Shown: positions 1-64,000 of the stretch, piece after piece
Layout: the number at the start of each line of letters is the position of its first letter
Numbering within the stretch: the stretch's first letter is position 1
DNA from: Liolophura sinensis
Taxonomy: Eukaryota; Mollusca; Polyplacophora; Chitonida; Chitonidae
Reading direction: 5' to 3'
DNA length: 64,000 nucleotides
Assembly: GCF_032854445.1 (NCBI RefSeq)
Contig: NC_088297.1
Location: 8,729,375-8,793,374, forward strand
Notes under the pieces: generated by a model
Databases searched by the model: none
What the model saw: only the letters and a program-made list of their open reading frames with translations
What the model was told of the DNA's origin: nothing
Program-made: the position numbers and the translations under genes

Positions 1-523
1 TGGCACTTTTGAGATGAGAATATAATCAGAAACCCTGGCGCAATAACACAAACTCATTTTGTTACGTACACGTAGATCGCTTTAATTATTGCGGGTAGAA
101 ACTGTTAATCGAGCCTGTGTCGAAAATTACCGCATGCCAAGTCCAGTGCAAAGCAGATTGTACGCTTGTAATTGTGTTCACTCCCAAATGAGCTCTAAGG
201 TCAAAGTTCAAAGTCCGCAGAGGGAGTGTGCCAATGGCAGGCTTAGGCCTGTATCGTTTTGGGGTATCCAATTCCTGAGAGGAACGCCTTTTCAAACATG
301 CCCCTGGATAAACTGGAGACCATCTCGCGAAGCCCGCATGCATACGCAGCCCATTCCCGATTTGTTTCCAGAACGACCATTAGAATTTGTACAAGCCTTC
401 AGAAAGCAAAGTAGAAAATAAACTGCTCTCGATGGTGCAGAGGTGAATAACGGTTTTAAATGTGACGCTACCCTCGCCAGACGAGCAGCAGGCTGTTCTG
501 TTTCTACAACCTAGAAACTGCAA
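1..523. other. Unassigned left-edge sequence
   Basis: No convincing gene. Overlapping short open frames exist on both strands (about 85 and 110 codons), but none shows a recognisable motif, splice-site context or family resemblance. Remaining exons of the minus-strand claudin-like gene at 4.3 kb would lie toward this side, but none was identified here. Confidence 0.4.
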
Positions 524-697
524 GCATAGTAACAGGCACTGAGCAATACATCATGGTAACAGATACTGGGCAGTACATCATGGTAACAGGCACTGAGCAA
601 TACATCATGGTAACAGGCACTGAGAAATACATCATGGTAACAGGTACTGGGCAGTACATCATGATGACAGGCACTGGGCAATACATCATGGTAAAAA
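524..697. repeat. 27-bp minisatellite, about 6 copies
   Basis: Direct repeats of a 27-bp unit containing TACATCATGGTAACAGGCAC, with substitutions at a few positions (GAGCAA/GGGCAG/GAGAAA). Because 27 is a multiple of three and the unit lacks stops in several frames, 60-codon open frames with nonapeptide repeats appear on the minus strand. They are treated as repeat artefacts. Confidence 0.9.
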
Positions 698-810
698 GTA
701 GAAACTTTCATTGAGGATATCTAGTACTTATTGCTGTTTCTTTGTTGCAGGTATATTTTCTACCACGCCTTGTTGTTTTGCAAGGTCTTTTTTTACATAA
801 AATTTGATTT

Positions 811-953
811 ATTTTTTTTTATTTATTTATTAGATTGGTGTTTTACGCCATATTTAAGAATGTTGACGGCGGTCAACATTATGGTGGGAAGAAATCGGCC
901 AGAGCCTGGGGGAAACCCAAGACCATCCGCAGGTTGATGGAAGACCTTCCCAC
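811..953 (-). mobile_element. SINE copy, 5'-truncated, minus
   Basis: Reads as the 3' half of the common SINE in reverse: a TTTATTTATTTATTAG tail complement, then TTGGTGTTTTACGCC, the CATTATGGTGGGA block and GACCATCCGCAGGTTG. The tRNA-like head is absent, as expected for incomplete reverse transcription. Confidence 0.85.
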
Positions 954-3513
954 TTAACTACATTTAGTTAAATTTAAATAAACACACAACGAAAATTCAT
1001 TCGCAAAGCTTTGCACCGCTCCTTAAAATACATGACGAACGTATTCATTCGTGAAACTGCACTCTTGATACTTACATATATTCGAGAATCGCTGCAACAC
1101 CACTGCTCATAAAATACAACACATGCGGTGAATATTAACTATAACAATGGACTATAAAAAACATTCAGTGTCTATTGACGACAGAAATTTGACCTTAATT
1201 CAAACTGATTTTTCACTTTACTGAACACGGATAGTATGAGGGCATGCATTTACGACACAGGTTTTGGATTCGTTACGCACATGTTGTTCTATTTGTGTCG
1301 CAGATGAACATAAGACGATTAATTCTACGGTATACACCAACAATTTTCCCCTCTGCCTTTGGAAACGCACCAACGTCTGGGCTTGTCTGTGGGGGAAAAG
1401 CTCTTTGCTGATTACGTTTTACCTAACTGAGCTCACACCATGCTGCTAAAGCACATACATGTATTCAGTGTTACACTTTTCGAATGTTCGGGAGAAGTAA
1501 GAACAACATGTTGGCCGACGTAAAGAAAAAGTTAGGTGATCGTACTTTGCCACGGATAGGGTTAACCACATGTCCAGTTCTGCACTAACGTTGTGCCTTT
1601 GCTCTATGTCTCAGTTAGTATACCGTGCTGTCGACAATACACACCTAAATGCACCAGAATGTGTCTCGCGGGGCCTCAGTGACTATAACCGGTCGTAGTC
1701 GAGCGGGCCCACAACCGTTAAAGACTACTTGTTGTAATTCCACCAATATGGCGTGCACTGCATTACACGTGGCGATGTTGGTCAGTAACATAAAACTGAT
1801 CGCTTTTTAGTATTCCATTAAACAGCAATCAAATAAATACTACGCCGCTAGCTTAGTGACTATTTACCATATAGCGACTTGAGACCAAGCAGTCTTCCCC
1901 ACTAAATCTGTATGAACTTAACATTACTAAAAATGAAACTTTATAACTCGCTAAAGTGTCCTCCTTGAAAATGCCGTATTCAACTCAATGCCTTCCCTTT
2001 AATTTCAGTTATGATGCTAGAGGACATGTCCAATGATACAACTTCAAACATTATCAAACAAAACTCAGATTAAACCGTCAACAACTTGTGTTTGCTCAAT
2101 GGGTCATGTGCTATAATAATTTGGCTTGAAATATACCGTATTTACGCCTATGCCCTAGCATACGAATAACACTAGACCCAGTTTTCAGAGCCAATGTTTG
2201 TACTATGGGATAGTAAATCTGAAACGTTAAACACACTCCCGAATGCAACGAAACACCCGTCCCCTTCTCCCTTACCATCCCACCCACTGTGTCCCATTTA
2301 CTTTGACGAAGAGTCAGTATACAGTACACACAAGCGATGATGTAATGACCACATGCAGTTTACGTCGCACTAATGAAGAAACGCTTAGCCATTTGAGACT
2401 AGGTTCAACCCCTTGTTCTCACCGAGCTTGTATCATTTTGAGAAACGTGATTCTCATTTACATGAAATCCCCCCACCCACCCGCCACCTGCCAAACCTCC
2501 CTACCGCCATACCCCCAACCGTCCCACTCCACTCTTATGAACACACGTTGTTTTACGATTCGTCAGAGCATACATAAACTTGTCCTACACCCTATCATTA
2601 ACCCTGGAATCGTTGTGATTAGCAACCCAAACCTTGGCATATTACATTTACGCATCTCTACTTACGAAGCGAACTTAGACCTAAGTCTAAATTTTAATCC
2701 TTAAATTTGGTATGTTCCTTTCCGTTATTTTAGCCGATATTTGTCGTACAATAACTTGACCAAAATTTACTCTGTGAGGCAATATTTTGACCTTGTTACA
2801 TCAGAAATAACAATTTTAAAGCGGCTTTAGTAAGATCGCTTCGTGTTCCCGAGGCCATGTGAATAAGAACAGAAACACTCCTTCTTGAAACTTTAACGAG
2901 GGCATAGGTCTACAAAATCTACTGTAAGATGAACCATGGTCTTGCCACAATGTGTATGTGGATCCAGGAAACAAAGTTTTAAGAAACCTGAACGAGAGCA
3001 TACGTGAATTATTCCTAATTGAACACAAAGTGTACCCGGTATGTGAAAACAGTTAGAAACTTGACCCACTGCTCGCCCGCGTTGATCGGTAGCACCGAGA
3101 TTAACAGCTCAATGAGCAAGCCTTGATCAGTGAGGTTGTAATTAAGATCTGAATTCCGCTCCACTAATCCGGCTGCAGCTTCAAGTCAGCGGATTTATAA
3201 GGTACCTTCAAATGGCAGGTGTTTTTCACATTATGAACCTAATTGTCGTAGATTCACTTAAATACCGCAAGGCCCCAATGAAATAAATAAAATAAAAAAG
3301 AAAATGTGCATACACGTCTTTTTAACATTGTGCGTGTCAGCAACGCAGTATTTCAACGCAGTAACCCGGTATTTCAAACACGTGACCGAATGACTACTCT
3401 TGAAACTCAAATACACCTTTGTCACATTGTGCAGGGATGTATGGAGGTATACATTTTGTTTCAGCGAAAACTTTTTATTTTAACATAAACACATGTGCTG
3501 TGACATAAGAATT
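954..3513. other. Intergenic, no gene seen
   Basis: AT-rich unique sequence apart from one dispersed repeat near 2655-2840. The longest open frame (2243-2704, plus, 153 codons) has no recognisable domain and unremarkable composition; it may be chance. Downstream exons of the claudin-like gene were looked for on the minus strand and not recognised. Confidence 0.4.
2655..2840 (+). repeat. Dispersed repeat, shared with 30.7 kb
   Basis: Diverged direct copy of the sequence at 30695-30900. The two share a TTCCTTTCYGTTATTT block, then ACAATAACTT, then the best conserved part TTACATCAGAAATAACAATT near the right end. No coding capacity; probably a non-autonomous element of unknown class. Confidence 0.65.
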
Positions 3514-3775
3514 TGGGGGCCTCCGTGGCTTAGTTTGTTAGCGCGCTAGCGCAGCGTAATGACCCAGGACCCTCTCATCAATGCGGTCGCATTGTCCAGC
3601 TCATGCAGGCTTCCTCTCCGGCCGTATGAGGGAAGGTCTGGCAACAACCTGGGGATGGTCGTGGGTTTCTCCCAGGCTGTGTCCGGTTTCCTCCTACCAT
3701 AACGCCGTCCTATAAGCGAAATATCCTTGAGTACGACGTAAAATACCAATCAAGTAAATAAATACATAAATAAAT
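3514..3775 (+). mobile_element. SINE copy, near full length, plus
   Basis: Contains the tRNA-like head (GGCCTCCGTGGCTTAG, then GCGCGCTAGCGCAGCGTAAT), the body (CAGCTCATGCAGGCTTCC, GGATGGTCGTGGGTTTC), the conserved 3' block (GAAATATCCTTGAGTACGAC) and an AAATAAATACATAAATAAAT tail. The head has Pol III A-box-like sequence. Open frames across it are not genes. Confidence 0.9.
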
Positions 3776-4267
3776 CATAAGCATTTGTGTTTGGACCTAT
3801 GGGGAGACAAAGCCCAGCTGGACACACTCTTCCTAGTATAGTCCGGCTAACTGGGCTATAAGAGAAACACATTTCAGAAACGTGACAGAGTGAATAGGCT
3901 CTTTTAAAAAAAAGTACACGTAGGTGTTGTCACACTGCGTATTCCGTACAAACTCACGTAGTGAGGAAGCCTGATGGACGGATAACACGAACTTGTGCTG
4001 GGCCACCTGTCTGACACATATAAGACCCTCTTAAACTAAAATACACGTGTCACCAGGTGACTCGTGTATGGAGGAAAACGTGTAGGTCAGACAAAATTGG
4101 GAAGTTTTAAAGAATCAGCTGCAAGCATGCCATCTGTATTTATTGTGCCCCCCCACCCTCCGGCGTTTCAGGTGTTCAGACTCTTCAGTGAATATACATC
4201 AATCTATCGCGTGCAGCAACCGATTCCTTACAACTCCCCTAAAATGGTCTCGTGCATAGAAACTTAC

Positions 4268-4469
4268 CAGGTTTGGTCTCCTCTAGCGCAAAGTCGTCCT
4301 CAAAGAACCAGACGCAGGAGCTGATGCCACATTTAGCCCAGAGACCTTCGTTATTAATGAGATTGATCATGTAATCTTCCATCCAGAATGGCGTGGAGAA
4401 ACAAATGATGATGGCTAGGTTGGTAATCACCAGCCATATGATCCCCATCACTGCCAAACAAGACGCCAT
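4268..4469 (-). CDS. Claudin/PMP22-like tetraspan protein, first coding exon
   Basis: The exon encodes 67 residues plus the first base of codon 68. It starts at an ATG in good context (AAAATGGCG) and ends at a clear donor (CCTG|GTAAGTTT, phase 1). Residues 4-25 form a hydrophobic first transmembrane segment. The first extracellular loop follows, with W29, the signature G42-L43-W44, C47 and C52. A tryptophan, then GLW and a cysteine pair, is the hallmark of the claudin/PMP22/EMP superfamily, whose members form or modulate cell-cell junctions or act as small four-pass membrane proteins. Only four residues separate the two cysteines, against the usual eight to ten of true claudins, so it may be a lineage-specific claudin-like protein. 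Later exons should lie at lower coordinates on the minus strand but were not recognised here. Confidence is high that this is an exon, moderate for the family. Confidence 0.72.
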
Positions 4470-4570
4470 TTTGGACGATAAGGATTTTTGCAAAAACTTC
4501 ACTGAGGCAGACGACACTTGGAAATCTCAGTGGAAAAGGAGGCCACACCGCACGCGCGGTCCAAAAACAG

Positions 4571-4579
4571 CCTTTTATG
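4571..4579 (-). promoter_or_regulatory. Possible TATA box of claudin-like gene
   Basis: On the minus strand the sequence reads CATAAAAGG, about 105 bases before the claudin-like start codon. It is followed by a GC-rich stretch (CCGCGCGTGCGG) where transcription could begin. Position and sequence suit a TATA element, but no start site can be proved from sequence. Confidence 0.4.
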
Positions 4580-4599
4580 TGGTTCTGCAAAGCCGACGA

Positions 4600-5494
4600 T
4601 AAATCCAGATCCCAATCTGCACGAGACTGGCAACAAGTCAGATAGACAGATTCGATCTTATACAGAACTTGTTGACAAACAGGTATATGCAGTAAAAGGG
4701 CGAATCGGCGTTTGCATTGGTTGTCAAGTCAAGAGCTGCCAAAGAATAAGGCCGCGGTAACAGTCTACGACTGAAAAACTCAAAACGCGGTTTAGCTGAG
4801 AATAGAGCGGACTTGGATCTCAGCAAAATGAAACAGCTGTAGAACCTCTATGCAGCATTCCACATCAGAGCGATTGTTGCGGTGTAGATTGTGCCACAGA
4901 GCTACCACGAGGGTACAACTTTAGTATTGATCCGGACAGATCTGACGAGTCGGCTGTATGCTGCGCGGGAAGTCAGGGATGCCGGCCACAAAAGATGATG
5001 CGATTCTTCCAAATCACCACGACGTAAATTTGTCACTGGCGGCAGCTACCTCGGCTTTGATGTCTCCGTTAGAAGGAAATGTACAGGGCAAAATATTCAG
5101 ACAAGACAATGCACACGACTCTCTCAGCGCACAGCTTATCCCAGTATCTCTCCTGCCGACCGTCTTCCTATACGTAGCTGAATGTGCAGGACTGGCTGTA
5201 TCTGCCCGCGTACAAGCTAATGCTGGCAGCTCTGGCGAGAGGCTAGATTTTAACACGCGCGGTCTACTTTTACAATCTGCACAGCGTGTAAACTGATATC
5301 TCTCTCTCTCAAACACATCATCGTCAAAGCTTCGGCTGCTTCGCTTTTTGGTACATGGCTACAGATGACAGGCCAGATGGTTTATCGATTAGACTCGCCT
5401 GGCATGCAGAAAGAAGAAAATTCCTCTGGTCGAATTTGAAACTTTGTTATATACCATACATTAAATGACCTTAGCTCACAAAAATAATCTTAAT
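4600..5494. other. Upstream of claudin-like gene, nothing assigned
   Basis: GC content is higher than in the flanks. Overlapping open frames of about 100-112 codons exist on opposite strands (4958-5296 plus, 5014-5316 minus), with no recognisable domain and no splice support. It may hold upstream regulatory sequence of the minus-strand gene. Confidence 0.35.
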
Positions 5495-5720
5495 TTACCA
5501 GAAAATTTGTTGTCCGAGTGATGTTAGAACATTACTGTTATTATAACATAATACTTTGTTATATTCAACAGAATACCCTGTTAGTGTAACAGAATCTTTA
5601 TGTTGAATTAAAAGAATATTTTTGCTGTATTTCAAAGAATAATATGCTGCAATAACTGTATACATTCTAGCATCACTCAAACAACAGACTGTTAAAGTTA
5701 ACAGATTATTTTCTTTTGTA
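5495..5720. mobile_element. MITE-like 'AACAGAAT' element, copy A
   Basis: Rich in TAACAGAAT/ATTCTGTTA words and bounded on the right by TTAACAGATTATTTTC, the complement of the left end of the copy at 56.4 kb (AAAATAATCTGTTAA). Related copies lie at 13225-13455, 53808-53945 and 56438-56592. A 121-codon minus open frame across it has no domain and is judged fortuitous. Confidence 0.6.
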
Positions 5721-7154
5721 TTTTTTTCCACAGTTTCCTTTGATACTCCATAAATAACCATAGCAAACTCCTGCTGAAAGCCGCCACCTAAGCTTTCGTA
5801 TGGCGTGTGAAAGTAAACGAAATGTATTTTGGGTGGATCTGTTTGCTGTTTGTTGCTCATAGGACTAAAATTTACTCTGATTGTTACGCATACCTTAAGC
5901 TAGAGACGATTTCACAAAGGCAATGTTCGTCTTATTTCAAAGTCTGATACGTGATAGAGACGCTTATGCATTTCATATTTGATTTATAGGCATTTATTAC
6001 AAATAACTGAACATATCACAAGTATGTGCCATTTCTTTAGAGAAACACATCAAAATTTTAACTCTTGCCCCGGTTACCACCCCCCCCCCCCCCCTCCAAA
6101 TGTATATAGACTTGAAATTCTGTTTTATTAAATTGTCAAACTGAGACCTGTGTGAGGAACTGACCTAGGCTGTGAAAATCCTTTCAAACACCTGTATTTC
6201 TACAAGATAAAACAGGCATGTAATACAGCTGTAATTATCTTTGTCCAACGCCTGTTCGTTTTCCTGTTTGAAATGAAGCCCAATGCCTGTTGGACAGCAA
6301 ATAGGTCGTCCTAACCTTTATTTTATATGCAAAAAACACCTGAGGTTTTGGCCAAATAAACATGCGTGTACTGTAATAGCCTACAGTATATGTTGGGAGT
6401 TCAATGGAAACCGATAGCTAAGGGTCAAGGTCAAACAGTTCAAGCTTTTGTTATACCTGCAACAAAACTTGATTCAGTAAAACAGTAATGAACTAAGGAT
6501 CGATATGACAAACGAATCAAGTCTTTGTCGTTCATGTGTATACAGGCTATGTAATTTCGCACAAATAATAATACACACACACAAATAGTGTATAATTATT
6601 AATTCTTCCCCTTTTACTTTCTATTTAAAGTCGCCATTACCCACGCTACGGGCTACACAGACATTTACAATCGATGAACCACTAAGCAAGCCCCTCTGAA
6701 ACAATGGGCACAGCGACATTCTAGTTCCTCATCGGTGCTGTAGCTGTGAGCAGTTTGACAGCGTCATCGTCAGCAGACTGTACATTCGATCGCCCACAAA
6801 TGACGCCTGTGCATTCCTTCCAAAAAGAAAAAAAAACTTACATAAACGCCGTTCTCGTGAAATGAAACCACGTGCAAGCCGCGATTACAACAGATTTATT
6901 TATTTTACCAGTGCTACACCGATGTTTCTAGAACAAATGTGTTTAGGTCTGTAGATGTGACAGCCGGTGCTGTCTGCTTGTTGGGCGCCATAAATAAGAT
7001 TTCTGTAAAGCTGTATGTGAGGCAAATGAAAACAACTGCTTACCATGAAATCGGTCAAGCTTGGCTTTAAATATTATTCAACACTTCATGCTGTGTTTAA
7101 TTACCAAGGCCCATGACACGACATATAATGAAATATTTCAGTACAACTGACTTC
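5721..7154. other. Intergenic, no gene seen
   Basis: AT-rich sequence with a homopolymer C run near 6080-6095 and a short CA tract near 6570. No exon-like segment with matching splice signals was recognised. Confidence 0.4.
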
Positions 7155-7420
7155 ATTTGTTAATTAGATTAGATTAGATTTTTGATTTATCTAATTTATC
7201 TGATTTATGTGATTCTTGTTTCACGCACGACTCAAGAATTTGTCACGCACACATGTATGTACAATACTGATCAGTTTGATGGGAGGAAGAAACCGGAGTA
7301 ATTAATCGACCTCAGGGAAATTAGTATTGTTACCAAGCCCCCCAAGGCAGAGATACAAAGTCCCCGTCTTCCAAGGCAGGGTTTGAACCACCCCGTGCGT
7401 CCCATCGATTGACAAACAAG
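7155..7420 (-). mobile_element. Diverged SINE-related element, minus
   Basis: Same layout as the common SINE but strongly diverged: ATTAGATTAGATTTTTGATT tail region, TGTTTCACGCACGACTCAAG where the SINE has TGTTTTACGCCGTACTCAAG, then GATGGGAGGAAGAAACCGG, then a reversed B-box-like GGGTTTGAACCACC. Probably an older subfamily or a sister SINE sharing the same body. Confidence 0.5.
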
Positions 7421-8697
7421 CGCTAGGGGGAAACGCACGGGCATCCACAGGTCACTGCATGGCAGGCCTTCTCATCACCTACGGCCGGAGAGGAAGTTAA
7501 TATGATCTGGACAGCGATCGCACTGCTGACAAACTCCTGGGTCATTCCCCCTCGCCCCCTTCTTTCTACAGACATGTAGTATTGGTATTGTTGTAGCTCC
7601 AGACCAGGCTCAGAATTTTTCCCTAATAAAACGGTTTGGGGTTGAAGGGGAGGGAAATAATGACCGTCACCAGATACTTCTGATTTATAAAAGCCACTGT
7701 AGAACCTGCGAAACCTGGTTTCGAACCTGTGTACGTATCTTTCAACGGGCGGCTGCGACAGGTTCAACACTTCATACGAATGAGCTTTCCGTTGTGTCTC
7801 TTGGGTACAGAATATTTCATCCTTCTGAAATGCACTCATGTAAACAAAAATGATAAAGCTCCTGCCATATGGAGATCAAGGTGCAGTCACTCTTACAGTG
7901 AGAAAACATTTTCAATTATGACTGAATCGGTTGCTTCCCTTGAATTTCGTAAAGCACTTGTACACTGATTGCGTTTACACGGGTTAGGTTGTGACAAATT
8001 CACGTCTTTATTCTGCGTGATAATGCGAGATAAACGTCCTGTTTCCGCATTGTATTAACTGATGTCGCGAGATTTCATGAAAAGTTAATCTCGCGTTCTC
8101 TCTCCTTTCAGATTCCGGCTAGTTCATTGCATGCCGCATCTCTTCTGAGAATGATAACAGAAACCCGGATGTGTTGATGGGCTCCATGGTTTGCACTCAG
8201 TATTCGGTTGCCTCCGGCTATAAACTGGGCCGCCATCGTATAGAAATGGAAAATCCTTGGGTGCGATTCTAGGCTTCACATCAAATATAGATGGACGGAA
8301 ACTCCTAAAAGTACCTGACGACACATCAACCGGAGTTCAACGACCATCAGAAACATTACAGCAGCAACAGCGGTGACGCACAGACTGCTTCTTTCTATGA
8401 GCGCGCAAAGTATACAATCAACCAATCAAAGACTATATAAATTAAACTACAGCTGGAGGAAGAAGCTGTTGGTATGCCTGTCCAAAAGAAGTTATTGTGA
8501 CAGTCAAACGGTTTCTTTTCTAGACATCATTCTTACAGTATTTGGTATGACCCGACATGGATTTGATTCCAGGTCTCCCGAGGAGAGCGCTAAGATAGAG
8601 CCTAAAAGAAACGAGACAGGCCCCGGAAAGAACCAAGTAAGTCAAAGAAGTCGGCTATAGAACCCTAAGAAACCCTAGATCAACGAGAAAACCAAAT
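7421..8697. other. Intergenic, unassigned
   Basis: Several short open frames; none recognised. The 8124-8330 minus frame (about 66 codons, Pro- and aromatic-rich) has protein-like composition but no ATG or convincing splice sites, so it is not called as a gene. Confidence 0.3.
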
Positions 8698-9120
8698 AAA
8701 CTTCAAAGGAAACCGGGTAGAACCCAGTGAATACTGGATAGAGCACAAAGACAATCCGATAGGACCCAGTGATAGAGCACAAAGGAAACTGGGTAGAACC
8801 CAGTGAACACGGGATAGAGCGCAAAGGAAACCGGGTAGAACCCAGTGAACACGGGATAGAGCGCAAAGGGGACAGGACAGAACCCAGTGAACACTGCATA
8901 GAGCACAAGGGAAACCGGGTAGGACACAGTGAACACTGGAGAGACCACAAAGGAAACCGGGTAAAACCCAGTGATCACAGAGCAATAGGGAAACCGGGTA
9001 GTACCAAGAGGAAAGTGAATAGAGCACAAAGAAAACCAGGCAGTACCCAATTCATTGGATATAGCACAAAGGACACCGGGTAGAACCCATGGGAAAGTGG
9101 ATAGAGCACAAAGGAAACCA
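8698..9120. repeat. 42-bp minisatellite, about 10 copies
   Basis: Direct repeats containing GGGTAGAACCCAGTGAACAC and GGATAGAGCGCAAAGGAAAC. The period is 42 bp, with diverged copies to the right. The unit is a multiple of three and gives 90-115-codon open frames on both strands that are not treated as genes. Confidence 0.9.
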
Positions 9121-9454
9121 CGGCAGCAAGCCAGTCAAACCTGACCTAACCTCCGTGTCACTGACAGTATTGACTTTGAACAGATGACCTCGTTTTGAGA
9201 ACAATGGTGATATAAACACAGAATACTATACAATAATGCATGCATAGCATCCATTTATTGATGTTCGGCTTAAATAAACAAAATACATCCAACTTTCACA
9301 GGGTAAATTCAACATGCTACAGGCCAAAATTAACTCGATACATCCGTCTGCATCTACACGTGTACTCAAAGCAAGCTAAGGGAAAAGTGTCGAAAAAGAA
9401 AGTCTGTTTTTCGAAGAGTTGCAGTTTACTGTTTCTGGCATTTTCTTTATGGTA

Positions 9455-9634
9455 GGGGCCTATGTGGCTCGATCAGTTGGTTAGCGCACTAACGCGGCGT
9501 AATGACCCAGGAGTCTCTCACCAATGCGGTCGCTGTGAGTTTAAGTCCACCTCATGCTGGCTTCCCCTTCAGCTGTACGTGGGAAGGTCTGCAGCAACCT
9601 GTGGATGGTTGTGGGTTTCCCCTGGCTCTGTCCG
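9455..9634 (+). mobile_element. SINE copy, 3'-truncated, plus
   Basis: Starts with the tRNA-like head (GGGGCCTATGTGGCTCGATC, GGTTAGCGCACTAACGCGGC) and runs through CTCATGCTGGCTTCC to the CCTGGCTCTGTCCGG block. The match then stops before the conserved 3' domain and tail, which have been lost by deletion or a secondary event. Confidence 0.85.
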
Positions 9635-11308
9635 GAATCACGAACATTGAGATATTGCACAAACAGTGGCAACTAGATGTTTTGAGATAGACGCACAGTA
9701 TTTACCGAGCGACAATTGCGCTGTACTGTGTAGTCTTCAAGAACACATCACCGTGCGATTTGTCACTCAATGCAGTGCGACTGCTGTGCGGTAGCACACG
9801 GTACATAAACCTGATAAGCGCCTTGCAGCCACCCTTCTGCTTGCTGAAGGGTAGCAGTATCCATGCAGTGCACGCTGTGGTGTAAGTTTTGCTCTGACAT
9901 ATTAAATCTAATTTAAAGTATAAAAAACAAGTTTTCAGTCCTTTCATTAACCCGTTAGCGAAAGCAGTACATGATTTCCGCCGATTGACCGTAACTAATA
10001 TATACAGGCTTTTGACAGGAGCAAGAAATAACACTTTGTTGACAAAAATGTGACAACAAACTGAACTTTTCAGATACCATGACAATCCACAGTACTAATA
10101 TTAGTGTTATATGCACTAAAACATACCCGTTCCATCCAAATCAATCACACAGATAATTTATATGAAATATCACGATATACATACATATACAAATCATTTA
10201 TCTTGACAAGTAATAAAAATGATGACAATGGACAAATACTGCGAGTTCAAAAGGGTAGTCAGATTTTGAACTTTATTCTGATATGTATTAAGGTGAGACT
10301 AGTATTAAAGTTTAAGTCATAAACAACATGCTGACCGCTGAAATCCATATATGTATGTGAGACGGATTCCATCCACAAGCTTGATTAACGCTGGGCATAC
10401 GTATGTATAGATCGTTCTTGCCAGCACTCGGACCAACTGGGGTTTGTTGACGACTGGGAGGCTTCTCGGAACTGGAAGCAATTGGGGGCATCCTGTCTGA
10501 CACCTGTCTTAGTCGATTTATACGCGAGATTGCGATCACTGGCAACCTCCGACTCATATTGATGACCCCGACACCCTTGATCGCAAGTCGACCTACGCCC
10601 AGCTTTAGACTTCAGTATTTACTTGTTTGGTGTTTAACGCCATACTCAAAAGTATCAAGTGTAATTTATGTTTTAATAAGAAGTAGTTAAATTACAAAAA
10701 TGAAATAATACACAAAAGGGAAAATCTGAAGAAAATTTTTCTATTAATTCTGACTGACAATCTGTCATTTACCAAAAAAAGAATCACTCTGAATTCTTAG
10801 TTCATCTTTAGGGTAAAATTTTGCCGGTCGTATTGTTCATTTAGCCAGTTTTATTCTCCATTTGGTGAATAAAGAGAGCATTTCCTTTCAGACAATCAAG
10901 GCAAGGAAACAGTGGCATACGGACCAAACCAATCACGATGATGTTCATTTTTATACATTAAGACTTTTTCTTTGTGTACTTGTACACATGAATCTGAACA
11001 CAGCTCAATACTATAACTGTATGGTTACTGTGCAATACATAGTTACCGTTACTATGTAACTGTGAACCACACGATAGTGTGTGGCAACCACATTGCACCA
11101 TAAAATTACTGTGCAGCGATATCGCATTATTGTAGGAGCACACCCATGTACACCATAGCTCGCAACCAAATGATTCATTACACAGAAAGATAAAGCTAAT
11201 ACAGCGCAAATAACCCCTTTATAGTTATACAAATCTTTTATAATCACTAACGAAATAAGGAGACAACAATTAAAAAATGACACAAATAAATTTCTAAACA
11301 TAGCTGCT
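9635..11308. other. Intergenic, no gene seen
   Basis: AT-rich. Contains a 39-bp remnant of the SINE 3' domain in reverse at 10617-10655. Open frames such as 9702-10085 (minus, 127 codons) have no recognised domain. Confidence 0.4.
10617..10655 (-). mobile_element. SINE 3' domain remnant, minus
   Basis: Short match to the reversed 3' block: TTTACTTGTTTGGTGTTTAA then CGCCATACTCAA. Nothing of the body or head remains. Confidence 0.5.
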
Positions 11309-12172
11309 ATGCCGGGGTTCGAGCCGGTATTGCCGGCCTATGCGGTGTAAATTCCAGTAACCTGAATGGTGCCCATGCATAGATAGAAAACCAACTTAAT
11401 TAGACAGCCTACATTTTTCGTAGCCTTAAGTACTCTGTACAGTATGCGTACGTAGCTGCGCCAAAAAGAGTAAATCGACTTTTGGGCAATATTTTAAGGC
11501 ATGCAAGTCCCCCCTTTTTTTTTCAACATAGCTCAACGAGTTATAATATACATGTAGTACATACATAGCCTTTTTTCAAACAGCCATTTTCAGCTTTACA
11601 GCTGTAACGATTTTCTGTCACGTGACCTCCAAATATGGGGGGGATACATCACTTTCGGTAATCAGTGCATTTTCACAGATCAATAACTGATTTTTGCACC
11701 AATAATTTGCCCTCAAAAATCTCTGCATGCATCTGCATTTTTTAAATTTCAGCTTAATCGCAAAAAAGCTTCTCAGGAAAATTACAATTAAAGGCTCTCT
11801 ATCAACCGTAATACGACGACAAGAGGAAGTTAATTGAATGGTGTTTATGCACTGATAGAAAGCGCATATTCTTCGTAACCATCAATGCACTGTCTGTACA
11901 TTATATAATATGTGGGTATAAATGTGCCAAATGTAGTCTGTCGACCTGTGGCTTACATGTCCTCTGTTATTTTTCACACAGCTCAAGGATTTTCAGCATA
12001 CATATAGCACATACATAGCCCTTATTACAAAGCGATTTTCACCTTTACAACATTAATAGTTTTCTGCACTTTTTCGCAATTTACGACAAAAATATACATC
12101 ACAGGAGAAAAAAAAAAATTGGATTCGTGACCAGGGCGTTGAACTACGTCGAACTGAGCCACGGAGGCCTAT
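11309..12172. repeat. Diverged direct duplication flanked by tRNA-like fragments
   Basis: Two diverged copies in the same orientation, at about 11365-11650 and 11835-12100, are offset by about 450 bp. Shared blocks are AATGGTGYYYATGCA..GATAGAAA, TTCGTARCC, CTGTACA, then CATACATAGCC and TTTTCWSCTTTACA. The pair is flanked by a B-box-like GGTTCGAGCC at 11315 and a reversed SINE head at 12130-12172 (GAACTGAGCCACGGAGGCC). It may be part of a larger unidentified transposon. Confidence 0.5.
12130..12172 (-). mobile_element. SINE head fragment, minus
   Basis: Reversed tRNA-like head ending GAGCCACGGAGGCC, matching the 5' ends of the full-length SINEs. The adjacent body does not match the SINE, so it is an isolated or rearranged head. 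Confidence 0.5.
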
Positions 12173-12610
12173 TTACATACATGTATACCAATATTACATC
12201 TATACACGAACACCATAAATCGATATAGAAAACTGTAGTTCAAAAAGCATGATGCGCAGCGCAAACCGTTGACAAAATATATACATATATATAAATATTG
12301 CACATTCGTTCGCTTTTTGAGTGCATATCTGGCAGGCAAACCCTGCATTTGCATTGATAAGACAGATTGTATACGTGTAATTATTTCAAGGCGTTACACA
12401 TGCTCACAGCCACGAGAAAGACAATTGGGGACCAGTTGTTCACGAGTGTGTTAAAAATGTAACCAGTTTAAGTCTTGATACCAGTCTCATCTTAATACAT
12501 AGTAAATTTCTCTTCAGGCTGAAGTAAAGTTAATAGCTGGCTTAAGACCACATCTGCTTTTGAACAACTGGCCCCACGATAATAAGTGCGAGAAGGGCTT
12601 TCAAAGTCAA

Positions 12611-13190
12611 CCCATGAATCTGCATGGTGTCCTTTTCCATCTCATGCATCTGCATGGTGTCCGATTCCATCTCATGAATTTGCATGGTGTCCGATTCCAT
12701 CTCATCAATCTGCATGGTGTCCGATTCCATCTCATGAATCTACATGGTGTCCGATTCCATCTCATCAAATCTGCATGGTGTCCGATTCCATCTCATGAAT
12801 CTACATGGTGTCCGATTCCATCTCATCAAATCTGCATGGTGTCCGATTCCATCTCATCAATCTGCATGGTATCCGATTCCATCTCATGAATCTACATGGT
12901 GTCCGATTCCATCTCATCAAATCTGCATGGTGTCCGATTCCATCTCATCAATCTGCATGGTATCCGACTCCATCTCATGAATCTACATGGTGTCCGATTC
13001 CATCTCATGAATCTGCATGGTGTCCGATTCCATCTCACGAATCTGCATGGTGTCCGATTCATCTCATGAATCTACATGGTGTCCGATTCCATTTCATGAA
13101 TCTTCATGGTGTCCGATTCCATCTCATGAATCTGCATGGTGTCCGATTCCATCTCATGAATCTGCATGGTGTCCGATTCTACCTCACATA
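12611..13190. repeat. 30-bp minisatellite, about 19 copies
   Basis: Array of a 30-bp unit reading TGCATGGTGTCCGATTCCAT then CTCATGAATC, with CATCAAATC single-base insertions in some copies. Both strands are open because 30 is a multiple of three: decapeptides such as HLMNLHGVRF on plus and MESDTMQIHE on minus. The insertions shift frame, which argues against a coding role. Confidence 0.92.
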
Positions 13191-13224
13191 AGTCAGATCT
13201 AACAACCACTTCCCATATACACTC

Positions 13225-13455
13225 TAAAAATTAATCTACTGATTTTAATAGCAAGTCTGGGTAATGCTAGAATGCATTCTGCTACTGCAGAAGAGTGCTC
13301 TGTTAAACACAACATACATATTCTGTTAATTCAACATACGATGCTACTACACTACCAGGATATTATGTTTAATAGGACAGAATATTGTGTTACAACAACA
13401 GAATATAATCCAGCATCATTCAAGTAACATACCTTCTGTTCAAATTTCCGTGTAC
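13225..13455. mobile_element. MITE-like 'AACAGAAT' element, copy B
   Basis: Begins AAATTAATCTACTGATTTTA and contains ATTCTGTTAATTCAACATAC, GACAGAATATTGTGTTACAA and CAACAGAATATAATCC. It has the same order of words as the copies at 5.5, 53.8 and 56.4 kb. No coding capacity. Confidence 0.6.
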
Positions 13456-15688
13456 TGATCTGTTACTAAGTAGATCATTTAAACCAAACAGTTTCCCAAT
13501 ACATCCGTTCTGTCGCCCAATCAAATTCTTGTTCTCGTTTTTTTTACCGAGTGAAGTGTGGTATTTTACTTAACTGAGAACTGAAACGAGCGTTTTGAGA
13601 ACTAAAGATTCTGAATGGTGTACTACGATTTGATCTCTCCATTAAATGACGGCTGAGGGAAAGTGATGGAAATAGGTATTTACTTCAGACCTAGTTAGTG
13701 ACAGATCTAGTTAACAACTATTTTTGTCAAGTGAAACTGAAGCTCTGCCCATCTATCTGCTTTCACAAATCACAAATAGCGCAAAAGTTTTGCTCGGGTT
13801 CACCATTTTAGCTGGCTTTACACTGAAAGCTCTTCTCATTAAATTGTGGGATTAAAATGGTTGCCTTGAACCCATTTTAACTTTGGACAGAGTTTGCAAA
13901 TGGAAACACAAAATATCCACAACAACTGGTTTGCATTTTAGATTGGATTAGTGCATACTCGAATCAAACTGGCCACATATGTTGGACGTCTTTTTACGAC
14001 GTTGACTGATATTACAAAAGTCAAACCACTTCAAAACTTACAGAAAGCTGTTCCATTTACTAAGACAGATGCACTTCAAAATGTTACTGTTACAAAGACG
14101 AACTTTGACCACTACACAACTACTATGAATCTGGAACAATCACAAAATTCAAGTTGTTACAAAGACTGCAACCAGAACAGAACTGTTACAGAAACATGAT
14201 TAAACTACAACGAAACTAACTGTTACACATATGGAACCCTTGCCACATTATTAGCTTAACACTGATCCAACCACCAGAAGGCTATTATTGTTACCGACAA
14301 AATGAAACCACTAGAGAGCTATTTCTGTCATGACGCAGAATCTATACTATAAACCTGCACGTTACAATATTACGGTGCTGAAACCGCTACAAACAATTAT
14401 GCGAGATTTTACTATAACGTAATACGAAACGACCGCAAAACTGTTACTATTACGAAGGTGAAACCACTACAGAATGTTACTGTTACAAAGACGAACTGTT
14501 GTAGAAACTGTTACTGGGCCAATCCGATACCACAACATTCTATTACAAAGGTGAACTCGCTATGAAACTGTTAACAATATAAGGTGAAATCATTAGACAG
14601 GAACCCTGGATTAGTCTTAAGACACCTTGATATGACCAGATGTATCCTTTTTTTATGTAACATTTTTCGTAAAGACTTCTAATGTTACGAACACACTCGT
14701 ACGTACATGTCAATATCAAAACTAACCCCTAATAATGCTTGTACACACCATTACTGCATATTGGTCATATGGGCACGTATATACAATATCTTTTCACCTA
14801 GGAACTTCCGTTTTACGTAACATACATTATTTATCATAACATGTCGTCCATATCTTGACTTATACATCAGAATTTAGGCTCTACACCTTAAATCTGCTTA
14901 GAGGTTTCCCCATATATCTCTATCCCGTCCGCCTCGATCGCATTTGAGAAACTGTCATTTACATACACACATCTGGGATAAACATACCAAAAGACAACAC
15001 AGATTAATAAACAAGTTACATAAGCCAACGATTTACAAAAGTTCGCCTTTGGCCCGATTCATTTTGTGACAATACACTGCATATGAAATTTCAAGAACCA
15101 TACACAAACAATAGATATATCTTTAGTGTACACAAATTGTCATACATATAAAGAAATATGAAATACTTTTTAAAATATGATTACTTTTGTGAAAAGTGTG
15201 CTAAGTAAAAACGCACGAGGCGAATTTCATTAGAGTGTTTTATAAGGCTTTATGCTTTGTCGACAGTGACATTAAGGTTCTTAGATTTAACAAGTGCCAT
15301 TCGCATTTGAGAGACTTCAAATGTTATCAACGGTCTACTTGGAGACTTTATCACACTGTTAGGTTCGTCAATTGTAAAAACTATGACGGTAATTCCGGAC
15401 ATTTACATAACACGGATGATCTCATTGCATGATTTTAACATGAGTGGCATTAAATTGTGTCATCACACAGACCAATCGCAATATGGATAACGTTATTGAA
15501 CTTATCTCACTGGCCAATCAGCCGACAGAGATGACGTTTCAACGTGAAACATCATAGGTCAAAATTACAACATGAATGACGTCGATCCCAGCATGATATC
15601 TCAATGGCTTTCTGACTTCATCACGCAGCTTGCAGATCAGAAGCGCTGCAGGTAAAACTTTGTGACCACACAAGCGTGACGCAACGGG
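13456..15688. other. Intergenic, no gene seen
   Basis: AT-rich. Between about 13990 and 14600 the words 'CTGTTAC' and 'CCACTACA' recur every 30-50 bases, a decayed tandem repeat that gives an 82-codon open frame. Nothing else was recognised. The 3' UTR of the minus-strand exon at 15.7 kb presumably extends into this stretch; no clear AATAAA was found close to the stop. Confidence 0.4.
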
Positions 15689-15808
15689 TCACTCCTGGGG
15701 AGCAGACAACAGATCCTTGGTGATATACTCCTTCTCCCAATCCCCTAGGTGTTCCTGGAGATCCTCAGGGATGTTCCCGGTGTCCACGTCCCGGCACCAC
15801 TGTCTCAC
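15689..15808 (-). CDS. Terminal coding exon of an unidentified protein
   Basis: On the minus strand an acceptor (CATCTTGTATTCCCAAG|GTGAGACAG) opens a frame of 39 codons followed by TGA. Its composition is strongly protein-like: W4 and C5 near the start, an acidic 'NIPEDLQEHL' segment, then 'DWEKEYITKDLL' and the end 'SAPQE'. It reads as an amphipathic, charged C-terminal tail. Base composition is clearly richer in GC than the flanks, as in the other confirmed exons here. The family is not recognised and no function is proposed. Upstream exons should lie at higher coordinates on the minus strand, most likely between 15.8 and 19.4 kb, but none could be identified. The call rests on splice context, codon-like composition and the stop. 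Confidence 0.6.
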   Translation of the reverse strand: MRQWCRDVDTGNIPEDLQEHLGDWEKEYITKDLLSAPQE

Positions 15809-18244
15809 CTTGGGAATACAAGATGGGTAAGTATGGTAAATGAGGTAAGTCGTTCAGAAATGTGTAACATGCACCATTCGTTGCACCACGCGAAGAATTC
15901 ATCACAATCGAAACGTGTGAAATGTTAACTGATTTTAATAACAAGGTATACAAATCGTATAAAACAGAGATGATCAATTTTACATTGAAATGGCATTCGA
16001 TAAACCATTACGACAAGTCGCACCGCGTGAACACGTCGTTAGGTTTTAAGTGTAACTTGACTTTAAGTCAAGGCTGAGTTAACCAGCTAAAGAATAAATC
16101 AATTGCCACGTGATACACAAAATTCACGCGACAAATATGGATTCGTTACACAAAAATTGCAGACTTGCCACGTGGCAAAGGCTCGCGACTGACGTATTCA
16201 TAATGGAGCTAAACATTTGTGACTTCATAGAAAAACAAATCGTAAAATTATCAGAAATGGGTAAATGAGCGATCGTTAATTTACTAGAGAACAATCAACG
16301 TAACTTCCTTTATCTGATCGGTGTCCACATGTTGATTTTTTTCAATACTGACTACAACCCGTTTAAAAACGTTCGAGAGCCCGCTCCGAGCCTCTAACCT
16401 CATTGATCTGCGAGGTCAACTGGCATTTGAGGTGAATAAGCCAGTTATGTCCGCAACTGGTAGTATAACTAACGGTTCCACACGCTGTTAAGGTTTCCGG
16501 TGGAGATGACAAACTTTAATGTACATCACCGTAAAATGTACCCATAACCTCAACTACTCCTCCTGTTTATGGAGAAATACATGTGCATGTCAACACGGGA
16601 TGTTATTTCACCGCCAAATAATGTCGTATTCTTGCCATCATAAAACCATGTACCGTATCCTGGTCAGATGATGGCCTACGGTAGGTTTGGTTCAGATCGA
16701 GAGGCTGGTAAGAACCGCCTTTGATGAAATCGTGTTTGGTGTATGCTAACATCCAGGCCTTCTATAGCGTGATCAGGCACTAAGGCTTGGTAGAAGTTTT
16801 AGACAATGACATGTTACTGCCATTATTTAACGCGGCCAATATTTAAACCGAATCAAATCTGAACTGATTTAAACCCAAGCCAGTTGTAAAAATGCGTGCG
16901 TTCACACGACCATACGGGCCAAGCCCGTTTTCAATCAGTTCAGGGATTTGCCCGTTCACAAGGTCACATTTAAGCCGGTTTAGTAATTACGACGTCATCC
17001 TGACCTCTACGTACCAGGAGCATTTAATCCAGTTACCGTTCACACAGCGCAGATAAACCCACTCAAGCCCTGAAACTGGCTTTAAGCGACGTCGCTAGCT
17101 GGAGCAAATAAACCGGATTAGATGCCTCCACTTTGCGTTCACATAGGCGACGTGGAACTGGCTCAAAGCCACTTTCGCAAGGTGACTCAGGTGAACTTTG
17201 CCCGTCTGAACGGGGTATACGGTTAAAAGCATGTCAATACAGAACAAACAAACCTTAGCGTTAAATACGGTTGGACGATTTACATATATGCCTGTGTTCA
17301 CATCCTGGAAACTATACGCACTATGAATGGACACTAAGCTGACTAATACCGACGATATACAACTCTGTGGTATATTATCACTTTTCACTTCGTTGCAAAA
17401 TTAAAGAATTAAAGAGGCCTGAATTTAGCACTAATATATGTTACCCGGAATTTTGGTCGCCGCAAACTATAAAGCGATATGAAATTCCATCACTTTCACT
17501 TTTTAGGATCCCTTTCACGGATGTGTGGTCGTGTGTCCGGTTTTACGGTTAAATTCTTGTAACTCCCAATGGGCCATACGGACAAGAATAAGCCCATGGT
17601 CTTTTTGGTGTTGTCGCAAATATGATACACAGAAAAGACAATCATTTCACCATATATACTCAACTTTCTTCTACTACCTTATCCCAGAAGTAAAAGGGTT
17701 AGTTCTGGCAGTTTTGGTCAAAGGTTAGATATTTTGAAAATTCAGTGGGCCCAATTTCACAACGATGACGTACGCATGCGCACATCTAGGTCAGTAATAC
17801 GGTAATAGTGACGCATAAAATATCGTTTGAAATTGGGAGACTCGCCGACGGGATATACAGACGGTCCAAATAACAGTAGAACGCAACGTTTTCCTCCGTG
17901 ATGCTGTAGTGATTGTGTACTTAGTAGATGTTTTATGCGCCCACATACACCGATAATTGTGACGTAATAAAGGAAGACGTAAACGAGTTTACAGCTTTGA
18001 ACCTTCTTGACACCGGCGGGGATTTTTCTTTTTTTTCCCCACTGTACGATAAAAACATGTCGTACGCCGCTTTGAGAAACTAGGCCCTGACTTACAGTAA
18101 GTGTATACCTTAAAATCAACAGATCGGCTGAAAACCCTCATCCCTGTATTCAGCTGTCACTGAGGCATTAACAGTCAATATCCACCCATAGCCACGTGCA
18201 GAACCCATACAAATATTTTTCACTTCATTTAAGTCCTTATCTAT
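15809..18244. other. Probable intron/intergenic stretch, nothing assigned
   Basis: Should include sequence upstream of the 15.7-kb exon. The section at 16810-17230 carries repeated words (GTTCACA, AACTGGCTTTAA/AACTGGCTCAAAGCC, AAACCGG) in both orientations and may be an old foldback element. The minus open frame 17757-18119 has no recognised domain. No upstream exon could be identified. Confidence 0.35.
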
Positions 18245-18500
18245 TTGCTTATTCGACTATTGTTTAATATCATATTTGAGAAAATTTCACTTACACGATG
18301 GTGGCCAGTTTCATGAGTGAAGGAAACCGAAGCATCCGGAGTAAACCACCGACCTCTGGCAAGTTACTAGCGAACGTTCCCACATGTGACAAACCGCACA
18401 CCAAAGAAGTGGAAGATGAGGGACGAGGTCAACGAACGTCAGACTGGGCAAACGGCCACAAGAACGTCGTCAACGGCTTACCGAGACCATGACACCTCAC
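18245..18500 (-). mobile_element. Second SINE-like family, copy 1
   Basis: Shares TTTCACTTACACGATGGTGG with the reversed 3' domain of the common SINE, but then follows its own sequence: GAGTGAAGGAAACCG, GTTCCCACATGTGACAAAC, AACGTCAGACTGGGCAAAC and GTCGTCAACGGCTTA. The same later blocks recur in the same order at 56600-56835. Probably a separate, older SINE family with a related tail. Confidence 0.5.
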
Positions 18501-18754
18501 ACCATGGCACCCCACACCATGGCACCTTACACACAGAGTTCCGGAGTGTGGAACTTTTGACCATTCTATACGTGTGACTTCACATCACAAACGTTAAGGC
18601 ACACGTAATTTGTACGTGTTAACGTGAGGTGAAAAGTGAGGTTAATCTGTTAGCAATATATGTGAGGTCAAAAAATTTTATCCAGTTTATCACAGAATAT
18701 TCTGAAGAAAAAAATTTGAGACTATCTCAGTAAACAGAACTTGAAGGTCCAGGT

Positions 18755-19310
18755 TTAATTGTCTACTGGCCTACGTGTAGAATTCAGTCAGTGTGTTGGT
18801 TTTTACATGAAGTCTCCTCTTGTCTACTGGACTGCATGTAGAATTCAGTCAGTAAGTTGGTTTTTTGCAGAAAGTCTCCTCTTGTCTACTGGACTGCATG
18901 TAGAATTCAGTCAGTGTGTTGGTTTTTTGCAGGAAGTCTCCTCTTGTCTACTGGACTGCATGTAGAATTCAGTCAGTGTGTTGGTTTGTTGCAGGAAGTC
19001 TCCTCTTGTCTACTGGACTGCATGTAGAATTCAGTCAGTGTGTTGGTTTGTTGCAGAAAGTCTCCTCTTGTCTACAGGCCTACATGTAGAATTCAGTCAG
19101 TGTGTTGGTTTTTACATGAAGTTCTCTCTTACCCACTGGCCCCAATCTCAGCCAATGTACTGGTTTTTATATGAAGTCATCTCTTATCTACTGACCTTAA
19201 TCTCAGCCAATGTGCTGGTTTTTACATGAAGTCATCTCTTATCTACTGACCTTAATCTCAGCCCATGTGCTGGTTTTTACATGATGTCATGTCTTGTCTA
19301 CAGGACCTTA
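18755..19310. repeat. 62-bp minisatellite, about 9 copies
   Basis: Direct repeats with GTCTACTGGACTGCATGTAG, AATTCAGTCAGTGTGTTGG and TTTTTTGCAGGAAGTCTCCT. The five central copies are nearly identical and the right-hand copies are diverged (CCTTAATCTCAGCCAATGTG). Each central unit contains a pyrimidine-rich TTGGTTTTTTGCAG that resembles a 3' splice site on the plus strand, although no plus-strand gene is seen here. Confidence 0.9.
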
Positions 19311-21380
19311 ATCTCAATTTATACGCAGGAACTGACAGGCTACAGAGAATATTTTATCCCACGCCATTTTTACAAAAGTAGTAATAATAAATCATAAAAG
19401 TAATAACACAACAACAACATGAAAAATACGTTTGCAACCACTTTATTGAAGACTTTCAATAAATACTTTTGACGACATAATAATACGAGGACTGTTTAGG
19501 CTTTGGCTCTCATTTTATAAGGTACACCAAATTTACCTCATTACAACACTGACATCTTATGCAATACTGAATGGAGTTGTTAAGTTCCTAAGAACCCATT
19601 TAATGGAAATTCTCCTGCCCTCATGTGCGGTAAAGCAAATATTAAGTAAAAAAAAAAACATTCTTGTGGTAAGAAAGTGAGGTGATCATTTGTAAGAAAA
19701 CCTCCCTTTGAAACAACACTCTCATTTTGAGTTCAACATATAAGAAAAATACAATATGTATATTACCACTGCCCAAAAACAATAAATTAATTAAAACAAC
19801 AACAACAACAACAAAGAACAAAAAGAAAACAAATACACACCTCACCCAGATTTTCACAAGCAGTCTTTTTATTTGAACAAGCAATGTAAATGTGTGCACC
19901 ATTCTGGTATAATACTTAGATGTCTTTACTTTTTGTACTCACAACTTCATTGACATAGCACTAAATAAATACACGTATATAACAATATATATATTTATAT
20001 ATATATATATATATATATATAACTCTTTTTAAATGACTTTCAATATAAATTTGAACCATAAATTCATAAAACAAACTTTAACTCATGCTAGTCTAACTGT
20101 TAACAATTTGCGTTGAAAATGACTGAAAATACTTAACAAAATGTAATAACAATTATAAAACATGTAATAATAATAATAATAATAATAATATACGTGCAAT
20201 TTGTGATAATTTACATGACAAATAAAGCCTTTGGAAAACAGAAAAAGTGACAGCGGCCTACATATGTATGTGTGCTGTTCTGTACACTCCATAAAAATAG
20301 ATACTATGACCGCCTTATAGCATTCAATACATGTATGTAAATAATTTATTCAATAAAACAGCACTAAAGGCATGCTCGTAACAAAATTAGTCATTATTCT
20401 TGGTATAAAAAAATGGCACGTTAGAAGTAAAACAAAACCTGAAAACGTCCATAAAAATGTGTTCATTGCCAGGGGTACGTAACTGGCAATGAAGTATATA
20501 GAATATTTTTAATACATTAGTGTAGAGTTTAAGTGTGTGGGAAAATCTGAAAAGCAAAAAGGTACAGAAACAAAAGGCCTCAGCTTTCCATTTCATAATT
20601 CGCTCAACCTGCCTTAACTTTTTTCCCTTTCGTTCACATTTCTTGGAAGTCCTAGTTCACAGAATTTACATCTTTAGGTGACCTACCTAGCTTCAGTTTC
20701 ACATGCTTAGCCCTTTCACTGTTTTAGCAAAATAAATGTATCTGACAAGATGTAAAATAGGTTTCACTTACACTGTATAAAATGTCAAATTTGAAAAAAA
20801 AGTAAATAAAATAGAAATGTGTAAATTTAAAAAAAAATAAAGACAAAAAACGGCAAGTGAGCATTGAAATTTAAGCTTTTTTTCCTCCTGAATTCTAAAA
20901 TACAAATCTGATATTAATGTGGTTATCTGAGTGTAACAAAATTCTACATGATTTATCATAGAATGTTTGGCTGATTGCTCATTAAAATGTCTTCTGCATT
21001 AACCAAAAACCTTAATGCTAACTTAATGGTGATTTAAGCACTACACCTGTATCATACTTATCATTTAATATCATATATTAAAAACTGAACAGACACATTT
21101 TCTTCATCTGATTACTGTTTCATGCTGCACTCAACAATTGACCTATGTACAGTATGAAGTGACTCACATTTTGCTGTGTTATACTGTGCATGAACATGTA
21201 TATGTAGACTAAAGACATCTTGTTCAACATTTTAATTTTGAACTACAAAAATATTTTATCCAAACTAAAGAAAAGAAAAAAAAAAACTATGACTCGTGTG
21301 TAACAAAATTATACGGCTAAGTGAATGAGTCTGGGCTGTCACATGGTGGATCATCTTCATAGCTTGCTATCTTGGCCTTA
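19311..21380. other. AT-rich stretch, possible CREBL2 3' UTR
   Basis: Very AT-rich, with a (TA)n tract at 19987-20021 and an imperfect (TAA)n at 20167-20190. No exon-like segments. It may be part of a long 3' UTR of the minus-strand CREBL2 gene, given the poly(A) signal candidate near 19445, but this cannot be shown from sequence. Confidence 0.35.
19443..19448 (-). terminator. Candidate poly(A) signal, minus
   Basis: AATAAA on the minus strand (TTCAATAAAGTGGTTGC), followed about 40 bases on by a GT-rich TTGTTGTTGTGTTATT that could act as the downstream element. Using it would give CREBL2 a 3' UTR of about 3.5 kb. Signals also occur nearer, so the assignment is weak. Confidence 0.3.
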
Positions 21381-21552
21381 TATTTATTTATTTACTTATT
21401 TATTTGATTGGTGTTTTACACCGTACTCGGGAGTATTTCACGTATACAACGGCCGCCAACCTTACAGTGGGAGGAAACTGGGCAGAGCCCAGGGGATACC
21501 CACTACCATCCGCAAGTTGCTAGCAGGCCTTCCCATGCAAGGCCAAGTTTGT
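21381..21552 (-). mobile_element. SINE copy, 5'-truncated, minus
   Basis: TATTTATTTATTTACTTATT tail complement, TTGATTGGTGTTTTACACCG, the ACAGTGGGAGGAAACTGGGC block and CTACCATCCGCAAGTTGCTA, ending near CTTCCCATGCAAGGCC. The head is missing. Confidence 0.88.
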
Positions 21553-21771
21553 ATTTACACACATACAGGTATAGCATGCAGTGTATATACATGTATAAGG
21601 TTATGGCACATATGCTGGATGTAACTTAATATATCAGAAGAATGGCAAATCTAATTCAAGTTAATGTTTAAAATAGAAAAATAAATAAATAATGTACCAA
21701 GTCCTTCTTTGATTTGTAATATTAAAGACTGGGGAAAAATATCTTATTTCTTCTGTAGAGAAAACCTATGC

Positions 21772-21836
<65 letters not shown>

Positions 21837-22993
21837 TTGTATTGAACAATTAAAATTTTTGGTGAAAATGTGTCTCTGATAAAGGCTAGCACACAAATAC
21901 ATGGAGTTTGAAGCCATACAATTACTGCTACTCCACGTACATGTACAGTAAGTCATCCCCAACCCGACCCCGCAGACTCCTTGGTCTATAAAAACGGTTG
22001 TTAATCGGTCAAATCAGATCTTACAAAATTGGTACTGTCGCTTTTAATCAGAGAGAATTATCCAGGATTAAAATTGTATAATAAATTTTGAATGCTCTAC
22101 TGTTGAATTCTATGGACATTACATTAACTACATGTTAAGGAATGGAATCAAGGGAACGAAAGTACAGGTTAAATGTATATTGCTTCCAAAATACGTAGTT
22201 TCAAAATATAATACTCTGTCATATTAGGTAAATCAATGTCATAGCTAATGAAATACTCTCAAAGAAAGTTTAAAGTATGCTCTATTAGAATATCTTTTAC
22301 TCAACAAAGCCTTCACTTAACCTTGTCCTTGGTCAGTAATTTCAAGCCAGAAAAATGTGATTTACAAATAAATAAATAAATAAATAAATATATGTATACA
22401 ATTATTTTACATTCATGTTACTGAAAATTAGAAATGTGCAAATCATTCAACTGAGAATGTGTGTTTTTGTAAACTTGAAGAAAAACAATGTGCAAAATGA
22501 AAATTTCTATGTTTTGAGATTCCTAAGTTTCGAGGGAATTTGAAATGAACAAAATAAAGGCACTACTCTATTATCTTCTGAATTTAAGGTTACAATACAG
22601 GTTTACAGCTGATTAGTTCTCGGAGGTCACAATGTAATCTGTGTGCTCATAGTCAATAAATAGGAGAGTACCCTTTCGGAGCTTCAAAATCCTTTTCCTA
22701 TGGCACTGACAGCATTTCCCCGAGAGAATCCTGTACCCCTCTTCACGGACTCTTCATGGACTCCTCTTCACCCTTCTTCCTGAACTCTTCACTCTTCTTT
22801 GCATCCTACCATGCTTCTTCTTAAGGTGCAGTGCTGTGTCTTTAACATGCATGAACAATATTTGTAGCAGAAAGCATTAATGCACATGCTCTCCGTCAGT
22901 GATACCGAACTCTGAATGCAGAATGTATCACTTCTGACATTCAAGTAGACTTTCGCGTCAATTTCTACACAAATACAATTGTCTAATTGCTTC
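21553..22993. other. CREBL2 3' flank/UTR, AT-rich
   Basis: Directly downstream of the CREBL2 stop on the minus strand. Holds a (TA)n tract of about 58 bp at 21775-21832 and an (AATA)n run near 22370. No exon-like segment on either strand. Confidence 0.45.
21775..21832. repeat. (TA)n microsatellite
   Basis: About 29 uninterrupted TA dinucleotides. Confidence 0.95.
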
Positions 22994-23956
22994 TCACGAC
23001 AATTCTTGTGTAGACAAGAGTATTTCCTGTATATCCTCCGGACAAGGCGCATTTGTTACGATCTGATTGGTGGGTTGGTCGTGTACGGCACTGGGATACC
23101 ATGATGACGTAGTTTTGAAATGGTTCAAGAGTTTGGCGTCATGCTGGGCATCCCCGGTCACCTGTCCCACAGCCGATACGTTCAGCTCATACAAAAACGG
23201 TTGTGGCGACGACGTGGAGACTGACGGTGTAGCATAAAATATGCTATCGGTGCCGCACAACATCGGTGCAGACGCAGGAGTGGCGTCCAGAAACACTGGT
23301 TGTCCTCCAGAGTTTCCGGAAACAATTTGGCTGACAGATGCCTCGGAGTTGATGGCATCCTGAAAGGCTGGATCAACATCCATACTAACATTTCTGTTGT
23401 AGGATGATGAACTGCTTGTTGTGTGGTTGCCATCTGGGGGCAAATGACGGAATACGGAAGGGGGAGACATCTGAACAGCAACATTCGGAGAAGCGATGGC
23501 TCCAAATTCGTATGGAGCACCAACCGCCATATCAAAACTGTTTCCAGTATCACTCACAGAGATGGAAGTTCCGCGAATATCATCCAAAATGTTCAAAAAA
23601 CTTGTCGTCCTTGGATCCTCCTGGGTGGGTGTAATTGGGGAACAACTTGAACTCTGCAATGACTCACTGGAAGACGATGAAGGGGACATTTCTTTGAGGT
23701 CATCAGTATGTGACGACCGGCCATCGCTTCCAACAGGTGAACTTTTTGAGGTTTCTCCGAATTGCTGGCTTGTCCCCGGCTTTCCGAGGACATCCATTAG
23801 GATATCATACGGAGTTTCTTCGCTGTCGCTTTCAGCTTTCACGACAGGCTTTTGAGATTTTCTTTTTTGGTTTGCAGGTGTGGCAGATGAAGCCAAGAGA
23901 CTTTCAATTCCTTCAGGGATGTGACCATTGTCAATAGCCTCACACACTTCTCTGAA
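22994..23956 (-). CDS. CREBL2: CREBL2 coding exon 3 (zipper end and long C-terminal extension)
   Basis: 320 codons plus TGA after the acceptor CTGTGTTACAG|TTCAGAG. The first ~22 residues complete the zipper and family tail. The remainder is Ser/Thr/Pro/Asn-rich with an SPSSSSSESL run and ends in PCPEDIQEILLSTQELS, a short acidic amphipathic C-terminus. Antisense frames of 60-120 codons across it are shadows. Confidence 0.92.
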   Translation of the reverse strand, partial: FREVCEAIDNGHIPEGIESLLASSATPANQKRKSQKPVVKAESDSEETPYDILMDVLGKPGTSQQFGETSKSSPVGSDGRSSHTDDLKEMSPSSSSSESLQSSSCSPITPTQEDPRTTSFLNILDDIRGTSISVSDTGNSFDMAVGAPYEFGAIASPNVAVQMSPPSVFRHLPPDGNHTTSSSSSYNRNVSMDVDPAFQDAINSEASVSQIVSGNSGGQPVFLDATPASAPMLCGTDSIFYATPSVSTSSPQPFLYELNVSAVGQVTGDAQHDAKLLNHFKTTSSWYPSAVHDQPTNQIVTNAPCPEDIQEILLSTQELS

Positions 23957-26900
23957 CTGTAACACAGGATATTCGAGATGAAAAACAAAACATCATACAC
24001 ATGCTCACATGCTCCCAGGTTATGGCATGCATTACTCTGGACTCAGGGGCATGATGATGGAACACAAGGATAAAGTGCTCTTGAAACAAGGAACAAAATG
24101 TTATTCTTCAAAATTTCACACTATTACATGTAGCATTGGAAGGGGGTATATATTGAAACCATTTATGCATTTTTTTTCCCTTTCTGTGTTGTTTTATTTT
24201 AATTTGATCTTAGGGTGTACAGATAATATATGGTGACGTCAATACCAAATATGTGTAATGTATCAACTTTAGCATGTATTGACTAGAAGTTTTAGTACAG
24301 GTACACTCTTATATTATTCAGTTAGCATTTTTGACCCAATAAAATATATAAGATTCAACAGAGGTCAAAGTGGAAAAGTACTCTGAGGTCAACCATGAGT
24401 AAGGAACGTCCGGTTGAGCTGGATGTTTCTGTGGCTAACAATAATATGCACTGTGTCAAGAAATTTTTTCTGCTTTTTAACTTCATTTTTTTTTTTTCGA
24501 CATGTTGATAAAATCTTGCTTCTTTGAAATCTTTGCTCTGTTATCCATAATGTTATGAAATGAACACATGCAGGCTTATCTTTTGTTCAGTGAACTTCAA
24601 TTCTTTTTCAGCAACAGGTCCTTTCTCACTTTTAAGGTGAAATCCAGACACAATCCTTGAGCATCCAAAATCTTTCTGGCCATATCATCCTCATCACTGA
24701 ATCAAACAGTCACAAAGCTGTTCTGTGAAAATATTTACTATTTTTCCTACCTGCATCCCTTGTGATGCAAGCTAACAAGTAAACTCACAGGGGACATGCA
24801 TATGGTTTGATAACGATGTAAGAACCTTCATCGGAACGTCACCAACACAAAAAATCCAGGAGTTGTTATCCATAAGTAATGCTTCTGCCATTCAATATGC
24901 ATGTTATTTTGCTACATCACCAAGGCTCTCGATCTCTGATCTTTGAAGAGTGCAAATATAACACATCTTTGTAACTTTCAGCCTGCATTCGAAATATATC
25001 TTGGTCACCTGTGACAGTCTTCCTTCATGTAACATGACTTGTAACATCTTGCACATCTCAAACCTCTCGCAGCTTTCACGAAAACAACTGAACTGTGGCA
25101 ACTGCTTAGACAGGAGTTTGGCTGGAGTTCTTTGTAATACTACTCGCAATGATATCTCTGGTAATTTCTCATGACGTCAGTCACTGCACATTTGAATGAC
25201 CTGTTATAATTTCACTTTGACTATCACACAGTATCACAAACTGAAACTACAACTGTACAGCACTGCAATACAACTGTACAACGCCAATAATACGTGTGAC
25301 TTCCAGGCGCTTGGAGACAACCTCTGACACTCAGATATACATGTACGCTTGGGCACTGTTGTGTCGCCACCTTTGCAAGAAACATTACAACAGACACTTC
25401 AACCAGGGCTCCACCTCCAAGACTTGAAATACAAACATTGTTGATTTCTGTCACGTAAAGTGAAGATTTGCGTCTTCCAGTTTAATACACGTATTTTCCA
25501 GCCTTGTAATCCACATCACATGAAATTCACGTCTGATCTTACAGAGCACATAACTTGGGCCTCATACATCTCCATTTCGATGAAGTACAGTACATATGAC
25601 TTATTGCCCATTAGCAAACTCAGAAATTCCAACATCACCATAAACCCCGAAATCTGTAACCAGAACCAGCAAGCTTTGACCAAGTCTAGTTCACATTTAG
25701 AACACACACTGAGCAAAGTCTGGTACACATGCAAACCTTGGCTGTATCCATCTCCTCCAAAATTCGTTCTCCTCTTTGCCTCTCACCACATAACCAGCTT
25801 CAGATCCATGAAGCTCCAGAATGAAATCCTCGAATTCTCTTCTTCCAAGGTTCATCGTGATTCCTCGCTTTCCTTTCTTATTTTATCTCTTTCATTTTAT
25901 CTTCGTTTGCTTGCACTTCTTATCCTGCTTTTTTTTTTTTTTTTTCCTTTGGCTTCTTGGCTTTTTTCTCCTTTCTTTTGTTCATTTTTTTTTCTTCCTT
26001 TTTATTTTATTTTTTTTTTTTTCTTCTGCTGTCTTTTCTTGTTCCTCACAATAACATAGCATAAAATCCATATTTTATTTTTCAAGGGCAGAGTACCTGC
26101 TGTGATATACAGAGTGACGGCAACAAAATCTTCAGTATCATAATACAAAACATTCATGCTGACTTTAATGCAACTATGAACAGGCTGTGAAAACTGAAAA
26201 ATGGCTTTTGAAGAATTTCTATACGGCAGATAATTCGTTAGATTTGCTGGAAATCTTTTCTATTTCTAAATACTTATTTACTTTAATCCTCCCATGAAAG
26301 GAAAAGCTAAATACAAGTACGTTGTCCTAAGACGGTATTGTGTTCTTCCATGTTGAGACAACAACAGAAAATCCCCCACCCTTCCCACGGTCTTTTTCTT
26401 TACCATTTTCATGAAAAAGTCACTCAAATAAATTTATTATAAATACGGTCAGTCTGTAGACACCATGACATGACAGAAATCAAAAACACACAGGTAAATC
26501 ATACTGTATAAATTACTTATTTCTCACTTCGTCCCTAAATACAGTTTTTCTTTTTACGCAATCAGAAAAGGCACAAGTTTCATATTCACACCTGTTCTTC
26601 AAGGATTTCCTAACTCAACTTTAGATTCTTTGCCCAGATTGGTTTAGCTACCATACATGTGAAGAACTTCTACAAAATCCTTCAGAAAAGTCTAAGATAA
26701 GGGGAGATAACTCTAAAAGGCGTTTGCAGTCCCACTTTTTGAAGGACATCCCTGTATATCCATACCTATTGCTGGTATGTGAATGATACTACTTAACACT
26801 GCATCATAATACATACTTAGCTAAGGAGCTGGTTCTGAATTAATTTTTTCAAGTTGTGAAGTAGGGCAAATGATGATCCCTATGGGTACACATATAAGTG

Positions 26901-29289
26901 ATCAAGAATAGTGAGGAAATGAATGGAACATCAGACTGAAATGATCTAGAAGGCTAGTTTGTACCTGCATATATACCTGACACAAGAAGACCTACACATA
27001 CCGTAATTTCATAATTATCAAGACGCCAAGCCAAAACTTATATGAAAGTATTCTTCTGACTTTCTTTTCTTTTTTCTTTTTTTTTTGGTGTACTATCAAT
27101 AAGAGATGACTTCATCAGCACAATGTATGACTTCATTTCAAAATGCTTACCAAGCTAAAATGCCTGTAGAGCTTCTTAACCACTGATATGTTGTTTACAA
27201 TGTAATATCATATCTACTTAACCACTGATATGTTGTGTACAGTGTCATATCACATCTTCTTAACCACTGATATGTTGTGTACAATGTCATATCACATCTT
27301 CTTAACCACTGATATGTTGTGTACAATGTAATATTACACGCCTGCTAAAGTTGTTCCTTCATTCCAGGAAACATTTGTGTTACATGAATGTATGTGAATG
27401 TCATTGGAAACAAACTTTATGCATGGACAGCAGAAGTGTTTGTGCCCTCAGGGTATCGGTAACATTACTTTCTAAAACGCGGCCTTATAAAACGCGGCGT
27501 AGGTATTGAATGTGATTCAAAACCCACGCAATTTAAAAAAAAAAAAAAACATCTGGAAAAAATTGTGGTGTTTGTTTTGTTGGAATTTCCATGTTCACTT
27601 TATTTCTACCACACATTTAAGTGTCTGTATTTAATGTGCATAAATGGTATCAAAACTCTTCAAAACACGGTTAAATAATAGGAGTTAAAATAATAAAAAC
27701 ATATACTCACTTGCTCCAGCTCTGATCGCAGTGCATACACTGCCTTTTCTCGGCTGTTCACTAACTCCTCAAGATACTGGTATCGGAGCTTTTTCCGCGC
27801 CCGACATTCTCTTGCACTTTGACGACTCCTTTCTAACTTTACTTTCACATCTACCTTAGACGGTCTTCTGCCACGCTTCCCCACTCTCTTTGTTGAGGTC
27901 TCATTTGTTGATTTCTGTTAAATTGATAGAAGACAAACATTATAACACCTAGGTGTTACACGTATCAAGCTCAATAAACTTAACACACACATATATAGAT
28001 CAGGACAGCAGCCTTATGATTATACAGTTTTGACATATGCACAGGGCCAGGCACCAGTGAGTCAGACGGTGAGAGAGCCAGGTATCAGTCAGTCAGACAG
28101 TGAGAGAGTCAGGCAACAGTGAGTCAGGCAGTGAGAGAGCCAGGCAACAGTGAGTCAGACAGTGAGAGAGTCAGGCATCGGTGAGTCAGACAGTGAGAGA
28201 GTCAGGCATTGGTGAGTCAGACAGAGAGAGAGTCAGGCATTGGTGAGTCAGACAGTGAGAGAGTCAGGCATCGGTAAGATGTTCATTTATCGACAGACCT
28301 TACTGATATTTTATCATATGCTGAAATCTGCTGCAATTTCAAATAGTTCGGTTTCGTACAACAATTATTATGTCATTTCGCATGTTGTATGAGGCCTGAC
28401 ATTTCGTTCTCAATTCTGTTCTTTCACATTTATGCAAATTAATCTACAGATTTTATACCTCTCACTGGTCAGGCTGTCCTCATGAAATCGCCATAATGAA
28501 CAGAACTGACACTAAATCACAAAAACACTGACTAGGGAATACAGCACTACTATCAGTACCATCCACAAAAATACAATGTAAGCCTACATAGGTACTGACT
28601 ATACCATAAAAAATACAATGTAGGCCTACATAGGTGCTGACTACACCACAAAAAATACAATGTAGGCCTACATAGGTGCTGACTATACCACAAAAAAATA
28701 CAATGTAGGCTTACATAGGCACTGACTATACCCCAAAAAATACAATGAAGGCTTATAGGCACTGACTATACCACAAAAGATACAATAAGGAACTGAATAT
28801 CTATGGTTAGTAACATTGTTTAATCGTATTCATAGGCTTCTTAGACTGTATTTGTTTACATTACGAAACAGTAGAACTAACAGCTGAATGATAACAATGA
28901 ACGTGACTGACTGACTGACATTTCGAGGTAAACACAGACTGTGGAATCGTCGTTCTCGGATTGAAATTTGAGAACAACGATTCCACAATCTCAACAAATA
29001 GAAATTTATTTCTAAATTCTATTTTTAGTTATTCATCAAAACTTTCTACAAGCCCGCTGACAGACAGCTAGGACGATTGAGGTAAAACATTGCAAAACCA
29101 ATATGTCTAAGCGACATCGTTGTTTTGATTACAGATTACAACAACAACCTGTACGCTACAGTCACACAGACTCGCAAACAAAGCCCGAAACGATCGTTTT
29201 AACGCTCTTACCTTGGACATTTTGTCGCTCAGCGTTCCAACCTTCTCCACTAGTCCAGCCTGTGAAATTTTTGCAGACGATTCTGTCAT
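22994..29289 (-). CDS. CREBL2: CREBL2-like bZIP transcription factor (3 exons, complete)
   Basis: Joining 29212-29289, 27711-27914 and 22994-23956 gives 414 codons plus stop; both junctions are phase 0 with GT/AG ends. Residues 38-115 match vertebrate CREBL2: a basic patch (GKRGRRPSK), then the basic region SRQSARECRARKKLR (56-70) with the Ser-for-Asn change typical of CREBL2. A zipper on heptad positions L74, R81, L88, F95 and I102 follows, then the family tail IPEGIESLL (107-115). CREBL2 proteins are nuclear bZIP factors that partner other bZIPs; the fly counterpart, REPTOR-BP, works with REPTOR downstream of TORC1. The oddity is length: vertebrate CREBL2 is about 120 residues, whereas here about 300 further residues follow, including an acidic DSEETPYDILMDVL segment and a Ser/Thr-rich, probably disordered stretch that could act in transactivation. 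Identity of the bZIP core is secure; the role of the extension is unknown. Confidence 0.93.
23957..27710 (-). other. CREBL2 intron 2
   Basis: 3.75 kb. Contains a T-rich pyrimidine tract on the plus strand at about 25855-26045, which produces a spurious 199-codon open frame, and a 42-bp array at 27177-27344. No nested gene was recognised. Confidence 0.8.
27177..27344. repeat. 42-bp tandem repeat, 4 copies
   Basis: Four units beginning TAACCACTGATATGTTGTGT and ending ATATCACATCTTCT, in CREBL2 intron 2. Confidence 0.85.
27711..27914 (-). CDS. CREBL2: CREBL2 coding exon 2 (basic region and zipper start)
   Basis: 68 codons between the acceptor TCAATTTAACAG|AAATC and the donor GAGCAA|GTGAGTA. It encodes almost the whole DNA-binding region and the first half of the zipper. 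This is the best conserved exon of the locus. Confidence 0.95.
28049..28275 (-). repeat. 31-bp array, core of inverted element (left copy)
   Basis: About seven units containing GAGAGAGTCAGGCATCGGTG and AGTCAGACAGT. Its reverse complement forms the array at 31345-31690, and the unique arm beside it (28290-28383) also matches 31222-31340 in reverse. The two are therefore copies of one element in opposite orientation. Confidence 0.8.
28290..28383 (-). repeat. Unique arm of inverted element, left copy
   Basis: Contains CTTACTGATATTTTATCATA, TGCTGAAATCTGCTG, CAGTTCGGTTTCRT-like sequence and ATTATTATGTCATTTCGCA. Each block has a reverse-complement match in 31222-31340. Confidence 0.8.
28563..28795. 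repeat. 42-44-bp tandem repeat, about 6 copies
   Basis: Units read AATACAATGTAGGCCTACAT then AGGTGCTGACTATACCACAA, with A-run length variation. Lies in CREBL2 intron 1 and creates short fortuitous open frames on the minus strand. Confidence 0.88.
28940..28987. other. Short hairpin in CREBL2 intron 1
   Basis: An 18-base arm (TGTGGAATCGTCGTTCTC) and its reverse complement with one mismatch, separated by 12 bases. The stem is too short for a typical animal pre-miRNA; more likely a miniature inverted repeat. Confidence 0.55.
29212..29289 (-). CDS. CREBL2: CREBL2 coding exon 1
   Basis: 26 codons from the first in-frame ATG to a consensus donor (TCCAAG|GTAAGAG). It encodes a Ser/Lys-containing leader without a known domain. 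The frame stays open a little further upstream but without another ATG. Confidence 0.85.
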
Positions 29290-29386
29290 GAATTTATAAC
29301 AAACTGGCTCCAACTCGGAGCTTCGATGTTTTCATCGCCGTGTGTTTACTTCGAATCACGTTCTCTCTCAGCTGACACGGTTTTTA

Positions 29387-29399
29387 TTCTAGAACATTC
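29387..29399. promoter_or_regulatory. Heat-shock-element-like site in CREBL2 promoter
   Basis: The sequence TTCTAGAACATTC has three perfectly spaced inverted HSF units (TTCnnGAAnnTTC). It lies about 100 bases upstream of the CREBL2 start codon, near the probable transcription start. A match of this length can arise by chance, but the position is suggestive. Confidence 0.5.
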
Positions 29400-29410
29400 T
29401 ATACCCTACG

Positions 29411-29464
29411 ATTGGCTACTATACTTAGCAAGCCAATCAAATGACCGTATTTGCAGACGTCACA
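29411..29464. promoter_or_regulatory. Paired CCAAT boxes and CRE-like site, CREBL2 promoter
   Basis: ATTGGCT (29411-29417) and AGCCAAT (29431-29437) are oppositely oriented CCAAT boxes. GACGTCAC (29457-29464) is one base off the palindromic cAMP-response element. All lie 120-180 bases upstream of the CREBL2 ATG, as expected for a TATA-less promoter, and would allow control by NF-Y and CREB/ATF-type factors, including perhaps CREBL2 partners. Confidence 0.5.
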
Positions 29465-29902
29465 GTGAGAGGCGTTACTGCTCGACAGAATCAAAACAAA
29501 GTGCCCAAGTGTCTTTTCACGTGATCCTACGGTACAGAGACGAGGTAGATACATTTCAAATTTAGAAGCCTGCTGATTGTAAATCGTTATAACAAAGTAG
29601 AGATAAAGCATGACTCATTTTTTCTTTAACAATCATCCCGAAGTACACTGACATGTCAACAAAAAAAACTAACCTTGAGTGAAGGTCAAAATATGGAACA
29701 ATCTTGTAATAGCCGGCTCAGACGAGATTGGACAATGATACCAGCCTATGAACATTTCTTCATCCTCACGCAGGCGTCTCCAGAGATGAGACGACTGGTC
29801 TTTTAAAAACAGCCATGCAAAAAGTATCTTAAAAAGCAGATGTAGAAAATGTATCCAATAATGAAATGAGAACAGAAGTTCAGAGGTTCCGGATTTCCAC
29901 CG

Positions 29903-30031
29903 TAACCTGTAGAATTCATTTATTTATTTGCTTGGTGTTTTACGCCGTACTCAAGAATATTTCACTTATTCGACGGCGGCCAGCATTATGGTGGGTGGAA
30001 ACCGGCAGAGTCGACCCATAACCTGTAGAAT
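29903..30031 (-). mobile_element. SINE copy with 13-bp target site duplication, minus
   Basis: The element body at 29916-30018 (tail complement, TTGGTGTTTTACGCCGTACT, CGACGGCGGCCAGCATTATG, GTGGGTGGAAACCGG) is 5'-truncated. It is flanked by identical TAACCTGTAGAAT at 29903-29915 and 30019-30031. The duplication and truncation are the marks of target-primed reverse transcription by a LINE partner. Confidence 0.92.
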
Positions 30032-30086
30032 AAATATGTATAAGTATATACATTTAAATACATGCCAAGTCAACATAGATTCTGAC

Positions 30087-30190
30087 AGCAACCTGCGGAT
30101 GGTTGAGGGTATTCCTACCATAATGCCAGCCGCCGTCGTATAAGTGAAATATTCTTAAGTACGGTGTAAAAACACGAATAAAATAAAATC
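30087..30190 (+). mobile_element. SINE copy, 5'-truncated, plus
   Basis: AGCAACCTGCGGATGGTTG, ACCATAATGCCAGCCGCCGT, CGTATAAGTGAAATATTCTT and AAGTACGGTGTAAAAACACG, then an A/T-rich tail. It lies opposite in orientation and 56 bp from the previous copy, so the pair can fold back. Confidence 0.88.
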
Positions 30191-30694
30191 AATGAATAAA
30201 ACAGTTTTTGTTATCATGGTTTCTTTTAAAGGATGGGGACAGATAAATTCGAGTAAGTTGAATTTTTTTCCATTAATTCTAATTTTTTAACTATCACATG
30301 TTTTTTTTTATTCTGCATATTCAGTAGATGGGGTGAGGAGGGGGGAGGGGAGTATTAGTAGCCTCTATCAACCCCACGCCTTAAATAACATGATCGTCTA
30401 GTAGGCTAACAGGTGCACAACCTGTATACATGCAGATACTGGCATGTTCACATGTCGGTCTACGCACGTATAGCTGTACTAGCTGTACGAAAGAAAACAA
30501 ATAGGTAGGTGTCCATTCATTAGATCGGTGTTAATGCCATCATGAAGACTAACGTTGCAGTCGTTGGTACAGGCCTACATGTCCACGTATAAGGGATCAA
30601 ATTCCTTCATAACATATAAGATTATATATGAATCCTGCCAATGTTAGTCGCATCTTAACTGACCATTATTCGAGAAAATATGGATCAGGACCCG

Positions 30695-30900
30695 GGGTTG
30701 TTACGAAGCGATGTTACACTTAAGTCAAAGTTTTAATCAGTGTATTTTGGAAGTTCCTTTCTGTTATTTAAGGCGAAATTTGTTGCACAATAACTTACCC
30801 AGAAGTTACGTCCTCAATGTAATATTTTGACCTTCTTACATCAGAAATAACAATTTTAAAATGATTTGAAATGTGGATTTAAGTTTAAGATCGCTGGCAC
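30695..30900 (+). repeat. Dispersed repeat, shared with 2.7 kb
   Basis: Direct counterpart of 2655-2840; the conserved block ACATCAGAAATAACAATTTT is near its end. It is followed by CCGATTCCACAAAGCCATTT and TTAGGCTAAGTCAAAA, which may be the element's terminus. Confidence 0.65.
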
Positions 30901-31221
30901 CTGGGGCCGATTCCACAAAGCCATTTTTGACTTAGGCTAAGTCAAAATTGAAAAGCTCCTGACAATGGTTAGGTTTTGTACTGAAAGCTGAAATTTGGAC
31001 ACATTTTTTTTAAAGATAACATTGAGGGGTGGACAAAATTTTAATTTCCAAGCCAAAAAATAAGCTGGTATAAAAATGTATAAAATGATATCTTAAATTC
31101 AGATTTTGTAATGGTTTGTGCTATCGGTCCCTGACAATAAATATCTGGACATGCGCACTATGTTCGATCATGAACACTGGTAGAGAGTTAGCAGTCAATA
31201 CATAGTAAGTTGTTTTCGAGT

Positions 31222-31690
31222 AAATAGTGCGAAATTACATAATAATGGTTTTATGAAACCGAACTGTTTGAAATGTGTAATTACAGCAGATTTCAGCATA
31301 TGACAAAATATCAGTAAGGCCTATTGATACATGAATATCTTACTGATACCTGACTAACTGACTCACTGGTGCCTGATTCTCTGACTGTCTGACTCACTGG
31401 TCCCTGGTTATCTAACTGTCTGACTCACTTGTGCCTGATTATCTGACTGTGTGACTCACTGGCCCCTGGTTGTCTAACTGTCTGACTCACCGGTGCCTGA
31501 TTATCTGACTGTCTGACTTTCTGACTCACTGGTGCCTGATTATCTGACTCTCTGACTCACTGGTGGTTGATTATCTGACTGTCGAAATCACTGGTGTCTA
31601 ACACTTACTGAGTGACTCACAGGTGCCTGACTCTCGTGACTGTCTGACCCTGTGTTGTCTGACTGGTGTCTGATCATTTGATTATCTGAC
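31222..31690 (+). repeat. Inverted element, right copy (unique arm plus tandem core)
   Basis: 31222-31340 is the reverse complement of 28290-28383. 31345-31690 is an array of CTGACTCACTGGTGCCTGAT and TATCTGACTGT units, the reverse complement of 28049-28275 with more divergence. Together they form a 3-kb inverted pair around CREBL2 exon 1. Elements with a tandem-repeat core beside a unique arm resemble the Helitron-related non-autonomous elements of bivalves, but no terminal hairpin was identified. Confidence 0.7.
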
Positions 31691-32945
31691 TCGCTCATTG
31701 ATTCATGGTTTAATTTATTGATCACCTGATTTCATTATACTAACTGACTCCAGCATCGCACATAAAGGGAGATACGGAGTTGTTGTGCCGCTGTCTTTGA
31801 GTCGAAGATTCACCTTGAATTGATTATAATGTGCATTATTATATATTCCAAGGGTGAATGTAAATTACAGCCTTAAGTTCCTTTTAAAAAAAATGAAATG
31901 AAGGACCCAGGTGACATGTTGATTTAATGCAGCTATGCTTATTATAATATATATAGAAAATATCCACCCATTTATACGCATTTACTTGGTCTACGTGTCC
32001 CTGTCGTGAAATAACTATTGTATTTTACTTCTTAGTATAAATATATATAAGATTTGCTCTGTCATGCTTCCTTGTTTGGCATATGCAGATTGGCTGAAAA
32101 TACCGGCACAGTGTTAATACACGATTATACGCCTTTAGTATTATGTGCGCGTCTACCTGGGTTACCGAGGGGCCTCCCCCGAGACACCTCTGATTTAATA
32201 CCAATAACTATAACCAATAGTATATTGTGGTTACCGTCTTACATGTATTCTCATTAAAACTGAAAGGAATGATAACAATTTTATTGTTTCCAAAGTGTGT
32301 AATTATAAATTTTGTAGTGTTTTTTTTAGGCATAATTGTTAACTGTTTACATTTTTTTATCTGAAACCCTGGACTGCTTTTGAAAATTTGAGTTTTTGCT
32401 TTGGACAATTTGAAAAGATCATCTTCATGCGTAGTTGGATGTGTCTTAGACCTAACTGAAAAGAGACTTTGTCGATACCTCCGCTCTCTCCGCTTGTAGG
32501 GCTTTAATGGCAATGGACAGTCGAAGACAATTTGCGCACTGTAGCGTTCGTTGAATACCACTTAACTTCTACTATGGTTTGTATGCATGTAAATGTACTG
32601 ATTGGTATGGGGGGGGGGGGGAGTTCGTCAGTAATTTACATATGTTGGGAAACATTTGAAAACGAAGTCAACAGAACATGTTTATCTGGGGAAACTTGAC
32701 TTAGGGAATATAAATTTGTGAAAGCAATAGCATTCTACATGCATTGTATAAACGTTAGTTTTAATTCGAGTTCGAAATATATTGTAGTTTGAAATGTAGA
32801 ACTATATTTAAGTAAGTGTCTATATAAATAATATATATATATACCATATACTTCAAATTACCAGAAATGTTTGTATAACTGTTTTATTTCTTTTTCCTCA
32901 GTTTGGTCAGAACATTGCTGGTATAGTCACTGATTTTAAATTTTA

Positions 32946-32971
32946 GTTCCTGTTTAAATTTAAACAGGAAC
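32946..32971. repeat. Perfect 26-bp palindrome
   Basis: Every base pairs, with no spacer; the centre is TTTAAATTTAAA and the outer arms are GTTCCTG and CAGGAAC. Confidence 0.9.
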
Positions 32972-33300
32972 GAAACGTGTTTCACGAACTTTCCAACATC
33001 GACGCGCGGTTCTTCATATAAGGCGGAATATTCAGCTGACGTCATAGACCGTGATGAGTTCTTCCACGAATAGGTCTTCATGAATACGGAATAGGTGCTA
33101 CTGGTGTCATTTTACACACGACACCTAAGTACATGTAGATCCAGCGACGACTTTAATATGACGACGACACGAGGTTGGACGTATACACACACTGCGCATT
33201 ATGCATGCACGCTCTCGCGGCATGATGTTTTCTTCTTCCCAGTTATACCCATGAGAGTGTATATAGACCTGTATAACCATTGATTATTCACAATAGATGT

Positions 33301-33336
33301 TCTCTCTCTCTCTCTCTATTTATATACACATATACA

Positions 33337-33391
<55 letters not shown>
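33301..33391. repeat. (TC)n and (TA)n microsatellites
   Basis: A short (TC)n run at 33301-33318, an interrupted CA/TG section, then about 23 TA dinucleotides to 33391. Confidence 0.9.
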
Positions 33392-33393
<2 letters not shown>

Positions 33394-33486
33394 CCTTACT
33401 AGTATATTTATGTACCATAATACATATGTGCATTCAGAAAAATGTCATTTTGTTGTTTTAATATCATTTAAATAAGTATACACATT

Positions 33487-33610
33487 ATTTATTTATTTGT
33501 TTATTTATTTATTTATTTATTATAAATAGAGTGCTCACGCATATTTCACACAGTGTACGACGGCGGTCAAAGGTTGTAAGTAGGTGACACCGGGTAGGAA
33601 CCTCACTAAA
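33487..33610 (-). mobile_element. Degenerate SINE 3' half, minus
   Basis: TTTATTTATTTGTTTATTTA tail complement, AGAGTGCTCACGCATATTTC, GTACGACGGCGGTCAAAGG and CACCGGGTAGGAACC. Each is a decayed version of the standard blocks. Confidence 0.65.
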
Positions 33611-34731
33611 CCTCATTGTTCAGAGGGTTATATGCAGTAGAACAAAGTTCAAACTGCACGTGATGCAGGGGACACATTTTTTGAGATGAATTTAACAAAT
33701 TTCCAACATGAATACAGTAAAGGAATATCTACGTCCTCGACTGACCTTAAATCTGTCCGAAGTGTCGGATGAAGGAGGTGGAACAATCGCTGTGTGGAGT
33801 TTGACCTACTAAACCCGCTGAATCAGTAAATCGTGACTGTGAAATATGAGTGTATATAGGCAATGCTACCTGAAAGGGAGGTGAGCAATCCGTAATAGGC
33901 GACATTACCAAGGAATACAACAACAGCAAAAGTAGGCCTAAGGATACTAATCACAAGACAGATAAGATACCGGTATTACGAAATATGATGACTCGACACA
34001 TCCTTGACAATAATATTATTCTTTTTTTTCATACAGGGTTTGTCGTGAAATCGGATCAGTATTCAATGGAGGGTGATGCATGTACATGCCGTTATGTCGT
34101 AATGCTCATTCTTGATTAGCATTTGCGTGACAGCGTCTACCTGTGTCATTCGAATAACAGGCTTTGTCACTGTATAATAATAGACACTGAATAAGTTCTA
34201 TGCTGTGTAATTTAATTTGTGGCTTGCGTAAATTTGGAATTGTGCAAAATCTCGCCAAGGTGACCAAAACAGCACAAGCCTTGCGACACCTTGACATTAC
34301 CCGGAAGCTATAGGTACAGGGATCACATATGATCGCGAGGGTGTCCTGTTATGGCTGTTACTAAATCGCCATGTCCATGAAACCAGACATGACGCCCAAT
34401 GTCATAATACACTATGTGCATGTGTTTTCGAACAGAATCGACCAGAACTCAAGCAACTTAAGACTTCATTCATAAATCGCAAGTGCTTAAAAAACAATTA
34501 AGAATCGGATAAAAATGAAATTGTGATTGATGCCTGCGATGTTCTGTAGTATACAATCAGTGTACAAATTTTACACTTCTAAGAGCAAAACGTTTCCACT
34601 GTAGCTGTGTGTTTGAAATTTTGACCTACACGCCTTAATTAAAGACTGCCTTAGACTGAATTTTGGCGCCAGAAATAACCATTTAACCAATATTCGTAAT
34701 GATTCTTACAATGTACTTCAACACATTTATT
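33611..34731. other. Intergenic, no gene seen
   Basis: AT-rich; open frames are at or below 63 codons with no recognisable motif. Confidence 0.4.
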
Positions 34732-34979
34732 CACTGAAACTGATAATCATTTTGGTAGTACACAAGTAGTGTAGCTCAGAAAAACGAAAGCTTCTTTTTG
34801 ACTCAATATTTCAGCATTTTATTATGCCATCATCAGGAGTAATATAAAATAGCCAGCAACGACATATATATAGGGCTATATGGGGAGTGTAGGCGCAATA
34901 AAATGCTGAATTATTGATTCAAAATGAATCTTGTTTTTCGGAGTTACACTACATATGTATTACCTGAAACTTATCAGTG
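34732..34979. mobile_element. Foldback (MITE-like) element
   Basis: The left arm 34732-34823 and right arm 34896-34979 are imperfect inverted repeats of about 85 bp. Matching words are GTAGTGTAGCTCAGAAAAAC versus GTTTTTCGGAGTTACACTAC, and TTCAGCATTTTATT versus AATAAAATGCTGAA. The 70-bp centre is unique and non-coding. A SINE has inserted at its right end. Confidence 0.75.
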
Positions 34980-35287
34980 GATCGGGCTGGAGGGGAGGGG
35001 GGGGGGGGGCTCCGTGGCTCAGTTCGTTAGCGCGCTAGCACAGCGTAACGACACCAGGAGTCTCTCACCAATGCGGTCGCTGTGAGTTCAAGTTCAGCTC
35101 ATGCTGGCTTCCTCTCCTGTCGCAAGTGGGAAGGTCTTGGAGCAACCTGCGGATGGTCGTGGGTTTCCCACCGGGCTCTGCACGCTTTCCTCCCACCATA
35201 ATGCTGGCCGGCGTCGTATAAGTGAAATATTCTTGAGTACGGCGTAAAAAACCAATCAAATAAATAAATTAATATCAGTGGATCGGG
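34972..35287 (+). mobile_element. Full-length SINE with 15-bp target site duplication, plus
   Basis: Element at about 34990-35272: G-run, CTCCGTGGCTCAGTTCGTTA head, GGATGGTCGTGGGTTTCCCA, CACCATAATGCTGGCC, GAAATATTCTTGAGTACGGC and an AAATAAATAAATT tail. Identical TATCAGTGGATCGGG flanks it at 34972-34986 and 35273-35287. This is the best-preserved insertion in the window and a good reference copy. Confidence 0.95.
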
Positions 35288-36490
35288 TCTACTGGATTAC
35301 GACAACTTTTTTACTTGTATAAATTTGATGCAGTCCTACCACAAGCTCAAGTAAAAATCTGTCCATGAACTAACTTGACCTTACCCAATATAGCTCATAA
35401 AATGTAAATAAAATATGTCTCTTAGAATTATGAATACCCTTGTCTCCTATAGAACAACCCCCGTTCAGTTTAATGAGTCAGCATATATTAAACGTGCTCG
35501 TTTGTTTGCTAAATTTCGGCATGTCCTTATGATAAATATATTTTGATATCTCGGGGCGTGCATAAAAAGGGTCACAAAATTAGTTCCACACATAACACGG
35601 AGCTTACGTTGTACATACATAGAACCACACCCAAAATTTTGATGAATCTGCATATTTCACCATCGGCTGATTATTTGTGTGGCGCAAGTCATTTGTAACG
35701 TATGGCCTGTTTGTTTGCGCGGTTACCAAGCTCTACTAAGTTAACCAACAATGCAACGTGTTACAGCTTCTACCCACGCAAGTAAACCCGCCTGTACACA
35801 CACGCATTTCGAAAATTGGCTAAGTACTCTCATCTGTTGCACAAAATTGCATAATTCACGTCATGTCGATGCAATGTGACGTCAAACGTATAAGTGTTCA
35901 ATCCTTTCACACATTTCTAAACCCCTGACCCAATGCCCCAGGTGCACAATACGCCTGTAGCTATGAGGAAGCAGATATTCAAAAGAATTTGACACAGGCC
36001 AACGATTAGTAGGTCACACTGTCTCGCGCGTGACGTCACATGACCCACGTAGGCTTTGCATGCTGAGCACCGCCTTGGTGTGTAAACATGCATAAAACGA
36101 GCCACCATTCCACCATATATGTACTTATATGTACCTAAAACCAAAGTGCTCCATTTTATGGTCTTGTGTAGACTTGTATGATTCTTATGTGACATTTTAT
36201 GAGTCTCCTTTGAATTGTCGAGTATTATAATTCAATGTAGGCCTATAACTGTACCCCAATATATATATATACATATACCTGTTAGTCGTAACTGATCGAA
36301 GGTATATACTATCATCCTTCGTCATCTCTTCTTGACACAATATATGATACATATACCTCTGAGTAACAAACTGAGGATGGGCGTTGTACATGTATCTATG
36401 TCACGTGATTGTGAAGACAATCTATTATAAACTTACTCGTCTATAAATCCAATATTCACATTTTAGTCATATTTTATGGACCCGTACGGA
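35288..36490. other. Intergenic, no gene seen
   Basis: AT-rich. The 92-codon minus frame at 35917-36195 has no recognised domain and no splice or start evidence. Confidence 0.4.
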
Positions 36491-36715
36491 TTTATTTATT
36501 GTTTTGGTTTAACGCTTTACTCTTGAATACTTATTTATTTATTATTTATTTATTTATTTATTTGATTGGAGTTTTACGCCCCACTCAAGAATAATACGAC
36601 TGCGGAAAACATTATCTTGGGAAGAAATCGTGTGGAGAGCGGAAGAAACCCGCGACCATCCGCTGGTTCTACTCTTGAATATTTCACTTATAACGGCGGC
36701 TGATAGGTGGAAGCT
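36491..36715 (-). mobile_element. Rearranged or nested SINE fragments, minus
   Basis: The 3' domain appears three times in partial form: TTTGGTTTAACGCTTTACTC, then after a second tail TTGGAGTTTTACGCCCCACT, and finally CTACTCTTGAATATTTCACT with AACGGCGGC at 36668-36712. This suggests insertion of one copy into another followed by decay. Confidence 0.75.
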
Positions 36716-37367
36716 CGCTGAAAACCACCGCCCTTGACCATGTACCTGCCATGTCTCCTGACTGAAAGCTGCAGTCGAACTATCACGCAGGAGCTGCATT
36801 TGAGCACGTGATCGCACTATAGACTTTGAATTATGGAGCTCCAAGATATCAAACACTTCATTCCAACGTGAGATGCTAAATTTACGCTGCATTAAATCAA
36901 ATGCATTAATTGAAATTTGGATGTTATATTGTCAAAACGGTGAAAAAAAATCCAACTAAAGTATGCACTTAATCATTAAACATAATCAAGGAAATTTAAA
37001 TAAGTTTGAACTGGTATAAATAAAAGCAGTGGTTTGGCGCTGTATTCCGTATTAACATTGGGAGTGCATGTATAACAATGTTGCTGTTTGAAATCTGAAT
37101 TGATGTTGATCTTAAAGACATCAGCATACATAGAGTAAAACCAGAGCAGGGAGGACAACGTGTCAGTTGACCACACGTAACCGATGAAATCCGGCTTCTT
37201 GTCAGTTTATCTCAATAAGGGATTCTCTTCATATGAATACTTAAAAAGTAGTAACTTTCAGGTCCCGTAGAACCATGAAACTGATACTGTATCGTACATA
37301 GAGAAATGTCATATATTCGACAACATTTATCTTGCTACTGCTGTGCAGTAATAAAATGTAATGAAAT

Positions 37368-37515
37368 TATTTATTTATTTTTTTTTTTTAATTATTTATT
37401 TATTTATTTGATTGGTGCTTTACGCCGTACTCAAGACTATTTCACTTACACGACGGCATTATGGTGGGTGGAAAGCGAGCACAGCCCGGAGGAAACCCAC
37501 GACTATCCGCAGGTA
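37368..37515 (-). mobile_element. SINE copy, 5'-truncated, minus
   Basis: Tail complement with an internal T-run, TTGATTGGTGCTTTACGCCG, TACACGACGGCATTATGGTG (8-10 bases of the usual block deleted) and CACGACTATCCGCAGGT. Confidence 0.88.
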
Positions 37516-37618
37516 GCGTAATGAAATTCAAAAATGTACGATGAGTGCATGTGGAACATGGTGATCAACGAGGCATAGATGGTTAAACAAGCAATTTGTG
37601 TGCCCATGGCATCTGAAC

Positions 37619-38017
37619 TATACTCAACAAAAATATGGTAGCTCAACAATTACGATAATTATTCATTATCAGTTGTGGCGTCAGTTTTCCACCATATGTT
37701 CACAATTTAGGGCAATAATCCAGGAGCTATGACAGCGTGAAAACAGAGTGGTCGGTTATCACAGTTGACTGCACCCAATACCAAGTGTGTCCAACGTTAG
37801 CATCACGAAGAGCGTGAACTGTGATTACCGACCACTCTGTTTTTACTCTGCCATAGTCCCTGGATTATTGCCGTAAAATGTGACAATCTGGTGGAAATTG
37901 AAGCCATATTTGATAATGAATACTAACTGTACCCTAATTTCTGAATTAACACGTTATTATATACTGAGAGAAAATAATATAAAATTGCTTCGTGTCTTTA
38001 TATTTTTGTTCAGTATA
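37619..38017. mobile_element. MITE with 18-bp terminal inverted repeats and internal palindrome
   Basis: TATACTCAACAAAAATAT (37619-37636) and the reverse complement TATACTGAACAAAAATAT (38000-38017) differ at one base and begin at TA dinucleotides, consistent with a Tc1/mariner-type TA target. Inside, 37712-37767 and 37815-37871 form a second inverted repeat (CAGAGTGGTCGGTTATCACA against its complement) around a 48-bp centre. About 400 bp and no coding capacity. Confidence 0.8.
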
Positions 38018-38714
38018 TTTTGATTGATTTATTTAGGCCATTGACTTTTTTGATTGGTGCTCAGCGCCATGCTCAAGGTGAAATTTTTGTTTAAGAACAA
38101 TTTAGTGTATCCACATCGTGACTTTTCTCTATGCCTAAAATATAGTAAGGCTTCAGGTGGTTGAACTTCTTTTTTTAAACCGATGGAATGTTCTCGCATG
38201 TACTGCAGAATAAAGTCTGAAATATATACGTAACTATTCGTGTCACACACACCGCCTCTGTGCATCAGACGGCACCTGAGCAATGGACCGGGGAAAGATT
38301 ACGTCATCACATTTTTTTTTCGCCATCTTGAAAATGAAGTTATTAGTCTTCTGGGATGTACATGTGTATATATATGCTTATAGCCCACGGTGTGCAGAAC
38401 AGCTGCCTAATTTCAACATCCAAACTCGGCCAAGGGGAATATCATTTTAAGTCGAAGTGCACCCGTGTGTTGTGATCTATGTCTGTAGTAACCTATAGCA
38501 CAGTAACACGTTTTTCCATGTGCCTAACAGCACGCGTAGAGAGATATGAAAATATACAAATATTCAGCCTGACCTACATTTTACCATCTGTTGATGTACG
38601 TCAGCGATCGGGAATGTTCGGGCAGCATCGTTGTAAGTGGCGAGTGATGACGTATTCTCCCGAGCATCAGTATCTCTGCGCTAACTGAGCTGTCATGCAT
38701 ATATTGTTGTACAG
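38018..38714. other. Intergenic; weak SINE remnant
   Basis: 38020-38085 has TTGATTTATTTAGG and TTGATTGGTGCTCAGCGCCA, a decayed SINE 3' end in reverse. The rest is unassigned. Confidence 0.4.
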
Positions 38715-39020
38715 CCCTTACAACGATCGATGAATAGGCTATCGTAGACGATAATGGGACAAGAGTTGTACACATTTTGAACAGCGAATAAGAAACCGTC
38801 ACCAGTGCGTATAAAAATTTAATTAAATATAGTTTTATACAGCCGTCGTGGACAGGGGCGTGCATTGCCCTTACAACGATCGATGAATAGGCTATCGTAG
38901 ACGATAATGGGACAAGAGTTGTACACATTTTGAACAGCGAATAAGAAACCGTCACCAGTGCGTATAAAAATTTAATTAAATATAGCTTTATACAGCCATC
39001 GTGGACAGGGGCGTGCATTG
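38715..39020. repeat. Near-identical 153-bp tandem duplication
   Basis: Copies 38715-38867 and 38868-39020 begin CCCTTACAACGATCGATGAA and end GACAGGGGCGTGCATTG, and differ at only about two bases (AGTTTTATAC/AGCTTTATAC, GCCGTCG/GCCATCG). The period is a multiple of three, so a minus open frame of 145 codons spans both; its translation has no known domain. Confidence 0.93.
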
Positions 39021-39987
39021 CATGCCCCCCGACTGTTTGTCGAAGAGAGAAATAAATTAAGAGTTAGAAAAAGGAGGAAGGAAGAGAGTAGAGGTAAAAG
39101 TGCACCCAACGAAAGCAACAGAAAAAAATTTCTGTCAATGCAGTTAATTATGTTGACATCTGAGACAGTTCAGTAAACTTTGGAGAATAATTTTAAAAGC
39201 CATTTGTTCATATCTGCTTATTTTCTGTACAAACTGCTGTGATTTGGCGATTAATGTGAAATAATACAACCAAATTAAAATGTAGAAACATGAATTACTA
39301 CATTAGTAATGTAATTTCTGTATATATTTACAGGTTAAATGAATTATTCTTCTTCTTCCCGTGAAATGGTCAATTCATGTCTAAAGCTAACATAGGAGTA
39401 CGCTCCATTTGCCCAACGCATATGCGCGAAGGCCGTGTACCACCAGGGTTCTGACCCCAACGCAGTATATATGCGCGAGCGCCAACACGCGAAACTCCCG
39501 AGAACTCTGTCTGACACTTTATTCTATATACCATATACGTGAACCCTTGACCCTTGCGTTTCAAACATTCGGGTATAACACCCACGCGGTAGGGTCTACT
39601 GAGAATGAATGAATAAATGGTAATAACCCCATTTCGGCAATACTGAAGCTATAGCGTGGATAGAATATACATGTGTAAATTAAGAAACTGTGAGGCTACA
39701 CAGATGTATACATAGGCCAACTAGACTTTTGATATCACAAAGGTTTTTTCTTCGAGAACTAAGATCAACTCTGTATACCGCGGTACAGTTAACATATGTG
39801 CACACTGGTATTATCAAGGGTTCAAAACTTCTCCCATTAGTACATGCTTGCATATGTGAGGGCAAAAGTGTAACGTGTATTTATTGACACTGATCCTCAG
39901 GTATTTATTATGGTTTATACAGGTATCATCCGCCAGAGACATCAAAGTGATTGTCGGTCAAGACCATCCTAAAGCGGAACATGGTGG
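39021..39987. other. Intergenic, no gene seen
   Basis: AT-rich with short unremarkable open frames. Confidence 0.4.
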
Positions 39988-40199
39988 GGGTGGGGCGCGT
40001 ACCAGTGCGGCGTAATGACCTAGGGGTCTCTCAACAATGCGGTCGCCGTGAGTTCAAGTCCACCTTATGCTAGTCGTAAGTGGAAAAGTCTGTCAGCAAC
40101 CTGTGGATGGTCATGGGTTTCTGTTCGGCTTCTTCCCACCATAATGCTGGCCACCATCGTATAAGTGAAATATTCAAATAATACAAATAAATAAATAAA
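39988..40199 (+). mobile_element. SINE copy, plus
   Basis: Begins inside the head (GGCGCGTACCAGTGCGGCGT), has TGAGTTCAAGTCCACCTTAT, a 10-15-base deletion in the middle, CACCATAATGCTGGCCACCA and TATAAGTGAAATATTC, then loses the AGTACGGCG block before an AAATAAATAAATAAAG tail. Confidence 0.88.
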
Positions 40200-40924
40200 G
40201 TTCGAAATTGTAGAAATCATTATCCTATCTGATGTAAATAAGAATGTCGTATTCATTAAATTTATTAAATGGTGTACTCAAAGGGACACCGTGCGTTCAT
40301 ACCGGAGAAAATCTATATGAGATACATATCTATTTATCCCGCCTTAATAAAGAAGTGTCATATGACTCAAAAATTGTTAAGTATGACGTTAAACCACAAG
40401 CATTCACCCAGCATTTGAATGAATTCAAAGAAAATGATTTACATAACAATGCATTGTTTCCTTTTTATTCCGATTTGAAAGGCATCATTCTCATGCTGGA
40501 GTCGACAACTGCTTCCTGGTTCACAAATGTACAAAGACAGTACGTACATGCACTGCTTTTTGTGGCTTCAAACTCGTTCTTTCTTTTTCCTTTCAAGTTT
40601 GTGTATAAGTATTTCTCAAAAATATGATGGTATAGACGTGAATGAACAAGGAATATATGGTTAAGCTGTTCACGAGACATCAAAGGGATCGTCAGTACCC
40701 TGCTCGCGTTTTGTATGACCGCCACATGGACCCCTCTGCTGAACATTTCGCAATTTATATTCAAAGTCTTCATTTTCCACACGTTAATTCGACTGATTAA
40801 ATCAAAACTTAAACTTATATCGCTTCTTTTCATCAGATTGCTCAGTGTTCTTGATATAATGTTTAAATAAACGCATCGAATATTAATAACTTTGGCTCAT
40901 TGATATGCAATATATCCTCTCATT

Positions 40925-40984
<60 letters not shown>

Positions 40985-41053
40985 GACTGTATTTTACAGA
41001 TTTATTTCCCAGTCTATCCATGGAAGCACCTTTGACTATACATCGATACATCA
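40200..41053. other. Intergenic, no gene seen
   Basis: The plus open frame 40244-40627 (127 codons) has no recognised domain or splice context and is not called. A (TA)n tract lies at 40929-40981. Confidence 0.4.
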
Positions 41054-41340
41054 ACCTTTTCAATATATTTATTTATTTATTTGATGTTTTAAGCCGTACT
41101 CTAGAATATCTCACTTATACGACGGCGGCCAGCATTATGGTGGGAGGAAACCGTGCAGAGCCCGGTGCAAACCCACGACCATCCGCAGGTTGCTGACAGA
41201 CCTCACGTAGGGCTGGAGAGGAAGCCAGCATGAGCTGGACTTGAACTCAAAGTTACCGCATTGGTGAGAGGCCCCTGGGTCACTATGCTGCGCTAGCGCG
41301 CTAACCAACTGAGCTACGGAGGATCCCTTTCCAATATAGG
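41054..41340 (-). mobile_element. Full-length SINE with target site duplication, minus
   Basis: Element at 41067-41326, from TATTTATTTATTTATTTGAT (tail complement) through CGACGGCGGCCAGCATTATG and AGCCAGCATGAGCTGGACTT to the reversed head AACTGAGCTACGGAGGA. Flanked by CCTTTTCAATATA (41054-41066) and CCTTTCCAATATA after the head: a 13-bp duplication with one mismatch. Confidence 0.92.
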
Positions 41341-42742
41341 GCAAGGCAACGAAAGGTCTGTAAGAGCTATTTCTGAAAAAATATCAGTTTTGAAATGAAA
41401 CACATTTTTGAATAAGTATTGACCCGTTTTGAAACAACCCTGCCGATAAATTTTGAAATAAAAAATTGACTATTTCAATCCGAAGTAAGCTTTATCCTTT
41501 GTCACCTGATGGACTGGTTCACTGATTAAGTGGCCCGTTGATTCATTGTCGTGGGTATAACGTGCAAACTACAAGAATTCGTAAATGTCAAACCACACAA
41601 TTCGTTGAACATTAAGCACTCAAAAGATATTCGGTGCTAAAACGAAAATCTGCCAAGAATTTGTCAAGCGAAAGTCCTGCTAATTCTGTTAAATATTACC
41701 TTTTGCATAAACCTAAAATTTTACTCTGGACAAAGCTCAGATAACCCTTGGGCGGAGAGAAACATGCATTAATGAGTTCAAAACTGAATAAATTAGTATT
41801 TTTGCATTTTCTTAATCTGGTGCTTACTTGTTCAAAATAAATTTAAATACATCAACGCAAACCGCGGTGTCAAAAGTTCAAGTTCCGGCAGAAGAACTGA
41901 CCGCACGTAGACAACAAGGTGCTTCGGTAAGGTCATTCAGAAAAGATGATGAAACACAAAGCCGTTTTTCATCGACCATGTCGTCCGTGACTGGCAGAGT
42001 TTGTGTATCCACGCTCACAAGGGAGGCTCAGACCTGCTGTGCAGCACGTAACCTTCCTCGCCAGGCCCGCTATCCATACTCCGTACGTTGATAGACGGAC
42101 GACGTGCAGGACTCCCCCTGGATAGGCCTCTACAGCGAAGACGGTACGCTTCTTTTGTCGCTTAACCCGGTGAACTTTGTACGGATTTCGTTTTTATTTG
42201 CGGTGCTAAGAAGTAGAGTGTTACAGAGTGTGCACATTGTCTATCTGTCATTGACCCATCTTCCCTTACTCCCCCCCTCCCCTCTTCTGTCTTCCCGCCG
42301 TCACACACAAACGCACACGTTGTCCAGTGTCTCATCCCATTTCCAAACGCCCTTGTATCGGAACTACGACACAACTCACAAATATTCGGCCACCAATCAG
42401 AATGGAGTTCGTAATCCACACCAGCCAATCATCGTCCGCGATTCCAGCCGAACCCCCTTATATCTTACACAACTGGCATCAAGAGAGACTGTTTAAAAAG
42501 GGAATCTGCAGGGCCATACCTCAGCCTTGTGCACTTGAATACGAAATTGAATATCTGTTGTGTCCGGTGATTTGTAAGGACTTTCTTACCTGTGCCACGT
42601 GAACATTCCTCAGCATACATCGAAGCGAGGAGCATCTAATCTATTGATCTTGTGAAGCTAACCAGCTGATTTACGTACCGGAATAATTTGCATTGTCAGA
42701 GGAAGAAGCTTGAAACACACTTGGACTTGCTAACATCAAATT
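41341..42742 (+). promoter_or_regulatory. TMEM205 upstream region and 5' UTR
   Basis: The stretch before the TMEM205 start codon must hold the promoter and the untranslated part of exon 1. An in-frame TAA sits 12 bases before the ATG. GTTTAAAAAGGG near 42490 could be a TATA-like element, but no start site can be fixed. Open frames of 87-130 codons at 41828-42602 have no domain. Confidence 0.4.
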
Positions 42743-42753
42743 ATGCATATCAG
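42743..42753 (+). CDS. TMEM205: TMEM205 coding exon 1 (11 coding bases)
   Basis: ATGCATATCAG followed by the strong donor GTAAGTGG. Three codons plus two bases (phase 2) complete the AGG codon at the start of exon 2. The phase match over a 4.4-kb intron, the in-frame stop upstream and the donor strength support it. The alternative is an unspliced start at the ATG at 47175, just inside the intron's 3' end. Confidence 0.65.
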
Positions 42754-43089
42754 GTAAGTGGAGAAAAAAGTTAATTAAAGGTATTTAAAAATATTTACTG
42801 CGCTATAAGGATAATTTTTGATACTAAATAAAAATGTCTTTCGCTGCTCTGCCGTCAGTCTGTAGGTTGTCTAGCCAAGCATAAAAACTGCCATTGTTTT
42901 TATTAGGTCTACGTCTTAAGCTGTATAACTGTAACATGTAAACGGAATGGTTGCAAATAGAAGTATTGTTTTCTATATATAGGTTATATCGCCTAATTTT
43001 AGTCGAAATACCGAAAAATTATGTATACAATGGGAACCCATGCATTATTCGTGTGAAGTTTATACTATTCTGACAACGATGCGTTAAAC

Positions 43090-43162
<73 letters not shown>

Positions 43163-46100
43163 AGGGCTGGATTACACGACACAATAGGAAGTGGTACAAG
43201 TGCGGAGTTACACGACGCAATAGAAAGTGGTGGAAGTTCGTAATTACACGACACAATAGGAAGTTAGTTAGCGCGCTAGCGCAGCGTAATGAACCAGGAG
43301 TCTCTCATCAATGGGGTCGCTGTGAGTTCAAGTCCAGCTCATGCTGGCTTCCTCTCCGGCCGTATATGGGAATGTCTGTCAGCAGCCTGCGGATGGTTGT
43401 GGGTTTCCAGCGGGCTCTGCCCGGTTTTCTCCCATCATAATGCTGGCCGCCGTCGTATAAGTGAAATATTCTTGAGTACGGCGTAAAACACCAATCCATT
43501 AAAAAAAACAATAGGAAGTGGTACAAGTATGGAGTTACATGACACAATAGGAAGTGGTACAAGTACGGAGTTACAGGACACAATAAGCGCAGCTTCGACA
43601 TAGACACTGTGTCATCACTTTTCTGGCCTACATCGCCTTTGGGTAATGATGTGTTTACTTACCTTGCACGCTTGTGTACGTCTATTGTATATTTGTGTAT
43701 GTATACCTTCTCTAAACAACAACGTTTAAGTTCAAAGTTCGTAACATCGAAATAACGCAGTGGTAATGATATATAAATGTAAATGTGATATAGTGATGTT
43801 TACGATGTGAAGTAGTTTGCACTGATGAGGCCTGTACTGAGAGCTTTACACACGTAAGATGCATGACTCATGTCTGCAGGCGAAGACCGCTATATAACGG
43901 GCCTAATTGACGTGGCAGAAACGTTGACGTGCTCCAAGCCGAGTTTAATAGTTCATCCTTATTAACGAAAATGCATAGGTCTCCGTGCGTCACATATCAA
44001 CACCTTTCCTTACATCTGCACTTTGCACCACGGCAACAATTACACCGGCTCTGTCTCACGTATTATGGTATACCATGAGCAGTGAAGTGTGCAATAGTCA
44101 GTCCTAACAATGTGTGTATATTATTCACTTTTTTTGCGAATGCCTTGGGAAAGGACGAATTTTATCTAAATTGTTTAAGCATAATTCGTCAAATACAGAT
44201 ATTGTTATTATTAATGATTTTAATATTCTGAAGTATTATAAAACAGCCTGGGCCTAAGATATATCGAACTGATCGACACTGGATTTGATCCAACTGATCG
44301 ACCTCTTAAGAAAATGGGTTTGAGTGAGTAAAGGCAAATTCGATTCGCCTTCTCTTTGCGACGCCAGTCAGTCACATTTCCATGCCTTCGTTCAACGCCA
44401 GACTGAAGCAATCGTGCGTGCGCGTTAAGTACAAACATTTGAACAAATATTTAGTTATATGTAAAAAAAATCTACTCGTTAGAAATAAAATGCATCAAAA
44501 ATCTCAAAGAGCTGCTTCAATCTGCACACAAGCAAAAGACTGGAAACTAATGTCTAGAGTGCCGGTGTGTTTTCTCTAGCAATCATCCAGAAATCACCCG
44601 CTCCAGACACATCTTCCTGTTTGGATTTTGCTGCACACAAAAACTGGGAATTAAGGATGGCTGGGTGCACGAAAGTAGAGCTTTTAAAGTCGGTTAGAAA
44701 CATACTGATACAGAATCCAGACACACAAAAATTTAGCTCAAACGCCCACTTGTGTCAAGTAAACTGTCGAGGTGAACGAGGGGAACGCAGTGAAAGCCAT
44801 CAGAGCGAGAAGAAAGCATATCATAAGCAACCGGGTAGATTGAATGATACAAGTGAAGGAATGAAGCTTTATTCTCAGGTTCGGTTTTCTCTAAATCTTT
44901 GGCGCTCCCCTTCACAACAGTTCTAGATTTTTCCTCATGTCACGGAATGTAAATTTGCCTCGTGCTGAACATATTGTCACTTTGAGTACATCAATTCCAA
45001 CGATTACAAGATTTGAGTACCGATTCCACCCATTGGCTTAGATCATTCCTTGGGTATTTCCAACTCTATTGAAAACAGTTGACTTATTTCTTACATTGTA
45101 TACTTTCTTAGTTTCTTAGTCGGTGATTTGTGTTAAACTTCGTTTTGAGAATTGCCCTTGCAATTATTGACCCAGAACCTCCTTTTTGGTTAATGCACAG
45201 ATTCTAAAATACACAACAAGAGCGAAGAAACTTAAAAACAGGTCCATGCTTCGTTTTGTGTTTCGACTCATACCCAGCAAATACTGTATATCGAAGTACT
45301 TTCGTCCTGATCCAAAGCAACAAGTAATAACATCGCGATTTGTAAGCAACTAAATGCGAACAAATGGGACTTCCACAAACGGAAGTTATGTGGAATGGTT
45401 AGTGGCAATTTATCAGTGAGTGCGATCTGGTCGATACAAATATGAGGCTTTGAAGCTAAACATTTTCGTTGAAGCTGAAATCCTTGTGTAGCCCACCACA
45501 CAGGACGATTAGTTACACCTGAGTAACATTACATACAGTACTAATATGTGCCCGATCAGGTGGTCTAAAGCTGGATTAACTTGTATTCAGTAGAGGTGCA
45601 TTTAACATTGGCCAGGTGAATAAACAGTAATTTGTTTGGAAATAAAATTAAATGCTATTGAGATATGGACGGATGTAGTGTTTGAATATGACGGGTAATC
45701 AGACAGGACCATCACATACTCTGCAGAAAATAAGCATATTATAAGATTTTATATGATAAAAGATATAGAAAAAAAACATTTCTCATTAACTTCTCTGTGA
45801 AATAGGCCTGGTCCTGTTTTATCCCTCCTGCAAATTGTTACGCTGGATACAGAAAATAAATCTCCAGTTTTGAGCGTTAGCATCCTTATAAAGATTGGGT
45901 GCCAAGGCGTCGATATATGGGTACCTCCTAACACTGCTTAACCGCAGAGGCATATATGCGAATAGAGGGTCTTTGGGACGCTTGCACTGAAGGGGAGTGG
46001 GTCATATGAATGATAATGACCTGATTTCGTGATACGACTATGGTAAATCCATTTGGTATATGATAAGCACTTTGCACTGAGTGCACTGTATGTACACAGA

Positions 46101-46304
46101 TGATGGTGGTTCCTAGGTCAACTTTCACAGGCCATTTCCGACTAGACACAACTTGTAATACCTTCCCAAAGACAGAATCGATTGAGGTCATTGTACGTCT
46201 TTGAAGGTTGCATCGGTCATTTTAACTAACATGTAGCCCCGTATTGACGATATGTAAGCCTGTACACGTAGACCTACTGTGTGAGTTGTCTTGAGAATCT
46301 CAGG

Positions 46305-46344
<40 letters not shown>

Positions 46345-49038
46345 TGTTTCTAAACGAACACGTGTTTAGAAACAAGTAAACTTCTCATGAAAGTATACGA
46401 TCTTTACTTTCAGCTCACAACCAACGTTCATGGGACGATGCTGTTTATTGTCAATATCAAGTACAATACAAAAAATATTTTAGAATGCAAGCAATTGCTA
46501 CAAACCATGCACAATATTACCTCTGATTCTCTTAAGCTGTTTGACTATCCATTAAAATCACTGGAAAGAGACACTAATAGACTCCATGGTCGTAATCCAA
46601 GTATGGTGATAGAAATTGTCAGCGTGTAAGAGGATACGCACGAAACAGAATAATTTGGTTGACACCATTAGCAAACTCTAATTAAACTAATTATTGTTAA
46701 TTACAAGCTCGTCTAAATGCTAATAAAGGGCGATTTACAGAGTAATAATAATAACTTTTTCAGTCTCATCTGAAAGAGAATTTATAGAATCCCCGGCTCT
46801 CACTGTTACATGTAGTTCACGGAGAGTTGGTCGCCGCCGTTTATAAGGCTGCTTTTTTTTTTTTTTTTCAATTCAGCTTTCATTCAAAACCACTTGTCTT
46901 CCACCGATATGGTGCCAGTATCTGTACCTCACACGTGGGGAAGTTTATCAGCAAATTACCAAAGTTACACTGAGTGTATAGATCGGTACTCTCCGCCCAT
47001 AAAACGGACGGCCACCATGCAAGTGGAAAATTCTTAAACATGACGTAAAACAATCAGTTAAATATCTAACTAAATAAATATGATACTTTTGCACAGTGTT
47101 AAATGTTTTAAGGAAATATTTAGATTTTAAATTACTAATTGTAGAATGAATAAATAAATAAATAAGTAAATATTATGTTGTGCAGGTTGACCCAACCCCA
47201 GATCCAGTCCTCCACAGCGGCTGTCGTCGTTCTCAGTGTACTGTTGTACTGGAGCAAAGATGTCGTCGACTTCCCCATCACCCTCATCCACTTCGTCCTA
47301 ATAGGCAGTTTGGCCCTTCATTTCGGGTCACAGCTTTGGGTGACGTTCATTGCTGGTGAGTGAGCAGTTTCCAGACTTTTCTGACAACTGTGCAGTGGAG
47401 TTTAACAGATTAAGAATGTTGCAATGGCACTCTTTTGTTCTACTATATCTGCGAAGTATCTGCGAACAAATTTGGTGCATTGCGCGAATATGTGAACATA
47501 TTCATAAGAGAAATCATAGTTAAACGTTTGTCGTGATTTAAAAAGCTTGGTTTTATCGCAGTGTGATATTTACATATAAGCTGAGAGTTCAAATCCGTGT
47601 TGCGCCTTTCCCTCACTCCTTTATACTTTCTCAAGACTTAAATGTTATGTATAGCTTTAATAATGTTAAGTACAAAATTTTGGTATTGATGGGGGTAAGC
47701 ATTTATAATGCCGGGTAAAAACAATTTCTGAAGAGTTCAAAAATTAACAGTTTGCGAAATGCTTGGATAATGTTGTAATCTGAGATTATCTGATGTTAAA
47801 TCAATACCTATATATGTTGTGTCGTTCATTATGAAATCTTGTAATCAAAAATTATGTTACAGCTTAATGACACTCGTTACACGGCGTAACATTTTAGAAT
47901 GTTGGCACTGATGTTTTACAGCCTTTTAAATGTTATATCATTTAAACACTTACACAACGTCGAAAGATTGATCTTCGTCACCTTTGCAAAAGGGTAACGC
48001 TACCTGTCCCATTCTGCGTCAGATCACGTGATCTACGAGGTACCCACAGCAAATGGTCACCCCCGCACTAACTCTTTCTTCTTTTTTTCTAGGGTTCGTC
48101 ATGTTCCGCGCCTTACCTCGCCAGATGTTTGGTGAGGTCCAGAGCCAGCTGTTTCCTCTCTTCTTCCTTCTCAGCCTCACCATGTCTGTTATCACCATGG
48201 CAACCTACCTCTTGACGCTCAAAGCCGATACCTGGACGCTTTCGCAACTAGTACAGGTAAGCAAAAATTCACGATAAAAATTTTACGGCCATGATTTGAA
48301 AACAGTATAGAGAACTGACCTATCAAGATGTAAATGGACATTTGTCAAATAAAATGTCTAATCCTATCAATATTTTCGGCAAAAATTATACCATAGTTCA
48401 GCATTAAATTATCCATTACAAGGAGCGCAACTGTCATACTGTTGAATAAACAAAACCGTCCAAAAACAACATGTACACGTTTGAAACAAATAAAACATAT
48501 AAAAACAAAACAGGAATTCATCTTCCATAATTATTATGAATAAATGTTAACATTTTATTAAGCTGTTATTGGAAATTATCCCATGAACTTCCTTTTATCG
48601 TAGTAAAAACAATATCGTATGTACACAGGAAAGAAAACTTCCCAATCCCCCACCTGTTGCACCGGTTCTACTCACTTGTTAATTGTCAGAAAAGACAGTT
48701 CATAATAACAAACGCTTATTCCATGTTTTTTCCTGTTCTATTTACAGGTCTGTGTGTTAGGAATTGGTTGCTTAGCAGCTTTTGCCAACTGCCTTGTTTT
48801 CGCCCCTGGCACGATCAGCGCGATGATGGAACGTTGTGACGCCGAAACTAAAATGGGCGTGTCCAGCGTGGTCGGGAAGATTGACAGCCGGTCTTACAGC
48901 AAAGAAAACGCCAAATACCGCGAGATTCACAAACGGTTTATACGTTGGCACTGCTACAGCAGCTTGGCAAACGTTGTGACCTTGGCGTCCAATTTGGTGT
49001 TCATGTATTACTTGGCGTCAAAGCTCGTGCTACGTTGA
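42743..49038 (+). CDS. TMEM205: TMEM205-like membrane protein (4 coding exons, complete)
   Basis: Joining 42743-42753, 47186-47355, 48093-48256 and 48748-49038 gives 636 bases, 211 codons plus TGA; every junction has GT/AG ends and the phases agree. The product matches the TMEM205 family (DUF4149): LWVTFIAGFVMFRALPRQMFG and VQSQLFP (residues ~54-82) correspond to the family's QMWVTF, G-F-x-x-F-R-x-L-P-R and FGxVQSxLFP motifs. Hydrophobic segments lie near 14-26, 36-58, 82-102, 114-135 and 184-209; a hydrophilic loop (residues ~143-178) includes the KYREIHKRFIRWHCYSSL stretch matching human KYSALRQNFFRYHGLSSL. The human protein is 189 residues; the extra length is mainly N-terminal. TMEM205 is a multipass membrane protein linked in humans to secretory trafficking and cisplatin resistance; its normal biochemical role is unsettled. 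Confidence 0.9.
43172..43590. repeat. 36-bp tandem array split by a SINE
   Basis: Units ACACGACACAATAGGAAGTG then GTACAAGTGCGGAGTT lie at 43172-43263 and resume at 43508-43590. The SINE between them interrupts one unit. Confidence 0.88.
43264..43507 (+). mobile_element. SINE inserted in the 36-bp array, plus
   Basis: Head (GTTAGCGCGCTAGCGCAGCG) to 3' block (GAAATATTCTTGAGTACGGC) with a short CCATTAAAAAAA tail. Flanked by ACAATAGGAAG at 43253-43263 and 43508-43518, an 11-bp target site duplication drawn from the array unit. Only the extreme 5' end of the head is missing. Confidence 0.92.
46309..46371. repeat. (TA)n tract and adjacent inverted repeat
   Basis: About 14 TA dinucleotides, a T-run, then GTTTCTAAAC / GTTTAGAAAC arms around a short GAACAC-GT centre that includes CACGTG. 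Confidence 0.8.
46985..47084 (+). mobile_element. Degenerate SINE 3' half, plus
   Basis: CCGCCCATAAAACGGACGGC, CACCATGCAAGTGGAAAATT and CTTAAACATGACGTAAAACA with an AAATAAATA tail follow the order of the SINE 3' domain with many changes. Confidence 0.55.
47186..47355 (+). CDS. TMEM205: TMEM205 coding exon 2
   Basis: Acceptor TATGTTGTGCAG|GTTGACC, donor ATTGCTG|GTGAGTG (phase 1). Encodes the lineage-specific N-terminus, the first hydrophobic segments and the LWVTFIA motif that leads into the conserved family core. Confidence 0.9.
48093..48256 (+). CDS. TMEM205: TMEM205 coding exon 3
   Basis: Acceptor CTTTTTTTCTAG|GGTTCG, donor AGTACAG|GTAAGC (phase 0). Encodes GFVMFRALPRQMFGEVQSQL and the next transmembrane segment, the most conserved part of the family. 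Confidence 0.93.
48748..49038 (+). CDS. TMEM205: TMEM205 coding exon 4 (terminal)
   Basis: Acceptor TTCTATTTACAG|GTCTGT; 96 codons then TGA. Encodes one transmembrane segment, a charged loop (MERCDAETKMG, SKENAKYREIHKRF) and the final transmembrane segment ending KLVLR. Confidence 0.92.
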   Translation, partial: VCVLGIGCLAAFANCLVFAPGTISAMMERCDAETKMGVSSVVGKIDSRSYSKENAKYREIHKRFIRWHCYSSLANVVTLASNLVFMYYLASKLVLR

Positions 49039-49258
49039 CGTTGTAGCGTCAGTCATTAAAAACATTAATAGTTCCAAAGCGTGCGTGACAACGGTGAGTT
49101 AATCGACCAACGAACATCCGGTCTGAGTGTTTGACCAAGACCCAGACCAAGACTGGAGGCGAAGACGAGGTCATCGTAGGTTTTTCATGCCGCATACTTG
49201 CCGTGCTCCACCCTTCTCTTTGATGGCCAGTTGATAGTGTATTTATTAAACATTATAG

Positions 49259-49273
49259 AATAAATGGAATAAA
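49259..49273 (+). terminator. Poly(A) signals of TMEM205 (two overlapping candidates)
   Basis: AATAAA at 49259-49264 and again at 49268-49273, about 220 bases after the stop codon. A further AATAAA at 50274-50279, after a T-rich unique stretch, would give a longer 3' UTR of about 1.25 kb. Confidence 0.6.
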
Positions 49274-50465
49274 TCATGTTACGTAAATGTTGCCACATTT
49301 AATTTATTTTGTCTCCATTGAATGTTATTGAAAGGTAACCTATACACTTTACTCATTGCGTTCTGGGATAGAATGTACATTGCACGATGTGAGTGGATGT
49401 TTTGTTATGGATCAAAGTGCTGTTTTAACCACCTTAACTACACAAACCCCGTTTGTTCACTCAGAATAATTAATGACCAGTTTCAAGGATGTCCATATTC
49501 GTCCTGATAATTCTTTGATGTGCGATATAATTGCATATAGTGAGGTTTTACCCTTTTACTGAAGCAGTTATTTTTTGCGGATGTAGTTGTTGAATACCAT
49601 TATAGGCCCTACACGTTGTTCACATGTGTACATTACGTGTGATTCCTTGTTAAGTCCGTCGTCTGAGTGCTCCTACGATTTCAAAGTTTAGAACTTGCTC
49701 AAATGGATTGCACATTAAACCCGAATTTCGAAATCAGCTAATCTCACTGTGGGAATTGTTGAATAGACTTTCGTTAGGACAATATCTCTTCATACAATTT
49801 CTATCTTGCGATAAAAATCGAATCGAATCAATGTTGGCACGAGTTGGTTAAATTCTGTAATTGTACCTGACAAATGGTATCCTGTGGTCACAGTCGTATG
49901 TTATGCAATATGTTATGTATTTAAATACTGTCCCAATGCCAACATTTATGTTGACACATAAGCATTTGAGCAAATATGGGACATGTCTGGAGTGTTGCCC
50001 ATAGTGTAAACCGAGTGTTTACTAAGATTTGTACTGTATAGACAACGTGTGTTTTGAAATACATGACAACTGACGTGCGCTAAATACATGACGTTTATTT
50101 TGTTTACATTCTTGACTGAGTTGTCAGCAGTGAATGTATACATTTATGTTTGTTTGGGTTTCAACAACGATGTACAATTGACATTTAATATGTATTTTGT
50201 CGTTCTTTATTGTATTTTGTTGATTTTGTCCTTTTTTATTTTCTCCTTATTGGGAACTTGTATAACACTCGCGAATAAAACTTTGCCAATGAAAGATATT
50301 TAAGTCTCTCTATGAGGAGTTTTTTTATTCATCTAAAACTAACACTGAGAACCAAGGATCAAGTATCATGACATAACTAATCAATGGATAGTTGACTGAT
50401 TGACTGACTTTGTCAGTCTGTTGGTTGATTGGTTGATTGATTGGTTGGTTGGTTGATTGATTGTT
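49274..50465. other. TMEM205 3' flank, possibly extended 3' UTR
   Basis: AT-rich unique sequence ending with GATTGATTGGTTGG simple repeats at 50395-50465. No gene recognised. Confidence 0.4.
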
Positions 50466-50668
50466 TTTCATATGTATATGAATATGTATGAGCCTATTGA
50501 GCCTCTATCATATGTATATGAATATGTATGAGCCTATTGAGCCTTTATCATATGTATATGAATATGTATGAGCCTATTGAGCCTCTATCATATGTATATG
50601 AATATGTATGAGCCTATTGAGCCTCTATCATATGTATATGAATATGTATGAGCCTATTGAGCTTATCA
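50466..50668. repeat. 40-bp tandem repeat, 5 near-identical copies
   Basis: Unit TCATATGTATATGAATATGT then ATGAGCCTATTGAGCCTCTA. Copies differ at one or two bases, indicating recent expansion. Confidence 0.95.
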
Positions 50669-50799
50669 TGACGTGATTTTTGTACAGAATTTTTATCTCC
50701 AAATTCTAGCTAAATAGTACGAGATTCTACTGAGCATGCATAAAGTAAAACTCACACCTATAGTCGTAAAACTCACTGTATGAGTTCAACCGAATATAG

Positions 50800-50949
<150 letters not shown>

Positions 50950-51305
50950 ACAACGTGGGAGTGATATTCCCTTCATACACAATCCTTTGGAATCCTTTGA
51001 TTGCTTACCATAATTACGCCTATCGAGATTTGTCTAGATTTATTTGATTTGTAAACCATACATTTTAAACCAAATAGTGCTTTTGGTCATGCGGCAGAAA
51101 GAAGAAATCCACGATAATACAACAGACAGTGCATTTTATTACGTAAGCTGTCTTTGTGTCTCGAACGGACCAATCATATGCAGGATCGTGAGATTCAAAT
51201 TTCAAATTGTAGGACATGATTTTTTTCAAAAACTGATAATATATGGGAACCTAAGGTCCCTGTTAAATGTTATGGTCGTCGTTGCAGTATATGGTCTATC
51301 CTATG

Positions 51306-51437
51306 TTTTTATTTATTTATTTATTTATTTATTTACTTGATCGATTGGAGTTTTACGCCGCACTCAAGAATATTTCACTTACAAGACTGCAGTAAGCATT
51401 ATGGTGAGGGGAAAGCGGGGCAGAGCACATGGGTATC
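51306..51437 (-). mobile_element. SINE copy, 5'-truncated, minus
   Basis: (TTTA)n tail complement, GATTGGAGTTTTACGCCGCA, CTCAAGAATATTTCACTTAC and GCATTATGGTGAGGGGAAAG, ending at GGGTATCC. Confidence 0.85.
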
Positions 51438-51473
51438 CTATTTTGGGATACATATATCCACCCCCCACTCGCC

Positions 51474-51479
51474 CCCCCC

Positions 51480-51510
<31 letters not shown>

Positions 51511-51513
51511 ACA
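51474..51513. repeat. Poly-C followed by (CA)n
   Basis: Homopolymer C run of about 22 bases followed by CA repeats. Confidence 0.9.
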
Positions 51514-51788
51514 CTCAGACAAGTGGCGCATAAACATATACAATTATAGTTAAGTACAATATACCGGTACAACAGCAATAATTGTGAGCGAGTTTAAAAC
51601 CACAGGCGGAAGACAGGGTGTGGACAGGATGTGCGCATGTCTGATGTCCACCAGACACGTGCCTGGAGGAAGGAAAGTGCGTTGTGTGACATTTCCGTTA
51701 CCATAAACCTGTTCGCAAAACGGCAAATGTACTTTAACTCTAATGACGTATTTGTAAATTTACTTTTTGTCTCGCTCACATATAATGC

Positions 51789-52995
51789 AAACGTAATAGT
51801 AGACAATATATCGCGTTCTGCTGGTATTGTGAATATAATAGAGACCTTGTAGTAGACAATATATCGCGTTCTGCTGGTATTGTGAATATAATGCAGACCT
51901 TGTAGTAGACAATATTCCACCTTATGCTGGTATTGTGAATATAATGCAGACCTTGTAGTAGATAATATTCCACCTTTTGCTGGTATTGTAAATATAAAAG
52001 AGACCTTGTAGTAGACAATATTCCACCTTATGCTGGTCTTGTGAATATAATGCAGACCTTGTAGTAGACAATATTCCACCTTATGCTGGTACTGTGAATA
52101 TAATAGAGACCTTGTAGTAGACAATATTCCACCTTATGCTGGTATTGTGAATATAATAGAGACCTTGTAGTAGACAATATTCCACCTGATGCTGGTATTG
52201 TGAATATAATGCAGACCTTGTAGTAGACAATATTCCACCTTATGCTGGTCTTGTGAATATAATAGGGACCTTGTAGTAGATAATATTCCACCTTTTGCTG
52301 GTATTGTAAACATAAAAGAGACCTTGTAGTAGACAATATTCCACCTTATGCTGGTCTTGTGAATATAATAGAGACCTTGTAGTAGACAATATTCCACCTG
52401 ATGCTGGTATTGTGAATATAATAGAGACCTTGTAGTAGACAATATTCCACCTTATGCTGGTATTGTGAATATAATAGAGACCTTGTAGTAGACAATATTC
52501 CACCTTATGCTGGTATTGTGAATATAATAGAGACCTTGTAGTAGACAATATTCCACCTTATGCTGGTCTTGTGAATATAATAGAGACCTTGTAGTAGACA
52601 ATATTTCACTTTATGCTGGTATTGTGAATATAATGCAGACCTTGTAGTAGACAATATTTCACCTTATGCTGGTATTGTGAATATAATAGAGACCTTGTAG
52701 TAGACAATATTCCACCTTATGCTGGTATTGTGAATATAATAGAGACCTTGTAGTAGACAATATTCCACCTTATGCTGGTATTGTGAATATAATAGAGACC
52801 TTGTAGTAGACAATATTCCACCTTATGCTGGTATTGTGAATATAATAGAGACCTTGTAGTAGACAATATTCCACCTTATGCTGGTATTGTGAATATAATA
52901 GAGACCTTGTAGTAGACAATATTCCACCTTATGCCGGTATTGTGAATATAATGCAGACCTTGTAGTTGACAATATTTCACCTTAGGCTGGCATAA
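51789..52995. repeat. 53-bp satellite array, about 22 copies
   Basis: Unit CTTGTAGTAGACAATATTCC, ACCTTATGCTGGTATTGTGA, ATATAATAGAGAC. Variants (GCAGACC/GAGACC, GGTCTTG/GGTATTG, CTTTTG/CTTATG) recur at multiples of 53; one set of variants repeats at an offset of 318 bp. Open frames of 100-176 codons on the minus strand follow from the repeat and are not genes. Confidence 0.96.
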
Positions 52996-56437
<3,442 letters not shown>

Positions 56438-56592
56438 TCAAAAAATAATCTGTTAATTTTAATAGAAAGTCTGTTATCTGAGTTGATGCTAGAGTGTATT
56501 CTGTTGACGCAGATTTTTCTCTTAAATACAACAAACATTCCATTAATTCTTTCTTTTAAAATGAACAGATTAACCTTTTGAGTTAACATATA
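56438..56592. mobile_element. MITE-like 'AACAGAAT' element, copy D
   Basis: Left end AAAAAATAATCTGTTAATTT is the reverse complement of the right end of copy A. It contains GATGCTAGAGTGTATTCTGT and ends AATGAACAGATTAACC. Confidence 0.6.
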
Positions 56593-56599
56593 TCATCTC

Positions 56600-56835
56600 C
56601 CAATTGATATATTTAATTTTATTTGACTTCATAATCAAGAATTTTTTCAATTGTACAACAGCCACTGGTTTTATGGATGGAGGGAACCAGATTGTTTCGA
56701 CAAATTACCTGACAAACTTTCCCACGTGTGGCGTACAGTTATTGACGTCCTACTGGTGTAAGTCCAGTTGTCTTCAACGCACGTCAGACTGTGCAAACAA
56801 CCATACGGGTGGTCGCCAACGCTTATTGTCATGAA
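56600..56835 (-). mobile_element. Second SINE-like family, copy 2
   Basis: ATTTGACTTCATAATCAAG, GGTTTTATGGATGGAGGGAA, CTTTCCCACGTGTGGC, AACGCACGTCAGACTGTGCA and GGTGGTCGCCAACGCTTA. The later blocks match the copy at 18245-18500 in order and orientation. Confidence 0.5.
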
Positions 56836-57525
56836 GGCTTCACCAGCAGTGACAATATAGTGCAATCAATTTCCAAATCCTTACAAATGTCTTGTATATA
56901 CGGCAAGATGCCAGTTGATGTGGACATATTTACATAAAAGTACACAAGCGTAAATGTGCATATACGTAGCATGCATTGTGTATGCTTGGGATTAAACGTT
57001 GTACAATTTGCCACACGTATGACGAGGGGTTATCAGGTGTCTGTGTACATATATTGTGTCTTCTTGTGGCAAGACGAGTCCTCGCCGCCAAAGTGTACCT
57101 CCACTGAAGCAGACACCAGGCATGACACCAAACCAAGTCACATTATAATGACACCGAGCCAACCTGTTATGTTTCCAGTACTGGGCGCCAAGAGAGGCGA
57201 CAGCATATATGATCTTTAAAGTATTTAGTATGACCCGACCCGGGGTTGACTGCGGGGTCTGCCGACTTCGAGGCGGACTCTCTAACCATTAGGCCACCCA
57301 AGCGGTCTCTGCAGTACTGAGGCTTCTTATTTAAAAAAATCTAGATATATATACAATGGCCGTCTGTTTTATCTGTAGAGGAAAAATCAGCAAATGCCAA
57401 ATACCTCGGTACTTATGAAAATAGCACAACGGGGGTAAACATTCAAAGGGAGATAATCCAGATATATAGTACTTCTGTGCGAAACACGAAGAACGAGACA
57501 GGAAATGAAATAAAATACACTTAAC
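56836..57525. other. Intergenic, with tRNA-like SINE head
   Basis: 57228-57312 in reverse reads GGTGGCCTAATGGTTAGAGA, GTCCGCCTCGAAGTCGGC and CAACCCCGGGTCGGGTCATA. This is a tRNA-like SINE head of a different family from the common one; it lacks a credible full cloverleaf, so no tRNA gene is called. The rest is unassigned. Confidence 0.45.
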
Positions 57526-57531
57526 TTTATT
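57526..57531 (-). terminator. Candidate poly(A) signal of SDF2-like gene
   Basis: The first AATAAA downstream of the SDF2-like stop on the minus strand (GTAAATAAAGTTAAGTG), followed by a T-rich GTATTTTATTTC. It would give a 3' UTR of about 1.1 kb. Confidence 0.45.
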
Positions 57532-58609
57532 TACACAGAATGTTGCCAACTAATCATACACATTTTTGCCCCATTTTTTTTTCAAGACTATATGCTGATA
57601 ACCCGCTTTGTCACAACTGTAACTGTTTACACATCAGAAAGTACCTGGGGAACAGTTTACAATGTTGTTTCTACTCGTGATAAGCCGAAAGGCTTATCTT
57701 TTCTCCCCGAAACGTGAACATGTGTCACCACTAAATATGATACCATCGATACATTAGACGGGAAATAATGACAGAACTGCGTCATACACACCATACAATA
57801 AACAGTTACACATGAATTCGTGATATTTAGTCAACAAAGATACGAAAGTCAGCACAATTTAGAAACAATCTGTTGTATTTATAGGCTCACACATATGGAT
57901 ATCAATAAAACCGCACAATGTTTCCAAATTATGAGACATTGTTCATTGTATTCTGGAATGATGTCACAACATAGAATGGCCACAACATGTACAGTTAGAG
58001 TCATGTGCCAAAGTACACGTACCACAGATATAAAACCAGTCAAACAGACTTCACCAAATGTGTTGGCAGCAACGGCATTTCTCACAAAGTAGCCAGGGTT
58101 AAAAGTCAATGCATAAAATGGGCACCGCTTTCAATGTTTCAATGTTCTAATATCATAACAAGCAACGAAAAAATGTCATATTACGTACAGTATATAAAGA
58201 CAAATTCTGCCCCAGAGTGGAATTGAACTCTCAAACAACTGTTAATGTAGGCCTATATATTTACATTGCTAGAAGATAAATGAAATTCATAATACATACA
58301 TACATAGTTTTGATTTACTGACAAAATTGATTCATTTACCTGTCATATGAAAATATGAAATATACCCATCAGTTAAGTGCATCAAACCTTGTCAAAACGC
58401 TTGTATAAAACAAATGACATATGGACCCACATAAACAAGTATCATATCTAAGTGCTCACAAACAATGTACTTCCCATACTAATGCACACACGATCTTTTA
58501 CTTTACCAGTACTTTAAACATAACTCTTTCCACATAATATTTAAATAACGAGTGAAAACGTCCAAGTGAAAATATAAAATGAGCAAATTCTGTTAAGTAC
58601 CTATTCTAG

Positions 58610-58775
58610 TTAAAGCTCGTCATGTTTGAGGTTTTGTAACGGGTCATCGGCAGGTTTGATAAAGATGCCCTCTGCGGTCTGCCAGTAGTTGAGATCACTG
58701 GGATGGGGATAGCCGCTAATCTCATACTGACCATGGATCGGGCGGCCGTACGAGTCCCCGCTCACGTGCAGGTAG
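58610..58775 (-). CDS. SDF2L1: SDF2-like terminal exon
   Basis: Acceptor GACTTTATATTTCAG|CTACCTGC; one base completes a His codon, then 54 codons and TAA. Encodes the end of the last MIR repeat and the HDEL signal. Confidence 0.93.
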
Positions 58776-61700
58776 CTGAAATATAAAGTCGATAATAAAG
58801 GTGAGAATTATTTACTGTGTTGGTTGTTAACCAAGTACATGTATACAGAGTTATGCCAATTGCCTTGTTCATGAATTTATGCAATGCTCAAGAAAGTTTT
58901 ATTCGTGAGAATTTTTTTTTTTTTTGGATTTTTTCTTTTGGTCAGGTGAGATTGATGATTAGGTCAAATTTATGTTGTTTTAGTCAGGTCAGACTTATGG
59001 TCTTTAGCCATGTCAGATTTAGTCAGGTCAGATTTATGGTTTTCAGGTTAGATCATATTTACATATATGGTGTTTGGGTCAGGTCAGATTTATGTTTTTT
59101 TAGTCATGTCAGATCAGATTTATATTTTTTTTAGTCAGGTTAGATTTATGGTTTTTCAGGTTAGGTCATAATTACACATATGGTTTTTGGGTCAGGTCAG
59201 ACTTATGTTTTTTAGTCATGTCAGATCAGGACTTATGGTTTTTTGGTCAGGTCAGGTAAGATTTTATGATAAGGTCCGATTTATGGGTTTTGGGTTAGAT
59301 CACATTGACATGTATGGGTTTTTGGTAAGGCATATGGGCCAGGTCAGATTCATGATTTTATTTGAAGTAATTGAAGTAATTCTCAATACATATATGAAGA
59401 AAGAACATTTAACAAACCGAGACACTGATGTAACTTTGAAACTTCAAATGGTAATCTTGCCCATTTTAATTTTTAACATTATGCTTGTTTGTGACTGGTT
59501 CATCAACCTTATACATTGCCTGTGGGGGACAGTTTTTATGAAGTCTGATACCTGTAGACTAAATGTAACAAAAATCCTATTCAAGTCACACCAATAATCA
59601 GAGGTAAGGTGTGATGTTTGATATACCGCCTGTTCAAAGGGACATAACTCTCGCCTATGCGGTCAAAGAAAGAGGTGATAAGACAGAAACAGTCATTTGT
59701 GCATATTTTGCATTGACTGTGTAGGATTGTGTAGAATTATGTAATTGGCTTTGGTAGAGCTGTTTTTTAGAGAATTAGGTCAGAACAAATAGAATAACAG
59801 AACAACTACGGTATTTCATCTAAAGTTTAGTATGTAAAAATGAACATCAGAAGAACATAAAGGCCTTAAAATAAAACTTTTGATTTATTTATTTAGTTGA
59901 TTGGTATTTTTACGCAGTACTCAAGCATATATTTCACTTATGTCGGCGGCCAGCATTATGGTGGGTGGAAATTGGGCAGAGCCTGGGAGAAACCCACGAC
60001 CATCCACAGGTTGCTGGAAGACCTTCCTACGTACCAAAAGTGTACAGAGGGAGAGGAAGCCAGCACGAGCTGGACTTGAACTCACAGCGACCCGCGTTGG
60101 TGAGAGAAAAATTAATCAGAAAAATGTGTCGCATCAAAAATGCTTAAGTTCAGGTGAAATACAGTGAATGTATTTATGGCACCAAAACTGTCCCTTGATC
60201 CTCAGCAATGAGCATGCCCTGTACAGTATTCAGCAGGGAGAGGCTTCTCTACAGGCAAGCCAGTAGTGAGACATCTGTCCCCAGACCCTCAGCGACTAAC
60301 ATGCCCTGTACAGTATACAGCAGGGAGAGGCTTCTCTACAGGCAAGCCAGTAGTGAGACATCTGTCTCCAGACACTCAGCGACTAACATGCCCTGTACAG
60401 TATACAGCAGGGAGAGGCTTCTCTACAGGCAAGCCAGTGGTGAGACATCTGTCCCCAGACCCTCAGCAACTAACATGCCCTGTACAGTATACAGCAGGGA
60501 GAGCTTCTCTACAGGCAAGCCAGTGGTGAGACATCAGTACCCAGACCCTCAGCAACTAACATGCCCTATACAGTATACAGCAGGGAGAGGCTTCTCTACA
60601 GGCAAGCCAGTAGTGAGACATCTGTCTCCAGACCCTCAGCGACTAACATGCCCTGTACAGTATACAGCAGGGAGAGGCTTCTCTACATGCAAGCCAGTAG
60701 TAAACATCTGTCCCCAGACCCTCAGCAACTAACATGCCCTGTACAGTATACAGCAGGGAGAGGCTTCTCTACAGGCAAGCCAGTAGTGAGACATCTGTCC
60801 CCAGACCCTCAGCAACTAACATGCCCTGTACAGTATACAGCAGGGAGAGGCTTCTCTACATGCAAGCCAGTAGTGAGACATCTGTCCCCAGACCCTCAGC
60901 AACTAACATGCCCTGTACAGTATACAGCAGGGAGGCTTCTTTACATGCAAGCCAGTAGTGAGACATCTGTCCCCAGACCCTCAGCAACTAACATGCCCTG
61001 TATAGTATACAGCAGGGAGAGGCTTCTCTACATGTAAGCCAGTAGTGAGACATCTGTCCCCAGACCCTCAGCAACTAACATGCCCTGTACAGTATACAGC
61101 AGGGAGAGGCTTCTCTACATGCAAGCCAGCAGTGAGACATCTGTCCCCAGACCCTCAGCAACTAACATGCCCTGTACAGTATACAGCATGGAGAGGCTTC
61201 TCTACATGTAAGCCAGTAGTGAGACATCTGTCCTCAGACCCTCAGCAACTAACATGCCCTGTATAGTATACAGCAGGGAGAGGCTTCTCTACAGGCAAGC
61301 CAGTAGTGAGACATCTGTCCTCAGACCCTCAGCGACTAACATGCCCTGTACAGTATACAGCAGAAAGAGCTTCTCTACATGTAAGCCAGTAGTGAGACAT
61401 CTGTCCTCAGACCCTCAGCGACTAACATGCCCTGTACAGTATACAGCAGGGAGAGGCTTCTCTACAGGCAAGCCAGTAGTGAGACATCTGTCTCCAGACC
61501 CTCAGCGACTAACATGCCCTGTACAGTATACAGCAGGGAGAGGCTTCTCTACAGGCAAGCCAGTAGTGAGACATCTGTCCCCAGACCCTCAGCAACTAAC
61601 ATGCCCTGTACAGTAAACAGCAGGGAGAGGCTTCTCTACAGGCATGCCAGTAGTGAGACATCTGTCCCTAAGACCCTCAGCAACTACCATGCACTGTACA

Positions 61701-62720
61701 GTATACAGCAGGGAGAGGCTTCTCTACAGGCAAGCCAGTAGTGAGTCACCAGCATGCCAGTGGTGCATTTATAGAGCACCTGTTGTATTCCTCTATTCAC
61801 AACCTGGTTTGTATGTACCAGTTCTTCAAGTCATCATGTCCAAAGGCCACAGCAATGGACCTCATGGAATTTGAATGACATTTCTGTTGGTGCTCATAAC
61901 TTTTATTTGATTTACTTGATTGGTGTTTTATGCCGTACTCAAGAACATTTCACTTATACAACGGCGGCCAGTATTCCATTGGGAGGAAACTTGACATAGC
62001 CCAGGGAAAACCCACGTACATCTGCAGGTTGCTGGCAGACCTTCCCATGTACGGCCTGAGAGGAAGCCAGCATGAGCTGGACTTGAACTCTCAGCGACTG
62101 CATCATTAAGAGGCTCTGGGGTCATAACAGCTCATAACTTTTACAACTGTCCAGCCAGATTCAGAAAATAAGCTAAGGCAACACCAATTTTATTTTGTGT
62201 TTTATGGGCAAGCTGAAGCTTAAAAAAAAACCCAAAATGAAATAAAAATAAAATCGCAAATGCACTTAATTTTGCCCAATCCTAATGTTTTTTTTATGAT
62301 TTTCCTTTTTTTCAAAGCTTTTGATGTTTTTATCAGGAACAATTGCTGGTATACAGCCCACATGTTACACAAAGCAGATGATATTTTTTTAATTTTCATA
62401 CTCTCATCCACCATTGAAAAAAGCCTCAATATAAAGTGGCACTATATGTATTTAATTTCCTTGGTCGATGTTTTACCAATATTCTTTACCCATGAATATT
62501 TCACCAATACAATGGTGGCCAGCATTTATAGTGAGTGAAAACCTCCCCCACGACCATTCGCAGGTTGCTGCCAGACCTTCACATGTAAGGCCATAACAAT
62601 ACAAACATGACAAAGACAACAAAAGAATGAATACTCACTGCTCAGTGACAACATTCTTCAGTCTAAATTTTTGTTCCCTTGACCAGAGTTTCCCGCTGCA
62701 CACCACTACCCAGTTATCAC
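58610..62720 (-). CDS. SDF2L1: SDF2/SDF2L1-like ER protein with HDEL tail (3' part of gene)
   Basis: Two exons (62639-62720 and 58610-58775) join in phase 2 to encode the last ~81 residues: GDNWVVVCSGKLWSREQKF, then the YLHVSG segment, Y-G-R-P-I-H-G-Q-Y-E and EGIFIKP, ending KHDEL. This matches the third MIR repeat and C-terminus of SDF2 and SDF2L1 (human SDF2L1 has LWTVRCSG, FLSVTGEQYGSPIRGQHEV, EGIFIKP and HDEL). The family consists of soluble ER-lumen proteins that bind the Hsp40 co-chaperone ERdj3 (DNAJB11) and assist BiP-dependent folding; SDF2L1 is induced by the unfolded protein response. The HDEL end is an ER-retrieval signal. The signal peptide and first MIR repeats lie beyond the right edge. 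Which paralogue it is cannot be settled from the C-terminus. The intron upstream of 62720 is a 31-bp satellite derived from this gene. Confidence 0.9.
58930..59350. repeat. Irregular GGTCAGGTCAGATTTATGG repeats
   Basis: Units of about 25-45 bp built from GGTCAGGTCAGATTTATG and TTTTTTAGTCATGTCAGATC with variable spacers. About 12 copies, degenerate. A plus open frame of 105-136 codons across it is not a gene. Confidence 0.8.
59880..60108 (-). mobile_element. SINE copy, head-truncated, minus
   Basis: Tail complement TTGATTTATTTATTTAG, CAGTACTCAAGCATATATTT, GCGGCCAGCATTATGGTGGG, CACGACCATCCACAGGTTGC, CCAGCACGAGCTGGACTTGA and ACCCGCGTTGGTGAGAG. Ends before the tRNA-like head. Confidence 0.9.
60206..61745. 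repeat. 87-bp satellite array, about 18 copies
   Basis: Unit CCCTGTACAGTATACAGCAG, GGAGAGGCTTCTCTACAGGC, AAGCCAGTAGTGAGACATCT, GTCCCCAGACCCTCAGCAAC, TAACATG. The dominant period is 87 bp; a few copies lose 1-3 bases. Since 87 is a multiple of three, plus-strand frames stay open for up to 174 codons, but they run antisense to the SDF2-like intron, have no domain and are broken by indels. Confidence 0.96.
61906..62128 (-). mobile_element. SINE copy, head-truncated, minus
   Basis: TTGATTTACTTGATTGGTGT, TATGCCGTACTCAAGAACAT, CAACGGCGGCCAGTATTCCA, CATCTGCAGGTTGCTGGCAG, AGCCAGCATGAGCTGGACTT and AGAGGCTCTGGGGTCATAA. The tRNA-like head is absent. Confidence 0.9.
62458..62596 (-). mobile_element. SINE 3' half, diverged, minus
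   Basis: TTCCTTGGTCGATGTTTTAC, CATGAATATTTCACCAATAC, AATGGTGGCCAGCATTTATA and CACGACCATTCGCAGGTTGC, ending near CACATGTAAGGCC. Lies only about 43 bp from the SDF2-like exon. Confidence 0.8.
62639..62720 (-). CDS. SDF2L1: SDF2-like penultimate exon
   Basis: 82 bases: acceptor TTTCTTTTATCCAG|GTGATAACTGG (phase 1 entry, completing a Gly codon), donor ACTGAGCA|GTGAGTATTC (phase 2). Encodes DNWVVVCSGKLWSREQKF then RLKNVVTE, the start of the last MIR repeat. Its first 17 bases and the 14 intron bases before them are the unit of the adjacent 31-bp satellite. Confidence 0.92.
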
Positions 62721-64000
62721 CTGGATAAAAGAAACTCTAAACAGTTATCACCTGGATAAAAGAAACTCTAAACAGTTATCACCTGGATAAAAGAAACACT
62801 ACCCAGTTATCACCTGGATAAAAGAAACTCTAAACAGTTATCATCTGGATAAAAGAAACACTACCCAGTTATCACCTGGATAAAAGAAACTCTAAACAGT
62901 TATCACCTGGATAAAAGAAACACTACCCAGTTATCACCTGGATAAAAGAAACACTACCCAGTTATCACCTGGATAAAAGAAACACTAAACAGTTATCACC
63001 TGGATAAAAGAAACTCTAAACAGTTATCACCTGGATAAAAGAAACACTAAACAGTCATCACCTGGATAAAAGAAACACTACCCAGTCATCACCTGGATAA
63101 AAGAAACACTACCCAGTTATCACCTGGATAAAAGAAACTCTACCCAGTTATCACCTGGATAAAAGAAACTCTACCCAGTTATCATCTGGATAAAAGAAAC
63201 TCTACCCAGTTATCATCTGGATAAAACAAACTCTAAACAGTTATCACCTGGATAAAAGAAACACTACCCAGTTATCACCTGGATAAAAGAAACTCTAAAC
63301 AGTTATCACCTGGATAAAAGAAACACTACCCAGTTATCACCTGGATAAAAGAAACACTACCCAGTTATCACCTGGATAAAAGAAACACTAAACAGTTATC
63401 ACCTGGATAAAAGAAACACTACCCAGTTATCACCTGGATAAAAGAAACTCTAAACAGTTATCACCTGGATAAAAGAAACTCTAAACAGTTATCATCTGGA
63501 TAAAAGAAACACTACCCAGTTATCATCTGGATAAAAGAAACTCTAAACAGTTATCACCTGGATAAAAGAAACTCTAAACAGTTATCACCTGGATAAAAGA
63601 AACTCTAAACAGTTATCACCTGGATAAAAGAAACTCTAAACAGTTATCACCTGGATAAAAGAAACACTACCCAGTTATCACCTGGATAAAAGAAACTCTA
63701 AACAGTTATCACCTGGATAAAAGAAACACTACCCAGTTATCACCTGGATAAAAGAAACACTACCCAGTTATCACCTGGATAAAAGAAACACTAAACAGTT
63801 ATCACCTGGATAAAAGAAACTCTAAACAGTTATCACCTGGATAAAAGAAACACTACCCAGTTATCATCTGGATAAAAGAAACTCTAAACAGTTATCACCT
63901 GGATAAAAGAAACTCTAAACAGTTATCACCTGGATAAAAGAAACTCTAAACAGTTATCACCTGGATAAAAGAAACTCTAAACAGTTATCACCTGGATAAA
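62706..64000 (-). repeat. 31-bp satellite of duplicated 3' splice sites, about 42 copies, runs off window
   Basis: An exact 31-bp period from 62711 to the window end. On the coding (minus) strand the exon-like unit is TTTCTTTTATCCAG followed by GTGATAACTGGGTAGTG: 14 bases of intron 3' end plus the first 17 bases of the SDF2-like exon. Variants alternate GGGTAGTG with TTTAGAG, and rarely GTGATAA becomes ATGATAA. The CCAG|G acceptor core is kept in essentially every copy. The copy next to the exon merges with it. The array is therefore the intron/exon boundary itself, amplified into the intron. Confidence 0.95.

Follow-up and report, generated by a model that had tools for sequence, protein, structure and literature searches.

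How can a gene make its protein when the 3′ splice site of one of its exons has been copied, in tandem, dozens of times into the intron upstream of it? We examined this question at an SDF2-like gene of the chiton Liolophura sinensis, in a window of 64,000 nt (G000:C3:8729375-8793374, scaffold C3 of a 609-Mb assembly with 632 contigs). The assembly was published as L. japonica (PMC11068029) and later corrected to L. sinensis (PMC12441733); its data are PacBio HiFi at 14x, from one individual (PMC11068029). The explanation that best accounts for the locus as a whole, to which we give a probability of about two in three, is that of a tolerated minisatellite, seeded by a duplication of the 3′ splice site, in which the right acceptor is picked by its position, that is, by proximity across the exon.

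A 31-bp minisatellite made of a 3′ splice site

Tandem Repeats Finder reported a 31-bp array at window positions 62711-64000 (41.6 copies, 93% matches, 0% indels), and cutting the array by hand gave 41 full units with all 40 intervals exactly 31 nt long, plus a unit truncated by the window edge but with its AG, which brings the acceptor AGs in the window to 42. This is the number of copies given in the preliminary description, which had also stated that the array continues beyond the window; followed to its end on the genome (Table 1), however, the array contains 95 units in the assembly, again with intervals of 31 nt throughout (94 of 94). Hence, the array is real and about twice as long as earlier noted.

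Each unit consists of 14 nt of intron end (TTTCTTTTATCCAG) followed by the first 17 nt of coding exon 5, the penultimate one, and so the duplicated segment crosses the intron-exon boundary, as had been described. The feature does not start at 62706, where it had been placed, since the exon-derived 17 nt run from 62720 to 62704 within an exon of 82 nt (62720-62639). From its beginning inside exon 5, the array extends 2,928 nt into the upstream intron and makes up 66% of the 4,455 nt of intron 4. It is flanked by the exon on one side and by unique intron sequence on the other, where the first unit abuts ...ATAAATGAATTTG/TTTCTTTTATCCAG (slashes mark boundaries); this unique sequence should be the old intron end. 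With 95 head-to-tail units of 31 bp and a mean pairwise identity of 94%, the array has the high identity and the unit length (about 10-100 bp) of a minisatellite, and its last unit carries the exon 5 acceptor that the NCBI protein implies.

The units fall into 14 types, of which the one at the exon junction occurs 27 times among the 95, and they vary mostly at the first base of the exon (G/A), by GG/TT, and by T/A close to the end of the unit. In the TTT-type units (57/95) the Trp codon TGG reads TGT, while it is intact at the exon itself. An AG is present at the acceptor position in 94 of the 95 units and a GT directly after this position in 79, the complete AG/GT being found in 78; in 16 units AT takes the place of GT, and TGATAAC is present in 92. 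In summary, the copies are spaced uniformly by 31 nt and are nearly equal in local sequence. No higher-order repeat structure was detected in three columns (0 of 15 lags with an absolute z above 2), and all four variant combinations are present at three column pairs of the 95-unit array, a pattern consistent with mixing by sub-unit exchange or with recurrent mutation. We also considered selection on the AG and rejected it: variable columns number 2 of 14 in the intron-derived part and 7 of 17 in the exon-derived part (Fisher p 0.13), and the comparison of non-singleton variants (0/14 and 5/17, p 0.048) was chosen post hoc and is too weak.

Table 1. Features of the SDF2-like locus, in window coordinates.
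Feature	Position	Strand	Basis
SDF2-like coding exon 5 (penultimate), 82 nt	62639..62720	-	sequence and NCBI protein P0003
AG of the last copy, acceptor implied by NCBI protein P0003	62721..62722	-	
5′ splice site of exon 5, GTGAGT; probably the partner selecting the last acceptor across the exon	62633..62638	-	sequence; role proposed
Last intron, 3,863 nt	58776..62638	-	
SDF2-like last coding exon, HDEL-stop at its end	58610..58775	-	
31-bp minisatellite	62704..64000 in the window, on to 65648 (C3:8795022)	-	Tandem Repeats Finder and hand cut
Candidate branch points for the last acceptor	A at 62745 (ATAAC, exon-derived), 62748 (GTGAT), 62757 (TTTAT)	-	simple motif only
Possible 8-bp RNA hairpin UUAUCCAG-GUGAUAA-CUGGGUAG around the last AG	62706..62728	-	prediction

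The gene is found once and its protein fits the last acceptor

A tblastn search with the NCBI L. sinensis SDF2-like protein P0003 recovered six collinear exon pieces on the minus strand, spanning window coordinates 70360 to 58613, and returned in addition one chance match (E 0.81). Exon 4 ends in GATGAGG/GTAAGT at C3:8796550, and exon 5 is entered in phase 1 (G/GT, Gly) and left at GAGCA/GTGAGT. The peptide of exons 5 and 6 matches 1t9f (E 1.5e-18), which we take to be C. elegans 1D10, and 3mal (E 2.9e-12), presumably the Arabidopsis SDF2-like protein, in both cases from query residue 1 (GD.W). Together with P0003, which reads ...GEGDEG/DNWVVVCSG... across the exon 4/5 junction, these matches bear out the assignment of the exon to an SDF2-like gene. 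P0003 is compatible with the last acceptor only: its record contains no extra residues at the junction, i.e. no insertion from upstream units, and its name has no isoform label. Although the SDF2 proteins among the matches carry PF02815, a Pfam search with the 82-aa tail gave no family. A search of the phage collection gave no match.

Since the genome of this chiton is reported to be partially duplicated (PMC12005716), we looked for a second copy of the gene; none was found in the genome at E<=0.001, where all six protein matches are exons of one gene. The last intron also harbours another minisatellite, unrelated to the first, with 18 copies of an 87-bp unit (window 60188-61745).

All other copies lead to a premature stop

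Exon 5 was entered at each of the 95 positions in turn and read in frame between exons 4 and 6. The last position gives the full protein to HDEL. In agreement with the earlier claim of a stop for every copy but the last, all 94 non-last positions lead to a premature stop, which precedes the last exon junction by 78-2,961 nt, the commonest truncated ends being GDEGDNCLEFLLSR-stop (31/94) and GDEGDNWVVFLLSR-stop (27/94). In the single unit whose AG is shifted by one base, reading from the shifted AG likewise ends in a stop. NMD acts on stops lying more than 50-55 nt upstream of the last exon junction, a distance exceeded at all 94 positions, as would be the case for a poison exon. Splicing to any non-last copy would thus produce a premature stop and would be expected to lead to clearance of the transcript by NMD.

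This raises the possibility, advanced in the preliminary description as a decoy or poison-exon dial, that a sizeable share of the transcripts is spliced to upstream copies and destroyed by NMD, which would tune SDF2-like output; copy number, splicing factors or ER stress would determine the share. The uniform stops, the near identity of local sequence across copies and the overall preference for upstream acceptors seen in the 3′ splice site data of PMC9225289 are in its favour; however, any stop-bearing duplication of an acceptor would look alike, the array bears no sign of being maintained for such a role, and control by ER stress would be pure conjecture. When the hypothetical truncated protein was used as a query, the seven proteins returned at E<=1e-60 were 216-232 residues long and none was truncated there, and the NCBI protein, as noted above, is unlabelled as to isoform. 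The protein records nevertheless leave room for unstable transcripts, as NMD targets are invisible in them. The sole product seen is the full-length protein fitting the last acceptor, and we regard this regulatory role, which is unproven, as unlikely.

A proposed choice of the last acceptor across the exon

Many copies are identical to the last one between -31 and +17, and local strength therefore cannot decide which acceptor is used. Under the preferred reading of a tolerated array, the correct acceptor would be recognised by its position and not by its own letters, which it shares with dozens of copies. As the introns flanking exon 5 are long (4,455 and 3,863 nt), the copy closest to the exon body and to the downstream donor would be favoured across the exon, a choice that is itself favoured since the existing protein fits the last copy. 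According to PMC9225289, the splice sites closest across the exon are favoured between long introns and those closest across the intron between short introns. For 3′ splice sites, the same paper reports an overall upstream preference that is significantly reduced by exon definition but not plainly reversed; its section on 3′ splice sites gives no figures for an outright downstream preference, and the experiment concerns 5′ splice sites (PMC9225289). An upstream preference that is reduced and not reversed is an argument against a choice across the exon, and 5′-to-3′ scanning at acceptors would, by analogy, pick the most upstream copy and not the last. Use of the last copy is suggested by the NCBI protein record, insofar as its model is well founded.

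A further point against the tolerated array comes from predicted RNA structure. The exon-type unit is predicted to fold into a hairpin of -8.9 kcal/mol (z -2.33, 5 of 200 shuffles as good; a lead only), three variant units are predicted to fold more weakly (-3.6, -1.9 and -2.2 kcal/mol), and both exact hairpin arms are found in 36 of the 95 units. The last copy is itself an exon-type unit, whose hairpin may bury its AG and thus make it weaker than many of the decoys. If the hairpin is real, the proper acceptor belongs to the more hidden class, which would speak against a choice based on strength and would make leakage to the open copies likelier. Folding of the array as a whole is not notable, neither as RNA (z -1.59, 5 of 100 shuffles as good) nor as DNA (z -0.79).

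The array also bears on the branch point. Since the nearest upstream non-repeat base is 2,928 nt away, the branch point used with the last acceptor most likely lies inside the repeats, judging from this geometry and from the usual distances of branch points. The candidates listed in Table 1 stand at -25, -28 and -37 from the last acceptor, all inside repeat units, and the exon-derived GATAAC is a plausible one. In a bolder reading, the satellite would have become a working part of splicing: with the native branch-site region displaced by about 2.9 kb, the acceptor would need a repeat-internal, plausibly exon-copied branch point, and the 95 near-identical AG(/GT) sites would form a self-correcting, length-tunable ratchet or a poison sink that sets the output of an ER chaperone and varies between individuals. 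We consider this combination rather improbable.

Its ratchet component can also be taken separately. As the AG/GT units are joined acceptor-donor sites, the intron or a mis-spliced product could be removed stepwise, and since all paths ending at the last AG give the same mRNA, errors would correct themselves. The direct juxtaposition of AG and GT in 78/95 units is in favour of such stepwise removal, as are two precedents: recursive sites are tandem acceptor-donor pairs (PMC8605326), and a new intron of potato drew its donor from exon sequence in the upstream copy (PMC4974935). Against stepwise removal stand the donors themselves. A donor has G at +5 and T at +6 in the consensus, both of which are missing from CAG/GTGATA, and the donor regenerated on exon 4 (AGG/GTGATA) is poorer still. 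Moreover, GT is not preserved, the 16 units with AT at that place being among the 95. Hence, we find it very doubtful that the array acts in this way.

Origin of the array

The exon-derived half of the unit encodes (G)DNWVV, which is conserved in mollusc SDF2. Among nine proteins compared, GDEGDNWV is common to P0003, Haliotis, Mizuhopecten, Gigantopelta, Lottia and Patella, with slight departures in Octopus (GDAGDDWT) and in P0007 and P0013 (GDEGDHWV). Because this half codes for a conserved segment, the exon is, on sequence grounds, the source of the repeat unit, as originally suggested. An unlinked satellite with the same unit had been named as the observation that would point to capture of the exon boundary instead; a genome search with 301 bases of the array gave at least 14 matches, all inside the array, and no unlinked copy. 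That a pre-existing satellite invaded the exon boundary, or that the copy number is an assembly artefact, is the most improbable account of all, for although the array is very regular and the assembly represents one purged haplotype at 14x HiFi, the exon half is conserved coding sequence, the genome DNA search found no other locus, the mean HiFi read (8,769,373,110 bases / 1,050,568 reads = 8.35 kb) is long enough to span the 2.9-kb array, and the 14 unit types are intermingled along the array, in which no repeat period was detected. The RNA and the DNA were taken from different individuals, according to the genome paper (PMC11068029), and the copy number may therefore differ between them.

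We propose that the array started as a small 31-bp tandem duplication that spanned the exon 5 acceptor, and that slippage and/or unequal exchange then expanded it to 95 copies, in a genome that appears to be rich in such arrays. In a background sample of 20 stretches of 10 kb (200 kb), all from scaffold C3, we found 56 arrays with periods of 10-120, which cover 8.7% of the bases; 13 of these have at least 10 copies and four at least 20. In the window, minisatellites account for 12.4%. Minisatellites are thus a common feature of this scaffold. That one has landed on a splice site is therefore unsurprising; the unusual aspect is that the array is tolerated there, probably without being selected for. 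Acceptor-like units are not enriched among arrays with a period of 14-120 and at least four copies in the 20 stretches and the window: under a strict filter, and with the SDF2-like array included, they occur in 2 of 44 arrays, compared to 2.74 expected from shuffled units.

Other repeats were noted in the window. The unit of a 62-bp array with 5.7 copies (18759-19113) contains GGTTTTTTGCAG and is acceptor-like by eye, although it fails the strict filter. Two 31-bp arrays (28048-28272 and 31343-31648), 3 kb apart, have units that by eye resemble the reverse complements of one another and lie near a bZIP gene on the minus strand (22997-29289). Three pieces of this gene match the NCBI protein P0001 (414 aa), and its exon at 22997-23992 is 98% identical to Liolophura sinensis LOC135463708; we take the gene to be CREBL2-like, the C-terminus of P0001 being presumably longer than that of CREBL2. 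Open reading frames at 61900-62130, 59884-60144, 43311-43658 and 21325-21621 have translations that are similar by eye, the first three with ELDLNSQR, and are probably one dispersed SINE-like repeat.

Comparison with known systems

The locus amounts to a natural competition experiment, in which dozens of acceptors with the same local sequence differ mainly in position, within a gene that is found once in the genome and is still required to make its protein. The usage of each copy would gauge the weight of exon definition, intron distance, scanning and first-AG choice, a question of acceptor choice that is usually approached with two-site minigenes. Judging from the array, a splice acceptor may be swamped by its own copies with no evident loss of the gene; the array also offers a place to weigh the cost of excess splice sites against population copy number.

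The earlier statement that no satellite built this way has been described was too strong. A search of the open-licence literature, in which absence is a weak indication, found no acceptor-side satellite among papers judged by titles and the beginnings of abstracts; repeats of splice sites are, however, not wholly new, being preceded by a donor repeat in human F7 and by a two-copy acceptor duplication in potato. The F7 array has about five repeats and is thus far smaller than that of the chiton. According to PMC6627357, which cites Borensztajn 2006, intron 7 of F7 contains a variable number of 37-bp repeats; the authentic 5′ splice site belongs to the first of them, and splicing normally uses this most upstream, exon-nearest site alone. 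As in the chiton, a tandem repeat, variable in F7, carries the gene's own splice site in highly homologous copies, of which F7 normally uses one (PMC6627357). The two differ in that F7 concerns the donor side and the chiton the acceptor side, and in that the site in use lies in the first repeat in F7 and, according to the protein record, in the last in the chiton. With respect to the choice across the exon, F7 would seem to cut both ways: the exon-nearest copy is used there, yet the review explains this by oriented scanning (PMC6627357).

Ratchet points, as described in PMC8605326, likewise have an acceptor followed directly by a donor GT, but they are conserved, mostly lie inside long introns and have functional donors. 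In the chiton, by contrast, AG/GT marks a true start of an exon, the donor appears weak and GT is absent from 16/95 copies.

A parallel in structure is the potato RdRp gene, where an intron was gained by tandem duplication of a segment spanning the 3′ splice site (PMC4974935); the segment, now in two copies, crosses the intron end and the exon start and carries the putative branch site, the pyrimidine tract and the AG. In potato there are two copies and in the chiton a satellite; furthermore, the potato duplication yielded a new intron and an inserted exonic stretch, supported by 106 RNA-seq reads (PMC4974935), whereas the chiton protein has no insertion. In the chiton array, the F7 donor repeat has a counterpart on the acceptor side, and the two-copy duplication of the potato RdRp gene an extension to many copies.
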